A DNA stretch of 64,000 nucleotides from positions 1 to 64,000 of the forward strand of contig JAIWWG010000124.1 in NCBI GenBank assembly GCA_025435555.1. Direction: 5' to 3'. Below are positions 1 to 64,000 of this stretch, one piece after another; the stretch's first letter is position 1; each line of letters begins with the position of its first letter. Source of the stretch: Chytriomyces cf. hyalinus JEL632. Taxonomy: Eukaryota > Chytridiomycota > Chytridiomycetes > Chytridiales > Chytriomycetaceae. Position numbers and translations under genes: made by a program. The notes below the pieces were generated by a model. That model ran no database searches and had not been told where the DNA came from. It saw only the letters and a program-made list of their open reading frames with translations.

Positions 1-1089
1 CGAAACTGATGCACCCATTTCGTCGAAATTTATAGTTGCGCCTTTCATACTTAGTGCTGAGATTGACAGGAGGTTCACAGAGAGACCTGGTACGTAAAGA
101 ACTCCGGTTATTGTCACTGTGCCGTTCTCACCCTTCAATTTAACCGATCCAATCCCCTTGATCTGGAACTGGTCACCGCTTGCTACCGTTACTTTGCCAA
201 GGTCGTCCTGGCTTGTCAAGTCCTTGATAATTTCTTTGTCACCTGTCATGTGGTTACTGGCTCCGGAGTCCAGAATCCAGTCACCATCTCCTGACTTTAT
301 CTTTGCTGCGGTAAGCACGAAGTTTCTTGATTGATTTGCTTGATGAGCTTTCTTCTCATCATCTTTGCTTTTGATCTGTCTTGGTCCTTGACCTTCTTTG
401 TCGCCGCCCTTGGCCCAACACTGTGCTTTCTTGTGCCCTGGCTTGCCGCAATTGTTGCATTCACCTTTAAATTTCATGTTGCTCTGTTTTGCCTGCATGG
501 CTATGCCTCTGCTGGATCCAATTTCCTTGCTTTCGGCTCGCATGTACTCGTACTCTGAGATAATTTTTCCTTTAAAATCCTTGTAACTAGTCATCAGGCT
601 AGTCTGTGCTCTGATTGCTGGGAGGACATTCTCCCATGACTTAGGTAAGCTCCTCATGACCTGGTTGATCATGTCTGGGTCACTGACAAGTTGTGTTCCA
701 AGTACTCGTCGGTACTCTTCCAACTTTGCTAAGTGGTTGATTACATCACCACCTTCTTTCATTTTTAGACCTCTGAACATTGTCTGGGTTCGGAATAGCA
801 GGTTCGTTTCATCTGATGCTGTGATATTCTTGACTGCAGCCATCATTTCTTTTGCAGTAGTGGCTTCCCTAAGGTGCTCATAGAACTTAGGTAGGACTCT
901 CTCCACTATCTTGCCCATGGCTTTCTCGTCCATAGCTAACCATTCTTTTAGTTCTTCAGCTTTGGACTCTTCTGGTTTGGCCGTCTTTAGCGTGCTTCCA
1001 AGTTTCTTGGCGTTAAGATGGTGGCGCATGGCAAATTCCCATTCCTGATAGTTTTCACCGTTGTAGAGTAGAGTCTCGTGTTTGCTCAT
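1..1089 (-). CDS. Ty1/copia Gag-Pol polyprotein, N-terminal 363 codons (runs off the window)
   Basis: The minus strand is open without a stop from the ATG at 1089 to the window edge, so only the 5' part is visible. The start reads MSKHETLLYNGENYQEW, typical of copia Gag (UBN2/DUF4219 type). A CCHC zinc knuckle (CNNCGKPGHKKAQC) lies near residues 205-220. About 55 residues later comes the aspartic-protease motif WILDSGASNHMTGD, followed by the copia signature VLYVPGLSVNLLS. Gag and protease are therefore in one frame, as in Ty1/copia elements. Integrase and reverse transcriptase must lie outside the window. All 363 codons are intact, which suggests a recent or active copy. No intron is seen. 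Family assignment is firm; activity is inferred. Confidence 0.93.
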   Translation of the reverse strand, partial: MSKHETLLYNGENYQEWEFAMRHHLNAKKLGSTLKTAKPEESKAEELKEWLAMDEKAMGKIVERVLPKFYEHLREATTAKEMMAAVKNITASDETNLLFRTQTMFRGLKMKEGGDVINHLAKLEEYRRVLGTQLVSDPDMINQVMRSLPKSWENVLPAIRAQTSLMTSYKDFKGKIISEYEYMRAESKEIGSSRGIAMQAKQSNMKFKGECNNCGKPGHKKAQCWAKGGDKEGQGPRQIKSKDDEKKAHQANQSRNFVLTAAKIKSGDGDWILDSGASNHMTGDKEIIKDLTSQDDLGKVTVASGDQFQIKGIGSVKLKGENGTVTITGVLYVPGLSVNLLSISALSMKGATINFDEMGASVS

Positions 1090-1136
1090 GGTAAGATGTC
1101 GGTTTTTTAATTATAGCAATGGTGCTGATAACGTAT

Positions 1137-1249
1137 TGAGATCTGTGTGGAAAGAGTCGTTTTTTATTATCGAATAAACGCCTCCTTTTATACGCGTAGA
1201 AGTGAAATCATTGTGGCACAGCAAAAAGGTAAAACAATGACTTGTTCCA
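1137..1249 (-). repeat. Putative short copia 5' LTR with TATA box
   Basis: Upstream of Gag on the minus strand lies a segment that can be read as a TG...CA-bounded LTR of about 113 bp (starting TGGAACAAG at 1249, ending ATCTCA at 1137). It contains a TATA-like TATAAAAGG at 1184-1192. Directly between it and the Gag ATG, at about 1119-1134, is CGTTATCAGCACC, resembling the primer-binding region next to copia LTRs. The partner LTR and target duplication are outside the window, so both ends are provisional. A 113-bp LTR would be short for this family. Confidence 0.4.
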
Positions 1250-3471
1250 GAAACGTCTAAAGAAATCTGCCACAGTAGCACAGCCGGGGATTCCAACACC
1301 AGCCAGCCTGTTGCCGCAAGCAAACCATGTTCCAGTCAGCAACAAAAACAATGATATCAATGGACTTGATCAACTGGAAGCATCACCACATCAAAATGAT
1401 GGAAACAATGCAGAGGAAGAATTCGAAAATGAGGAAGAAGACTTTGGTGAAGCAGATGACCAAGGGGTGGACCAGGGGGCAGAGTTTGAGTTTGCAGATG
1501 ATGAAGCGCATGCTCGAAACCAGTACCTGGAGCATAAAGCATTACGCGCACAAGCAGATTGGGCTCATAACAGCCAAGACGGAACCAGAATTTATGCTGA
1601 ACCCCAAAAAGAATACAAGGTATAAATGTTCAAATTTGATGCATGACTGCAAATATAAAACTGCCATTTCTCACAGAGCTGGTGCGAGAACCAAAGGTAC
1701 CCAGAAACCTTTGTAACAGAGTCTCGCTTGTTGAGGTTCCTCCAGTATTTGGAAACCAGACCGTTGAAGAAGAGAGGTCGGAAATCAACACAGAACTTCC
1801 AGAAGCGCACAACTCGGAAAATAAAGGGTGAAACTGTTCTCCTTGAGCGCCACAACAATGCTGGGGACATTGTCTTTCGCCACCCAGACTATGCCAATCT
1901 GGCAAACACAGTATCTACAAATATTCTGAGCCATCAAACCATCAGAGTTTATGTGAATGCCCTTGTTCATCTCTTCTTTTGGCAAACTGTGGATGTGACT
2001 GATCAGGTTTTCTCCAAAAAAAAACCCCGGTTGTTGTGCTTTCATACTTATTCCACTCACTTCTTAGAATTCCAAGAACCCTCATCCCTACCCACGTGGA
2101 CCAAGCATCAAAAGCTTTCTGTTAAAGCATAAAGAAGAGCATGAACAACGCAAAGCCACAAGCTCTGATGATGCTGGATTGGATGATATGGCTCTTCGGA
2201 TTGATGATGCAAAGTGGATGGAGCTGGCAATGCGTATGTTGAGATCGAAAAAGTTTGTAGAGGTGGCGACATTGTGGTTGGACAAGCAAGCTGTTGGGCG
2301 ACATCAGCTTGCCCGAGATTGGTGCCTGAAGGATATGTTTTTGTATACACTGCAGGAAGAGAGTATCACAAATGGTCCAGTTGAAATCCTGATTGGACGA
2401 TCAAAAGTGTCGAAGACAAACCACTTTGAACGTGCGGAACACTTTGGATTTTTCCACTCAAAGAATGTTCTGGAGTGCGCATGGGGCTGGCAGGTTGAAA
2501 TTATGGCACGGGGATACTCTGTTGGTATTGATGGCCGTATCTGGACAACTCCAGATGTGTCAAATCGTGACACATTTTACAAGGTGAAAGTGCTGCATGA
2601 TCCAAAATATGGTTCCATGTATAAAGCTGTCACTAAAGCAATGGAAGAAATTGGACTTCATTCAAAGGTAAACATCACTTTCTGAAGCATTCTCCTTTCT
2701 CACCAAATGGTATGTACATTCAACAGAAAAAAGCGCACATCAGCTGCGTGAAGGGAAATATGGACATGTTCAACCACTCACTCAATCCAGAAGACATGAG
2801 AATAGCAGCGCGGAATAAACTCGACTCCCAGGAAAGCTGCTACAAATTTAGCTTGTCACTGCCAGCAGCACGGATCCTTGCCAGATGGAAAAAAGAACAA
2901 GGCAAAGTGCATCTTTATTAATTATATAAGAACTAACACAATATTGTCTAATTTATTCTAATAGGAAACTATAACTGTGTACGGGAGCAGTGTGTAGTGC
3001 CAGTTGCATTGAAAAACCGCGTGTTTGAATTTCTGGACAATGCAAAACAAAAGGTGGCTGAACTTCTGGCATCTGGACACTACGCAACAGCTATAGCTGA
3101 AAATGATTATCTTGCTGTTATGATGCGCAATCGAGAGATTCTATTCCAGGACATGGCAGAGAAAATGGACAATGTGAGTTTTCGACTTTTCAGGCAATCA
3201 TCACTGACACTTGCAACTTCAGGCAACTTACATGGCAGCAGTTGGAAACAATGACAGCTTCCTCAATTGCTCGCTATTTGATAATGACGACTTTCGAGCA
3301 TATCAGATAGCTGCACGTGAAAAACGCGCAGCATTATCTGCAGAGTTGACGCAGTCGCAGGAGCTGGAGAGAGCAGTCCCAGAGGTAGTGTCTGCACTTG
3401 ATGGTATTCGATATGAGGGACTGGGGCAGCATGTGACCATGATGTGTGAGGATTTGGGTTTTGGGCTTTGA
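1250..3471 (+). pseudogene. Crypton-type tyrosine recombinase, 5'-truncated, six exons
   Basis: Splicing 1677-2006, 2068-2667, 2727-2901, 2965-3173 and 3223-3471 behind a first exon ending at 1619 gives one frame of about 640 residues. Introns are 49-63 nt; the fourth starts with GC (AG|GCAAAG). The product has the order of Crypton recombinases: a SAM-like core-binding part (YKSWCENQRYPETFV...LSHQTIRVYVNAL), the linker PHPYPRGPSIKSFLLKH, then the catalytic part (KTNHFERAEHFGF, HDPKYGSMYKAVTKAM, ESCYKFSL with a candidate tyrosine). The usual HxxR box reads HISC, so the catalytic Arg is a Cys. Exon 1 has no ATG; its open frame starts at the copia LTR border. Both facts argue for a dead copy. 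The family call is strong; exact exon ends are hand-derived. Confidence 0.8.
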
Positions 3472-4319
3472 TAGGATTTATTATCTTAAGGTGAATCACA
3501 ACACAACAAAACAGCTCTCCTTATATACATTTTTGGCTCCTGCAAAATCTCATTGGGCTTTCTTCAGTTTCACTTTTGAGCCACCCTTTTTTCCATTTCA
3601 TTTGTCATTTCAGTTCTACAAATGAGATTTGATGTGAAATCATCCATTTTTCATTTTGCAGTTTGAAATTGCTGAAAAAGTGAGTCAGTGCTGACAATTC
3701 AGTTTTTTTCAGGCTGATTAGTCATTCATTACTGGCTGACAGTTAAGGCTTGTCAATCATAATTAATATCCCCACACTGGGTAAGGTTATTGATTAATTG
3801 CTTGACTGGCTTGACATATTAGTCATACAAAAGTAGTAATAGAATACTTTTCCAAGTTGATTTCTATTTCTTCTTCTTCTGCTTATTTCTCTATAAAGAT
3901 CAGAAGATAGCTGCATGAAACTGGCAGCAGTGTGGGTTGAACCAGGGACCTGTTGGTCTGTAGTCGCGAACCTTAACAACTAGGCCAGCATCATATATAT
4001 TCCAGACAATTACTTTCAACCATCTTTATGCTTGATCAGAGCAAGAATAGTTGAAGTCATGTAGTGAAATAAGCTATCATCATCTACAAGTCCGCACCCT
4101 TCATAGAACACGTGTATTCATGTATTCATTCCTTGTTATAGTATCTACTAGACGTTTACCCTACTCAATGTCATAATTCATGCCCATATGTATTGAGGTT
4201 GGTGGAATGGTGAGGTGCGTGACTCTTCTTTATCTGCAGTAGAGAATAAGAGATGAATCAGGGAGACTTAACCTTTATTGAAGTAAACAGTGCTCCATCA
4301 CTTGAGACTGATATTCAAC
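3472..4319. other. Non-coding gap between Crypton recombinase and GCR1_C-like gene
   Basis: No credible coding frame is seen in these 850 bases. They hold AT-rich sequence and the tRNA-like segment at 3921-3990. The stretch could be the 3' flank of the recombinase plus promoter of the next gene. It could instead be an enlarged intron if both belong to one Crypton transcription unit, but I could not close such a splice in frame. Confidence 0.5.
3921..3990 (-). repeat. tRNA-like / SINE-head-like segment
   Basis: Read on the minus strand this 70-bp stretch has an A-box-like TGGCCTAGTTGTTAAGG and, about 30 nt later, a B-box-like GGTTCAACCC. Short ends CTGGC and GCCAG can pair like an acceptor stem. 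The anticodon and T stems pair badly, so it is unlikely to be a working tRNA. A degenerate tRNA or tRNA-derived SINE is the better reading. Confidence 0.4.
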
Positions 4320-5203
4320 ATGATGGAGAGTATTGAGTCACTGGCCAAACAAGTGTCGGCTCTTGCGCATGTCCCACAACAGTTGTTGCAAATAGATGCA
4401 GCTTTATTTGAACTACACGGTAAAAATGACACGCTGCAAAGTAACATTCAGGTTTGTTCACATAGTGCATGTAACATTCAACACCTTACTTACATGATGC
4501 CCCATATTAACAGCGCAACCACGTGATTACGACACAAAGCATCCGCAGCAATCTGATCCATCAAGCAAACGCGCACAGGACACAGGCAGATGCAATGGAC
4601 CATGCCGTGCTTGAAATCGAGACACTTGCAGCTTTGAGCCAGCCACAACCTCTTCCGCATCTCCAGCAACTGCAGCAACAGCAAATTCAGCCCTCCGCTA
4701 GCCTGCCGCAAGATCCGAACATGCCAACTGTGTCACTGCAGAGTGCAGACCTTAATATTACGATGTCAAATGCACCAATAATTCCATCACCTGAAGGGGC
4801 TTGCGAAACAAATGCGGAATCTCAAAGTGGCGATCCAAAGCTGTACACATTCTTTCAATACACGCGTGGGAACGAAATCCTCTTGTGTCACAATGAATTC
4901 GAACTTGGGCTCAGTGGGCGTCCGTCTATCAATGCAATAGAGAAGGAGCATGGGATTAAATGGCGTGAATGGCGAGAGGGAACGAAGCAAGTAAACAAAA
5001 TGACGAAGACTTACCGTTCGCGCAAGCGAGTCTATGAGCATGTGAAGGCCATTGCAGTGCGATCGAACTGCTCCATCGCTGAGAGTGCGGCGAGGCTTCA
5101 ACGCGATATGGATGCACTGGTTGGGACAAATAAGAAACGCGGGTTGGACTGTTATTCGGAGCATCTGAGAAGCGGTTCATCGGCTGAAGGCTCATCAAAT
5201 TAA
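4320..5203 (+). CDS. Coiled-coil protein with GCR1_C-like DNA-binding domain, Crypton-associated
   Basis: Two exons (4320-4451 and 4514-5203; 62-nt intron) encode 273 residues. The N-terminal 45 residues (MESIESLAKQVSAL...) look like a coiled coil, followed by a Gln/Pro-rich linker. Near residues 155-235 is a segment resembling GCR1_C: YTFFQYTRGNEIL, LSGRPSINAIEKEHGIKWR, TYRSRKRVYEHV, i.e. the pattern of an aromatic start, a G-x-P-S turn, W-R and a basic helix. GCR1_C domains are known at the C-terminus of fungal Crypton recombinases. Here the domain sits in a separate frame 850 bp downstream of the recombinase, so it may be the detached C-terminus of the same element or a partner gene. The frame is intact. 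Confidence 0.6.
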
Positions 5204-5564
5204 ATAAATATTGCTTACCGTTCATATCATCATCGGAGCACTGACTGATTTCGGGTGGCGCTTGCATCTTCGGCGTTGTTGTTGTGTGCATTTTATTGCG
5301 AATATTTAAATATTTGTGAGTCTGCACTAAAGTGGTGGTGTGACGAAAAGTGACGCGTAACCCTCATTGTGCCGTATATTTTATATCTGTAAAATAAAAT
5401 TGACCTTGTGCGTCCCATATGCATCGATACAAGTCGACAAAATTATATAAAGAAAATAACGATGCTCGTCGATGGAAAAAAGAAAATATTTGCCCCATGC
5501 AGAGTCGGTAAGTCACTGGCCATTGCAAGCAAGCACCATAAGTTAACCACCTGCTTCATCCAGT
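5204..5564. other. Upstream region of KDZ transposase
   Basis: AT-rich, with no long frame. A possible extra first exon starts near 5460-5475 (ATGs followed by a GTAAGT at 5509-5514), but I could not join it to the ATG at 5565 with certainty. I looked for terminal inverted repeats shared with 8.5-9.3 kb and 10.8-11.0 kb and found none convincing by eye. Confidence 0.4.
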
Positions 5565-8483
5565 ATGGAGTCCAATAAACGGTTAGCATCGGCAAGACTG
5601 CACGTTGATGCCTTGATGACCACCCAAGTCGATGCACTGTTCACTCAGTTCCAGCAACAACGAAGGAAGAAGCAATCGAAAGAGAATCCGCGTGAAATGC
5701 AACAGCCATCAGCTCTGCTCGAAACTGACGTGGGTTCTGCTCATGACGCACACGACGGAAACTTTGGCGAGGACGAAGACTCAGGCGATGACGGAAACTC
5801 AGGCGATGATGGAAACTCAGGCGACGACAAAGATCTTGCGATTCCAGCCTCCCGAAGTGGTCACTTTGACGCACACGTGATATCAGCAGTGCGACCAGGA
5901 AGTCGGCGTAACTATGCAACAAAGCGAAAACAGTGTGCTGCTGCTTGGTCCATTGCTCGCATCAACAATATGCAGAGCCTTGCAGCTGCACAAGACTGGC
6001 CAGATCTCAATCATCAGATGTGCTGCCATGCCAACTGTACCATAACAGAGGATCTCTTACGATGTTACACATGCCGAACACAAGGTCACCCCAGCGTCTT
6101 CTGCCTTGTTCATGTTCCTCTGGCCCATCCATTCTCGCACAACTTGGTGGATGCACGTGGACGCAAGTATGAGTTCCCAGATTTGTCTCGGAGAGTTTGG
6201 TGCAGAGAATGCAACCAGAAGCAAAGCTCATCAACGGTGGCTCGAAATATCGCACTCCATGCACTTCATGGCGTTGAAACTGTCAGTTTTTATGCCTGCA
6301 ACATTCATCTGGACTCAAGTGTACTGATGGGCCATGGGTTCTTCCCAGCGTCTCCAGAAAAGCCAGGTTTTATTGTTGATTGCATTCATTCCTCATCAAA
6401 GCTAATGCAAGATACAGAAGTGGCATTTTCAATCGAAATGCTAGATGTTACTGCGCAATTTCAAGGTGTCCGAAACAATCGCGTGTCAAATTATGGGGCT
6501 GCCATGTCATTCTACAACAATGGTCAAAGTCGCCAAATCAACATTGTACACCAAACAGTCTACAAGCAGTTCAATGAGTGTATGAATGAGTATGGGAAGC
6601 TGAAGCATCTGCTGTCTCACAGTCGGTTTACGCAAGAGATCATCGACAAAAAAGGGGTTAGATCGTTTAGATTCAAATGTTTCCTACTGACACTGAATAT
6701 TATTAAAGGTCGGGAGAACAAGATGCCCTTGTACTGGTGCAGATGCCTCTGCTGGTGCTTTTGAAAATGGCACATTCGGAAATATTATCATGCAATCAAA
6801 CACTCAGCCAGCCACTCCAGCTGTTGCATCAAACCTGCCACGAATCTTTATAGCAGATGGAAACTTCTCTATGAAACATAAAAGCATTGCTTTTGGGGGA
6901 GGTGGAACTCACTCTAATTCTGGTGAGCAAGCAACGCATTTGATATTCAATTTAACAATCTGCTTAGTATTAGGAAGTGCTCTCTTTATAGAGAGTCTAC
7001 CATCTTACACTAAGATAAAACAAGAGGAAGAAGCCAAGAGAAAATTAAATGGCTGCGGATCAAACTTCCATGCTGGCGAATCAAATCAGACAAGAGATCA
7101 GCGATGTGATGTAAATGGTGCATTTGGCTGCACTTGCCCACACGGTGTTCTAGACGTTGTATTGGGTAAAATTTTATTGCCTCTCAAGGTGTTTCTCATT
7201 TGTCTGCACAGATATTGAAAAGGGGGAAAAGCTGTCTCTATTCCTGTCTGTTTTGAATCACCTACATTCGGAATATCCTGGTGCTCGATTGTTAGCCGGT
7301 TATGATGTTGTTTGTAAAGCACTTGCTCATTGTCGCGTTCATGCTGAGCAAATCAAAAGAGCTAACGTCCAGTCAGATATTTATATCCCATTCATTGGCA
7401 TGCTCCATTCATATGCACATGGGATTGGTTGTCAAATGCGGTATGGTCCAAAAGCTGTAATGGGAGGTGGGACTTGTGATTTCGAAGAAATTGAACGTGT
7501 CTGGAGCTTTCTTACGAATCACATTGGAAGGACTCAGCGACAAACACACGAAAATAGGCAAGATGCCATTGTTCAAATTTGCGAAAAATTAGCTGTGACC
7601 AAAGGAAGGGGATTTGTGCGCACAGTGCAGGCCTGGTTTCAAAACTCGTTGAAGGAAGCCCTTTTGATTGCTGAAGAAGCAAATTTGGTTCTGGACGGCA
7701 ACTTTCAAATTCAGCCGTACAGCCATGTAATCTGCAAAAACAAAGCATGGATCAACCAGTGTGTCGAAAAAAATACACACCTTGATGGAGTTACCAGTGG
7801 ACTTGCAAATGAGTATTTGGGAAGGAAGTCCACCATAGTTCAAGATGAAGCTGTTGTTATTTGGTCTGGAATCTGCGCAACAGCTACTTCGCTGAAAGAA
7901 AATCAATTAATTGCTAAGTCATGTCAGTTTATTGGATTGCTGCTCATCAGATCTAATCTTATATATTCAAGCAAAGGGAGCATCAAAGAAAGCAGCAAAG
8001 CTTGTAAAAAATGGCCAAACACTGTACGCAGAATTGCAAGAACTTGTCAATCAGTTCAATGCACTTCCAAACAATATGGATGCTGCCAATGATGCCATAT
8101 CTACAACAGATATTCTCAGTGCATTGTCGAAAGATGCTATTTTTCAAGTTCTTGGCGGAAACAGCAATGCAATTCAGGAGTGATACTGGCGACGCATTGA
8201 AGACCTATTTCACCGCACATTAGATGTTGAAAGAGCAATTAACCATTTCAAGTTGCAGATTACCTCTCTGACTGAAATAACGCAGTTGGTCAGTGGGAGT
8301 ATGGTTGGGCGGCAAAAAGACGCAGCCACTTTCCTGTTGTCATCTCAACTGAAGTGCCAATATGACAGTGTAACTGAATGTAATGCAGTTTTGAAGGAAT
8401 TTTTAAATCTTCTTGATCTGCATGATTTGAGTGAGTGCGTTGCTGAAGTACGACTTGGATTTTTGAAGGGGCTGCACAAATAA
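5565..8483 (+). pseudogene. KDZ-family (Kyakuja-Dileera-Zisupton) DDE transposase with in-frame TGA
   Basis: Exons 5565-6656, 6709-7165, 7212-7922 and 7972-8483 join in one frame of about 920 codons, broken only by TGA at 8181-8183. The homologous-looking frame resumes at once (YWRRIEDLFHRTLDVERAIN) and runs to TAA at 8481. The N-terminal part holds an acidic repeat, then a Cys/His cluster of the CxC type (CHANC, CYTC, HPFSHN, WCREC). The core has the KDZ pattern: RCPCTG; first Asp in IADGNFSMKH; second Asp in LLAGYDVVCK; third acidic residue in DFEEIERVWS, preceded by LHSYAHGIGCQMRYG. KDZ elements are large cut-and-paste transposons known from fungi. The single stop suggests a recently inactivated copy. 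Confidence 0.85.
5780..5830 (+). repeat. 18-bp in-frame repeat in KDZ exon 1
   Basis: Nearly identical 18-bp units (GATGACGGAAACTCAGGC type) encode a run of GDDGNS residues in the acidic N-terminal tail of the transposase. This is replication-slippage-prone coding sequence. Confidence 0.7.
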
Positions 8484-9325
8484 ATCAGGTGGACTATGAT
8501 GCAAAGAACTGTTTCTGAGTGAGAGGCTGCAATTGTGATTCATGGGGTTTATTTATCTGTTGTGGCTGGGTTGTTTGTTTTAGTTTATTTTGTTCTTCAT
8601 TTTGGTTTCTTTATTGGACTTGTTTGTTTCTTTCACTGCCAACTTCTCACACAGTGGCAGTGATTCAACGTCCATATCACCAGAGTGCTTGTAGGTCTTG
8701 GCATTTATGCCGGTTACCATTTTTTGTGATTGATGACATGTAACCGTCCCCGTGGCTTGGTTAAACTTACTTGCAGTCATGTGAGATTCATGACTAATTT
8801 GAATCTCTGCTTGCTACATGTGAGGGGAGTGTGATGCTCAAGTATCTGTTCTCACACCTTCATGTATCCCAGAGACCCTGAGCTTCTCTTTATATCAAGT
8901 ACATGAGGAACCTGGGGGGTTGGTAGTAAGTAGTATTCAATCCTTTATGTGGGCATTGCCATACTAACTGAGTGTTTATTACCATCAACCTTTGAACAGA
9001 AACTAGATCAGAAACCGCCTGCATTTTTAGCCAAGAGTAACTTTTCTAGCCAGGTGTCATAGCAGTCTGCCATGATGGCATCATTAATCTTCAACGTGTT
9101 CAGCATAAAACAATGAAACAGCGATTGTGGCTTCCACTCTATTTGGTGACCAGAATATCCGCCATACACTTTATGCATGAATTCATTGCATGTTTCCCAA
9201 TCGTGAAATGGTACGCCTGCGTGGCAGTAGTTAAAATCAAAGCCAACAAGAGATTATTCACATACCAGATTGCAGTTCACTTTGGAAGATGTTCTCATCT
9301 AGTACATCAACCGGGAGGTTGCCAC
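8484..9325. other. Intergenic between convergent KDZ and homeodomain/HMG genes
   Basis: No frame with family features on either strand. T-rich runs lie at 8560-8640, just past the KDZ stop. This is the shared 3' flank of two convergent genes. Confidence 0.5.
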
Positions 9326-10828
9326 TCAAGCCAGAACGTTTTTATCCGAGTTGTGGCTCTGGTCAGCTTGCATGCATACATCCTCCTCTGATTGCCAAAG
9401 TCCATCACTTGTGCCTGCATCTCCACTATTGTCCAGCCTGCCACCAATACTGAATTTGATCTTGTGTCCATGCAGTGCCGCCCAAACAACCTCAAAATTT
9501 TCCGCACTATACTTTTGCTTGAAAGTTAATGTACTTGGAAGTCCAAGCACATAGCATGCATGTTTGCGTGCTTTCTGGTGCATCACATCGTGCCATGGAA
9601 AAGAAAAGTACATCTTCAACCCTTTTTCTTCGAGAGCCTGATTTAAAAGTGCCAACATTTTTGTTTCATAGTGGGTTTGGCGAACACTTCGAGCTGATTC
9701 CAGCTGACTTGCTAGATTTGGATGACTCTGTTTGAGTTGTTGATGGAACTCAAACTTGGAACAAATCTCCATTTGCTTGTCGGCAAAGTGATTGTCGACA
9801 ATGACTGCAATAGTGCCTACATTGGAGATGGTTATGACACATGATTTGTTACTGCAAGAATTAAGAACCTGAAGTTTTTTTGAAAGCAAATCCTTTAGTC
9901 GCATGAATGCCCACTTTCATCACAGAAAATCCAAGTGCTTCTGCTGCATCTGTTAGCACTCACAGATATAAATAAAATCATTCTTACAAACCCACCCAAT
10001 ATTGTGCCTTCCCGCTCCCATTTTTTCATGATTGAAAGTCCCAATGCCATCTTTTCCTCTTCATCCAACGCAGAGAAGTTTTCGGATGGGTTTTCACTTG
10101 CTTCCTTGGCTCGCAGTGCAAATAACTCGCGTTCCTCCTGATCACAACTTTTCCAAAGTCGGCTTAATTCCGAGTTTATAGCAGTAAATCGCACATTTCG
10201 ATCCATGCCAGCTGTATCCACAGTTGCTTCTGCAGAGATTTGAGGTTAGTTAACGCACAGATGAGACATGGCATGGTCACAACAACCTGCAGTGTTCCAC
10301 TTTGCGCGTTTGAACAGAAGGAAAGAATTTGTTATTGGAGCTTCCCACATGTGGGTTCGCAGGTCGTCTCGAGTTACTGACGCATTCACAGCTGGAGCCT
10401 CTTGTGATTGCGTTTCCAGCCCAACAGATGACAAGGCTGTGTCGCCATTTGGTTCTGCTGATTGATCAGGAGTAACTGAAGGCACAAGCGCGGATACACG
10501 GTTCAAATTGAACCAGTTCTGAAGCAAACAACGACAAGTGAGAGTTGTTAGTAAATCAAACAAGGCGGTGATAATAATGTATTACCGTGACTTGGGAGAC
10601 TTCCACATTTAGTTCAGCGGCAATTTTAGCCCGCTTTGCCGGCATTCCTGAGCTCTCTTTTCGGCTGGCTGTCACCCGTTTGACATCACGGTTATGAACT
10701 AAGTATTCGACAGCCTTCGCATTGAAACGCTGTTTTCGTTTTGGTTCCGTGCTGAGTGCGGTGTCCTGAGGCTGAGATGCGGCACTGGCAACAACTTGCT
10801 CTGATGACTGCGATGCTTCAGTTTGCAT
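9326..10828 (-). CDS. Homeodomain-like plus HMG-box protein, element-associated
   Basis: Exon 1 (10586-10828) starts MQTEASQSSEQVV and holds a basic helical stretch ending AAELNVEVSQVT. After a 67-nt intron, exon 2 (10287-10518) continues NWFNLNRV, so the junction makes a homeodomain-like third helix (W-F-x-x-N-R), although the usual Asn-51 is displaced by one. Exon 2 ends in PITNSFLLFKRAKWNTA, the start of an HMG box. Exon 3 (from 10229) supplies the rest: INSELSRLWKSCDQEEREL, LRAKEASEN. A frame at 9326-9904 (helical, ...LEEKGLKMYFSFPWHDV) probably belongs to the C-terminus, but its junction with exon 3 did not close in frame, so a frameshift or missed intron remains. Function: predicted DNA binding; role in the transposon block unknown. 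Confidence 0.6.
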
Positions 10829-11818
10829 TATTATTCTGCACTTTTTCCCTATATTTTACGGGATTTGTGCGTTTTTCTGTCGATCAGCATCGGCATTTTG
10901 TATATATTTTCCGTCGCTTTATATCGAACTATTAAGTAAGCACAGGCTGATAAAATTCATAAACAAAAATATTTTGCAGTTTTTGTTGCCCCAAGATAAG
11001 TCACCTTCCTTCCCTGTCCTTCCCGTCCTAGTTCTCTATCTGTAAGTAGAGTCTGGTTTCGACCCTCCATATGGAGCTTGAAGCTGGATGCTGAGCATAT
11101 CAGCAAGGACACCCTTTATTGGGCTTCTTCGAACAGACAGAGAGATGATTTGAGTTTGGTTTCGACCCTCCATCTGGAGCTTGAAGCTGGATGCTGAGCG
11201 TATCAGCAAGGACCCCCTTTATTGGGCTTCTTCGAATCACAGAGAGACAGTTTGAGTTTGGTTTCAACCCTCCATCTGGAGCTTGAAGCTGGATGTTGAG
11301 AATATCAGCAAGGACCCCATTTTTGGCTTCTTCAAACTGACACTTGTCACGTCATATAACTTCATATTCTCTCTCATTTCTCTGATCATAAGCATTTTCC
11401 CCATAGACTTTTGCCTTTGCGCCGTGGGTCTAAGTCGGCTGCCGTCGGTCCGATCGAAATACTGCAAGTTATCCAAATCTGGAATTATGTTCTGCCATCG
11501 CCTTATCTGAATGCAAGTCGCTGGTGATTTCAGAGGGGTTTTTTCGCGGGGAAACGAGCTTGTGCGCGAGTGGTTCAGCATTTGAATCTTTTAAAAAACA
11601 ATGCTGTCGATACAAACCGGTGGGTTCCTCTGACTGCGACTCGCCAATGTTCTCATGCTGAACCTATTGTCTCTGTTCTGAACACGACAGTTTTTACTCG
11701 GGGTCATGTGCATGTTGATTCATAAAAATTATTGAAGCAACACAACACCTGCCACCACCTCCGCCGCCGCCTTACACCGAAGATACAAGGTCCTTACACC
11801 GTGAGCTCAAAGCTGAAC
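10829..11818. other. Non-coding region with tandem repeat
   Basis: Promoter side of the homeodomain/HMG gene (AT-rich, 10829-11000), then the 103-bp tandem repeat at 11055-11345, then unassigned sequence to 11818. The frame at 11264-11581 on the minus strand overlaps the repeat and is not credible as a gene. Confidence 0.5.
11055..11345. repeat. Three tandem copies of a ~103-bp unit with internal palindrome
   Basis: Units begin GGTTTCGACCCTCCAT at 11055 and 11158 and GGTTTCAACCCTCCAT at 11260, i.e. periods of 103 and 102 bp; the third copy fades near 11345. Each carries TGGAGCTTGAAGCTGGA, an imperfect palindrome, and GGGCTTCTTCGAA or a variant. Copies differ by a few substitutions and small indels. 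Confidence 0.9.
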
Positions 11819-12574
11819 TCAGGGGCGAAACTCAGTGACGCTGCAAATACGGTCTGCAGATGTGGCTCGGGGAGTGTGGCACGTCAGCACAATAGAAATC
11901 GTCACAGCCGGGTTAAGTGGGGTGTTGGGCACGGTGACTTCGAACACAGGAGACGAGCAGTATCTCAACGCGCCGGCGTCGTGGTAAACGGAGCGAATAC
12001 CGTAGGACTTGACAACTTTCGTAGTTTCAGGGATCACGGCACTGATTTGGCTGGCGGCAACGTTTACATTGGAGATAAGAGTTTCAAGTGGAACAAGGTT
12101 GTCTGAATCCGAGGCATCCTGCGTTATGTGGCAAGCGAGTCTGTTAGTTTTCGTGATGTGTAGCACCGCCGAGGACAAGTAAGTAACACATACAAGCAGT
12201 TCGAATCCAATTATTCCAGAGTTTAAATCCTCGTCACTTCTGTTTGTAATAATCCAGGTGATGCGCTGAACCAGCGGAGAAGATGTGCGCGTTTAACGTT
12301 CCGGGCACACTTTGCAAACAAGGAAAGACTCACAAACGGTTTTCCGAAAACTATAGGCACATCGCTCGGGGGTTGGATAATGGACAAGAAACCGCTCTTT
12401 GAGGTGGTGCTTGTGCTTGTGCTTGTGCTTGGTCCTGCGGGGGCTGCGGGGGGCAGAGGGGGCGGCAGATGGGACGGGGGCAGGAGAGGCGGGGGCAGAG
12501 GATCCAGATGGGACACCGATGGTGTCAACCATGGCGGAAATGGCGGTGAGGAGGAGTGCGGTCACGACTTGCAT
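11819..12574 (-). CDS. Predicted secreted protein with Lys-His repeat, unknown function
   Basis: The ATG at 12574 starts MQVVTALLLTAISAMVDT, a plausible signal peptide, followed by a Ser/Ala/Pro-rich stretch and a KHKHKHKHH run encoded by a GTGCTT hexanucleotide repeat (12407-12432 on the plus strand). A second coding block, open from about 12230 to the stop at 11819, reads SGIIGFELLVCVTYLSSAVLH... and contains several Cys (LACHIT, RYCSSP, TCHTPR, RICS). The intron joining both blocks is not settled: the best acceptor is the CAG after ATTATTACAAA (about 12240), but no ideal donor fits its phase. No family is recognised. Confidence 0.5.
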
Positions 12575-12917
12575 TTCTGCCCAATTTCTAAAGTCAATTC
12601 AGGTTCATGACGGCCAATCAAAGTTTACTAATAGCGGGGATGCTTTATTACAGCCTGGCTCCAGCGTGTATATAGAGCGCTTATTCAGGGCTTCCCTGGT
12701 ACCCTTGTCAGGTAGTTTGGGACGCGTATCAAGCGTTGGACAGGTTTGTTGAACAGGGAAAGTCACTCGTGACTAAGTTGGAGGAAGTGCCAGCTGCGGT
12801 CATGCGCAACAATCGCCTCTCAAAACAGGTGTTTGGAGGCCGTCCTAAAATGGATATTGTGCACTTTAGCCGACGAGCTCCAGTTTTGCAGAGTGTCCCT
12901 TTTAGTTTCCAATAAAA
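12575..12917. other. Divergent promoter region
   Basis: Lies between the start of the minus-strand secreted gene and the ATG of the plus-strand thioesterase. It holds a CCAAT motif at about 12614. No gene is seen. Confidence 0.4.
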
Positions 12918-14010
12918 ATGTCCCTGCAAAGCATTGTTGTTCAAGCAACGAAGCCCCACACCGCCACCTTCATCTTCCTTCACGGGCTCGGAGACTCTGG
13001 GCACGGATGGTACGCAACCGATGCTGACACCAATCCACTCAGCGGCTGCATGTGATCTAACCTGTGTGTGACGATCCCAGGTCCCAGCTTGGCGAGATGC
13101 TGTCCCCCATGTTCCCGCATGTCAAATTCGTATTCCCCAATGCTCCATCGATTCCAATCACTCTGAATGGGGGATATCGCATGCCCGGATGGTGAGACTG
13201 TTGTCGTTGACTTAGTTTTTTATGCCATCTATTTTATTGCGATGAGATGCTCACGGCCTGCTCTTGTGGTAGGTACGACATCATGAGTCTTGATCCCAAA
13301 ACCCGCAAAGAAGACGAAAGCGGGATGCTTCAAACCGTGGAAATTAGTGAGTCCCGCTTTCCGTTCAACTGGACGAAAAATAACTCACTCCCCGTTCTTT
13401 TTGCCCAATGTGAAAATCGATAACAGTCAACAAGTTGCTTGCCGAAGAAATTAGCGGCGGCATCAAGTCAAAGCGAATCGTTCTTGGCGGCTTCTCGCAA
13501 GGTTGGGACAACAACCAAACTTCCCCTTACAAAAAGTTGTCCTGCACATACATCCCGGCGCCGCTGTTGCTTCAGAATCTCGTATCTGACCATATATTTT
13601 CATAAAGGATCTGCCATGTCTCTGTTGACGAGTATCAAGACTGACATCAAATTGGGCGGCATTGTTGGGTTTAGTGGATACCTTCCGCTCGCTGACAAGG
13701 TAACCGAATCTGCGACATCTGCAAATCAATGGACACCTTATTTTATGGGACATGGAGATGTGGACGAAGTGGTCGCGTTTGAATGGGGAAGAATGTCTGC
13801 GGATAAGCTGAAGGAGTCTATGGGACGGCAAGTCACGTTCAAGACGTACAAGGGCATGGGACACAGCTACTGTAACCAGGAAGTGAGCGACTTGGCAAAG
13901 TTTCTGGGTGAAGGTGAGCGAAACTTGAGCATGACTCTGATCGCCCACGGATTAAATTATAACTACGTGCAACAGTTGTACCGGCAACAGAAAAGGGAAG
14001 CGAGTTGTGA
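12918..14010 (+). CDS. Acyl-protein thioesterase / lysophospholipase (APT1 family)
   Basis: Six exons (12918-13009, 13081-13191, 13273-13346, 13427-13501, 13608-13913, 13976-14010) close in one frame of 230 residues, the usual family length. The alpha/beta-hydrolase signatures are in order: FIFLHGLGDSGHGW near the N-terminus, GYRMPGWYDI, GGFSQGSAMS with the nucleophile Ser in G-x-S-x-G (split by an intron after the Gln codon), GHGDVDEVV with the catalytic Asp, and MGHSYC with the His. Family enzymes remove palmitate from proteins such as Ras and G-alpha in the cytosol. This fits functionally with the large RasGAP nearby, but the link is only thematic. If the last intron is retained, the frame extends to 14068. 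Confidence 0.9.
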
Positions 14011-14325
14011 CGACTCCGCACGGAACATTTGGTGGGTTGGGCAGCCAATTGACGGCTTAATAAAATGAAACGTGAGGTAAAGAACAAGGTTGGCAACTGT
14101 CAGCTATGGACAGGGTTCAGATGCTGTCAGCTGTGTATGTATAGGTCTTAGAAAGAGGCCCATATTCAGGAAATGCCGGCTCATTCATCCAGCCACACGC
14201 ATTCTCACTTACCAGAGGTCGCGTTGGGTGGACCAACCGACAAGGCTTGAGTCAGTCGGAGATAATCTGAAATATTTTGAAACAACGGCAAAATTGACTT
14301 GGCTGCATTCCCTACCGCAGCAGGA

Positions 14326-17265
14326 ATGGACTTCAAGCACGACGCTGTGATGGAGTACGGATACAGCATTGACGGGAGCGATACGGAGGGTACGAGCGAG
14401 GACCCAGGAGATGCTGCCATTCTGATCCACCAACTGACCCACTTTAACTGCTACGCAGACGACGGAGACGCTCTTTCCTTCACGCAGGGCGATGATGAAG
14501 TCTGGCGCTCGGATTCTGACGAAACGGGGGACTCGGATGACAGCGAGGACTTTGATCTGCTGAATCCGGTGGCTTTCTCATATATCGAAGGTTCGCTCAT
14601 GGCCCCTGTACATTGTGTACATGTCCGAGCAGCAGCGAACTCGGACATGCTTGGGTTGGCGTTTATGACGTGAGTTTTTGGTTTATGTTGGTTACGTTCC
14701 AATGTCGGTGATCTGATCACCCGTTGATCCGGGGGTTTCGACAGGACGCAGAAACTGACGGAAGAGCGCAAACTGAAGGACTTTGCCATCTTCAAACTCA
14801 TTACTATGCAAAATGCGTTGCGCCACATTTACTCCCTTTTGGAAACGGGCGACCTGGACTCGCCGTCTTCTGCAACTGATGATACCATGACCCCCACTGA
14901 CGAACTGCCGTCCCAGACAGAGGAGGCTCAAACAACTGAATCTTACGAAATTGAAACTCCTCGTCGTATGGGGCCGTACAGATCCAAATCCGTGTTTGTT
15001 TCTCAGCCTGGGTTGCCAACTTCTCCGGATATGACAGAACGCGGATATTCGTCTGCCGATGATGCATTCTCAAACATCAAGAAACAAAGCAAAACATTGA
15101 TTCGAATCCGCCAGCCAGAGAAATTCACAGTTCGAAAACGGTCCATTCCCGCAAAGCTTGTGATTGAAAGAGATGCGTACGCCACTCATGTTGCCACTTC
15201 TCTCAAGCATTCTCCAAAGAATGCATCTATAGTGATTCCCGCACGCACTGCGTCATCCAGCAGTGTCAATTTTGTTCGAGATGTGGATTTAAGACCTCTT
15301 CCGGCGGTCCCTCGGTCACCGGATTCTCCACCGCAATCCATTATGGAAGCGCTGTTGGACTCTGCGCCAGTCCGACCTTCTGCTTCTAAAACCGTCAAGG
15401 CGCCAAGCTCTCCCACCAGCGATGTGATTGGCTCAGTTCGAAGAAAACTCAGCGCATTTGGTCCTTCCTCAAAAATTCGATCGAACGAAGAAGAAAACAC
15501 CTCAGTGACGAAAGTGCCCAGCCCTACGTTGACACCACCAGTAAACGCAATTGTTTCTTCCGCCGCACTCGAACGGCAAAACTCAGAGTCCAGAGACTCT
15601 CGACGATACAATAGAATCACTCCTGCCCACGATGTGCCCTTCCCGTCCCGCGAAATTGCAAAAAACCTTGAGATGAAATCCCGGCGAATAACCAACGGAA
15701 CTCTTGCAACAGTAGCAACGACTGCTACCACCGCCACCACGGTATCTACAAACACCAGCAGCAGCGGCGCGGATGTCGATCTGAACCTGCGGGACTCCAT
15801 TCTCAGCAACTCGCGCGACTCTACACTCTCTCTATCGACTGTCAGCTCACGCTCTCGCCGCAGTGTTGTCGATTACGAGTTTGCGTTTGACTTTGATCAG
15901 TCAGAGTCCGTTGAGATGGAAACGGTTCGGCGTAAATCGGTGGAATCCAAAAAGCGCAAGTCAAAGGCCTCGCGTCTCTCTGTAATTGTTACTGTGGACG
16001 ATGAAATCAAGATGGAAGGATACCATCATTATGCAAGAAACAGGAAATCCAAACTCACGGAAACGGGTGGTGACTCTGCTGGACGTGCTGCGCCACCACT
16101 TCCTCAGGCTCCACCTTTGAACCCAGATGGTACTGTCAAGATTATGAAGCGAACAGATTCCTTGAGTGCGAATTCTAAAGCGATTGTTGTGGAAAACATG
16201 GTGTTTGATATCACGGGGATGGAGGCAGACGCTTTGAACGTTGATCTTGGGCAAAGTACCAAGCAGCAAGTCATACCCTCTTTGTCTCAACTGCTTGAAC
16301 GTCCGCCGCGCGATTCCTCTTCGAAGCCTGTGAAACAAGATGAATGGGTGCCGACACCCCCATCACGAACTCCCTTCAAGGAACTCGATTTGGGTCGCAA
16401 GAACCTTCAACCGTTATCATCAAGTCAAGAAATGCAGCAACCACGAGCACTAGGTCGACCTCTACCAGCGCAGCTTTTCAGCTCAACATCGCTTCCATTG
16501 AATTTCAAGTCTGATTTCAATTCCAAGTCCACCCTCATCACACCCGCGCTATCCCCCAAACCATCCAAGCCGCATTCGCCTGTCCCCATGTCTGTGACTC
16601 TCTCCCGTGAAGTGGAAGCACATCTTCAAAAACAGCTGGCACCCAATTCCAGTATTGCCACAGGGCCTCGAGAAGGCACCCCTCGTCTAGGTGTAAAGCC
16701 CGGATCGCTCTCGAAGCAAGAACAGCTCCTACAACAGGGCTCGCTTCCAGCACTCAATACCTTTGGTGCAGCAGTACGACGTGATTCATCGGCTTCTTCC
16801 ACGTCTTCGTCATCTTCGGCCACAACGGCGGGAGACCTTTCGCGGAGGCAGCAACCGGCGATTCAAGCGCGTACAAAGAGTCTGTTTATTGATATGAGTC
16901 CGTTTGAAGGGAATCGGTCAGGAAATGCAGGTGGTGGTGGTGTGATTCGTCGGGGATCAGATTCATCCGAAATTCACGCGGGCGGCTCAACAGCACTTTC
17001 TCCATCACTGCCTCCCCGACGAGATTCGATGCTTAAAAAAGTGATTTCGGAACCGCAAGGGCTAAATCAGCATACGTTGGTTGGTGGGAGGAGCATGTCG
17101 CCTGTTTCTGCTGCTGGAACTACGCGTCGACAAGCGGTTGTTCCGTTCCATGCTAGCAAGGTGGCTGGTGAGCCTGGAGTTGGAGTGATTGGAGGTGGTG
17201 AGCTGGCTTCATCACAGCCGAGCATTCCACATCGATCGAGCAGTAGATTTGTTTCTCAGGACTAA
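14326..17265 (+). CDS. 954-aa Ser/Thr/Pro-rich protein of unknown function
   Basis: Two exons (14326-14669, 14745-17265) with a 75-nt intron give 954 residues. The first ~200 residues may be folded: an acidic stretch (SDSDETGDSDDSEDFDLL), then LLNPVAFSYIEGSLMAPV and, across the intron, a helical TQKLTEERKLKDF...LRHIYSLLE. The remainder is low complexity, rich in Ser, Pro and Arg, with many RRxS/RSxS-like phosphosite motifs. It ends FVSQD. The start is the first ATG in the frame; TTG codons upstream are open but not needed. No domain is recognised. A signalling or cortical scaffold is possible but unsupported. Confidence 0.75.
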
Positions 17266-17380
17266 ATTATAGGAAATAAAAGATTTTGAAAAGAATGAAG
17301 CACAGAGAGCGAATGCGCTCGCTGCTGGTTTATTCAGTTTTTTTTTCTTTTTCGTAATGGCCGCTTGCAGGCCCAATAGT

Positions 17381-18403
17381 TCAGGATCTTTCGTGGTTCC
17401 ATTTCACGCAGTCTTCAAACTTGACACCAGTTCCACCAAAAATGTCCAACGCGCTGCCATGACATGAAAAAATACGTTAAGTATTACCAGAGTACCAAAA
17501 AATCACGGTAAAGCGAAATCACCTTCCAAACGTCAAATCTACTTTCCCATTCGACAACCGGTCCACCAGTTCCAAATCCGAAAACGCATGCCCACCGCCC
17601 GCATACGTGACTGGAATACGGCACCATTCTCCCAGCCGCGCAACCAGCTGCTCATCCACACCTTTACACAGCCCTTCGACATCCGCCGCGTGCACGAGAA
17701 ACTCGCTGCAGTACTCTTCCAGCATGTGCAGCGAGTCTTGGTTCACAGCCATGTCTGTCAGCGTCTGCCATTTATCCATTGCAACGATCCATTCGGTGGT
17801 GTTGGTGGTTGGGTTGATGACCTTTTTGCAGCTCACGTCCACAACAATTTTATCTTTTCCAACTCGATCGGCGAGCTGGCGTAATCGGACAAGATCGAAT
17901 TTCGCGTTTGGGAAGAGCCAGCTAGTTACAATGATCTGTGGGGGGAGGCGATTGGGTCGCAGGCGTCAGGTGTATCGTTGTTGTCTACAGTTGAGGGATT
18001 TTTATGATGCAAAAAGATAACGCACGCACCTTTGCCGCTTTTCCTTCAACCAGCCAATATTCTGCATTGTCTATCGTGATGCCTCCACCAACTTGTAGTC
18101 CATGCGGCCAGGCATGCAGTGCATCCAGAGCTGCTTGATCGTTGCCTGGGCCGAGTTTGATTACATGGGCGCCTGTGAGCGAATTGTCTTTGTACAGATT
18201 GGCGTAGTGAGAAGAGGGCAGGCTGCATGCATGCATGTTTAGTTGGTTGGTTTGCTGTTCATGGGATAGTTGGAGTTGCACCTGCTCACGAAGTTGGTCC
18301 TGAGAGAGGCCTCGTCCGACTGGACCTTGTCCCGCAGCGATGCGCCAACAATCTGTTTGACTGTGCCGGAGTGCAGATCGATGCAGGGCCTGAACAACGT
18401 CAT
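17381..18403 (-). CDS. HIS6: Phosphoribosylformimino-AICAR ribotide isomerase (histidine biosynthesis)
   Basis: Four exons (18282-18403, 18030-18222, 17523-17935, 17381-17453) join in frame to 266 residues, matching eukaryotic HIS6. Motifs: [17 protein letters not shown] at the start with the first active-site Asp; [55 protein letters not shown] with the second catalytic Asp; [28 protein letters not shown]. It isomerises ProFAR to PRFAR, the fourth step of histidine synthesis, as a TIM barrel in the cytosol. Its stop lies 115 bp from the stop of the convergent 954-aa gene. Confidence 0.95.
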
Positions 18404-18654
18404 TTTTTCTGGCTGAGTTTTATTTAGTTGGTTGTTATTCACGAAGTCAGCGGAAGGCGCAATATAACGGACGATTGGTTTAATATTTAAGTAACATGGG
18501 AAACTAGACTCAAGAGCTAATGCAGACACGGCGCCCGAGTCCCGTCTCAAGGCAGGGACAGGGGAGCCACAAGGAACGGGGGGGAGAACAATGAGGAATA
18601 CAATGGGAATAAAAGCGACATCGGTGGGCCTTGTGTGTGTGTGTGTAGAACGGG

Positions 18655-18984
18655 TTACGCCATGGCAACCTTGGACCCGACAGTCTTCTCGTTGATGAGC
18701 CTCTTCGCAAGAGAGTCCTTGGCGGCGGACTGGCACGACTGAAGATTCGCGCAGGCGTGGCTTTCGGGCAGTCGATGCTTCGAGCAGTAGTTCTGGCTAC
18801 AGTATCGACAGGTTCCGACCGTCTTGACGGCGGCGGCGCCGCAGCCAAAGCTACATTTGTTCACTTTCCGCTTGGATGGAGTTGCTGGGTTGGATGACTC
18901 TGAGCCAGCTTCTGAGACAGCCAGGGATGCAGTGGATGCAGCTGCGAGGGTGGCAGCGAGGGTGTCTTGGTTGGTGGATGACAT
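18655..18984 (-). CDS. Small AN1-type zinc-finger protein
   Basis: A single-exon frame of 109 residues: a Ser/Ala-rich N-terminus, then an AN1 zinc finger spanning about residues 43-82 (CSFGC, TCRYCSQNYCSKHRLPESHAC), with the Cys/His ligand series complete, and a short basic C-terminus. Small AN1 proteins of this build (yeast Tmc1 type) act in proteasome and ubiquitin stress responses, but the one-to-one relation is not proven. It lies upstream of HIS6 on the same strand, 250 bp away. Confidence 0.85.
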   Translation of the reverse strand: MSSTNQDTLAATLAAASTASLAVSEAGSESSNPATPSKRKVNKCSFGCGAAAVKTVGTCRYCSQNYCSKHRLPESHACANLQSCQSAAKDSLAKRLINEKTVGSKVAMA

Positions 18985-19403
18985 GTGGAAGTTGACGTAG
19001 CTCTTTTGTGGATGTTTTATAAAAGAAGCGTTCGGGAAGCACGTCCCTTTTAAACAACGGCAGCGGTGCCACCCTTCGAATTTCGAAACACATTTTTTCT
19101 TTCATTTTCTGCGATAATAAAAAATGATCCATATGCACAGAGACAGCCGCGCGGCCTTTTTTTTTTTATTTCGAATTGTTTATGAAAATAAAAGAGACAA
19201 CAAAAGAGACAGTAAAAGGAGAAAAAAGAAGAGGAAAAGAAGAGAAAAAAGGAGCGCAAATTACACAAAAAGAAGAGAAAAAAGAAAAAAAAGAACTGGA
19301 AAAACAACAAAAAACATCGCAAATTACACGTTCCCGCCCATAGAGTCTACCTTGTATTCTTTTTTTTTTTTTTTTTTTTTTTTTTTGGATTTTACCCTTC
19401 CTT
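18985..19403. other. Low-complexity intergenic region with strand purine bias
   Basis: Between the AN1 gene promoter and the 3' end of the RasGAP gene. The plus strand at 19180-19315 is almost pure purine plus A-rich (AAAAGAAGAG-like), followed by a 27-T run at 19360-19386. No gene is seen; frames here are compositional artefacts. Confidence 0.6.
19360..19386. repeat. Poly-T, 27 nt
   Basis: Uninterrupted run of T just outside the 3' end of the RasGAP coding region. Confidence 0.95.
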
Positions 19404-22400
19404 TCATTTATCGTCGACCGACGCGTTTTGGAGTTGCACAAGAACAACACGGATCAGCATCACCACCAACCCAGCAATCTGCTTCTGCTGAACTACACTG
19501 ATCGTTTCAAACGAATTGGCGCTCGCAACTCCTCCAAATCCAAGCTCCTGAAGATACGAAAGCAACTGCTGATTCACATGAAGCGGGTGTGGGAGCGTTC
19601 CTTGGAACAATACGGCATCCTCCAAAATAGACGAGGACGAAGACGCTCGCGCCTCCCCTTCAAAGTCCCCATTCATTGACGAGGATGATGACATGTTGCT
19701 TACAACGGGCTGATTTGCACTGGGGTTACTGTTGATGATTGCACTGGCGGCTGCTTGCACAACTTCCTTCCTTGTCGACGGCGACATGACGTTGAAGCCT
19801 CCCATCACATTGTTGATATTGGTCAGGATTCCAGAAATTCCTACACTGTCCGCTGACGGTCCTTGGTACTGCGGGACAAGTTGTGGTGCAGACGGTGGAG
19901 ACAGCGGCATGCATGCCATCATGGTTTGGAAAATCGAGTGCACAGCTGCAATCAAGTTGGGTGAATTTGGTCCAGTCACAATTTCATTCATCCGTGGCAG
20001 AAGCGACTCGTATCTATGGTGATGGTTTCCAAAAAAAAAAGTGTCAACAAATTCATAGGATTTCAAAAAACCGAATCCAACTACTTACAACACAAAGACA
20101 ATCTCAGGGGCTTGCAATGTTGCTTCAGCAAGGAAACCATAAATAAATATGGCCTCCGCCTCCAGTTCTGAAATCTCCAGGATACCCACCATCATCGTAA
20201 GAATCAAGATGGACCGGTTCTCATCCGTCAGTGGAGTCAGCCGATCCAGGATATCCCTAAACTTGTTGTTCTCGTCCGTTTCAAACAAACCCCCTCCAAA
20301 CGTAACATAGTCCCCAACGCCGCCAGTCTTCTTTTTCGGTTGCGCCCATTCAAAGTGAAGCAAGTCTTCATCCACACCTCCCATTTTAAACAATCCTGCA
20401 AGTTCCGATGCAGGTGTGATGGGTAACAAAGGAATAATGTACCCAGCGCAATGGTCAGCGATATATTCATGGCCACTCGCCGGGACATCCTCAGGTGGAT
20501 TCTTGCCAGAAACTTCCAACGCAAGTCGCAGCAGCGCAATAGTGTCCCTTCTTGTGCGCTCCTCCTCTTTCAAGCCTTTGATCACATTCGCTGCAAACGC
20601 AAACGAGAATTCAACATTGAACCAGATCCCTGTCACATCGTCAATGTCCATTGCAAGTTTTAAGAAGACTTGGCGAGCTTGCTTGAGTGTTTCTGCAAAG
20701 CCAAGCGCCTTGAACTCGCCGTGCGTATCCAGGATTTTGATAATGTCGTGAAGCATAACAATACCAGCGGCGAAAATGTACGGATCGCTGATTTGGATGA
20801 GCCCCATGGCAACCCAGAACAGCATCTTCAGCAGGCGCAGTATGTCCGGCGTCGTTGGGAGGCCGTTGACAATGTCTGTGATACACGTGATGATGCTGAC
20901 ATTCAGCCCAATAACTTCGGATTCGTCATACAACGCCAGGTAACCCATCAGCGATGAAAAGCTGCGGAACAGGAGATCGACGGAGCCGTTTGTGCGAGAA
21001 AGTGCGCCCAGAGTAATAAATGTGCGAGACTGGACAACACTGAAATTGAACGTTCCCTTGACAACGAGCTCAAGCCAACGCTCTTTCCACTCTTGAGCAA
21101 GTTCTGCAAAAAAAAGCTTCCATTTTAAGAAGAGATGAAAGCATGAAATGACAGGAAAACTCACCCCAGCTGCCGCATCCGGTTTCAATCACTTTGACAA
21201 GCTCAGAAGTTACGGTTTTCAAATCTGTGATGGACACACCATTTGAGACATCTCCGCTCACAACTTCATCCAAAAAGAAGACATTAGAGTCGCCTTTGAC
21301 GGACGAAAACACGTCGGCATCATCCTTGGACGCCGTGATTCCAAAACTCGCACGGAACTTGGGATCCGCAAAACGGGCCAGAATCTCCGTCAAAGCTTGC
21401 ACCGTACCATCATTCCTTCCTGGGCTGCTTTTAGCAATTGTTGCGAGACTGTGAATAATGTTGACCGCCATTCCATGGACAGAGTGACGGATAAGAGGTT
21501 GGCCATGCCCAATCACAAGTGTCACAATGTGAAACAGCTCCGGCGCAAATTTCCTCACGTTCAAAAGGTCGTTGAAACTCAGCATAAGCAGGAAGCGGAT
21601 AAGCACAGCCACTTCCGCCCATGTTCCTTTCGCCATTAAAACTTGGATGGAGTCGGAACCAGCAAGCTCCATCAGCTGTGAAATAACACGCGACGTTACT
21701 AACTCGCTGTTTACAGAGGCAATCGATCGAAGCGTGTTGGTGATGATGGCAGCATGCACCGAACCAACACCGCTGTCAACAGCAGTTTGAAGGAAGGTGT
21801 AAAACAGGCTGGGAACAATTTCCTTCACAGTTCCGACTGCTGCCCATAGATTGATTTGAATCAAGTGATACAGCTGAAGGGAAAGACGGTCGGTTAATTA
21901 AGTTCTTCTCTCAAGAAGAGCGAATTACCTCAGTTTCCTTGACAGTAAGTTCAATGAGCAAACGAATCAGACTTTTCAGCTTCAAAGGGATGGACATTGT
22001 CTTGATGGACGCGTCTGATCTTGCAAACATGGCCAGATTGCGCATCCAAGGTGACATGTACTCAAGACACAAGATCTTCTGGTCCATTGTTGAGCGATTG
22101 AAGCCAATCACGCATTCGATCAGAAACTCCAGCGTCAAGTTCTTTTCAGAGGTAGCCAGTTTCTGGCTAATAACTCTGATAAATTGAAGATCGTTTGAAG
22201 GAATGTACATGTTTTTAGCGCTGAGAAGCTGGTTTCCAATCTGGAAGCCAAAGTTGGTGCTCAAGGCGTACAACAGATTATACGAAGACACGCGCAGGTT
22301 TGGATCACGACTACCCAGATTCAGAATTGCCATATTCAGCAGCGTACCAGGGACATCCTCTGGCCGCAAGGTTCGTTCGTCTGTCATCAAGTTGCCACGC

Positions 22401-25400
22401 CTGTTCTTTTTGAAAGCGCCACGAAGCTGCTTCAAGCTTTGCAGAATTTGTATCCCCACGGGGCTGGAAACGCGAAGAGTTGACAGCGTTGTGTTGCCGA
22501 TCGATCCTGTCCCGTAGACACCGCCAACTTTGACCGTGTACTCAATCAAAAACTCATTGATATCATCCGTCGTGAGAACATCTTCAATCTCATTGAATTT
22601 GATGACGTCAGTGAGCAGTGCATCGAACCCAAGCAGCTGCTGCTTTCGCGAGTAGCTAATGTAAATGCACTCATGCGCCAACTTCAAAACTACCGGTGTC
22701 ATGTCTCTTAACCCGCTGACCAAGTTGACGTCAAACTGAGTTATGACACTCCGTTCCGTGTTGATGGTGGACTTGGGCAGTTTGATTTCCGGAAGATTGA
22801 TGAAATACGCGAGCTCCCGTTCATTGGCGACAAAAAAGATGCGCTTGTTCATGGGAATGTCCATCGCCCTGTGTACGCCTTTTACGAATCGCGCAAAGGC
22901 TGAATGGCAGCGGTAGATGTACAGCGTTCCAAAGTTGTTGATGATTTCAGCAGGCATCATGCCAAAGAACCGGCGAAGCCAACCCACTTCGTACTCGTTC
23001 TCTGCGGTAGTCTGTGAAACGTCCATGACGAGATCGTACTTGGAAGTCATAAAGTCCGAAAGCACACTCAGCACATAGTACATGAGGAAGTCCATGTCAA
23101 TGACATGTTGTTTCACGCGCCGTGCAATGAAATATAAGACGCGATTGCCTTCTTTCGAAACTCCGCTTTCGTAAAACAGGGCTCTTCCTCGCATCAGCTC
23201 GACTGCTTTCTCGTACCCAGAACGGCTGCGAATACGGTTAAGAAATTCTTCGTATTCCTTGGGTGTTCCTTGAGAAATTGAGGCCGGGCGGAGAGTTTTA
23301 AGGTCCCTTGTACCCAGGATTTCCCGCAGTTTCGCAGTATCCGGAGCTGGCCCCAATTGAGTAAGGAGAATAGATAAATCCGTAAACTTGGCTTTGCGAT
23401 TGGCAATCTCCCGCGGGGACAGAATAAAGTTATGCTGGTTCCCTGTCAGGGAAATTTCAACCTTGTCCAAGTTCATCGTCAGCACCCGATGAAGACGCAG
23501 CAAATCATAGTCGGACACACTGTCTGTTTTTCTGGCTTCCATTTCAGAGCGAACAAGTTTGACCGTCGCCACATCAACCTCAGAAATATTTCTCAAGAAG
23601 CTGCGAACACGGCCAATATTTTCTTGAAGCAGCTCGTTCAGTTCAAACATGAAAAGCTCTTTTGAACCGAACAGAACGTTGTTGGCCAAGTTTTGAATCA
23701 CTTTTGTAGCCAGGACCAGACCACGCAGTAACTTCTTGTCCTGAATCGGAGGAACGATATCCAACACCCATGGCGCCACAATAATGGGACCAATGAAACG
23801 CAGGAACATGAATGCACCAACGGCATTCCCTTTGTGTTCTGGAAACTTTTGCCCAACGCGATCCGACAAAATGGAGCAAACAACTCGCAGTTCCGGAGGA
23901 AATTGGTCCGCTGATGCCAGCAAGTTATCGAGGATCCGGTTCACCAACGTCATGACATTCTTCTTGTTGTTTGCAGGGTTGTCACCCTCGACAAGTCTGT
24001 TGGGGTCGATTTCAAAGCTGAGGTTTGAGCGAGAATCGAGCAGCTGATCCAGGACAGGTTTCAAGGCACGAACGAGATACTCTTTTCCATACGTCTTAGA
24101 GTATACAGTTAAAAGACGCGTTGCGATTGAGTTTTGTCTGAAGAAGTTGGTTCCGTAGTCCGTTCGATCAACCTCAAACTGAATGGCTTTCGTGAGAAGG
24201 CGCAAGGTTTGGCCTTTGGACTCAAAAATGGAAGTCAGAATGCCAGCAACGTCCTCGACATCCGAAATGCCCCCCATCGCAAGAGCGATTTGCAGATCCT
24301 CACTCACGACGGCTTCAATCAGGCGTTCATATCTTTTTTGCGTCACGACCCCTTCTTCACCCAATCCATCAAATTGCTGTTTTCCTCCCGTCTCCAGCAG
24401 ATTTGTGAGCACGAGCATGAATGAAACACGGGTCTTGGAATCTTCGTGGTAACCCATTGAAAGCGAGTACTTGAGTCCAATGTCGATATTGGCAGCAAGA
24501 AGGTTTGAAAGAGCACGAATCGTCAGGTCCTTTAACGGGAAAATGTGCGCCAACGTTTCCTTTGCTGTGATGAGCTGTTCATTATATTCGCCATGCGCTT
24601 TCGACGGGTTCGCATCCAGACTCTTGCTTTCAAGCGCTTCCATAATACGGCACTTGTCCAACACTTTCAAAAAGAAGCTCAAGTAGTTGTGGAACAGCTG
24701 CCCCTTGTACTCGTTTGAGCTTTCAAAGACTTCATCCGCATCGTCTCCTTTAAACGTGGAGGCAAGAGAGGCCATCGTTTCTGTCGTCAGCTGGATTGGG
24801 AGACCATCTAGCACTGCCACGAGCGCACGCATACTTGCCAAGTCCAGATCGCGAGTCAACTTCATGTCCGCTCCACGGTTCCCTTCATCATTTGACGCAC
24901 TGCGAGTCTCTTCTGTCGAGTGAACCGAGATTTCCGCATTCCAACCCAGAATAAAGTCAAGCATCCGGTTCTTGAATCGAATTTCCTGGCGCAGGGCAAC
25001 AACATCCTTTTTGTTTACCACAAGTTCGACCAGCTGGCAGACCTTGGTGCGGATGCGCAAGAATGTAGGTTGCATCTGCCCACGCATCATTCCGAAACTG
25101 TTCAAGTACTGAACGAAAGAGAGGACCAGCGAACCAAAGTCGACACCGCCCGCAAGAGCCAAGAATTCGAATTGGCTGTTATAGTCGTCCGAGGAGCGCT
25201 CAAGGATGAGCTTCAGAACGGAAATGAAGGATTCGACGAAAAAGACGTTGCGCTCGTGGTTGTTGATTTCATCAGGCCCAAGAAATTTGGTCACATTAGA
25301 CTCACAGGTGGAGAACAGGATATCTGAAGTTGATCATTAATAATGAGAAAGGACGAACACGCAACCACTGCAAGATATTACCAAAGAGCCCGCTGTTCAG

Positions 25401-28400
25401 TTCGGTACCCAAGAAATTCTTCACATATTCACGGACAACATCGTTTTCGCAAACCATGAGCAGCTGAAGGTCGGAAATAAAGTCGCCGACATTCTTTTTG
25501 GCAAGGCCGAAAGCTGTTCGCGTTTCTGCCCCCATTTTGTTTGATGTTTCAACATTGACGTTTTCATCTGCCGCGATCGGAATGCGCTCCATGAAGTCAA
25601 TCTGCATTCACAGGACAGTGTAAGGGCAAAGACAAAGAAGAGAACATGCGACACACCTGAGCATTCAAGCGGCTTATTTCCACACTAGCTGCGTAACATA
25701 CACCACCCATTGCACACAAGAATCCTGTGTAATTCTGCCTCTCGCCTCGATCTTGGGTATAAGCAAGTAGCACGGCATTATCAACAACGCTTGGCGATCC
25801 CTTTGATCCTCCGGCTCCAGCAACAATCGTGGCTGAAAGCATGGGTTTGAAGAGTTCTTTCCACCGAATGAACACCTCCTCCCAAGCGCCCAGACTTCCC
25901 ATGGATGGCTTGTCCATTTTTCTCAGGACCTGCATGAAGAATCCGAGTCACGATTTCAGTTGGATACATTCATTCAAAATAGCATGAAATAAGCTTACAC
26001 TTCGAACGCGTCTCTGCATTGCGCGCGAACTTGCTATTAGCCCCACGCCTCCAATGAGAGTCCCCAGTTCTCTGTACATGTCAATGTTTTGAAGCACCGA
26101 CAGAGCTTGCTCGGAATGAAATTGGCTTCCGCGACGCCTTCCTTGGTAAATGGGATCGTCTTCCCCATTTTCCGCCTCGGCATCTTTAATATGAGCAGTG
26201 GTCACATCCATCTCTTCGACAAGGTAGCCGATACAGGCGATGGAGGTTGAGACAATCTATAAAAGTCACGTAAATACGACCCGAAATTTATGATTGCATC
26301 AAACTGACAAACCTCGTTTGAAGGAGAACACAGGAGCACGAGCAGACATTTTTCAACTTGAACCGTCGCCGTCGCACGTTCGCTCGAGTTGCAAGCAATG
26401 CTGCAAGTGTCTGAATGCTTCTTCAGAAACTCGGTGCGGACCTTCAACAAATCGCGCAAAAGTTCCAGCATTTCTTTCAAAATCGGTTCAGGCGTAATGA
26501 TATCAAATTTGGTTGTTTCATCACGAAACGAAAGAATTTGATTCGCAAGGCATCCAATCAGCGATGATGAAATGCTCCAGAAGAATGACAAGGATTCGTT
26601 CGTCGGGATGCTGGTGGGTGCTTGCCAAGATGGAGCTGATCCATCCCATACGCTGATAAAGTCTGTGGCAAAGACAGCGCGAAGGGTTTCTCCTGCTTTT
26701 GATCGAATGTGTGGATCTTCATCTTCCGTGTAGCTAACAATAGCGTGGAGAATGGTGCACATGTCTTCCAGCCCCAACACGTTCGATTCTTTCTGTAAAG
26801 TCAGGAATGGTTTAACCCTAATTTCATAAACTGCATGCGCTGGTCACACTCACAGCAACAACCAAAATCGGACTTTTTGCCCAGACTTTCAAAGTTCCGT
26901 GGATAAGATCAAAGTGTTCGGTCGTTAAGTCATTGATAGCCTGCACTTTGATTGCTTTCTCCTTTTTGGCATTGTGTCCAGCAAAAAGGCCAGCCTTTTT
27001 CACTTTGATTTCTGCCTCCACTCCCAACGCTGTCTGCGCATTTTTCAGCACTGATTGTTGAGCCTGCAGAGATGTCGTCAGCAATTCGAAGTCACATTAT
27101 ATGTAAACATTGTCAAACCATAAATAGAGCTCGCAATGGGCTGGCTAAACTTGCATTCACGCCGTAAAGGTCATCCTGCACGAAGTTTACGGAAGTCAGA
27201 CGCTTTGCGTTTTTCAAAGGAGTTAAAGTAGTCAGAAACCTCGGAAACAAGCTCGTAGCAAGCGCGAATCAGAATCACACGGTAGGCACCCGGAGAGCTA
27301 GGACTGAATAATCCCGAAATCAATGGCCTCAACGTTTGAAACGGATTCAGTTTCATGATTGCGGTGAGCGCCTCCGTCGAAACGCGGTAGTCAAGACTAA
27401 TGCCTTCAGCAATTTGAATTGTACCCTGACTTGCGGCAGGTCGAAGCTCCAATCTGGAGAACAGTTTGTCCTATTCAGAATCATTGGTTCAGATGACAAT
27501 TATTCTAATATCAATCCCAGAAAGCTTCGAACGACGGTGTACCTTCAATTCCAAATCAATTGGAGAAACCAGGGCTCGGTAATAGTCTCCCGCAGGTCCC
27601 CCGATTTTCGTCAGCACGGATGCGGCGCGCAGGACATCAATGAGACAAAGCACGGACACTTCGGCGTTCTTGGTTCGGACATTTTTGCGCATGCCTTCAA
27701 ACCAAACGTCTGACTTTTTCCCCAAGTCTGGGTTCACGCGATTTACTTGGCGTGGAAACGCAGCTTGCCTGGGGGCCCCAAGCACATTGACCATGACATT
27801 GTAGAATAAATCTGGACACATTGCCAACAGAATCGTCATTGTGGGCCAGAATAGAATTCGGCGACGTGAAGTTGTGTCGCAGAGACTGTACAGAGTCAAA
27901 AAGAAAGAATCCGGCGAGCCTGTAAAAGTTGAAAATATTGTTCAAAATGTTGCCCAACTTTTCCAAACAGCAGACATAAGAGTTTCACCTTCGACGCGTC
28001 GTTGCTCGCTGTGCAGCTCGATAAACTCCTCCGGGTGTGTATCGATCCAATTCCAAAATGCCTTTCGAGCACAGATGGATGTCAGATATTGAACCCTCTT
28101 GGCCAAGAATCTGAAGCACTGATTCAATTCTGGATGAAAATATGGCTTTTAGATGCAGTAATATTGAGGCGTAATATGCGGTTGCCAACCTGTGATCAGC
28201 GGTGTCAATCGCATTTGGTTGATGTTCAAAAACTCCATAAACCGGAGCTCCGCCAAATCTACCGCACTGCTGGACGCATCTTCCGACTGGGAGGCGTTGG
28301 TCAAGATATAAAGCTTCTGTCTCATTCGAGCCATGACTAGATTCCAGTTTGACCCAGACAGATAAAAGATAATCTTTCCCGCTTCCTTCTGCAACTCCAG

Positions 28401-29188
28401 ATAGATTTCGGGTCCAATGGGACAAATAAACATTGCCGGAGATGGCATGTAGTGGCCTGACTTCGCCTGAGTAAAGAAGGACCCAACTTTCGCAGAAGTG
28501 GGGCCTGTCTCCCGCTCATCGACAAAACCCAACGTACGCAAAAAGTCCGAATGAGTGATGCTTTCGATTGTGATTTCGCTTCCGTACGTGAGAAAGAGTG
28601 GTGTGACGTTGTTTAGAATGAAATTGGCCAAGTTCTCGTCGAGCGCGGGTGGATCGGTTAGAATGGACGATGAGTGGGACGAAGCGGACTTGTGCTGTGA
28701 GTTGGGGTGATCTAGATCATCACCAAATGGCTCTGGCGTATCAGGGGATGTCCGAGTCTCCCTGAACAGTTTCCAATAATAGGCCAGACAGCAGGCCATC
28801 AGCCTCAGAACAAACAACTGCGAGTGCAAGTGAAGGGCACCAGGTAGCGATTCAAATGCTTCCGGATTGTCCTCAAAGCGCTGGAGAAGAAAAAGGCAAT
28901 GTCAGTCACGATTCGAAGCTTTGGGATCATTGGGATCAAACACACCGCATACGAGAAGGAGTGGCTGTTGTATGGATCCGCCGTCACAGACACAGCCTTT
29001 AACACGCTCGTGAGGGCGCCCATCACGTCCCATAGGCGCCAGGGACACAGCTCGATGATTGCTCTGATGTTCTTGGCAAAGAAGGCATCTGACTCAAGCT
29101 GGCCAAGCGTAGCGCCTGAGTTGCACGGAAGCCGCTGCGAGATGGACTCGACGATGGAGCGTAGCACTTTGATGTCCGTTGGGAGCAT
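19404..29188 (-). CDS. Neurofibromin / IRA-type RasGAP, about 3,000 aa
   Basis: About 13 short introns split a frame from the ATG at 29188 to the stop at 19404; the largest exon is about 21911-25294. N-terminal two fifths: helical repeats. RasGAP domain: arginine-finger motif NFFRQNSIATR (about 24120-24160) and FLRFIGPIIVAPWV (about 23770-23815), equivalent to the neurofibromin FLRFINPAIVSP block. It is followed by a Sec14-PH module (VLYFIARRV...YDLVMDVSQ...FGTLYIYRCHSAFARFVKGVH, about 23180-22600), the combination specific to neurofibromin and Ira1/2. The C-terminal half is again helical and ends LVQLQNASVDDK. It turns off Ras by stimulating GTP hydrolysis. Exon borders other than those of the big exon were not all resolved. 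The 5' neighbour is BUB2, 66 bp away. Confidence 0.93.
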
Positions 29189-29253
29189 CTTTGTTCAAGA
29201 CTTGTGCGGTCCAAATTGGGTTCTTTGAATTTATTTATTTCCAATTTAAATGA

Positions 29254-31421
29254 TTATTCATCGTCGTTCAAAACGCTGTCGCAGACCATCGCATCTGTCA
29301 CAAACACACGCGTCAGTCAAAGCATACACAGCTGAACAACACTTGGAGCCTACCAAATACGTGGCGCACGAGCATGTCGTAAAGACTGTCTGGGATGCCC
29401 TCCAGCACTTTGATCGACATGCCGATCACTCGCTTCGCATCCAGCTTTGGGAATGTCCGAAGTATCTTCATGGGACTGTAGTTATATTGGGAGGGGGTGA
29501 GTCAGGTTGCTTGACCAGGAAACCTCAAGTCCGCACCTCGGACTTTTCAAAATCTCATTTCGCATTAAAACCAGCTGTCCCACGATACACAAAATGTTCA
29601 TGTGCACGCCATACGAGAGTAAAAAGTCCCACAGCTTCAACACTTCACCGAGCGGAGGTGTACAAGAGGAAAAGGTCATGACGGCTACCATTGCCACTGT
29701 TAATTCACGTACACAAGAAATGACACCTTTTTTTTTAGTTGGACTCACGTGGAAAAGCGTACATGACCGGATCCAGGTTCTTTGACTTTAGAAATACATG
29801 CAGCTGAGGGTCTGCAATCATCAGGCACTTGTCAAGCAACTGTGCAAAACGAGGTTGAGCAAATGTGGAGAGCCAGCAAAACGAAGTAATGCAGCGGCAA
29901 AATAAGTCAACAAGAAAGGGAACTGACCTTGATGCCGCAGTGAACACCCTCCAACGCCGGCTGCACATACAACGGGCACGTGTGATGAATAAATGTCGCA
30001 AATGTGTAAAACGCGTCCAGCTCAGGCATGACATACAAGAACGGTGCCGCCAAAACATTCATTCCTTGAACGTACGAAAACTGTAAGTTTACGAGCCTCG
30101 ATGTAGGATAATCTTTGACACGCGTGGTTTCAGTTTTCAGATTTCAGATTTCCGTGTTCAGTTTATAGAGATGTTAGTTTTCAAAGTAAGTCAGCGAAAC
30201 CAAACGTGCTCACACACCTTTTGCTCGCCATGCAAACGCATTCAACACTCGAATAATCATGCCCTCATCCACAACTTTCCCGAACGAAACATCGCCCATC
30301 TGGAACAGTTCCATCATCAGTTTTTGCACAATACAATCAAAATTGAAAAAACAAGTCTCAGTCACCAAAGTCCTGAAAGCGTCATTCTTGACTTTATCAA
30401 AAACAGAGCTCGGACCTTTCGCAACCAGGCCCAAATACTCGTCGGCACTTGTTTTATACACGCCCAACAGCAGCTTCCAAACACGGTGCCTCAGTCCCTG
30501 CGGCGATCCTCCAGCCGTAGAATTGGAGTTGGGTATTCCTTGCGTCAGGATCAAATGCCGTAATGTCCGCAGTGTCACACGCATACTCATTTCAGACGCG
30601 TTTTTCGATGCGAGAATGTGCTCGTAATGGTCCTGAAGGTCATGCTTCCCAACACCTTTTGTCGTGACGCCTGCCATGATTGATGTGATGGATTCGATCG
30701 TTTGGATGGATGAATTGGACATGGAATGCTGTATTTGTTGACCATTCGAATGATGATGAGTTGAAGAAGACAGCGCAGTGTTGGTCGCCCCGTGTGACGA
30801 TGGGCGGTATGATGACAGTCGGGAGTGACCGCCTGCTGGCGTTGCTTTTTCAGCTGCCGGCGGCACCATGGCCGCCTTTTTAGTTCCCTGGGAGGGTCCA
30901 GGATGTACTTGAGTTTTTGCAGAAGAAGGTTGCGAGGTGGGTTTGCGTGGTTGTGAGAACGAAGATGCGTTTGTATCTGTGTTTGTGTAGTTCGCTGGCG
31001 TTCGTCGAATTGCTGGAGATGTAGAAGGTACAGTTGAACCGGAAAAACTGAGGCGAGATGATGCCGACAATGATCTGGTTGCAGCAGGTGTGGGTGTTGG
31101 CTGTGTTGCGCCAGTTTTCTTTGCAGCTGTTGTTGGGATTGGAATCGTGGATGGGTTCACCGTGGACGTGGATGATCCGGGACGCGTTTTTGCAGATAGA
31201 ATAGGCTTTGTTGAAGAGTTCCAAGTGGGACGGGGGACTGTAGCCTGTACCTGGGATTGCGAGGATGCACTCCTGGACAGAGCATTAGTCAGTTTCACAT
31301 GAGTCCATTCCTGAGAGATGCACCTTAAAACAGCTGTTGGAATGCACGACCGCTTGTTAGATGAAGTCATTCCCGATGCCTCCAGTGCGGTTGCTTGAGG
31401 CGATGCCTCCAAGTCCGTCAT
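29254..31421 (-). CDS. BUB2: BUB2-type TBC GTPase-activating protein (mitotic exit/septation)
   Basis: Six exons (30216-31421, 29928-30080, 29749-29839, 29537-29696, 29354-29475, 29254-29294) join in frame to 590 residues. The N-terminal ~280 residues are a Ser/Thr/Pro-rich extension not found in yeast Bub2. The TBC domain follows with the Arg finger in VKNDAFRTL and the Gln finger in FSYVQGMNVLAAPFLYV, then CPLYVQPALEGVHCG, LLDKCLMIADPQL, KNLDPVMYAFP and LGEVLKLWDFLL, all in the Bub2/Cdc16 pattern. With Bfa1/Byr4 this GAP restrains the Tem1/Spg1 GTPase at spindle poles. An in-frame ATG at 31457 would add 12 residues. Confidence 0.9.
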
Positions 31422-31492
31422 AACAAAATGTGTGTTTGTTTTGGCAGAAGGTGACAAATACTTTTTTTATTTGAAAAAAACAATGGGAGATT

Positions 31493-32519
31493 TCAGAACC
31501 GCCTCATTCCACGCACCGCAAAGAACCAATACAGCACTCCAAACGCTGCACCTCCAACATGTGCTGCACTATCCACAACCCCTTGCTGCCCCGTCGTTGC
31601 CAAATACAAATCATACGCCACATACCCTCCAATCCCAACAATCGCCGGAACTTCGACAAAGAAAAACAGCCGGATCGGGGTAAATGGGTATGTAAGCGCA
31701 AACAGCATCAAAGACGCTGAAATTGCGCCGGATGCGCCATGAGAACTTGTATCCCTGAACGCGGGCGAGAACAGCGAGTATTGGTTCTTTTTCATTGCTG
31801 GCTCAATGTACCGCGAGTACATTAAATGGGCGACAGAAGACATTGCTCCGGCAGCGAGGTAAAACACAATGAATCGGGATGTACCAATAATGTGCAGGAC
31901 TGTGTTTGCAAAACTGTGAAAGACGAGCATGTTGAGACCAAAGTGCAGAACAGTGTTGTGTGAGAACATCGACGTGAGAGTTGTCCACCAGCGCCCGGCT
32001 TCCAGCGAGCTCCAACTGATATGCCAAAGAATCGTCAGTCAGGGCTGCCCTGCCCCCAAAAACCTCGTTAAAAAAGACGGGCACTCACTTTGAATAAAAG
32101 TTATCGTGCATGAACTTAGCCCATCGCGGGTCTCCATTTTTGCGCTCCATGATTGCGTATTGCCACAACAGAAATACCACTGTGTTTATGCCAATAATTG
32201 AGTAAATGATGGCAGTTGGATCCGGTTCGGATGAGGATCGCCTCCCATAGTTTTTCCATGATTGTAGAGTGCTGGCCCACCGAGAGCGAGGAACAGAAGG
32301 AGAGGCTGACTGAGCAAGGTGGAGAGAATGTTTGATTGTGGGGAAAGGTCCAAGTTGAAACGCCCCCTGCTGAAATAGTCTCCCAGTCACGGGTGCGAAC
32401 ACGGTCCGCGTCAGCGCAAGTGCTCTAGGTCCAAGTCCAAGCTGCTTCTGCGGCCATGCTATGGGGCTGACGGCGTGGGTAAAGCGGGTGGCAAGCGGGT
32501 TTGTTGTCCACCTCGACAT
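31493..32519 (-). CDS. Mitochondrial rhomboid protease (PCP1/PARL family)
   Basis: Two exons (32089-32519, 31493-32015; 73-nt intron) encode 317 residues. The first ~100 are basic and Ser-rich without acidic residues, as in a mitochondrial presequence. A first membrane segment (IIYSIIGINTVVFLLWQ) precedes the rhomboid core: WWTTLTSMFSHNTVLHFGLNM, the nucleophile in SHGASGAISAS, and the catalytic His in SAAHVGGAAFG. The extra N-terminal helix before the core fits the 1+6 mitochondrial type. Such proteases cleave inner-membrane proteins, e.g. yeast Mgm1 and Ccp1. The catalytic Ser and His are both present. Confidence 0.92.
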
Positions 32520-32779
32520 GTGATTTTATATACTTTTTTACTTTATCTGATGAGCCAATCGAAATGCAACGGTTAGATTCATGACCCCTGGTGGATGATT
32601 TATTCACACATCTACGCGGTTAAAAAGTATAACTTACGGACAGCACAAGTATGTAACATACGACTACAAACGGCGGAAATGGGTGGTGGTGCTAGATGAA
32701 AACAAGTGGAAGAAAAACAAAAGAAACAATTCCCAAAAGACAGCCGCTGCTGAATCAGCTTTCCCCATCGTCCCCGTGT

Positions 32780-35700
32780 TCATTGCTCGCCATGCCTCTT
32801 GGCACCCGCGAGTTTCCCACTTTCCATAAATCTGCTCACCCCTTCATCAAGCAATGCGCCACGAATTTTGGCGGCATATTCCTTCGCTCTTGATTTGTCC
32901 ATAAAAGGCACTGCACTGCCGGATTCATCTTGACTTGCAGTGGTCGACAACAGTTGCAGGCCATCAAGAAGATTCGGGGTTCCATTCGTACCAGCACCAG
33001 CGGCAGCGTTTGTATGGGGTGAATTATTTTCATTTCGAACTCCGGAAAATGCCTCTGCTGACGCGTGTTGGTTTAAGTTTCCGGAATGAACCAATTCGGT
33101 GACACTCGCTGGAAATTCAGGCATGCGCTCGCCAACGGCCAGTACAATATCCGCCAAAGCTGCAAGCTCACACGACCGTTCGTGAACGCCTTCCCCTGCG
33201 CTGGAGAATGAGTTCATCAGATGACTTGGATTTTGATGCATATGGGGTTGAAGGGATGATTCCCGAATGTTTGAGTGAACTTCATCCTCAGGTTGAGAGA
33301 CGACCAAGTGTCGGATATCGGCGATAACGACTGGGGCTGTTGCGGGCGCAGGGGCTGTTGCGGGCGCAGGGGCTGTTGCGGGCGCAGGGACTGCTGCGGG
33401 TGTATGGCTGCTTTCAACTGGCAAGTGCGAAGTAGGAGTCTTCTCGCCAAAATTCTGTCCATTCTCATTTGGTGGCTGGATTTCCGTTGCAATTTGTACA
33501 TGCTCGCTGGCCGTTTCTAAAGGCGGGATCTCACGGCTCGCATCTTCAGTGGCAACCTGGGCGGCTTCTTTCCACTCCACAGCAGGAGGCTGGGTAGCCG
33601 AGGAGTCGGCAGTGGCTGCAGTATGATCAGGTTCAACCTCTTTCAACTCAACCGTCACGTCTTTCACGCCCACATCCACAACTGACATTTCCACATCATC
33701 AACAGCAACACTCTCGTCTATAACAGCAGCATGAGGAGGGACAACCGGTGCAGCATTTTCAATGTCCAAAACCATTGCAGTCTCAGCAGGTTTTTGCTCC
33801 TCGACCGTGCTTTCCTTGATGGGCTCATCCATATCCACATCCATGCTATCCACTTGAGAATGTACATCATTAACAGGTTCTTGACTCTCGATTACCCCAG
33901 CAACCTCACTGTCGGGAGCCGCAGCTTGATCGACATGGCTGGTCTCATTCGCCGCATTCTCATTTGCAACCTTTTCGACGGCGAGAGTGGGTTCCACAGA
34001 TGGCACATACGCTGAGTCTAGCACAGATTCGATAGCAACGGTATCCGTGATGGTTTCTGAAGGCTCCATGGGGTCGGCAACAGACACAGAACCTAGAGCA
34101 GCAGCATCAGCAGTGGACGGCAAGGCATCCTCAAACACCACTTCATCTTCCGTTGCAGCAGCAAACGAGTCACCCTCATCATACGTGTCTGCAGCAGATA
34201 AAAAACTTTCTCGCCGCGCATCGTCCCCATCACCACCATCCATCGAATCGCGGTTTGAGGGCAACGCAGCAGAAGCAGGTCTACCACGCTTTTTGCGCCC
34301 TGCAACCCCCTTTTTCACGCCCACCGTCGCAAGAACATGTCCTTCAACATCAACACCGCCAGGCATAAAGTAAGGACCATACAAGAGGTCTTCTGACACG
34401 ACATCTCCTTGATACCTGTACTGCAGCACTTCTTCTCGGTTAAACGGTCCACTTTGATCGTCGCTCTCGGTGGCAGGGGGTAGAGCAGGGGCATCCTCAG
34501 GAACAGAAGTCAACAAAAATGCGCGGAATCCAACGTAAAAGCAATGCGGCAAACGCTCTTTATGCTTCCATCTGCAGCTCCGGCATTTTGGGAAATCATT
34601 GTATCGCTTCTTGTTCAGGCACTTGTCATCTTGAATGTGGAACAGGGTCCTTGGTGGAATGAGAATCTTGTTTACAGTTGGATCCGCAAGTGACGGGACA
34701 AACGGGAGATTTGGGGTCACCACCAGATCTGTAAAGTCTGAATTATGGTCCTCGAGAGCAAGTGATGGTGCGGTCGGAGATTCGCTGCATGCGCCGAGAG
34801 GGCTCATGCTTGAAGAGACACCAGACGCTAATGATACCGCCGAAGCTAGTTTAATAGATTTATAGAGCGCTGTTTTTCGAGACGCAGGAGTTGCAAGTTC
34901 TTCAGCGCCACTAAGGACGCCAGCCCCACTAGAACCGAAAGCTGGCATACTCTTATGGCGACGCAGCACGTTGCCTCCGCCGTTAGATTTGGACGGTTGA
35001 TAGATTTTCGCAGTCTCAGCCTCATCGCTTGAAGACTGCAGTTCAGACATCTTTGCTCGTTTTTTTGCATGGCTACCGCCCGCACCGCCACCAACAGCAG
35101 TCTTCTTTTGGCCAGCGCCATTCACAGCGTGAGCAGCATTCGCAAGACCTCCCGCAATAAAATACGGGCCGTAAATGAGATCGCCAGGTGGCAAATCAGC
35201 AATGACGCGAAAAGCATCCGCAGCGTCCAAGTCTTTTGCCCTGAACGGTTTTTTGGAGGACTGTACTGCCGAATGAATCGTTCCCGCACTCTCGGAGGCA
35301 CTGGCAGTTGATGCAGATTCTTGTTTGTCGTCAATCGAAACAAGTTTGCCAGCGTCATCAGCATCCGTCTTTATAGATTTGGCGGTATCTGCACCACCGG
35401 CGCCGGTTTCACCGTCCTCACTCTCTGCATCCACGACAGGATTTGCGGGCAAGCCTTTAGTTTCCGGAACTCGAACCAGAAACGCGCGAAATCCGACATA
35501 GAAACAGTGGGGAAGCCTTTCGCGATGCTTCCATATACAACTGCGACATTTAGGAAACTCCGAGTACCGTTTGCGATTCATGCATCGATCATCTTGAATG
35601 TGGTAATACGTGTTGGGCGGAACAACAAGACTGTTGACGTCCGGATTCAAGACGGAGGGAACAAAAGGCATAGGATCCGATGCAAGCAAGTCCGTGTAAG

Positions 35701-36868
35701 GAGGAAGCGCTTTTAAATTGCATTTCGATTCTTGCGGGCCTGCCCTTTTTTTGCCGCTGCTGCTGCTATTCATACGTCCTCCAGTGGCAAGATCCTGAGG
35801 AATCCTCGCATATTCCATAGACTCCTCATCCGTGTCCGTATCGTAATCGAATCCTCCAACCGCAGCAGCAGCGGCCAAACTACTACTACCACCACCACGC
35901 TTATGCAGAGTTTTTGCCTTTTTGGAGCGGGGCAAGGTTGAACCCGAGTCTGAGTGTGGCTCGCCAAACAGGAGACGCTTACGCTCGGCTTTCGATAGAT
36001 TTGCATACGCGGCGGCTTCGACGCTGTTGGTGATCCCGGACGAGGGTGTCGTCAAGTGCGATACAGACGCGGACACTGCTGCGCGCGAGGCGGGTTTGGG
36101 GGCACCCTTTTCCGGGCTTGCGCGAGCGATTTGCGGTGTAGGGTGAATCCAAGGAATTGCGGGGATCGAGGGTGAGTTGAGGTAGTAGTGGTTTAGTGTT
36201 TTGCTAGAAGGGGGGACGGTGTTCAGTGAATTATTCGGGGGCAAGTGGATTTTTTTCGAAAGAGAAACTCAACTTGACGGCAACCCATTTGAACAGTGGT
36301 TCCTCTTTCACAGCAGCACGTTGTTTAAGATGTACATTCAGTTTTGACAGCATCGCAAACGGCGTGAATATGCTGCAAGACGTTGCATTAGATTTGGGAC
36401 CAGGGGAGTCGTGGGGGGAGTGTTGAAATAAAAGCAAGACAAAGCACTCACCAAGAATCATTGAGCAGTTGCATCTTATCAATCAACATTGCAATCTGCG
36501 TAATGGACGAGGGTCTGTTGCCGACAGTCACGAGTGCATGGGCCACAGCGCGCAGCAGAGGGTCACTAGAGTCAAGCGCAAGATGGCGATAACAAGTTTC
36601 AAGTTTATCATGAGAGAGCAAATAGGAAAATGAAAAATGCAGGTCAGTCCTCACGGGGAGTTTTGGTTGTTGCGCATAAAAGGATAACACACTCACCCAA
36701 GCGAGGCATCAGAAACAACCAGAAGTTGCTGGGAGAAGGCAAGTCACGAGAGTCGTTTAGTCTGGGTTCCATCTTCGCGAGAACATTTTTGCGGCTTACT
36801 GTTTCCGCAGGCGGTTGCACCTCCGTGCCGTCCATTTCGTTGTCCCGCTCGTTGTCTTTGGTCACCAT
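32780..36868 (-). CDS. Large protein with tandem Cys/His-rich module, unknown function
   Basis: The exon 32780-36203 joins exon 36274-36372 through a GTTGAG donor, then an exon ending at 36452 and a first exon from the ATG at 36868. The 36452-36868 junction does not close cleanly. About 1,280 residues. The N-terminus is helical (HDKLETCYRHLALDSSD). The middle has two copies of one module: IPPRTLFHIQDDKCLNKKRY, FPKCRSCRWKHKERLPHC, FYVGFRAFL and a near-identical earlier copy (VPPNTYYHIQDDRCMNRKRY). Each has four Cys (C-x12-C-x2-C-x10-C) plus a conserved aromatic tail. Both copies are followed by a similar GDLIYGPYFIAGG / EDLLYGPYFMPGG segment. The C-terminal third is acidic and low complexity with an 18-bp repeat. 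The module suggests zinc binding; I do not recognise the family. Confidence 0.7.
33333..33400 (-). repeat. 18-bp coding minisatellite (APATAP repeat)
   Basis: Three perfect 18-bp units (GGGGCTGTTGCGGGCGCA on the plus strand) plus a degenerate fourth encode APATAP repeats inside the acidic tail of the large Cys-rich protein. Confidence 0.9.
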
Positions 36869-37059
36869 ATTTTATAAAAATATTCACGGTATAATTATTT
36901 ATAAAATTTTGCATCAAAAGATAAAAATGAACGCAAAAAAAAACAAACTAACTGTGTCTTCTTTTTATACTACAACGCAAATGAACCCCCCTTCCCCCCC
37001 TCCTCACCGCTATCATCAAACAAAGATATACTAATATACATTATGCCACTTTTTCATTC

Positions 37060-38704
37060 TCAACATTCTAGCGGTGACTTTACGACAGCGTCACAATACT
37101 CATCCTGCTCAGCCATGACTTCGTCTTCATTTGCAGCACCGTGCTCCGAAACCATATGCGAACGTAGCGCAGATGGACGTCGAAACAGTCGATTGCACTG
37201 CTGGCATGGCATTTCGTCGATCGAGCTGCAATAATTGGCGCGATGGCTTTGCAGCATCTGATTCAAAACAAAAAAAAAAAAACCGGTTTAGAAAAAACGT
37301 TTCATTTTCTTTTTCAAATCTTTGCTGTGGTTTTTTTTTTTTTCGCGCACACCTTTCGAGTTTTAAATTTCTTGTCGCATCCGTCACATTCGAAATTGTA
37401 GTCTTTGGCGTGTATATATGAATGCTTGGTCAAATCCTGTTGAATTTTGGATGCAGTTTTTTCGATGGATGAGTAAAATAAGTTTCCTTGATGAACAAAA
37501 AAAACAAAAAAAAAACTGGTACTCAACTGCCCGTGTCTTGAACTTTTTTTCGCACGCATCGCATTCATATTCGCGCACATTGGTATGATCCATAATGTGG
37601 ATTTTCAAGTCCTTTTCAAAAAAAAAAAAAAAAAAAAAAAACGCCACTTTGAGAAAGCTGACAAATTGCACATGGAAAACCGCAAATCAGAAAAAACACA
37701 AAACTCACAGTAGCTCGTTTATAAGCCGCAGGACAATGTTCGCACACATACGGCTTCACATCTGAATGAACCAGGCTGTGACTCCGTAGTTCCTGAAATA
37801 GACCAAACGTTTGAAATGATGAGCATTTCTAATTTTTGTGTGGCACGGGGAACAGAGAAAAAAAATAATCATGGCAATTTTTTTGCATGACTTTTCTTTG
37901 TTCAAACCATTGCTCGCTTGAAGGCCTTTCCGCAAGTCAGACATTCGAAAGGTTTCGCTTGTTGGTGTGTGACGTCGTGTTGTTTGAGTTCCTGTTTTTG
38001 AAGAAAGACACTTTTTTTTTGAGTGAACGCCAGAAGATAAAATAAAAATAGATATAAAAAAAAGCAACCATTTTCCGTTTGAAGCATTTCCCACACGTTT
38101 GACATTTCTAGATTGATGGAGGATTTGCGTACGCAGTCGTGAAGGGGAGGATGGGGGTTAAGCGAAAATTTCCAGGAAAAGGAGGGGAGATGGCGCTTAC
38201 AAAGGGTCGTTCATCCGAATGTTTTGGTTCGTGGTGCACAAGCTCCTGATAAACCCACATCAAAACATTGAAGCGGCATGAGCAAAACATATATGCATGG
38301 TCAATTTAAAAAAAAAAAACCCCATGCGGGGACACGACACGACACGAAAACCACACACAACGCACCTTCTTTGTTTTAAACAGCATAGAACAGACGAGAC
38401 ATTCAAACAACATCCCCCTCTTCCTCTGAAGCATGGCATCTCCCGTAATAACGACGGGTGTCTGTTGTCTAGGAGGAGAGGGTGGTGATGACGCCGGCGC
38501 AGCGGCCCTAGCAATGGGAGGCAGAGTCATACACGTGGTGGGCGGCACACCACCGCCGTCGCTGGAGACACTGAGCGCATCGCTGACGGTCAAGGTAGAT
38601 GGCATGTCATGGTCGAGTCCAGCTGCGTCGCTCACGGGAGTCTCGCCGAGGAAGAGGGACGGCTCGTCGAATACGAAATCGTCGAGAAGCAGTCGCAGAT
38701 CCAT
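37060..38704 (-). CDS. Seven-finger C2H2 protein with one finger-length unit per exon
   Basis: Exons 38366-38704, 38201-38245, 38069-38107, 37908-37991, 37709-37792, 37527-37610, 37353-37436 and 37060-37257 give 318 residues. Exon 1 carries an acidic N-terminus (MDLRLLLDDFVFDEPSLF) and the first Cys pair (FECLVCSMLF). Each internal exon is exactly 84 nt, phase 0, starting with E/D-L-x-x-H and ending K-x-F-K-x-x, i.e. the second half of one finger plus the first half of the next. One 84-nt unit is itself split 45+39 by a further intron. Fingers have the 28-residue C2H2 period; finger six ends H-x4-C, the last is CQQCNRLFRRPSALRSH. Predicted DNA-binding transcription factor. Long poly-T tracts precede several acceptors. 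Confidence 0.88.
37618..37641. repeat. 24-nt poly-A (poly-T in transcript)
   Basis: Homopolymer inside an intron of the multi-exon zinc-finger gene, placed where the polypyrimidine tract before the 37610 acceptor would be. Confidence 0.95.
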
Positions 38705-39529
38705 TCGTATGTTGTAGTTGTAGTTGGAGTAGTGTTTTTTCTGGGCGCAAGTTTTCCGGGACCCCGCACACGCAAAACGCCAGTCTCTTCTCTGTCCTGC
38801 TAAGCCGTCCTTGTGTGTTTTTTTTTTTTTTTTTAAACAGTGTTGCAATGTGCAAGCAGCCAGCAGCCCCCTCAAATCTTGAGAAAAAATTGCATGTTTT
38901 TTTTTGTGCGAGTGTGTGGTGGTGTTTTTGGGTCCTCTTTTTTTAATCAAAGACGCGCCACCCAGTTGAGGTCACTTTTTTCTGGCTTATGGCGCACACA
39001 CTCTCTCTTCTTGTGTTTGCTGCGGTCATGATGCAATGTGTCTGGCTGGCTGGCTGGCTGGCTGGCTGCTTGGCTGGATGCTGCATGCTGGGTCTGTGAT
39101 CTGAGTGTGTGTGGGGGTGGCTGAGCAGTCTAAATATCCAGAGACCCAATCTATTCCTTTTGTTCCCCCCCATCTTGCTCTCATCAACATTCCCCTGTGC
39201 AACCAACCCTCTTCCCGGAATTACACACACATCACACTCATCCCACACTTACGAATTTCATGCCGCATTTATTGAATCTGGCCCAGGGCAAACTTTGCAA
39301 ATATGCATCATACAATACAATGAAATAAAAAAAAAAGGAACGAAATACATAGAAAAACATGTGTGTGAATGAAGAAAAAACATGTGCGCGGAGAAACGAG
39401 AAAAAAACAAAATCTCAATGATGGGGTGACCAAAAAAAAAAAAAGATACAATGGGGAGGAAATAATGAATGAGAATAATGAAGGGAAATGAGAGAAACTG
39501 ATTTCAGAAAAAAAAATAAAATAAAATAC
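38705..39529. other. Region between two zinc-finger genes
   Basis: 5' flank of the multi-exon zinc-finger gene and 3' flank of the next. Holds homopolymers (T run at 38820-38834), a CTGG tetranucleotide repeat at 39042-39077 and A-rich sequence at 39320-39530. No gene is seen. Confidence 0.5.
39042..39077. repeat. CTGG tetranucleotide microsatellite
   Basis: About nine copies of TGGC/CTGG with one interruption (GCTT). Confidence 0.9.
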
Positions 39530-42076
39530 TTATTTTGTGCAAATGCGATTCTTCAAATGCCGCATCAATGCATCTCGCCTTGTAAACGATGTAGAGCACA
39601 GTTCGCATGAAAACAAATTCTGTCGAGACATGCGCGTCACATTCTCCTCGTCTCCAATCCCACCACCACCATTCCCGCCTTCATTCGGATGAAACACTCG
39701 GTTATGCGTCGCTTCATGACGCCTGCATTCTTGTGCCCTCAAAAACGCTTTCCCGCATTCTTTGCATTCGTGTCGTTTACCCATTCCGTGAATGTGTGAA
39801 TGCGCCCGCAAACTGTTTCGCGAAGAAAATGGACCTTGGCCGCAGAAACAAACCAAATCTTCACCACCATTGCCACCACCACCACCACTACCACCACCAC
39901 CACCACCATTATTACATTCCCCCGTAGACCAACTACGCGCCTTTTTCGACACTTCTTCCCCACCTGCTGGTGGCGACGCATAGCAAAGACCACCCCCACC
40001 ACTTCCCTCCGTTGCCGAAACGAGCAAAAGATCCATCGAATCCCCATTCGTTTCCTCCGACTGGAACGGACTCACAAGCGACGATGCCGTTTTAGAAGAC
40101 TTGCGTGTCGACACAAGTTCCAGTTCAGCTGGACCCACCGCGAAATTGTGCACCACGTTTTTCCCACGTACTTGAGATTTACTACTACTCGTGCGTACTG
40201 GTTTTAAACGGGGCCCCGGTTTGCTGATGCGTAGGCTAGTAGCAGTAGTAGTGTCGTTGCTGCTGCTTTTTGGAGACAATTTGCGAGTCATGGAGTCGAC
40301 GCTTCCCGAGCTCAAAATGGGCGTTGTTGAAGACCCGCCGCTTACACCTTTGGATGACCATGATGCAGTTGAAATGGATGATAATGTGGATGCATTCGAC
40401 AGTTTTCTTTTGAAAGAAGCACCGTGACTTTCATTTAAAGCTTCGGGGCGCGTCTCCAGCCTTAGGGGCAGCACCGGTGGTGATCGAGGCTGGAGAGTAG
40501 TAGTAGGAGGCTGAATGAGGAAATTTAAAGAGTAACCATCGTCGCAATTTAGACCACGCACAGGCGATTGCACCGGTTCCTTCAGTTTCCCGTTTGATGG
40601 GCCATTTGATGCAGGCTTCAAGGTTTGATCCATAAACGTCGAGAACCAGGATTGGCAGTCCTCAGAATTGTCGGCTGCAAATGTGCGCATCCCATTTCCG
40701 CCACCTCCTCCTCTGATATCCCATCCTGGTTCGGTTTCATTCGTGGAGCAACTTTCAGGCCCAGAGTGGAGCGACTGGAGATCGTTCTGACAATGCTGAG
40801 AATCTTGAATCGGTCCATTGCTGCGGTTCAATTGGTCCAAAAGTTTATCATGATTCCACCCATTCACCATCTGATCATGTTGAAAGTTCCAAAAAGTCTT
40901 GTCGAAACTGGCTTGACCGCCACTGTTGTTCGTCAACACGTCCTTCATTTGACTACTACTGCTACTGCTACTGCTGGCGCCGCCTGAACCGGCATTAATA
41001 TCCGCAAAAAAATCTGACTGCGTGTCAATCCAGTCGACAACACCGCCGCCTGAAGATTCAGAGTTTGACGCGCTTCGAGAAAACCCGTTTGTGATTGGCG
41101 GAAACGAATGGCATGCATTTTTTGTTGTTGATGATGGGTCGCATTTTTCTTGATGCTCCTTTTGTGCAAGATTTCCGAAAAATGCGCTCTCGCCTGGAAA
41201 CGGTGGTTGTTGCTGCTGGTTGGAGCCCCAAGTCGACGAAGGTAAGTTTGCAGTTATGGAATCGCTACTTGAAGCGTTGAGGAGTGCATTCAAATGATCC
41301 GCGTTTCCAGCAACAGCAGCAGTCGGTGTGATTGGGGACCTTGTGTAGATTGAAGAAATATGAACAGCTTCGGATTCGGTGGACAAACTGACGCCGGTAA
41401 GGTGCGCAGTCGGAGGAGCTGACATGTTATCGAACGGGTCGAAAGAGTCTTTGATGAGGCCGGTTATGGGAGACATGGTATTACAGTTGTTGTTGTTGTT
41501 GTTGTTGTTGTTGTGGTTGAGCTTGATTGAGCTAAACATTTGCAGACTCCAAGGGTACGGCTCAGAGTAAAATGAATTTGAAGCAGGTTGCTGAAGAGTG
41601 CGTGTTGGTGGAGGAGATTCGTAGGTGCATGCGGTATTGTGGAGCAGTGGATGTTGTTGTCCAACAATACTGGCATTTTGCTTTACAACTGCACAAGAAG
41701 AGTCTGTGAACAAGTCCATTCGATTTTAAAAGACGATGCGGTCGGAACTCGCCGAAAAACATATAGTTTTTTAAAAAAAAAAAAGGGATGAGTCACCATG
41801 ATGAGGCATTTTCACATGGGATACAACATCTGGCTGCTGCGCATCATCGCATGCATCCATCGCAGACATGTCAAAGAACGGGTCAAGTGGGCTAAACAGG
41901 TCAAACGAGATAAGCGGGTCCAGCGCATTCACACTAGACAGCGTCCACGCATTCGCTGCGAGTTCGTGCGACGGGTGCGATGGCGGCTGCTGTGCCTCCG
42001 GGCCGCTTCGACGAGAGACCCCGATCCGCCGTGTCTTTGCCATGTCGTCGTGCTTACCCATGCATACGTCGGCCAT
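39530..42076 (-). CDS. C2H2 zinc-finger transcription factor, 817 aa
   Basis: Two exons (41797-42076, 39530-41703; 93-nt intron) join through PHHD|SSCAVVK. The N-terminal ~600 residues are Asn/Ser/Gln-rich with short homopolymers (a run of Asn encoded near 41490-41510, Ser at 40950-40975) and acidic patches that could activate transcription. The C-terminus has three fingers: a CFCGQ...HSHIH finger, CKECGKAFLRAQECRRHEATH and, after a Gly-rich loop, CELCSTSFTRRDALMRHLKNRIC. The last ends H-x5-C, as in some fungal factors. The Gly-rich loops and the terminal CTK are visible. Target genes cannot be inferred. Confidence 0.85.
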
Positions 42077-42856
42077 GTTTTTGCTTGATGAGGGAGGCTG
42101 CTCTGTCTCCCGTTTATTTTTTTGTGTTTGTTTTGGTTGGTTGGTTTTTGTTTTTTTTTTTAGGTCACCGACGTGTCTTTTTTGGGATGTGGGGAAGCTT
42201 CCTTTTTACAATAAAGCAGCACAGCAGGGGAACTTTTTCTTTCTTTATTTTTTTTTTACGTATGGATGGTGAAGTTCGCGGTAGTCGGGTATGGGTTGAG
42301 ATGGTTGTTAGCGCGTTCTCGAAGCATGTAGCAGGATGTGGAAGTTTTCCTGCGAGTGGATGGGATGATACGCTTTCTTTCGCCTGCTCCAAGCAGTGCT
42401 CCAAGCTTCTTGTAGAGAGGCCGCAGTGACTGCATTCGAACACCAAGTGTCACTGATTCAGTGAGATGGGCGTGGGAAATAAACAATAACCAAAAAGAGA
42501 AAAGAAAGAGATGCGGATGAAGACAAGACAGTTGGCAGCACATTCGTGTTTCAAAAAAAGGGAAAAGTTGATTGAGTGCATTGCATGTATGCATGTGCGA
42601 CAAGTCCAAATATGAGTCATGTTTGTTGACAAAATTGAGATTTAATTTATTCAAGAGTGACGCGCGCGTGTTAGCAATCATGACTCATATCGCGCGTCCC
42701 AGTCTACTTAAGCGTCTGTCTCCCTCTTCTCTTTCAACAAACAGCAAACCAAGCTAGCAATCCACCAACTGCAAACAACCAACCAACCAACCCAAGCTAC
42801 CCAACAACCAAGCTACTGCTTACTACCATACCCAACAACCCAACTATATACAAACA
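42077..42856. other. Divergent promoter region between zinc-finger gene and small mitochondrial gene
   Basis: T-rich plus strand at 42110-42260, then CAAACAACCAACC-type low-complexity sequence at 42740-42850 directly before the ATG at 42857. Overlapping frames on both strands have no recognisable features. Confidence 0.5.
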
Positions 42857-43161
42857 ATGCCATCCATGCGAAGCGTCCCCACTGAAGTGTTCCCAATCTT
42901 CGGTAAGTATCTCATTCTCCCACACCCACACCCACTCCCCAAAGAAACTCATTCCTCCCCTTACGCGCAGGCATGATCTCAGTTGCCCTCGGCTTCGGAG
43001 TCTTTGTCGCACACCGACAAATCACAAGAGACCAAACCCTGCGAATCCACAGAAACGCATACAACCCAGACCTGTGGATGGAGCGTATTGAACGACCTGC
43101 AGAGAGACAGACGCCCTTTACAAACTACTTTTACCGACACGTCGCAGACCAGCGAGTGTAA
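42857..43161 (+). CDS. Small single-TM protein, complex I MLRQ/B12D-like
   Basis: Two exons (42857-42902, 42971-43161; 68-nt intron) encode 78 residues. One membrane segment follows a short N-terminus (VPTEVFPIFGMISVALGFGV), then a basic stretch and RNAYNPDLW. The layout (V/P-x-P-L/I-F-G, one TM, NP-x-x) resembles NDUFA4/MLRQ/B12D subunits of mitochondrial respiratory complexes, which are about 70-90 residues. The fit is by build and a few motif residues, so the exact ortholog is open. The start is fixed by the upstream exon ATG. Confidence 0.65.
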
Positions 43162-43345
43162 CAACAACAAAAACTGGCAAAATCGACCTCATACCTGCGC
43201 CTTAGATGTAATGCCTCATGTGAAATTTTAATAATAAATACCTTCTACCATCATCTTGCATGCTTTTGAACCTGTTCATGCAATTCCCATGCCCTTGTTT
43301 ATTTCATTCTACCCCCGCGTACACACACACACACACATATAACGC

Positions 43346-44631
43346 TTAAACAACGGCCCGTTTCAAAATCTTTCCAAAATTCTCGCCCTGATACTTTGCA
43401 GTCACCTTTTCCCTATCAGACACCACCCGACTTCCATCACTCGCAGAAATCGTTCCAGCACCCCACGGCCCTCCTCCAAACACTTCCTCCGTCCCAGAAA
43501 TCCCTGGATGCCCATACCCCAGTGGAACATAAATGATTCCATGGTGCACAAAGTGGCTCAAGAATGTGGCAATCGTTGTTTCTTGGCCGCCGTGTTGTGA
43601 CGCGGAGGATGTGAAGCAGCCGCCGTATTTCCCTGCCAGTCCGCCCTGTTGCCATATAGACCCTGTGCTGTCCCAGAATGCTTTCATTTGGGCCGAGCAT
43701 GAGCCAAATCGTGTTCTAACAAATGTATAACATTCAGTTTTTCTTTTTCTTTTTCTTTTTCTTTTTTTTTTGATTGAAAAAAGTAAAACGTACCCGAAAC
43801 CGACCAAGAATCCATCGGCTTTCATCAACTCGTCAGTCTGAAAACCATAAATAAATAAAAGCATCCAATAAAATATATTCAAAAGCAAATCTTACGGTAA
43901 TCAATGGAACATTTTCAAACTTTTGCGCATACATTTTCGCCAACACTTCATCAGACAGCGTCTCTGCCACGCGGTAAATCTTCACTTCACATCCCTGTCC
44001 AACAAGACCTTCCGAGATGGACTCTGCCAGTGTTTTCACATGACCCCACATTCTAATTCAAACACAAACGTATATCAGAATTTCCAGGTTTGCATTGTAT
44101 GTTGTTTTCAGCATAAAGAAATCGTATACTCAACGAATGTATAATTATGAGAACAACAGGTTTCTTGGAACCTGACGGCGTGGCGGAAGATTCAACTGTC
44201 GTATCTTGAACCGGCTCAGCAGGTTTCGCGGATTCAACAGCAGCAGGCTGAGGATGATTCGGTTTAGCCGACTCCGACGCGTTTTCTTGGACAGCCACCG
44301 CTGGTTCAGGTACGACGACGTGTTCAGCGACTGTTGTAGGCGCAGGTTGTTCCTCTTCCTTGGCTGGAGACAAAATGACTTCAGGAACTACAGATGCAAC
44401 TGCTGCTGCTGCTGCTGCTTGTTCCGGAACAGGTGCTGATGCTTCGGCTGGTTTCGGAGTGATTTCCTGCATGGGCACCGCGTTTTGATCGACTTTAGGG
44501 GCGGCCGTTGCTGCGGGAGCAGTAGTAGCAGTCGCAGTAGCAGCAGCAGCAGCGGGAGCCGCAGGTGCTGGCTCGCTCGCCTGATGCGCTTGTTGCACAA
44601 CAGGACTTGGTCCGCAACACAGCTTCCACAT
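43346..44631 (-). CDS. WrbA-type NAD(P)H:quinone oxidoreductase with long Ala/Pro-rich N-terminus
   Basis: Four exons (44135-44631, 43896-44052, 43794-43837, 43346-43715) give 355 residues. Residues 1-150 are an Ala/Pro/Glu-rich extension starting MWKLCCGPSP. The flavodoxin-like domain then begins with VVLIIIHSMWGHVKTLAES (FMN loop) and includes VAETLSDEVL, ADGFLVGFGTRFGSCSAQMK, GGLAGKYGGCFTSSASQHGGQE and GIIYVPLGYGHPG, as in WrbA/Pst2/Ycp4. These enzymes reduce quinones by two electrons with FMN. Intron 1 uses a GTTGAG donor. The adjacent Cys pair near the N-terminus is a candidate acylation site; yeast relatives are found at the plasma membrane. Confidence 0.9.
43741..43770. repeat. TTTTTC repeat in WrbA intron
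   Basis: Five C-interrupted T runs followed by ten T in the third intron of the WrbA gene. Confidence 0.85.
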
Positions 44632-44819
44632 TTTTTTTTTGTCTCTTTGTTTTGACAAACCCAATTTTGTTGTTTTTGTCCTGTCATTTTTTTTTTTTTA
44701 AAATACAACACACTATCTGCACAACCAACAAACATGGGATAGAATCATTGCAAGTCCAATTCACCTCCAAAACGAAAATAAAAAATTCACACAAAAAAGA
44801 AAAACAGCAGAAACTATTT

Positions 44820-46790
44820 TCAAGCCAAACGATGCATCTTCAACACCTTCCGGAAAGCTTCCTTCACAACCACAGCAGACTTTTCACTGTCCTTCTTCGT
44901 ATGTCCAGCACTAGAAAGCATCTTGATACTCGCATGCGGCAGATTCAACTCTTGCGCAATAACATACTTTGCCCGACTCACAACAACACCTTCACGAATG
45001 CATTGGTCCACAACTTCTTGCAAAATCTGTTCCTCTTCTTCTCGTGTAGACAGTCGAGACGTTAAGCGAATGTGAATCACGGGCGTGCTGAGGTCAGTGT
45101 CGAGGACGCGGATTTGTGGGATTCCAGACTTGAGAAACACTTCCCGGATTGCTTCGGCATTTTGTTGGCACTTGACTGCCAGGGATGGGTCGCTTTCGAG
45201 GACTTTTAGGGCTTCTAATGCAGAGACTGCGAGAATGGCCGGCAGGGATGCAGAGAACGTGTATGCAAGCCCAGACAGACGCTAAAAAAAAACAGACGTT
45301 TGGTTTAGTTTTTCAATCATTTTTTCGAAAAACCCGGATTGCAATCTTTTTTTGGGTACCTGGTGCTCAACAATTTCCAATCGACCAGCACAGAATCCTC
45401 CTGACGAAGCGAGAGCATTGGCCATAGATGCAGAGTAAATATCAACATCAGCTGGCTAAATGATCAAAAGGCGCAAGAATTGTTAGCGCTGACATCAAAC
45501 CAAATGAGAAATCTCCAGTGGCTTTACCGCAATATCGTAATGCTCAGGAGTTCCACGTCCAGTTTTTCCGACACTTCCAAACCCAAGCGAGTCATCCAAA
45601 ATCAAACGGTACTGATACTGTTCCTTCATGCTCATAATTGCAGGCAAGTTGCACATGTCACCAGTAGCGCCAAATACACCCTCAGTAATAATGAATCTAC
45701 GAGTCAAGGGCTTTTTCTGAAAAAAAAATGGGGGTTCCAAAAAAAAAGTGGGGGTTTAGTCCAAACAGTGACTTGCAAGTACCAAAAAAATATTTGGAAA
45801 TGGGGGGTGACCTTGTTGTCTTCCTTGATTCTTTTCAACACTCTCTCCAGATCCTGCATGTCATTGTGTTTGTAGTAGCGCACAGTGCTTCTTGACAGTT
45901 CAACGCCCTTGAGGATACCCATACCACATGCGTCGTCTCTTTTTAAGACGGCAACGAGGGAAACAATGAGCATAACATGGGGACACGTCAAGAACAAAAC
46001 ACTCACACAACAAGAATATCGCTCCTCTTGGAAAAGGCAGGAATCACAGAACTGATGGTGGAAAATCCTTGCGAGTAAACAATCGCAGCCTCGACGCCCA
46101 AGAAACGAGCAACAGACTGCTCAAGTTCCATGTGCACATCTAGAGTGATAACGCGCCACTTTTGGTCAGCTGGCCCACACTCGTCGCACAACAACAAAAG
46201 GGTTCAAATAAAAATAAAAAATTCAAAAAAGTACCCAGAGTTCCATAGAAACCAGATGGACCACAGGATCCCACTCCGTACTTGCGCAGAGCAGCGACAG
46301 CCTTTTCCTTGATGGGCTCGCTGTTCATGACTCCAATAAAGTTGTTTGCGGTAAAGTTGAGGCGTTCCTTTCCATCGGCAAGCTTCACTTTGGTTCCCGA
46401 AGCACTGTTTTTTTTTTATAAGCAAGAGCGCCATTCGCCCGCGTACGCTGGGTAGATTACTCACCCCGCCGTGATGGCCATGTTTTCCAACTCCGAGTTT
46501 TGGAATTCCGTCAATTTCGGCACAAGCGGTTCTGGCTCCCATTCATCACACAAATCTTGGATTTCCTGTAAGCGAGTCGCATTCGTACGAATCTTGGGTT
46601 TAGTGCCAGTCGATTTCGGTTGAAACTTGAATGGGACCAACAATACCTTCTCTGACAGCTTGACTTCATTAGGGTTCTTTGGCTTGTTGTTGAAGAAGTA
46701 CCACGCCATCACAATGACAAAGAGAAGCTCTACAAACGTGCGCACAGGATCATTCTGGTGCGAATCTCTGCATGCGTGGGTAAAAGAGGG

Positions 46791-46839
<49 letters not shown>

Positions 46840-47088
46840 GGCAGGTGGTCAGAAGACAAGTCCTTGTCAGTTTGGCGCATATATTGGGACTCACTTCACA
46901 TATTTGTAAACAACGGCAGCGCCGGGCACCTTGGTGTAGACATCGTAGGCAAACGAGAAGGTGGAGTTGACGGCTACAACCATCTGCTGGCTTAATTCAC
47001 GGGCCGCTTCGCTCACAAAGGCGCTCTTCATTTGGGACATTTTCGAGATTGACTTTTTTTCTTGGAAATCAGTTGGAATCGAATCCAT
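44820..47088 (-). CDS. LCB1: Serine palmitoyltransferase subunit 1
   Basis: Eight exons (46895-47088, 46465-46767, 46235-46404, 46007-46139, 45812-45938, 45528-45716, 45360-45455, 44820-45281) join in frame to 557 residues, the length of yeast Lcb1. A membrane segment ([16 protein letters not shown]) near residue 80 is followed by the alpha-oxoamine-synthase fold: [59 protein letters not shown] and SGGFCAGR. The place of the PLP lysine is not Lys, as expected for the non-catalytic Lcb1 subunit, which pairs with Lcb2 in the ER to start sphingolipid synthesis. A later ATG at 47040 is an alternative start. Confidence 0.95.
46794..46836. repeat. GA dinucleotide microsatellite in LCB1 intron 1
   Basis: Twenty-one AG/GA units; on the sense strand it is a CT tract ahead of the acceptor at 46768. 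Confidence 0.95.
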
Positions 47089-47288
47089 GTTTATTGGGTG
47101 CCCATCATTCGAGCCAGGGGACAAAGCCACCCGCAGCAGCTCCCTCTAGTGCATCTTTGTATCTGGGCTGCGTAATGCGAAATCATGTTCAAACAAAACA
47201 AAAAAAAGAACGTCTCAAAAATAACAACAAACAAACGAAAATCACACACTCTTCCAAACACCGCTTTTGTTCTTTCTCCTTTTTGCCT

Positions 47289-50200
47289 TCATTCCCGGCT
47301 CTTCATTTCAATCTCTTCTCCGTCATCTTCTTCTCTCTGAGACTGCTTTCGCGTTGTCTTTTTACGAGATTCCTTTCGTCTTGCTCCCTCGCCTTCGTCG
47401 CCCTTGTCGAAATCCATGAAATCAGGCAGGGCAATGCCATTCTTGGCAAGCTCTCCCTTCACTTGTCCGACCACTTCTTTTGTGGCGGCTGACGCTACTT
47501 TCAGAGCAGGGCCAATCATTCCATACTGCCACATCACGTAGAGACCTGAGTAACAGTTGGAGGAGTGATCAGGCAAATCCGATTAAAGGCTGCGACGAAA
47601 GAAAAAAAATACACACCTCCCAAAAGAATCGCCAAGCTGGTGAAATAGATTGGGTTGAACAAAACGAGCATAAACTCATTCCAACCAAGCATGATCGTGA
47701 GACCAATGAACCATGGGGGAATCTTGGCCGTCGTAATGACCATCGAGCGCTTTGCTTCGACAAACATGTTTCCGGCATCCTTTTTGAAACGGTCGCGGAT
47801 GACTTGGAGACGCTGCGATGTGATAATGACAACGCATGCTGGATCAAAGCGCTGGATCATGCGAAGCAAATAGTTGTTTTAACCAAGCGAGAGCCTTCTA
47901 AATGATAGAATACACACCTGGTCCTCAATAATGTAATCGCCAATCATTTTCAAAGGCACGTCCATTTTGGCATAGATATTCAGTGACTTGTCCGCGTCGT
48001 CAGTGGCAACTTGGAAAAATGTGTCAATGGGATCATCCAGACTCCAAAGTCTTGGGACTCCATTTTCGTCGTATCGGAAGCGCGCTTCGAAAATAGCCTG
48101 AGAGAATGATATCAGTCAGAAAATTGAACGGAAATGATGGCGAACTCTATGGGTAGAAACTCACTTTCATGCGCCCAAGCATCAGATCATCCGTTGTCTC
48201 CTTATTCAGAGTCTCAAGGAGGCCTGTCCAAGTTTGCCATCTAATGGTGGCCTTGTATCCATCGATTTCATCACCGGTAGATTCAAATCCTGGTTTGAAC
48301 ATACATGAGACAGGCCCAAAACATCGGGATTAAACATCAAAGAAATCCCAACCTTGACCACGCTTCTGCACTTGCAAAACACCAAAATCTACCGCCTCCC
48401 CGAACGAATTCAGAATCCCAACCCACATGGAAGAACCGCCTTCGTTCAATTTTCCAATCACGGCGTCCTTCATCCCACCCACAACAAGTTTCTCCACGCT
48501 GGTCATCATCTTCTCAACCTCTTCCTTTCGCTTCACCCCTGCAACCCGTTCAACTTCCGAAATGAAATGCGCGTGCTGCACCTCAGGGCTCCAATCTTCC
48601 GCATCCTGCAACTTGGCGGCACTAGCACCTTCGCGGAACATGGCCTCCGATTTCGCAAGCGCTTCAGCCAAATGTTTGGCAAACTGGGAGTTTCCAGATT
48701 CCGTGTCGGCGGCGATACCAGCGGCGAGTGAAGATGTAAACGTTTCGAGACTTCGTTTTGAAATGTTGGTGAGCTGCTGTGTGTACAGTGTGAGCAGATT
48801 TGTGGACATTTTTTTGCGGAATTCCGAGCGTTTGCGCTGGTACACTTGTTCTTGGTATCGGGAACCGGCAACGTCAAACTTTTCTGTGAAAAGTCAAAAC
48901 CGAAGAGTTACATGGGCTCATGATGAGAATGGAGGAATCAAACGACGCGATAACATGAACAAAAACAAGAGAACAAGAAGATAAAAAGAAAAAGATGAAA
49001 TTACCAAGACAAGAATCGACAATTCCATTCACAATGTTTCCAAAATCTTCAACAACTTTTCCCGCTTCAATTCCTTTCAAAGCTTTAACCCCATTCACAA
49101 ACAGCGTGTCAAAGACTTCCTTCGCAATCTCTTCACAACGATGCTCAGCAAGCAATTGCGTCTGGGTGGGCAAATCCAAATCTTTGCTAGAAGAAATCCG
49201 GTCCCAAACACCATTCGCAAACGAAGCAAATCCGTCCGCAGGAACTCGCTTATGCAAGATGGGCTGGAAGGCATATTCTGGGTCTGATGGGTTACTGAAT
49301 TTGTGGCGCAGAAGCGTGACTGCGCTCTCAAAGCTGTCTCGGGCAAAAATCTTGTGCGGCAGGCCAGTGAAGGCAAACGTGAAAAACTCGTCGATGGAGC
49401 AGTTCTCTTTGCCTGCAGGTTTGGACAGCGTAGACCAAATTTTTGAAAGGTATCCAGTGAGAGTGTCGGCAAGTTTGGTCAAAGGGGTTTGGCTTGTGAA
49501 ATCGCGGATGACAAAGTGAAGACAAGTTTTGGGGCTCCTGAGTAAGGGAATGACGTAAAGTAAAAGTGAATCAGTATGTCGCGCATGGGGTAGTTGATAA
49601 AAGTTACACGTGGAGAGACATGTCCATGGGTCAGGGGATAAATTGGTGGCAAAAATAATTACCCCGCCCGTTGGAACAACTGCAAGTTGACATCGAGGAC
49701 AGTTTTAAGAAGACCAAGATTTGCACCATTGTACAGCCCGACGTTGTTTTCGTAGATATTTACAATAACGACCTCTGCGATTGCCAAGGCGAATAAGGCC
49801 GACTTGCGTTCAAAGTCCTGATCTTCAAATCGCTCGCCACCGTCAGTGCCTTCAACATCAAGCACAAGCGTGTTTGAGCCGTCTGCCTTCGAGACCCAGA
49901 TACCTGTTCAACACGGAATAGAGTGCGGATGAGGGGTGGGTAAATTGCAAGGAGCAGTGTGGTGCGCACCCTTTGTTGTCTGCTGTCTTCCAGTGGACTC
50001 GTTCATCACATCAAAGTTGGTTCCAAAGAGCCTGTTTAGTAGCGTACTTTTTCCGGTGGACTGCGACCCGAACACGGCCACAACGTTGTAGCCAAAGCCG
50101 GATTCGCTAAGACCCCAGTGCCGCTTCATGTATTCGGACACGATAGGTCTGAATGAATGCAGCTGCGTTAATGGACATGCATACAGCAACAAACGCGAGG

Positions 50201-50388
50201 GGATGAGTTGATCGGGTTGAATATTTAAGTGCTCACGAGTATTGCTTTTGGTCATTGATTATCTGAAGTCGCTGGTCCGTCTCGTCAAACTGCGAGAAGC
50301 GGAGAGAAAGTGCAGAGGTGTCGGGGACAGCATCCGGAGATGTGGTTGCTGTGGGCGAGGTTGCCGATGGCACTTCCCAGTCTGACAT
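47289..50388 (-). CDS. SEY1: Dynamin-like ER-fusion GTPase (Sey1/RHD3 family)
   Basis: Around ten exons from the ATG at 50388 ([12 protein letters not shown]) to the stop at 47289, roughly 830 residues. The GTPase domain has the P-loop [17 protein letters not shown], switch region [14 protein letters not shown]3 [18 protein letters not shown] and VIRDF as G4-like. A long helical middle part follows. Near the C-terminus is a membrane hairpin ([18 protein letters not shown] and [16 protein letters not shown]), then a basic/acidic tail ending EEIEMKSRE. The family fuses ER tubules. The order and motifs are complete. Exon borders other than the first and last were located approximately. The divergent neighbour is oligopeptidase B, 193 bp away. 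Confidence 0.94.
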
Positions 50389-50581
50389 GGCTGTTTATTT
50401 TATTTTATTGGTTGGTTTTAATAAATAACTCGCGTCATAATAATAAATAAAATGTGGATGCGACTTCTTCCCAAGCGACAACAACTTGTCGGGCGTCGGC
50501 AGCATCCGCACATCTGAATTTTATCCGATTTTTATCCCTGACGCAGGTCATCGAGCGGAACAACGCCTGCACTCTCCTACA

Positions 50582-53107
50582 ATGTTCCGCCATCCGTGCT
50601 TACGTATGCTCTCGCGACTCTCAGTGGCACAAGCTCGTAAATTGAAGCCAGTAAATAACATGCCCGAATCACAGCCACCCGCCCAACACGCCACTCTATC
50701 ACCAGCACCGCCTGCGGCAAAGAGGATCCCCACGCAACATGCGTATCCCCACGCCGTCTCCCACGATACCGACTACTATCACTGGATGAAGGACACTTCC
50801 AAGGACAGGCTCGCCAACAAACCCCTTGTTGGCATGCTCGAGGCCGAGAATGCTTACGCGAAGCAAGTTCATTTGACCCCGAACAGTCCGCTTACGGATG
50901 CCGTGTACACTGAGTTTCTTGCTCGCATTGAGGAGACGGACCAGGATGTTCCTCACTTCCGTGACCCATTTTGGTACTACACACGCACGGTGGAGGGACT
51001 GCAGTACCCCATCCACTGCAGAAAAAAGCAGACTATGGACGCTGACGAGGAAGTGTATCTCGATGCCAACTTGCTCACGCAGTTTGAATACATTGACATT
51101 GGCAGCTCCGTTGTCTCGCCGTCCCATGCGCTCCTCGCATACTCGCTGGACACTGAAGGTGACGAAATCTACACCATCAAATTCAAGAACCTGGAGACAG
51201 GTGAGGCCCTGGAAAATGTGATTGAGAACACGGACGGCTCCATTGTCTGGAACAAGGACAACACGGTCATTTTCTACTCTGTGCTTGATGCCCTGCACAG
51301 ACCGACCAAACTGTACCGCCACGTTGTTGGTACAACCCAGGCAGAAGACGTGCTGTGAGTGCAATGTTCCTCCCAAGCCCTTAATCACCAAAAAAAATTT
51401 AACGCGTGTTCGCAGAATGTATGAAAATGCGGATGAACAGTTCTGGATGTCGATTGGGAAGTCAGGCTCGGGTCGTTTCCTGATTGTCAGCCTCAACTCT
51501 AGTCTCACATCCGAAGTCCACTTCTTGGATCTCGAAAACGAATCTTCAACCCTCACCTGTTTCAGCCCCCGCGAATTTCGCCATCGCTATGAAATTGAGC
51601 ATCAAGGAGATCACTTTTACATCCTCACAGACGGTGGCGGCCAGTTCCTGAACAAGAAGCTGCAGCGTGTGGGTATTGAATCCACCGAACGCCGGTTGTG
51701 GCAAGACGTGCTTCCATACAATCCATTCAAAGAACTTTGCGACATGACTGCATTTGAAAAATTCATTGTGGTTGAAGAACGTGCTGAGGGACTGTTGCGC
51801 TTGAGGATTTTGGACCCGAAAGCGCCCGAGGACTCTTACTTGCTGCCGTTTGAGGACGCCATTTTTCATGCCGAGACTTGCTCTTCGCGTGTGCAGAATT
51901 ATGCGGACGATAAGTTTAGGTTCTTGTACACAAATCAATTGACTCCTACAAAGACGATGGAATACAACGTGTCCACCAAATCTTCGCTGCTGCTCAAGCA
52001 GAAGCCAAGTATGAAAATAACTTCGGCCTCTTCTTGTTATGTCAATTGTATCTCTTTAACACTCCGATTTCAAAGTTCCAGGAGGCTTTGACCCCAGCCC
52101 ATACACTTTGAAACGTATTCAAGTCCCCATCCCTGCGGAAACTCAAGTCAAGGCCCCATTTGATACTCCGGTTGCAACCGAAATCCCAGTCACACTTTTG
52201 TACAGGACGGATTTGCTCAATCCGGACGGAAAGAACAAGCTGTACCTTTACGGATACGGGTCATACGGCGTTTGCTTGGATCCTGCCTTCTCATCGAATA
52301 TTTTTAGTTATGTGGATCGTGGGATTGTGGTGGCGTATGCGCAGTGAGTCCTTCTAAACTTGAGAAATTTTGTGTTTTTTAAGTTTCAATGTGAACATAG
52401 CATTCGTGGAGGCGGTGAACTTGGGCGCGGGTGGTATGAAACCGGAAAGTTTTTGCACAAGAAAAACACGTTCACCGACTTTGTCGCATGTGCCGAGCAC
52501 CTCGTTTCGCAAAAAATTACCCGACACGAACTTATGGCGATCGAGGGAGCTTCTGCCGGAGGACTTCTCATGGGTTCGTGATCCCCCCTCTTTTTTTTTT
52601 CACTTTTTGGGAATATCTCAAACTGATTTCAACATTTGTTTGACAGGCGCTGTTCTAAACCTCAAACCAGACATTGCACACTGCGCCATTGCCGGAGTGC
52701 CATTCGTAGATGTCATCAACACCATGATGGATCCTTCCATCCCACTCACAGTCAATGAATACGAAGAATGGGGCAATCCAAATGAAAAGGAATACTTTGA
52801 CTACATGTTATCGTACTCGCCATACGATAATGTCCGTGAAGGCGTTCTTTACCCAAACCTGTTTGTCAAGGCCGGTCTCAACGATCCACGTGTACAATAC
52901 TGGGAACCTGCAAAGTGGGTTGCCAAATTGAGGGCGCTTGGGACGCAAGGGTCTAATGGAGAGCGTGTAATGATTTTGGATTGTAAGATGGGGAGTGGAC
53001 ATTTTGGAGCAAGTGGGCGGTATGGTTATTTGAAAGAGAAGGCGGGTGAATATGCGTTTGTGATTTGGCAACTTGAAGAGGCTGTGAAGAAGGTGAATTC
53101 GCAGTGA
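50582..53107 (+). CDS. Oligopeptidase B-like serine peptidase (S9A)
   Basis: Five exons (50582-51354, 51416-52008, 52082-52343, 52401-52573, 52647-53107) join to 753 residues. From the first ATG the N-terminus (MFRHPCLRMLSRLSVAQARK) is basic and lacks acid residues, so a mitochondrial presequence is possible; starting at the later Met (50660) would remove it. A beta-propeller segment is followed by the S9 hydrolase domain: LYLYGYGSYGVCLDP, AHIRGGGELGRGWYE, the Ser in EGASAGGLLMG, Asp in KAGLNDPRVQYWEP and His in MGSGHFGASGRYGY. The RGGGE-GR-WYE and DPRV-YWEP blocks are oligopeptidase B hallmarks. It cleaves after basic residues in small peptides. Confidence 0.92.
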
Positions 53108-53237
53108 GTGAGGGATTGGGGGTTTTGGGGTTTGCGCGGTTTAATTTTTTTGTTGAAGCGACAGTCGTAAATACCAACTCGACAACGACAGATCTTGATT
53201 CAAAGAATAATTACAAAACAGACGTCAATAGCTTGTG

Positions 53238-55377
53238 TCAGTCTCCTTTCGTGATCGAGTATCGCGCAGCCGAAGCCGCGCGCCTCGCGTACTTCATCAG
53301 CAGATACACCACCCCGACCACAGCAATCAGTCCCAGAGCTGGATGCCCGTTAAGCCACTTCTGGAAGGAGCACCAGGGTGAACAACAAAAGAAACTAATC
53401 AACGGTACAAAATCAAACTCACTCTCATTTTTCTGACAAATCTCCGCAGTGTCCGAAAACGCGTGGTACTCAAGACAGGTTTGGCGATAAGACGACCGCT
53501 GATAACATTCTCAACATGATCCAAGACACTGCTGACACCCACAAATTTCATTCGATCTGTTGAAGACAGCACAGTGTCATAAAACACCTCCCGCTTCGTA
53601 TCAACGACCACCAGCTGCGGTGTATCTACAGATCCAGGCACAACTCCAAAATGCTTAAAGAGATAGCCCCGCCTGTCATCAGCATCAATCCATGCAAACC
53701 GAATCGGTTGGTTTTGAATGAATGCAGGATCTTCCACCGCCACCGACCCAATTACTTTTGCTGCCACAAGTTTCCTCTCCATCCACCGCCGAGCCGCCGC
53801 GCGCAGCAAATCTGTGACAGACTGCTCATCCGCCATCCGCCGCAAGTCCAATCTCTGCAGCAATGCCAGAACAACCAAGTTTTCTCCATTCATGATTTGA
53901 TGTGCGTTGAGTTCAGTTAAATGATACAGCACGGGTTGCGCATGTCGCTGGATCCATTCCAACAAAGTTGCTTGTGATTGAAGAGTTGTGGAGAGGAGAA
54001 TGGTTGATTCGTATCTGCGTGTTTCGCGATCGTAAGGTTCACCGTGAGTGACAAGAAGTTGCGGTGTGATGGAGGATGGAGGTAATCCGGGAAACATAGT
54101 TTGCGCAGATTCTTCGGGACATATCTTTAGAGGTTCGTTGGCTTTTGCAAAAGTTTGGACAATGGGTGCCAGGGATTCGATATCGACAAGGTGGTCAGGA
54201 TTGTAAATGAGAAAAAAATGGACGCCGGAGTCAGTAGCAAGGGTGGATTCGAGCTGAAAAAGCGTGATTGCGGTGAAGGTATCTGCAGGTTTGATGGAAG
54301 TTGCAAATGCCGAGATGGCTTCCATAGTTCTCTGTCCTCGAAATATTTGCTGCGTGATACCATCAGCAGCAACATGCACAACAGTAGGATACGCATGAAT
54401 CGAAAAGCGATTACACAGCCGCGTTTCTTTGGAACAATCAACGTCACCCGCGTTTAGTTTTCGCTGTAAGTTGTTTGCAATGTTGGTCCAGGTGGGTGCG
54501 AAGGAGATGCAGTGGCCACAGTGCGGGGAATAAAATTTAATAAGCCAGGGAGATGATTTTGTTTTCGCGTCAAATGTGGTCCAAGTGAGTGCCACGCTTT
54601 GGCCAAGCGGGTTTGTGATTTCTGGGTCTGGCGTGGACAGGTACTCTGCGAGTTGAGACAGTTGTTGGACGACACTGGTGCTTTGGTTTAGGAGAGAGTC
54701 AAAGTGGGTTTGGATAAACTGTTTGATGATTGTGGGTTCGTTGACGCCGGTGCTGTGTTCGCGCAGAAATGATCCTTGGTGGTAACTGTGACAGCAGCAC
54801 TCAACATCAAACAAGTGTTCTTGATTACTTGCCCAAGAAAATACTTAACAGTCGCAGTGAAGGGAATGCGTTAATTTGCGGGACTCTTGATCTACAAAGC
54901 GCGATTTCGTCTGTGCACTCAATCTTTTGACTCACGTCAGCGTTGACGACAAACAAGAAAAACGAACGCAGCATTCACCTTGGCCAAGTGGAAATTTCGC
55001 GTTTCATACTCTTGCTTTGTTTCGGTGTACAGGTTCAGGAACTTTGGAGTGAGCCTGGCATGCGGCGACGGTTTGATAAAGAGTCCCAGGAAGATAGGAT
55101 CTTACATTTGACAGTGGGTGCAAGTGGATGATCCAAAAAATATCAACCAGTCTCCTCCATGGTTTAGTTTCTGTTCGGCAAAGTCTGACGCGTGGAGGTG
55201 TGGAATCAGCTTGTCAGCGTCTGCAGCCATCTGTGCCAAGGCCATGGGGTTCGATGCCCCCATGCTGGCGATTACTGCTCTCTCTGCGGGTATAGGCGGT
55301 GGTGGGGCCACAACTGCGACAGCGAGGAGGATACAGGAAAAGAGTATCATTTTTGTGACAATTTTTTTGACAAACAA
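53238..55377 (-). CDS. ER membrane protein with two thioredoxin domains (Eps1/PDI-like)
   Basis: Five exons (55106-55377, 54979-55054, 54850-54923, 53423-54785, 53238-53360) give 635 residues. A signal peptide (MILFSCILLAVAVVAPP after an extra 10 residues) precedes a first thioredoxin domain with WLIFFGSSTCTHCQM and IECTDEIALCRSR...INAFPSLRL. A second follows with WLIKFYSPHCGHCISFAP and VDCSKETRLCNRF-IHAYPTVV. Two further thioredoxin-fold-like parts without CxxC lead to a C-terminal membrane helix (LGLIAVVGVVYLLM) and a short basic tail. The build matches membrane-anchored PDIs such as yeast Eps1. It probably forms or isomerises disulfides in the ER lumen. Confidence 0.85.
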
Positions 55378-55399
55378 ACCAAGTCAGTCGTGTTGATAG

Positions 55400-57491
55400 T
55401 TATGTGGACTCCTCATTCTCCGTATCAAGATGCGATGGAAATAAAACTCGAATCTTTTCCTTCAATTCCACTTCAAATTCCTTCACTTCTGCTTGTGCCA
55501 AGCATTCCAGTTTCAGATTCCTGACTCGCTCGGCACGTTCGAGTGCAGCCTGGCGTGTGAGTCTGCGTCTCCCTCCTTCAGAATCGCCCGAAGTGTCCAT
55601 TGCCAGTACAATTGCAATTTCATCCATGACACTGGCGTGGGTCGAACCAGTGCCGCGAAGCTCAAAGGGATGCTGGTACAGTTGATGGTCGTCGTTGTTG
55701 TTCAAGGGTGCCTCCACAATGTACATGATTTGGTGCATTACATCAGACGCATCCACATCGCAAACATGCTCGATCCAAGCCTCAACGTCCTTTACAAATG
55801 CCTGCTCAGCCACCAGTGCTTGTAACTCCATCTCCCAGCACGCAGTCCATTCCTGCTTTGTTGCTTGAATCCAATCATGCACGCGCCGCGCCTCTTTTTC
55901 AAAACGCGCAATGCCAAGCGCAACAGCTCGTGCGTCGCTCTTGACGCTCTCTTTGTTTGTGTGACTCGCGCGTTCAAAGTCGCTGCGAGTCTGCTGCGCC
56001 AACTCTGCAAATGCGTCCAACCGCATGCTCAGCCGCTCGTGCACACACACGAGTCGCTGTTTCTGCGCGTTCACGTGTGCCCGCATCCCGCCCATCTCCA
56101 TCTCTCGGGCTCCCATATGCTTTTCGTGCACCTGTCGCACGCTGTCTGTAAACAGTGCACGCATGGTCCCGAGCGTGTTTCGAACTTGATTTTCAAGCCG
56201 CGTTTTCATTCGCGAAACTTGTCCAACTTCAAACAACAACAACTCCGCCATTTGATGTTTGTTGTTGTTGTTGGTGCATATTTCCTTCTTGGCTTCTTGT
56301 TTCTCGTTATCCGTATCTTCAACTTGGTCATCTTCCTTTTCGGTCTCCATAGCTTGAATACTTGGTATGTTTGCTGCTCGTTCCGGCTGGATTTGTTCGA
56401 ACGAAGCACCAATCCCATCAAACAATCCGAAACTGGCTGCAATTTCGTCAGACAAGCTGCCTCCAAGTTCCCAATTGAACGAGCTGCTGATGGCCGTCAA
56501 AAAGTCTTCTTTTGCCGCAACTGTGTCTTCGTTCAAAGACTGATTCGTTCTACTGTCGCTGGATCTATTCACAGTAGACAAGAACTGCGATACAGCGGGG
56601 TCCTCCGTCTGTGTCATGATATTTACCGACAGAGCCGAGATTCCAACAGGTTGGAGTGGTTCCAATGCGAGATTATCCAGAATTCTGCACAGTGCATCAG
56701 CCTCCCCGGCCAATTGCGCTGCAAGAGATGGATACGAGTCGTTTCGCTTGTAGTTTTTCGCAGAGATTGTGTTTGCGCCAAAGAGGCGCGGCAGTACTTG
56801 ATTCAGTAGCGTTGCTTTCAATTGGTCCAGTGATTTGGAAGCATGAACCAAATCTGCATCTTCGGAATCTGCGACTGCCCAGTGTTAAAAAAAAACGACA
56901 ATGCACTGAGATTTGAAATAGCTCTTGCCTGAAGAATTTGTGACTGCATCTGAAAGTCCACTGTTCATGTCCTCACAAAGCGTCAAGCTTGACACCCGGT
57001 GCGGTAACCGTCCCCGCGACATTCCAACCTTGTCTTTACTAGTCAATCCTTGAATTTCTTTGACCTCCAATGCTGTGGTTTGCTGCTGTAGTTGTTTGGG
57101 AAGATCGTCGCCGTGTTTCGCACAGCTGGATACTTCCGAAACAGCGCGCAAAATTCGACTCACAATTCGAGCCCACTTTGCATCGCGTTCGGCAATTGAA
57201 AAGGAAGCTGGTTTGGTATTCGTGTTTTCGTGCGCGAGATGATCCTGCACCTCCGCGTTCAGCTCTTCCAACGGTTGTGCAAGAACAGCAGGAAACGTTT
57301 CCTGTATCCTGCACGAAGATAGTACATGCGATTTAGATTTTGAAGAGTTAAATGAGTTAAATGAGACACTTTTACCCCGCCAAGAGCAACAGATCAGTCC
57401 ACGGTTCTGAAGACGCACTTGCTGAAAATGTGCCGAGCGCAAAGCTAGTGAGAAGCCGTTTACAAATTGCGCTGATGGCTTGGAGCTGCAT
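55400..57491 (-). CDS. Coiled-coil protein of unknown function, 656 aa
   Basis: Three exons (57376-57491, 56929-57308, 55400-56874) close in frame from MQLQAISAICKRLL. The second intron starts with GC (TCAG|GCAAGA) and ends CAG; with it the frame continues NSSVADSEDADLVHASK. Residues 1-170 are helical. The middle holds an acidic/Asn-rich linker. From about residue 360 a long helical stretch (LLFEVGQVSRMKTRLENQV...) suggests a coiled coil up to the C-terminus. The general plan (helical N-terminus, C-terminal coiled coil) is shared with polarity factors such as Bud6, but I see no diagnostic motif and make no assignment. Confidence 0.7.
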
Positions 57492-57601
57492 CGCTGTCTT
57501 TGTTTTGACCCAATTGCTGTTGTTCCTTTTTTTTTTTTTTTAGTGGCACTTTTTTGAATGCGAATTCGGGGGTTTGTGCGGGTTTGTTTGGAATTGTCAC
57601 C

Positions 57602-57626
57602 TTTTTTTTTTTTTTTTTTTTTTTTT
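57602..57626. repeat. Poly-T, 25 nt
   Basis: Homopolymer upstream of the coiled-coil gene; a shorter run lies at 57527-57541. Confidence 0.95.
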
Positions 57627-57836
57627 GATTCATACAAGACCATATTCGCGGCACTGCGTGCAGATGGGCTGCATTAAATGTATATATGAAAGACATACAT
57701 ATGCAATGCAAGCACTGCCGTGTGAATCAAACAGTTCTGTTTTTTTTATTCCAACACTTTCCAGCCCTTGCCACATAAAAACACATAAAAACACATGAAA
57801 TACACCAAAAACTATTGCAGGTGAAAGCGATGCGTT

Positions 57837-58443
57837 CTACGGATTCTTGATTGGCGCCTGTTTACGAAATACAATGTTGTTGTTTATCAAATCGAATCAA
57901 CAAAGAAACAAATTCACTCACCAACGATGGATACTCCTTCCGATGCTTCAAAAACACTGCGAAAAACACAAAAAAGGCACCTTGTGCAGATATCCAAATA
58001 ATCGCAATCAAAAACATGTTCAACTCTGTCAACGCGTTCCTCATCACACTCGGGTTCATGCATGCATACGTCACAAGCCCCACAACCAACGCCAAATGCA
58101 CTCCTGCAATCACCCATACCACTGCCGACCTGTTTTCCTGAATAAATCGAGGCAACACAATCACAGAAACTGGTTCTAGCGTAATGAGGGTCGCGTTTGT
58201 GGAGGTTGAGCTTTCTGTTGCTGTGGGGCTCTTCTCGAGCAAGCTAGTTGCATTCATGCTGCCTTCCCTTGCGATGCTCCATGGCGCCATGGTTTCGCTT
58301 GTTGGGGTTCCGTAGAATTCGTTGGATCCAAACGGGTCTTCGAGGTCTTCATCCGTGACGGGTGACATTTGGACGTGCATGATTGTTTGAGAAGTGCGTG
58401 TCTCGATGAAAGAGACACGGGGTACTACTGTTTTTGAGGTCAT
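57837..58443 (-). CDS. Small two-TM membrane protein, unknown function
   Basis: Two exons (57922-58443, 57837-57857; 64-nt intron) encode 180 residues; splicing replaces a read-through tail by APIKNP. The N-terminal ~110 residues are polar (MTSKTVVPRVSFIETRTSQ, DEDLEDPFGSNEFYGTP). Two membrane segments follow (VVWVIAGVHLALVVGLVTYA and LNMFLIAIIWISAQGAFFV) with a short basic end. The frame is open further upstream to 58668, but that part crosses the start of the divergent TRIM37 gene, so the ATG at 58443 is preferred. No family is recognised. Confidence 0.65.
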
Positions 58444-58558
58444 TTTTATGAGTGTGTTTGACAGCAATAATGACTGCTCAGCACTATATTTGGAACGCCT
58501 TGGTTTTGTTTTGTTGACGAGGCTGAAATATTTACATAAAAAAGTAAAAATATTTAAA

Positions 58559-61500
58559 ATGGCCGAGCGAGAAATGCCTGTGGACCTGGACGACATGTAA
58601 CAACAACCCAGCAGCAAGGACAGGCGGCTGGAAAAATTAACACACCCGTCGATAACTCGCAGGTTCAAATGCTACATATGTTTCGAGACGCTCGTGCATC
58701 CGCAAATGTGTCCTCAGTGCAGCAAGATGAGCTGCGACGCGTGCATGCGGGTGAGCATCTCTTTATATTACAGAGTGGGCATCAATAGACAACAGCATGC
58801 TCAAACAACACCGTATTCGAACGAACTTGTCTATAACCGCCCTTTAATAAAACCCAGCGATGGCTCACTGCCCACGGCAACCACTGCCCACACTGCCGTG
58901 TGCCTCTCTCGGCCGACAATCTTGTCCAATGTCGATTCATGGACGACCTCGCAAAGGTGCGAATTGATTCTCTTTCTCTCGTACGCTTCCTCTCTGTGCT
59001 GAGTCCGGTTTCCCTTGTCTTTGTTGTTGTGTCACGTGACTTCACAGCAGGTGCGAGAGGCTGTCAAACATGGACCGTTTCTTTCATCGAATCCAGGCCA
59101 GGAAGTTCTCTGCAAAACACACAATGCGCCGCTATTTTACTTTTGCCACTCATGTAACGACGCCATTTGCTCCGACTGCGCCGTCTTGGGTCAAAACGTG
59201 AGCGAACCCCTTGTTTTACTCGTTGGAACCTCACACCCCACATCCCTCTTCGTCCCAGCACAAGGACCACAAGGTCGAGCACCTGCAATCCGTCTACAAC
59301 TCCCACAAGGACTCTGTCTGGACAGCAATCAAATCCCTCTTTCGCAACATCAAATCCTTGTCCGAAGTCAACGAAACCGTCGACACGCATTTCCACACTC
59401 TTCGCGCTGCAAAAGCAAAAGTCGAATTTAGACATGATAAAATCATGCGCCTTGCACAACAACATCTTGACACCCAGTTTGAAACGCAAGCCGCAAAGCT
59501 CGTTTCTTTTCAACGCGGCGTGTCGCATGAACTTCAGCGGCTACACGATACCGTATCGAATCTACAGACGCATCTTAAAGTTTCTTCAAAATTGGACGTG
59601 ATTCATAAAAGCACGTCCGTGTTGGACATTGTGCATAAAGAACATCCCGCCATTGCTGCAACGGACGCACTGCAACATCATCAAATTCTCGCGCATATTC
59701 CGTCCGTGGATCTTTGCTTTGATAGTACCTTGATTCCGCCGTATGAGTCTTCCACGCTGGTTATTACTGGTGTTGCTGCGAAAATGCGCGAGACGGCGGA
59801 TTCGGGGGAAGCGTGTGCCGTTTTCTCGAACATTTTTTCGGCTTCTGGGGTGGATTGGAGGTTGAAAGTTTACTGCAATGGAAACAAGGGCACGCATTTG
59901 TCTGTCTTTATGCAGCTGCAAGATGGGAGCGAAGTCACGAGCAAGTATCAGTACAAAATTGAACTTGTAAGTGCTTTTTGTACGTTACCTTTATATTTTT
60001 ATTTTTATATTTTATTCAACATCCTCAATTTGTTGTTTTTTAGATTCGAAAAGCGCTGTCCCAAAACCCGTTGGAAAGCCAACAAACTGAAGAATTTTCG
60101 GGAACCGATGCGCAAAGCGTGAAATCTGTTCGAGAGTTCACGTCCGATTTCGCAGTGGGCGAATGCTGGGGCTACACTCGCTTTTATCCGCTCGAATTGC
60201 TCGAACCAAATGGATTCGTGGCAAACGATACCCTCGAAATCAAATTTTCCGTGCGCGCCATGGACTTTGCGCAAAAATGCAGAGATTTGCAAAGGAGGTT
60301 AACCAAAATGGAATCTTCCGCTGTTCCACGTTTCAAAGACGCTTGCAATCTAAACTCGGATGAATTGGAAAAACGGAATCCACCCCATCAGGTATCACAA
60401 AAGAGCAGTCCATCAGGGTCTACAGGTCGTCCTCGAACAGATGATATCTCTGAGATTGCAGTTTCTCGTGGCATTTCTGCGGGTGGTGCTTTACCGCAGA
60501 AACTGTCCACGCAATTTTCAGAGTCTCCGACTCGGTTAAGGAATATTGCTGCTGCTGCTGAAGCGAATAGTCGCCCTCGGTCCAGTTTGGCAGGGTCTTT
60601 GCACGTGTATGAATCTTTATCGCTTGAACTGCCTGCAAGACCGTATACGGCAGAGAATGGCGTGGAGCGGCGTCATCAAAATTTGAGTTCATGGCACTCT
60701 GCGACAAATATTTTGAATTCTGATGCTTCAATGGGCGTTCCACCGGTGCAATCCAGAAGTCGGTTATCCGTGAGCTCGCCGGTTTCACCACCAAATCCTC
60801 CGAATGGGACAATATTTCAGCGGCATCATTCCATGAATGGGGCTTCTCAGGCCGCAGCTTTTTCGCGACCAGCCCAAACCATCAGCATCCCAGTTCGGTC
60901 TCGTAACCGGCTTCTCCCTCCATTAGATCACCCAAATACCTGGGAAGCTGTTGAAGACGATCGAGATGAGTATTTACATCGACCGCGTACAAACGACGCC
61001 CTGCGTCAGTCCCCATCAGGAAGACTGCCGCAACTGGTGGGTGCTACTCAACCCACAACTTCATACACTCTTCAGCAATACGCAAACAACAATTCGGGAA
61101 ATCTACTACGAATGATGCAAACTCGGTATAATGCCAGCAGTAGCAGCGATAGTGACAGTAGTAGGGGCACAACCAACACGACCATGCTTGAACGTGCTGT
61201 GCAAGATGCATCGCGCGAATTTGAAGAACGGTTCTCGGCTCTTCGAGCGTTGGACACGGACGACGAGGATGACCACGACGCAACTTCACAAGCACAGCAT
61301 TTTTCCGATCACGACCCTGACCGCAGCACACAGCAACAAAACCAAGAGGAAAGTGATCACGCAGCTGCATTGAGAGCGATATACCGCTCTTCTGAATACA
61401 ATCATGAGGGGTATAGGAGTGAAACCACGCGTAGCCAGAGTCCGACTTCGAGCGATAATTCGTCGACGATAGAACGGGAACTGACGGCTATATTGGAGGG

Positions 61501-61825
61501 CTCGGACGCGGAGAATGATATTCGGGATGCTGTTTTGCGGGACACGCTGTCGCGTTTTATCGATCGCATATCTGGGAGTATTCGGCCGCGAGAAGACGCG
61601 CTGGGTAGCCCTGATAGTGGGGCGCGTCGAAATTCTCGGAGTGAGAGGGATGAGTTGGATTTGGATTCTGATGATATGGAAGGAATGTATGGTGTTGGCA
61701 GGCATTCTGGGGATGAAGAGGAAGAGGACGAAGAGGTTGAAGATAATGTAAATTATGAGGACATGATTGAGAGGATTGGGAGGTCTGCTCGGGATGTTCG
61801 GAGAAGGCTGTATGACCTTTCTTGA
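58559..61825 (+). CDS. TRIM37: TRIM37-like RING/B-box/coiled-coil/MATH E3 ubiquitin ligase
   Basis: Six exons (58559-58596, 58663-58750, 58858-58956, 59051-59197, 59259-59966, 60044-61825) give 953 residues, close to the ~960 of animal TRIM37. RING: FKCYICFETLVHPQMCPQC, MSCDACMRRWLTAHGNHCPH and CRVPL. B-box: CKTHNAPLFYFCHSC, ICSDCAVLGQNHKDHKVEH. A coiled coil covers about residues 135-225. MATH domain: DWRLKVYCNGNKGTHLSVF, then across the intron REFTSDFAVGECWGYTRFYP and NDTLEIKFSVRAMD. The rest is Ser-rich and acidic. Animal TRIM37 restrains centriole assembly and acts at peroxisomes and chromatin. The order and spacing of all four domains is why I use the symbol. Confidence 0.93.
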
Positions 61826-62007
61826 TGAATGATGAAGTTTTTTCTTCATTTGTAACCGACTCAAGTGGTATTTTCTAATTATTAACTATATGCGTGCTGA
61901 TATTTATCATTCGCTGGAGGGGTCTGAACAACAACACATGCATCGAAAGTCAAGATGTATTTATTCAGACTTGCTGGGCACACAAGGGGTTGAAACAAAA
62001 ATTAAAA

Positions 62008-62837
62008 ATGTCCAACAAGCGCATCACCATCTTCTACGACGTTGTGTCGCCGTTCTCTTGGTTCGGATTCGAGCTGCTGCGCCGGTACCAGTCTGTCTGG
62101 AAGGGCGTGGACGTGACTCTGCAACCCTTCTTCCTGGGCGGTGTCATGGGCGCGTCGGGCAACAAGCCACCAGCAACGAACCCGTACAAAGGAGCCCAAA
62201 TGCTGAAAGAGATTCCGCTGTTTCGCAAATTGTACGATATTGACATTGGGAACCCTGCGAGTTGAGTGTATTTTTGGGATTTTGTGTTTCACGCCGGTCA
62301 CAACAGCGCACAAGTGTCTGATATGCTTGTTGTGTTTCAGACTTTCCGGAAAAGTCGCTGCACGCCATGCGCATTCTTCAAGCGCTGAAATTACAGGGAT
62401 CTGACAAATTGACCGCTGTCTCGCTGGCATTCTGGGTCAGTCCACGTGTTGCTGACGAAACTGAGTTTGCATCCCACATGATAAAACTTACACACATACG
62501 CACCCCACAGAAACTATACTGGCACGATGAAAAAAGTATCGAATCAAAGGACGATCTGCAAGCGTACCTATCCCCCATCGTCGGCGACGCCGCCGCAACG
62601 CGTCTCGTCCAACACGAGAGTCAAACCAGTGAAGTCAAACAAGCGCTCGCCGATGCTACAAAGGAAGCTGTCGATGTGCATGGCGCCTTTGGAGCGCCTT
62701 GGTTTGTTGTTCAGAACGGGAATGAGACAATGACGTTTTTCGGGAGCGACCGTATGGAAGCGATTGCCTTCTTTTTGGGGGAAAAGTATGTGGGTCCGTG
62801 CCCGCCTGGGTATAAGCAGGAGAGCAGCAAGCTTTAA
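62008..62837 (+). CDS. Glutathione S-transferase kappa / HCCA isomerase family
   Basis: Two exons (62008-62260, 62341-62837; 80-nt intron) encode 249 residues with a DsbA-like thioredoxin fold. The N-terminus reads ITIFYDVVSPFSWFGFELLR with the catalytic Ser of SPFSW, then LGGVMGASGNKPPATNP, and after the helical insert the cis-Pro block VHGAFGAPWFVVQ and FFGSDRMEAI. Kappa GSTs work in mitochondria and peroxisomes on glutathione conjugates; bacterial relatives isomerise 2-hydroxychromene-2-carboxylate. The donor reads A|GTTGAG, like two other introns in the window. Confidence 0.93.
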
Positions 62838-62932
62838 AGTTTTTAGTTTGGACGTCCGAAAAAGGGAATAAATAACAATTTGGATTTGATAAAGTAAAAA
62901 ATAAATTGTTCAAAAAAAAAAAAACACCGATT

Positions 62933-63058
62933 ATGAACAACGAAAGCGCGCTATATTCCCTCCAGAACGCAATGACGGTCATGCGAGAAGGCTCGGTGAA
63001 AGGAGCAGCGGTCAGTTCTGACACTCACTCGCAAGACTTTGTCCTCTTGCCATACTAA
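62933..63058 (+). CDS. 41-codon ORF, possible alternative first exon of SKA1
   Basis: A short ATG-to-TAA frame (MNNESALYSLQNAMTVMREG...) lies in the 276-bp gap before SKA1. A GT in it (62996) and an AG before CCGTTTGATGCG at 63152 would splice it in frame onto the SKA1 coiled coil, skipping the ATG at 63114. Support is weak: the donor GTGAAAG is poor and nothing else identifies the frame. Confidence 0.25.
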   Translation: MNNESALYSLQNAMTVMREGSVKGAAVSSDTHSQDFVLLPY

Positions 63059-63113
63059 CCGAACCATACCCTTCTCGGACATCCATCAACCACCTGGACA
63101 TCCCCATTCCGCA

Positions 63114-63327
63114 ATGCAAAAAACCCGATCGAACACTGTCTCTTCAACAAATAAGCCGTTTGATGCGGAAGTTGCAGCTGTAGCCTTGTTTGACGCAGAG
63201 TGCAAAGTACGCGCGTTGCGACAGTCGCTAATGATGCGGCTTCGCAGGGCCGAGGAGGAAAGAGCTGTTCTAGACAGTCTCGATTCAAAAGTGGCGGCTG
63301 CCCTTGATCATCTGGTGTGTGTCTCGG

Positions 63328-63359
<32 letters not shown>

Positions 63360-64000
63360 CAAAACTGTCAACTTCTCTCCCTGTCGCTTCTAACTTTTTC
63401 TCGTCCTATTTGCATTCTGGTTTGATTTTTTCGACAAGACTGAAAACGCGCATTCCTTCATTCGTATGCCTGAAAAAGCGATCGAGGCAGACACGGATCC
63501 CATCGCATCAGCTCACGAGTCACCAATTCCGTCCGAAGAGCCACACTCAATAATTCCAACTGAACCTGCAATTCCCGCCGCACAGTCAGCAACCACGAAA
63601 CTTGTCAAATCCATCGCAGTTTTATCCCTGGAAGAGTATGAGGCACTTCCGAAATATCTATGTACGCACTGTTTCTTTGCTTTTTGTCCGTTGTTCAACA
63701 TATCCGCTGACTTTATTTCTTTTGATCATGCAAAAAAAAGTGAACCGCATGAGTCTGGATAAAGTAAACGCATCCATTTCCGAATTCAACAAACTCGTCG
63801 CAGCAAAGTACACGTGCCTCAAAACACCTCACATGAAAATGACCAAACAGCAACGCGACCGGTTTTGGGAGCACAAAAAGGCGTCCAACGATGGAACCAA
63901 AGGAAAAGCGTTTCTCATGGAGCGTGAAATTAAAGAAAACTGGTGGGGAGGTGGGTCAGGGGGTGAAGGGTTTGCGGCACGGAGAGACAAGAATGCAACT
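63114..64000 (+). CDS. SKA1: Spindle and kinetochore-associated protein 1, N-terminal part (cut by window end)
   Basis: Exons 63114-63314, 63439-63661 and 63741-64000+ stay in frame. The first exon is a coiled coil (FDAECKVRALRQSLMMRLRR). The second is an acidic linker ending LSLEEYEALPKYL, and the third starts NRMSLDKVNASISEFNKLVA and continues KYTCLKTPHMKMTKQQRDRF. The E-x-x-x-I/L-P-K-Y block followed by L-x-x-x-x-V/I-N-x-x-I-x-x-x-N-K is the start of the SKA1 microtubule-binding domain. The Ska complex couples kinetochores to microtubule ends in organisms without, or in addition to, Dam1/DASH. The C-terminus is outside the window. Confidence 0.85.
63330..63359. repeat. 30-nt poly-T in SKA1 intron 1
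   Basis: Uninterrupted T run shortly after the donor (63315), the longest homopolymer in the window. Confidence 0.95.

Follow-up and report, generated by a model that had tools for sequence, protein, structure and literature searches.

The window, by which we mean the whole 64,000-nucleotide stretch of DNA that was analysed from Chytriomyces cf. hyalinus JEL632, contained a C2H2 zinc-finger gene on the minus strand at positions 38704-37060. The gene model consisted of eight exons (Table 1) and predicted a protein of 318 amino acids with seven fingers. All seven introns were bounded by GT and AG, measured 77-120 nt and lay in phase 0. The splice sites were predicted from the continuity of the fingers together with the GT..AG borders, and the chosen start was the first ATG of its frame. 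This start agreed with that of the closest named protein, HDU83_008742 (P0003) of Entophlyctis luteolus, a member of the same family (Chytriomycetaceae), which had a similar N-terminus (MDLxxLL) and shared 61% identity with the window protein over 144 aa. The coordinates of the four internal 84-nt exons (exons 4-7) and of a fifth 84-nt unit split 45+39 (exons 2 and 3), as described in an earlier note on this DNA, were exact, and each of these five units held one finger period with the same phase at both ends. The model is a prediction from sequence and the donors of introns 3, 4 and 6 were unusual, so misread splice sites or decay of the gene could have made it partly wrong. We consider this highly improbable, since the predicted splicing yielded one continuous frame with seven finger matches and the resulting protein showed the identity to the E. 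luteolus protein given above.

Table 1. Exons and introns of the zinc-finger gene, with positions in the window
Feature	Length (nt)	Position	Strand	Description
Exon 1	339	38366..38704	-	N-terminal region and finger 1, first half; start resembles the N-terminus of E. luteolus P0003
Intron 1	120	38246..38365	-	phase 0; finger 1, after F+4
Exon 2	45	38201..38245	-	
Intron 2	93	38108..38200	-	phase 0; off-register (..RPF/KC..), cuts the first 84-nt unit 45+39
Exon 3	39	38069..38107	-	
Intron 3	77	37992..38068	-	phase 0; finger 2, after F+4
Exon 4	84	37908..37991	-	likeness of predicted E. luteolus P0003 begins exactly at exon start (ELKQH)
Intron 4	115	37793..37907	-	phase 0; finger 3, after F+4; three paralogs probably share it
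Exon 5	84	37709..37792	-	in L011, L012 and L051, unit following the first F+4 intron matches it best
Intron 5	97	37612..37708	-	phase 0; finger 4, after F+4
Exon 6	84	37528..37611	-	
Intron 6	91	37437..37527	-	phase 0; finger 5, after F+4
Exon 7	84	37353..37436	-	
Intron 7	95	37258..37352	-	phase 0; finger 6, after F+4
Exon 8	198	37060..37257	-	second half of finger 6, intron-free finger 7, acidic tail; length includes the stop

The window protein matched the Pfam family zf-C2H2 (PF00096) with an E-value of 7.2e-29 and 99 bits, the cut-off being 25.2. Seven fingers of the C-x2-4-C-x12-H-x3-5-H form were found, the sixth of which ended in Cys and was thus of the C2HC type. Judging from the finger type, the product should be a sequence-specific DNA-binding C2H2 protein and is probably a transcription factor. 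Identity with TFIIIA was rejected because the window protein has seven fingers and TFIIIA nine; among solved structures, the TFIIIA chains (63 and 60 bits) also matched more weakly than ZNF568 (208) or CTCF (116). The neighbouring gene on the upstream side (39533-41725), also on the minus strand, was an uninterrupted frame of 731 residues whose C-terminal end carried C2H2 fingers and which had long Ser/Gly/Asn stretches of low complexity. Judging from its translation, a 370-residue frame at the edge of the window (1-1110, minus) may encode a retrotransposon Gag-type protein. Neither the Rfam scan nor the tRNA scan gave a match in the window.

Register of the introns within the fingers

Introns 1, 3, 4, 5, 6 and 7 were located 12 nt, or four codons, past the Phe/Tyr codon of a finger (F-x-x-x-x/x-L-x-x-H, with the slash marking the intron; F+4 in the following). 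This intron was present in fingers 1-6 and absent from finger 7. If each intron fell independently of the others, with an equal chance for every one of the 84 positions of the finger period, the probability of finding at least six of the seven in one register would be about 1.7e-9. The earlier note had assigned all introns to one finger position, between F-K-x-x and L-x-x-H. A single shared position was indeed found for six introns, but intron 2 lay elsewhere, and the spacing is more exactly four residues from the Phe to the intron and one residue from the intron to the Leu.

In the usual helix numbering, the shared position falls between residues +2 and +3 of the recognition helix, so that the contact residues -1 and +2 of a finger are encoded in the exon before it and +3 and +6 in the exon after it. 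Each predicted exon of this kind therefore fuses two half-helices: the rear half, with +3 and +6, belongs to one finger and the front half, with -1 and +2, to the following finger. The regularity of the layout and the two half-helices joined in each exon are what is unusual about the gene. Fingers in separate exons occur in the WT1 and animal TFIIIA genes. The earlier note's view that a single exon usually encodes a C2H2 array was too broad, as the source makes this statement for KRAB genes, unlike other families (PMC5509000).

The F+4 intron in related genes

The window and 49 loci (L011-L059) chosen by similarity to the window protein were scanned with relaxed settings for fingers interrupted by GT..AG. 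The loci included near-copies and made up part of the C2H2 genes of the genome, for which a Pfam search scored 150 of 397 candidates and listed at least 46 matches, and a protein search listed 126. The scan covered fixed finger patterns interrupted by GT..AG stretches of 50-200 nt. Stricter scans missed sites: stronger splice motifs dropped intron 3 of the window gene, a C or T required before the acceptor AG dropped one intron of L051, and a narrower set of Phe positions dropped the other. The relaxed scan gave 159 unsplit finger matches and 62 split-finger places, whose offset k ranged from -12 to 18 and equalled 12 at ten places. An F+4 phase-0 intron was found at these ten places in four genes (the window gene with six, L051 with two, and L011 and L012 with one apiece) and in none of the other 46 loci scanned, where split fingers were interrupted at other positions. 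From the rows inspected, many of the split-finger places at other positions look like chance matches. The commonest of these positions (19 places) was in phase 1 and immediately preceded the Phe; most of its occurrences belonged to a distinct tandem C2H2 family. At L019, L020, L024, L025 and L031, on contigs C198, C13 and C2, numerous C2H2 genes stood in tandem clusters; the clustered genes look like near-copies of one another and have this phase-1 intron ahead of the finger Phe in common.

In the three paralogs, unlike in the window gene, the F+4 intron was restricted to one (L011), one (L012) and two (L051) fingers, and the other fingers lay mostly together in one exon. The two split fingers of L051 were separated by one intron-free finger. 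L011 is a relative of C. hyalinus HDU80_011448 (P0206), and L012 corresponds to BJ741DRAFT_587040 (P0132) of Chytriomyces cf. hyalinus JEL632. The predicted protein P0132 agreed with the F+4 splice of L012 and contained the entire spliced L012 protein plus 26 residues at the N-terminus. The F+4 splice of L011 likewise agreed with the predicted P0206, whose model reads through the next intron. In our reading, the number of fingers was seven in the window gene, six in L011 (one of them degenerate) and four in L012. A decayed copy of L012 that kept the F+4 donor region was seen in L017 (2371-2820, plus strand). L060 (its first 150 bases, minus strand) proved to be a copy of L012 truncated where contig C152 ends.

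The 28-residue unit that follows the first F+4 intron was most similar to exon 5 of the window gene in all three paralogs (19/28 identical residues in L011, 14/28 in L012 and 15/28 in L051). Summed over the three units, the BLOSUM62 score of exon 5 was 281 and that of the runner-up 188; a lead as large was obtained in 0.13%, and a maximum as high in 1.8%, of column-wise random triples. Because all three units pointed to exon 5, the first F+4 intron of the paralogs was probably inherited and most likely corresponds to intron 4 of the window gene. Exon 5 may owe part of its pull to lying near the consensus of the family, since two paralog units with no F+4 intron before them (L11_u34, 92; L12_u23, 74) likewise matched it best among the window units. 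The tree of the units was weakly supported (31-98) and did not set the window units apart from those of the paralogs. The register of L011 against the window gene was ambiguous, with a mean of 82.7 at offset 2 and 71.75 at offset 0, the latter being the one chosen by MAFFT. A chimeric first finger of L011, composed of half of finger 1 and half of finger 3, was rejected because its first half fitted window fingers 3 (52) and 1 (50) alike.

Intron 2 of the window gene lies at a different position from the other six, and no intron was found there in L011, L012 or L051. It is therefore plausible, as proposed earlier, that the 45+39 split reflects a separate, later intron. The GC content of intron 2 was 0.52, compared with 0.26-0.42 in the other six introns.

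Origin and age of the finger array

HDU83_008742 is a probable ortholog of the window gene. Its predicted protein contained fingers 3, 4 and 6 in full together with the second halves of fingers 2 and 5; finger 1, the first halves of fingers 2 and 5, and finger 7 were missing from it, either from the gene or through errors of the prediction. The onset of its likeness at the border of exon 4 and the garbled first half of finger 5 suggest that the E. luteolus gene has introns at the same borders. The E. luteolus units matching exons 4, 5 and 7 were identical to them at 20, 23 and 19 of 28 residues, whereas any two units within the window gene shared at most 15 of 28. Since identity between the species exceeded that within the gene, the units of exons 4, 5 and 7 had diverged before the split from E. 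luteolus. The third codon positions of the window units were only 28% identical and thus saturated, and on both grounds the finger array is judged to be old.

The units of the window gene were compared with one another by BLOSUM score. Neighbouring units scored 89, 71, 52 and 75, and distant ones 60, 48, 48, 53, 48 and 41. One neighbouring pair (52) was below two distant pairs (60 and 53), but of the 120 possible orders of the five units only two, the real order and its mirror image, reached the neighbour score. Neighbours were thus on the whole more alike, which fits tandem duplication. The introns, which the earlier note had proposed to compare with each other, showed no convincing likeness. 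Among 21 intron pairs, seven gave an uncorrected P of 0.1 or less, five of them on T-runs and two (1-4 and 2-5) on short gapped matches; intron similarity was not accepted as evidence of common origin.

On this evidence, it is reasonably likely that the array grew by tandem duplication of one phase-0 intron plus an 84-nt finger unit, and that the paralogs lost introns. The duplicated unit would have comprised one such intron and one finger period, each new finger bringing with it a copy of the same intron. The growth would have taken place before the split from E. luteolus and probably before the four-gene family was formed; most intron copies would later have been lost from the paralogs, and the first unit of the window gene would later have gained intron 2. 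Tandem duplication of an exon with its intron, as the earlier note had suggested, is thereby the best-supported origin, owing to the likeness of neighbours and to one position probably inherited in the four-gene family; its weaker points are that the introns are no longer convincingly alike and that intron loss in the paralogs must also be assumed. The latter arises because the fingers matching window fingers 4 and 5 were intron-free in some paralogs, which means that introns were either lost from these paralogs or gained by the window gene.

Gains are what would be expected if the fingers had come first and introns had been inserted into them independently, the repeated coding sequence offering a common target. 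The second L011 finger resembled window finger 4 (CP-x-AYKR-x-T) and only the window finger carried the intron, which together with the dissimilar intron sequences agrees with such insertions. The exon bases GA followed five of the six F+4 sites, and introns 3 and 4 shared AATG/GAA, which a common insertion target could explain. The usual context of intron insertion is AG, however, and AG preceded only two of the six sites (introns 1 and 7). As the F+4 position was also absent from the rest of the scan, six independent insertions are the less likely, and at least one copy looks inherited; we regard parallel gain as unlikely. Mobile introns of the introner type were sought by searching the genome with introns 1 and 4, and each matched only itself, simple repeats being skipped. 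An intron could also have been copied from one finger to its neighbours by repeat exchange, the number of fingers remaining the same. Gene conversion of this kind would equally give the same position in every finger and similar neighbouring units, but the number of fingers differs within the family. Recent conversion should moreover have left similar introns, which were not seen, although age could have erased their likeness. This origin is considered rather unlikely, and growth by duplication of a finger with its intron remains the preferred reading.

Exon skipping and the number of fingers

The claim that the number of fingers could change without a frameshift was borne out by computation: skipping of exon 4, 5, 6 or 7, or of exons 2 and 3 together, kept the frame and removed one finger. 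Skipping of exon 2 or exon 3 alone also kept the frame and altered the spacing of the fingers. Retention of any one of the seven introns resulted in shorter proteins of 132-272 residues with 0-5 fingers. Loss or skipping of an exon would thus shorten the array by a single finger, in frame, and generate a hybrid helix.

The exons of IKZF1 (Ikaros) are not known to form a uniform 84-nt series. Like the window gene, IKZF1 has its fingers distributed over several exons, and it is an established case in which the choice of exons sets the number of fingers. Its isoforms lacking exon 4 and/or exon 6 are described as having three or two core fingers instead of four (PMC12896614). IKZF1 is a vertebrate gene in which skipping is demonstrated, whereas skipping in the window gene is an in-frame prediction only. 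The finger number of plant TFIIIA (9ZF/7ZF) is also changed by splicing, which involves retention of a 5S-rRNA-mimic intron instead of one-finger exons (PMC6164485). Searches of open-licence literature found no chytrid gene of the one-finger-per-exon kind. The window gene neatly exemplifies a type of gene structure that is already known and does not amount to a new mechanism.

The in-frame loss of single fingers, the example of IKZF1 and several donors that deviate from the usual consensus (GTTTGA, GTTGCT and GTTGAG) would agree with a layout kept because skipping lets the cell vary its finger number. Against this, short introns such as those of the window gene (77-120 nt) fit intron definition, under which retention is dominant, and retention of a single intron here would shorten the protein as computed above. 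In the figures given for coding regions of Schizophyllum commune, exon skipping accounted for 1% of splicing events and retention for 43-44% (PMC5034255). Because of these proportions, skipping is unlikely as the purpose of the window gene, and we hold it to be very unlikely that the layout has been kept for it. A broader proposal is that gain, loss or skipping of exons bounded by F+4 introns recombines half recognition helices, so that DNA-binding specificity would change together with the number of fingers in a natural exon-shuffling system; this is distinctly doubtful.

The intron positions of the window gene seem to record the growth of a repeat protein in an early-branching fungal lineage. 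With its intermediate states, the four-gene family makes it possible to test directly if introns accompany the finger units that are duplicated or are acquired at corresponding sites. Evidence of exon loss or skipping would show that finger arrays are edited through the exchange of half helices.
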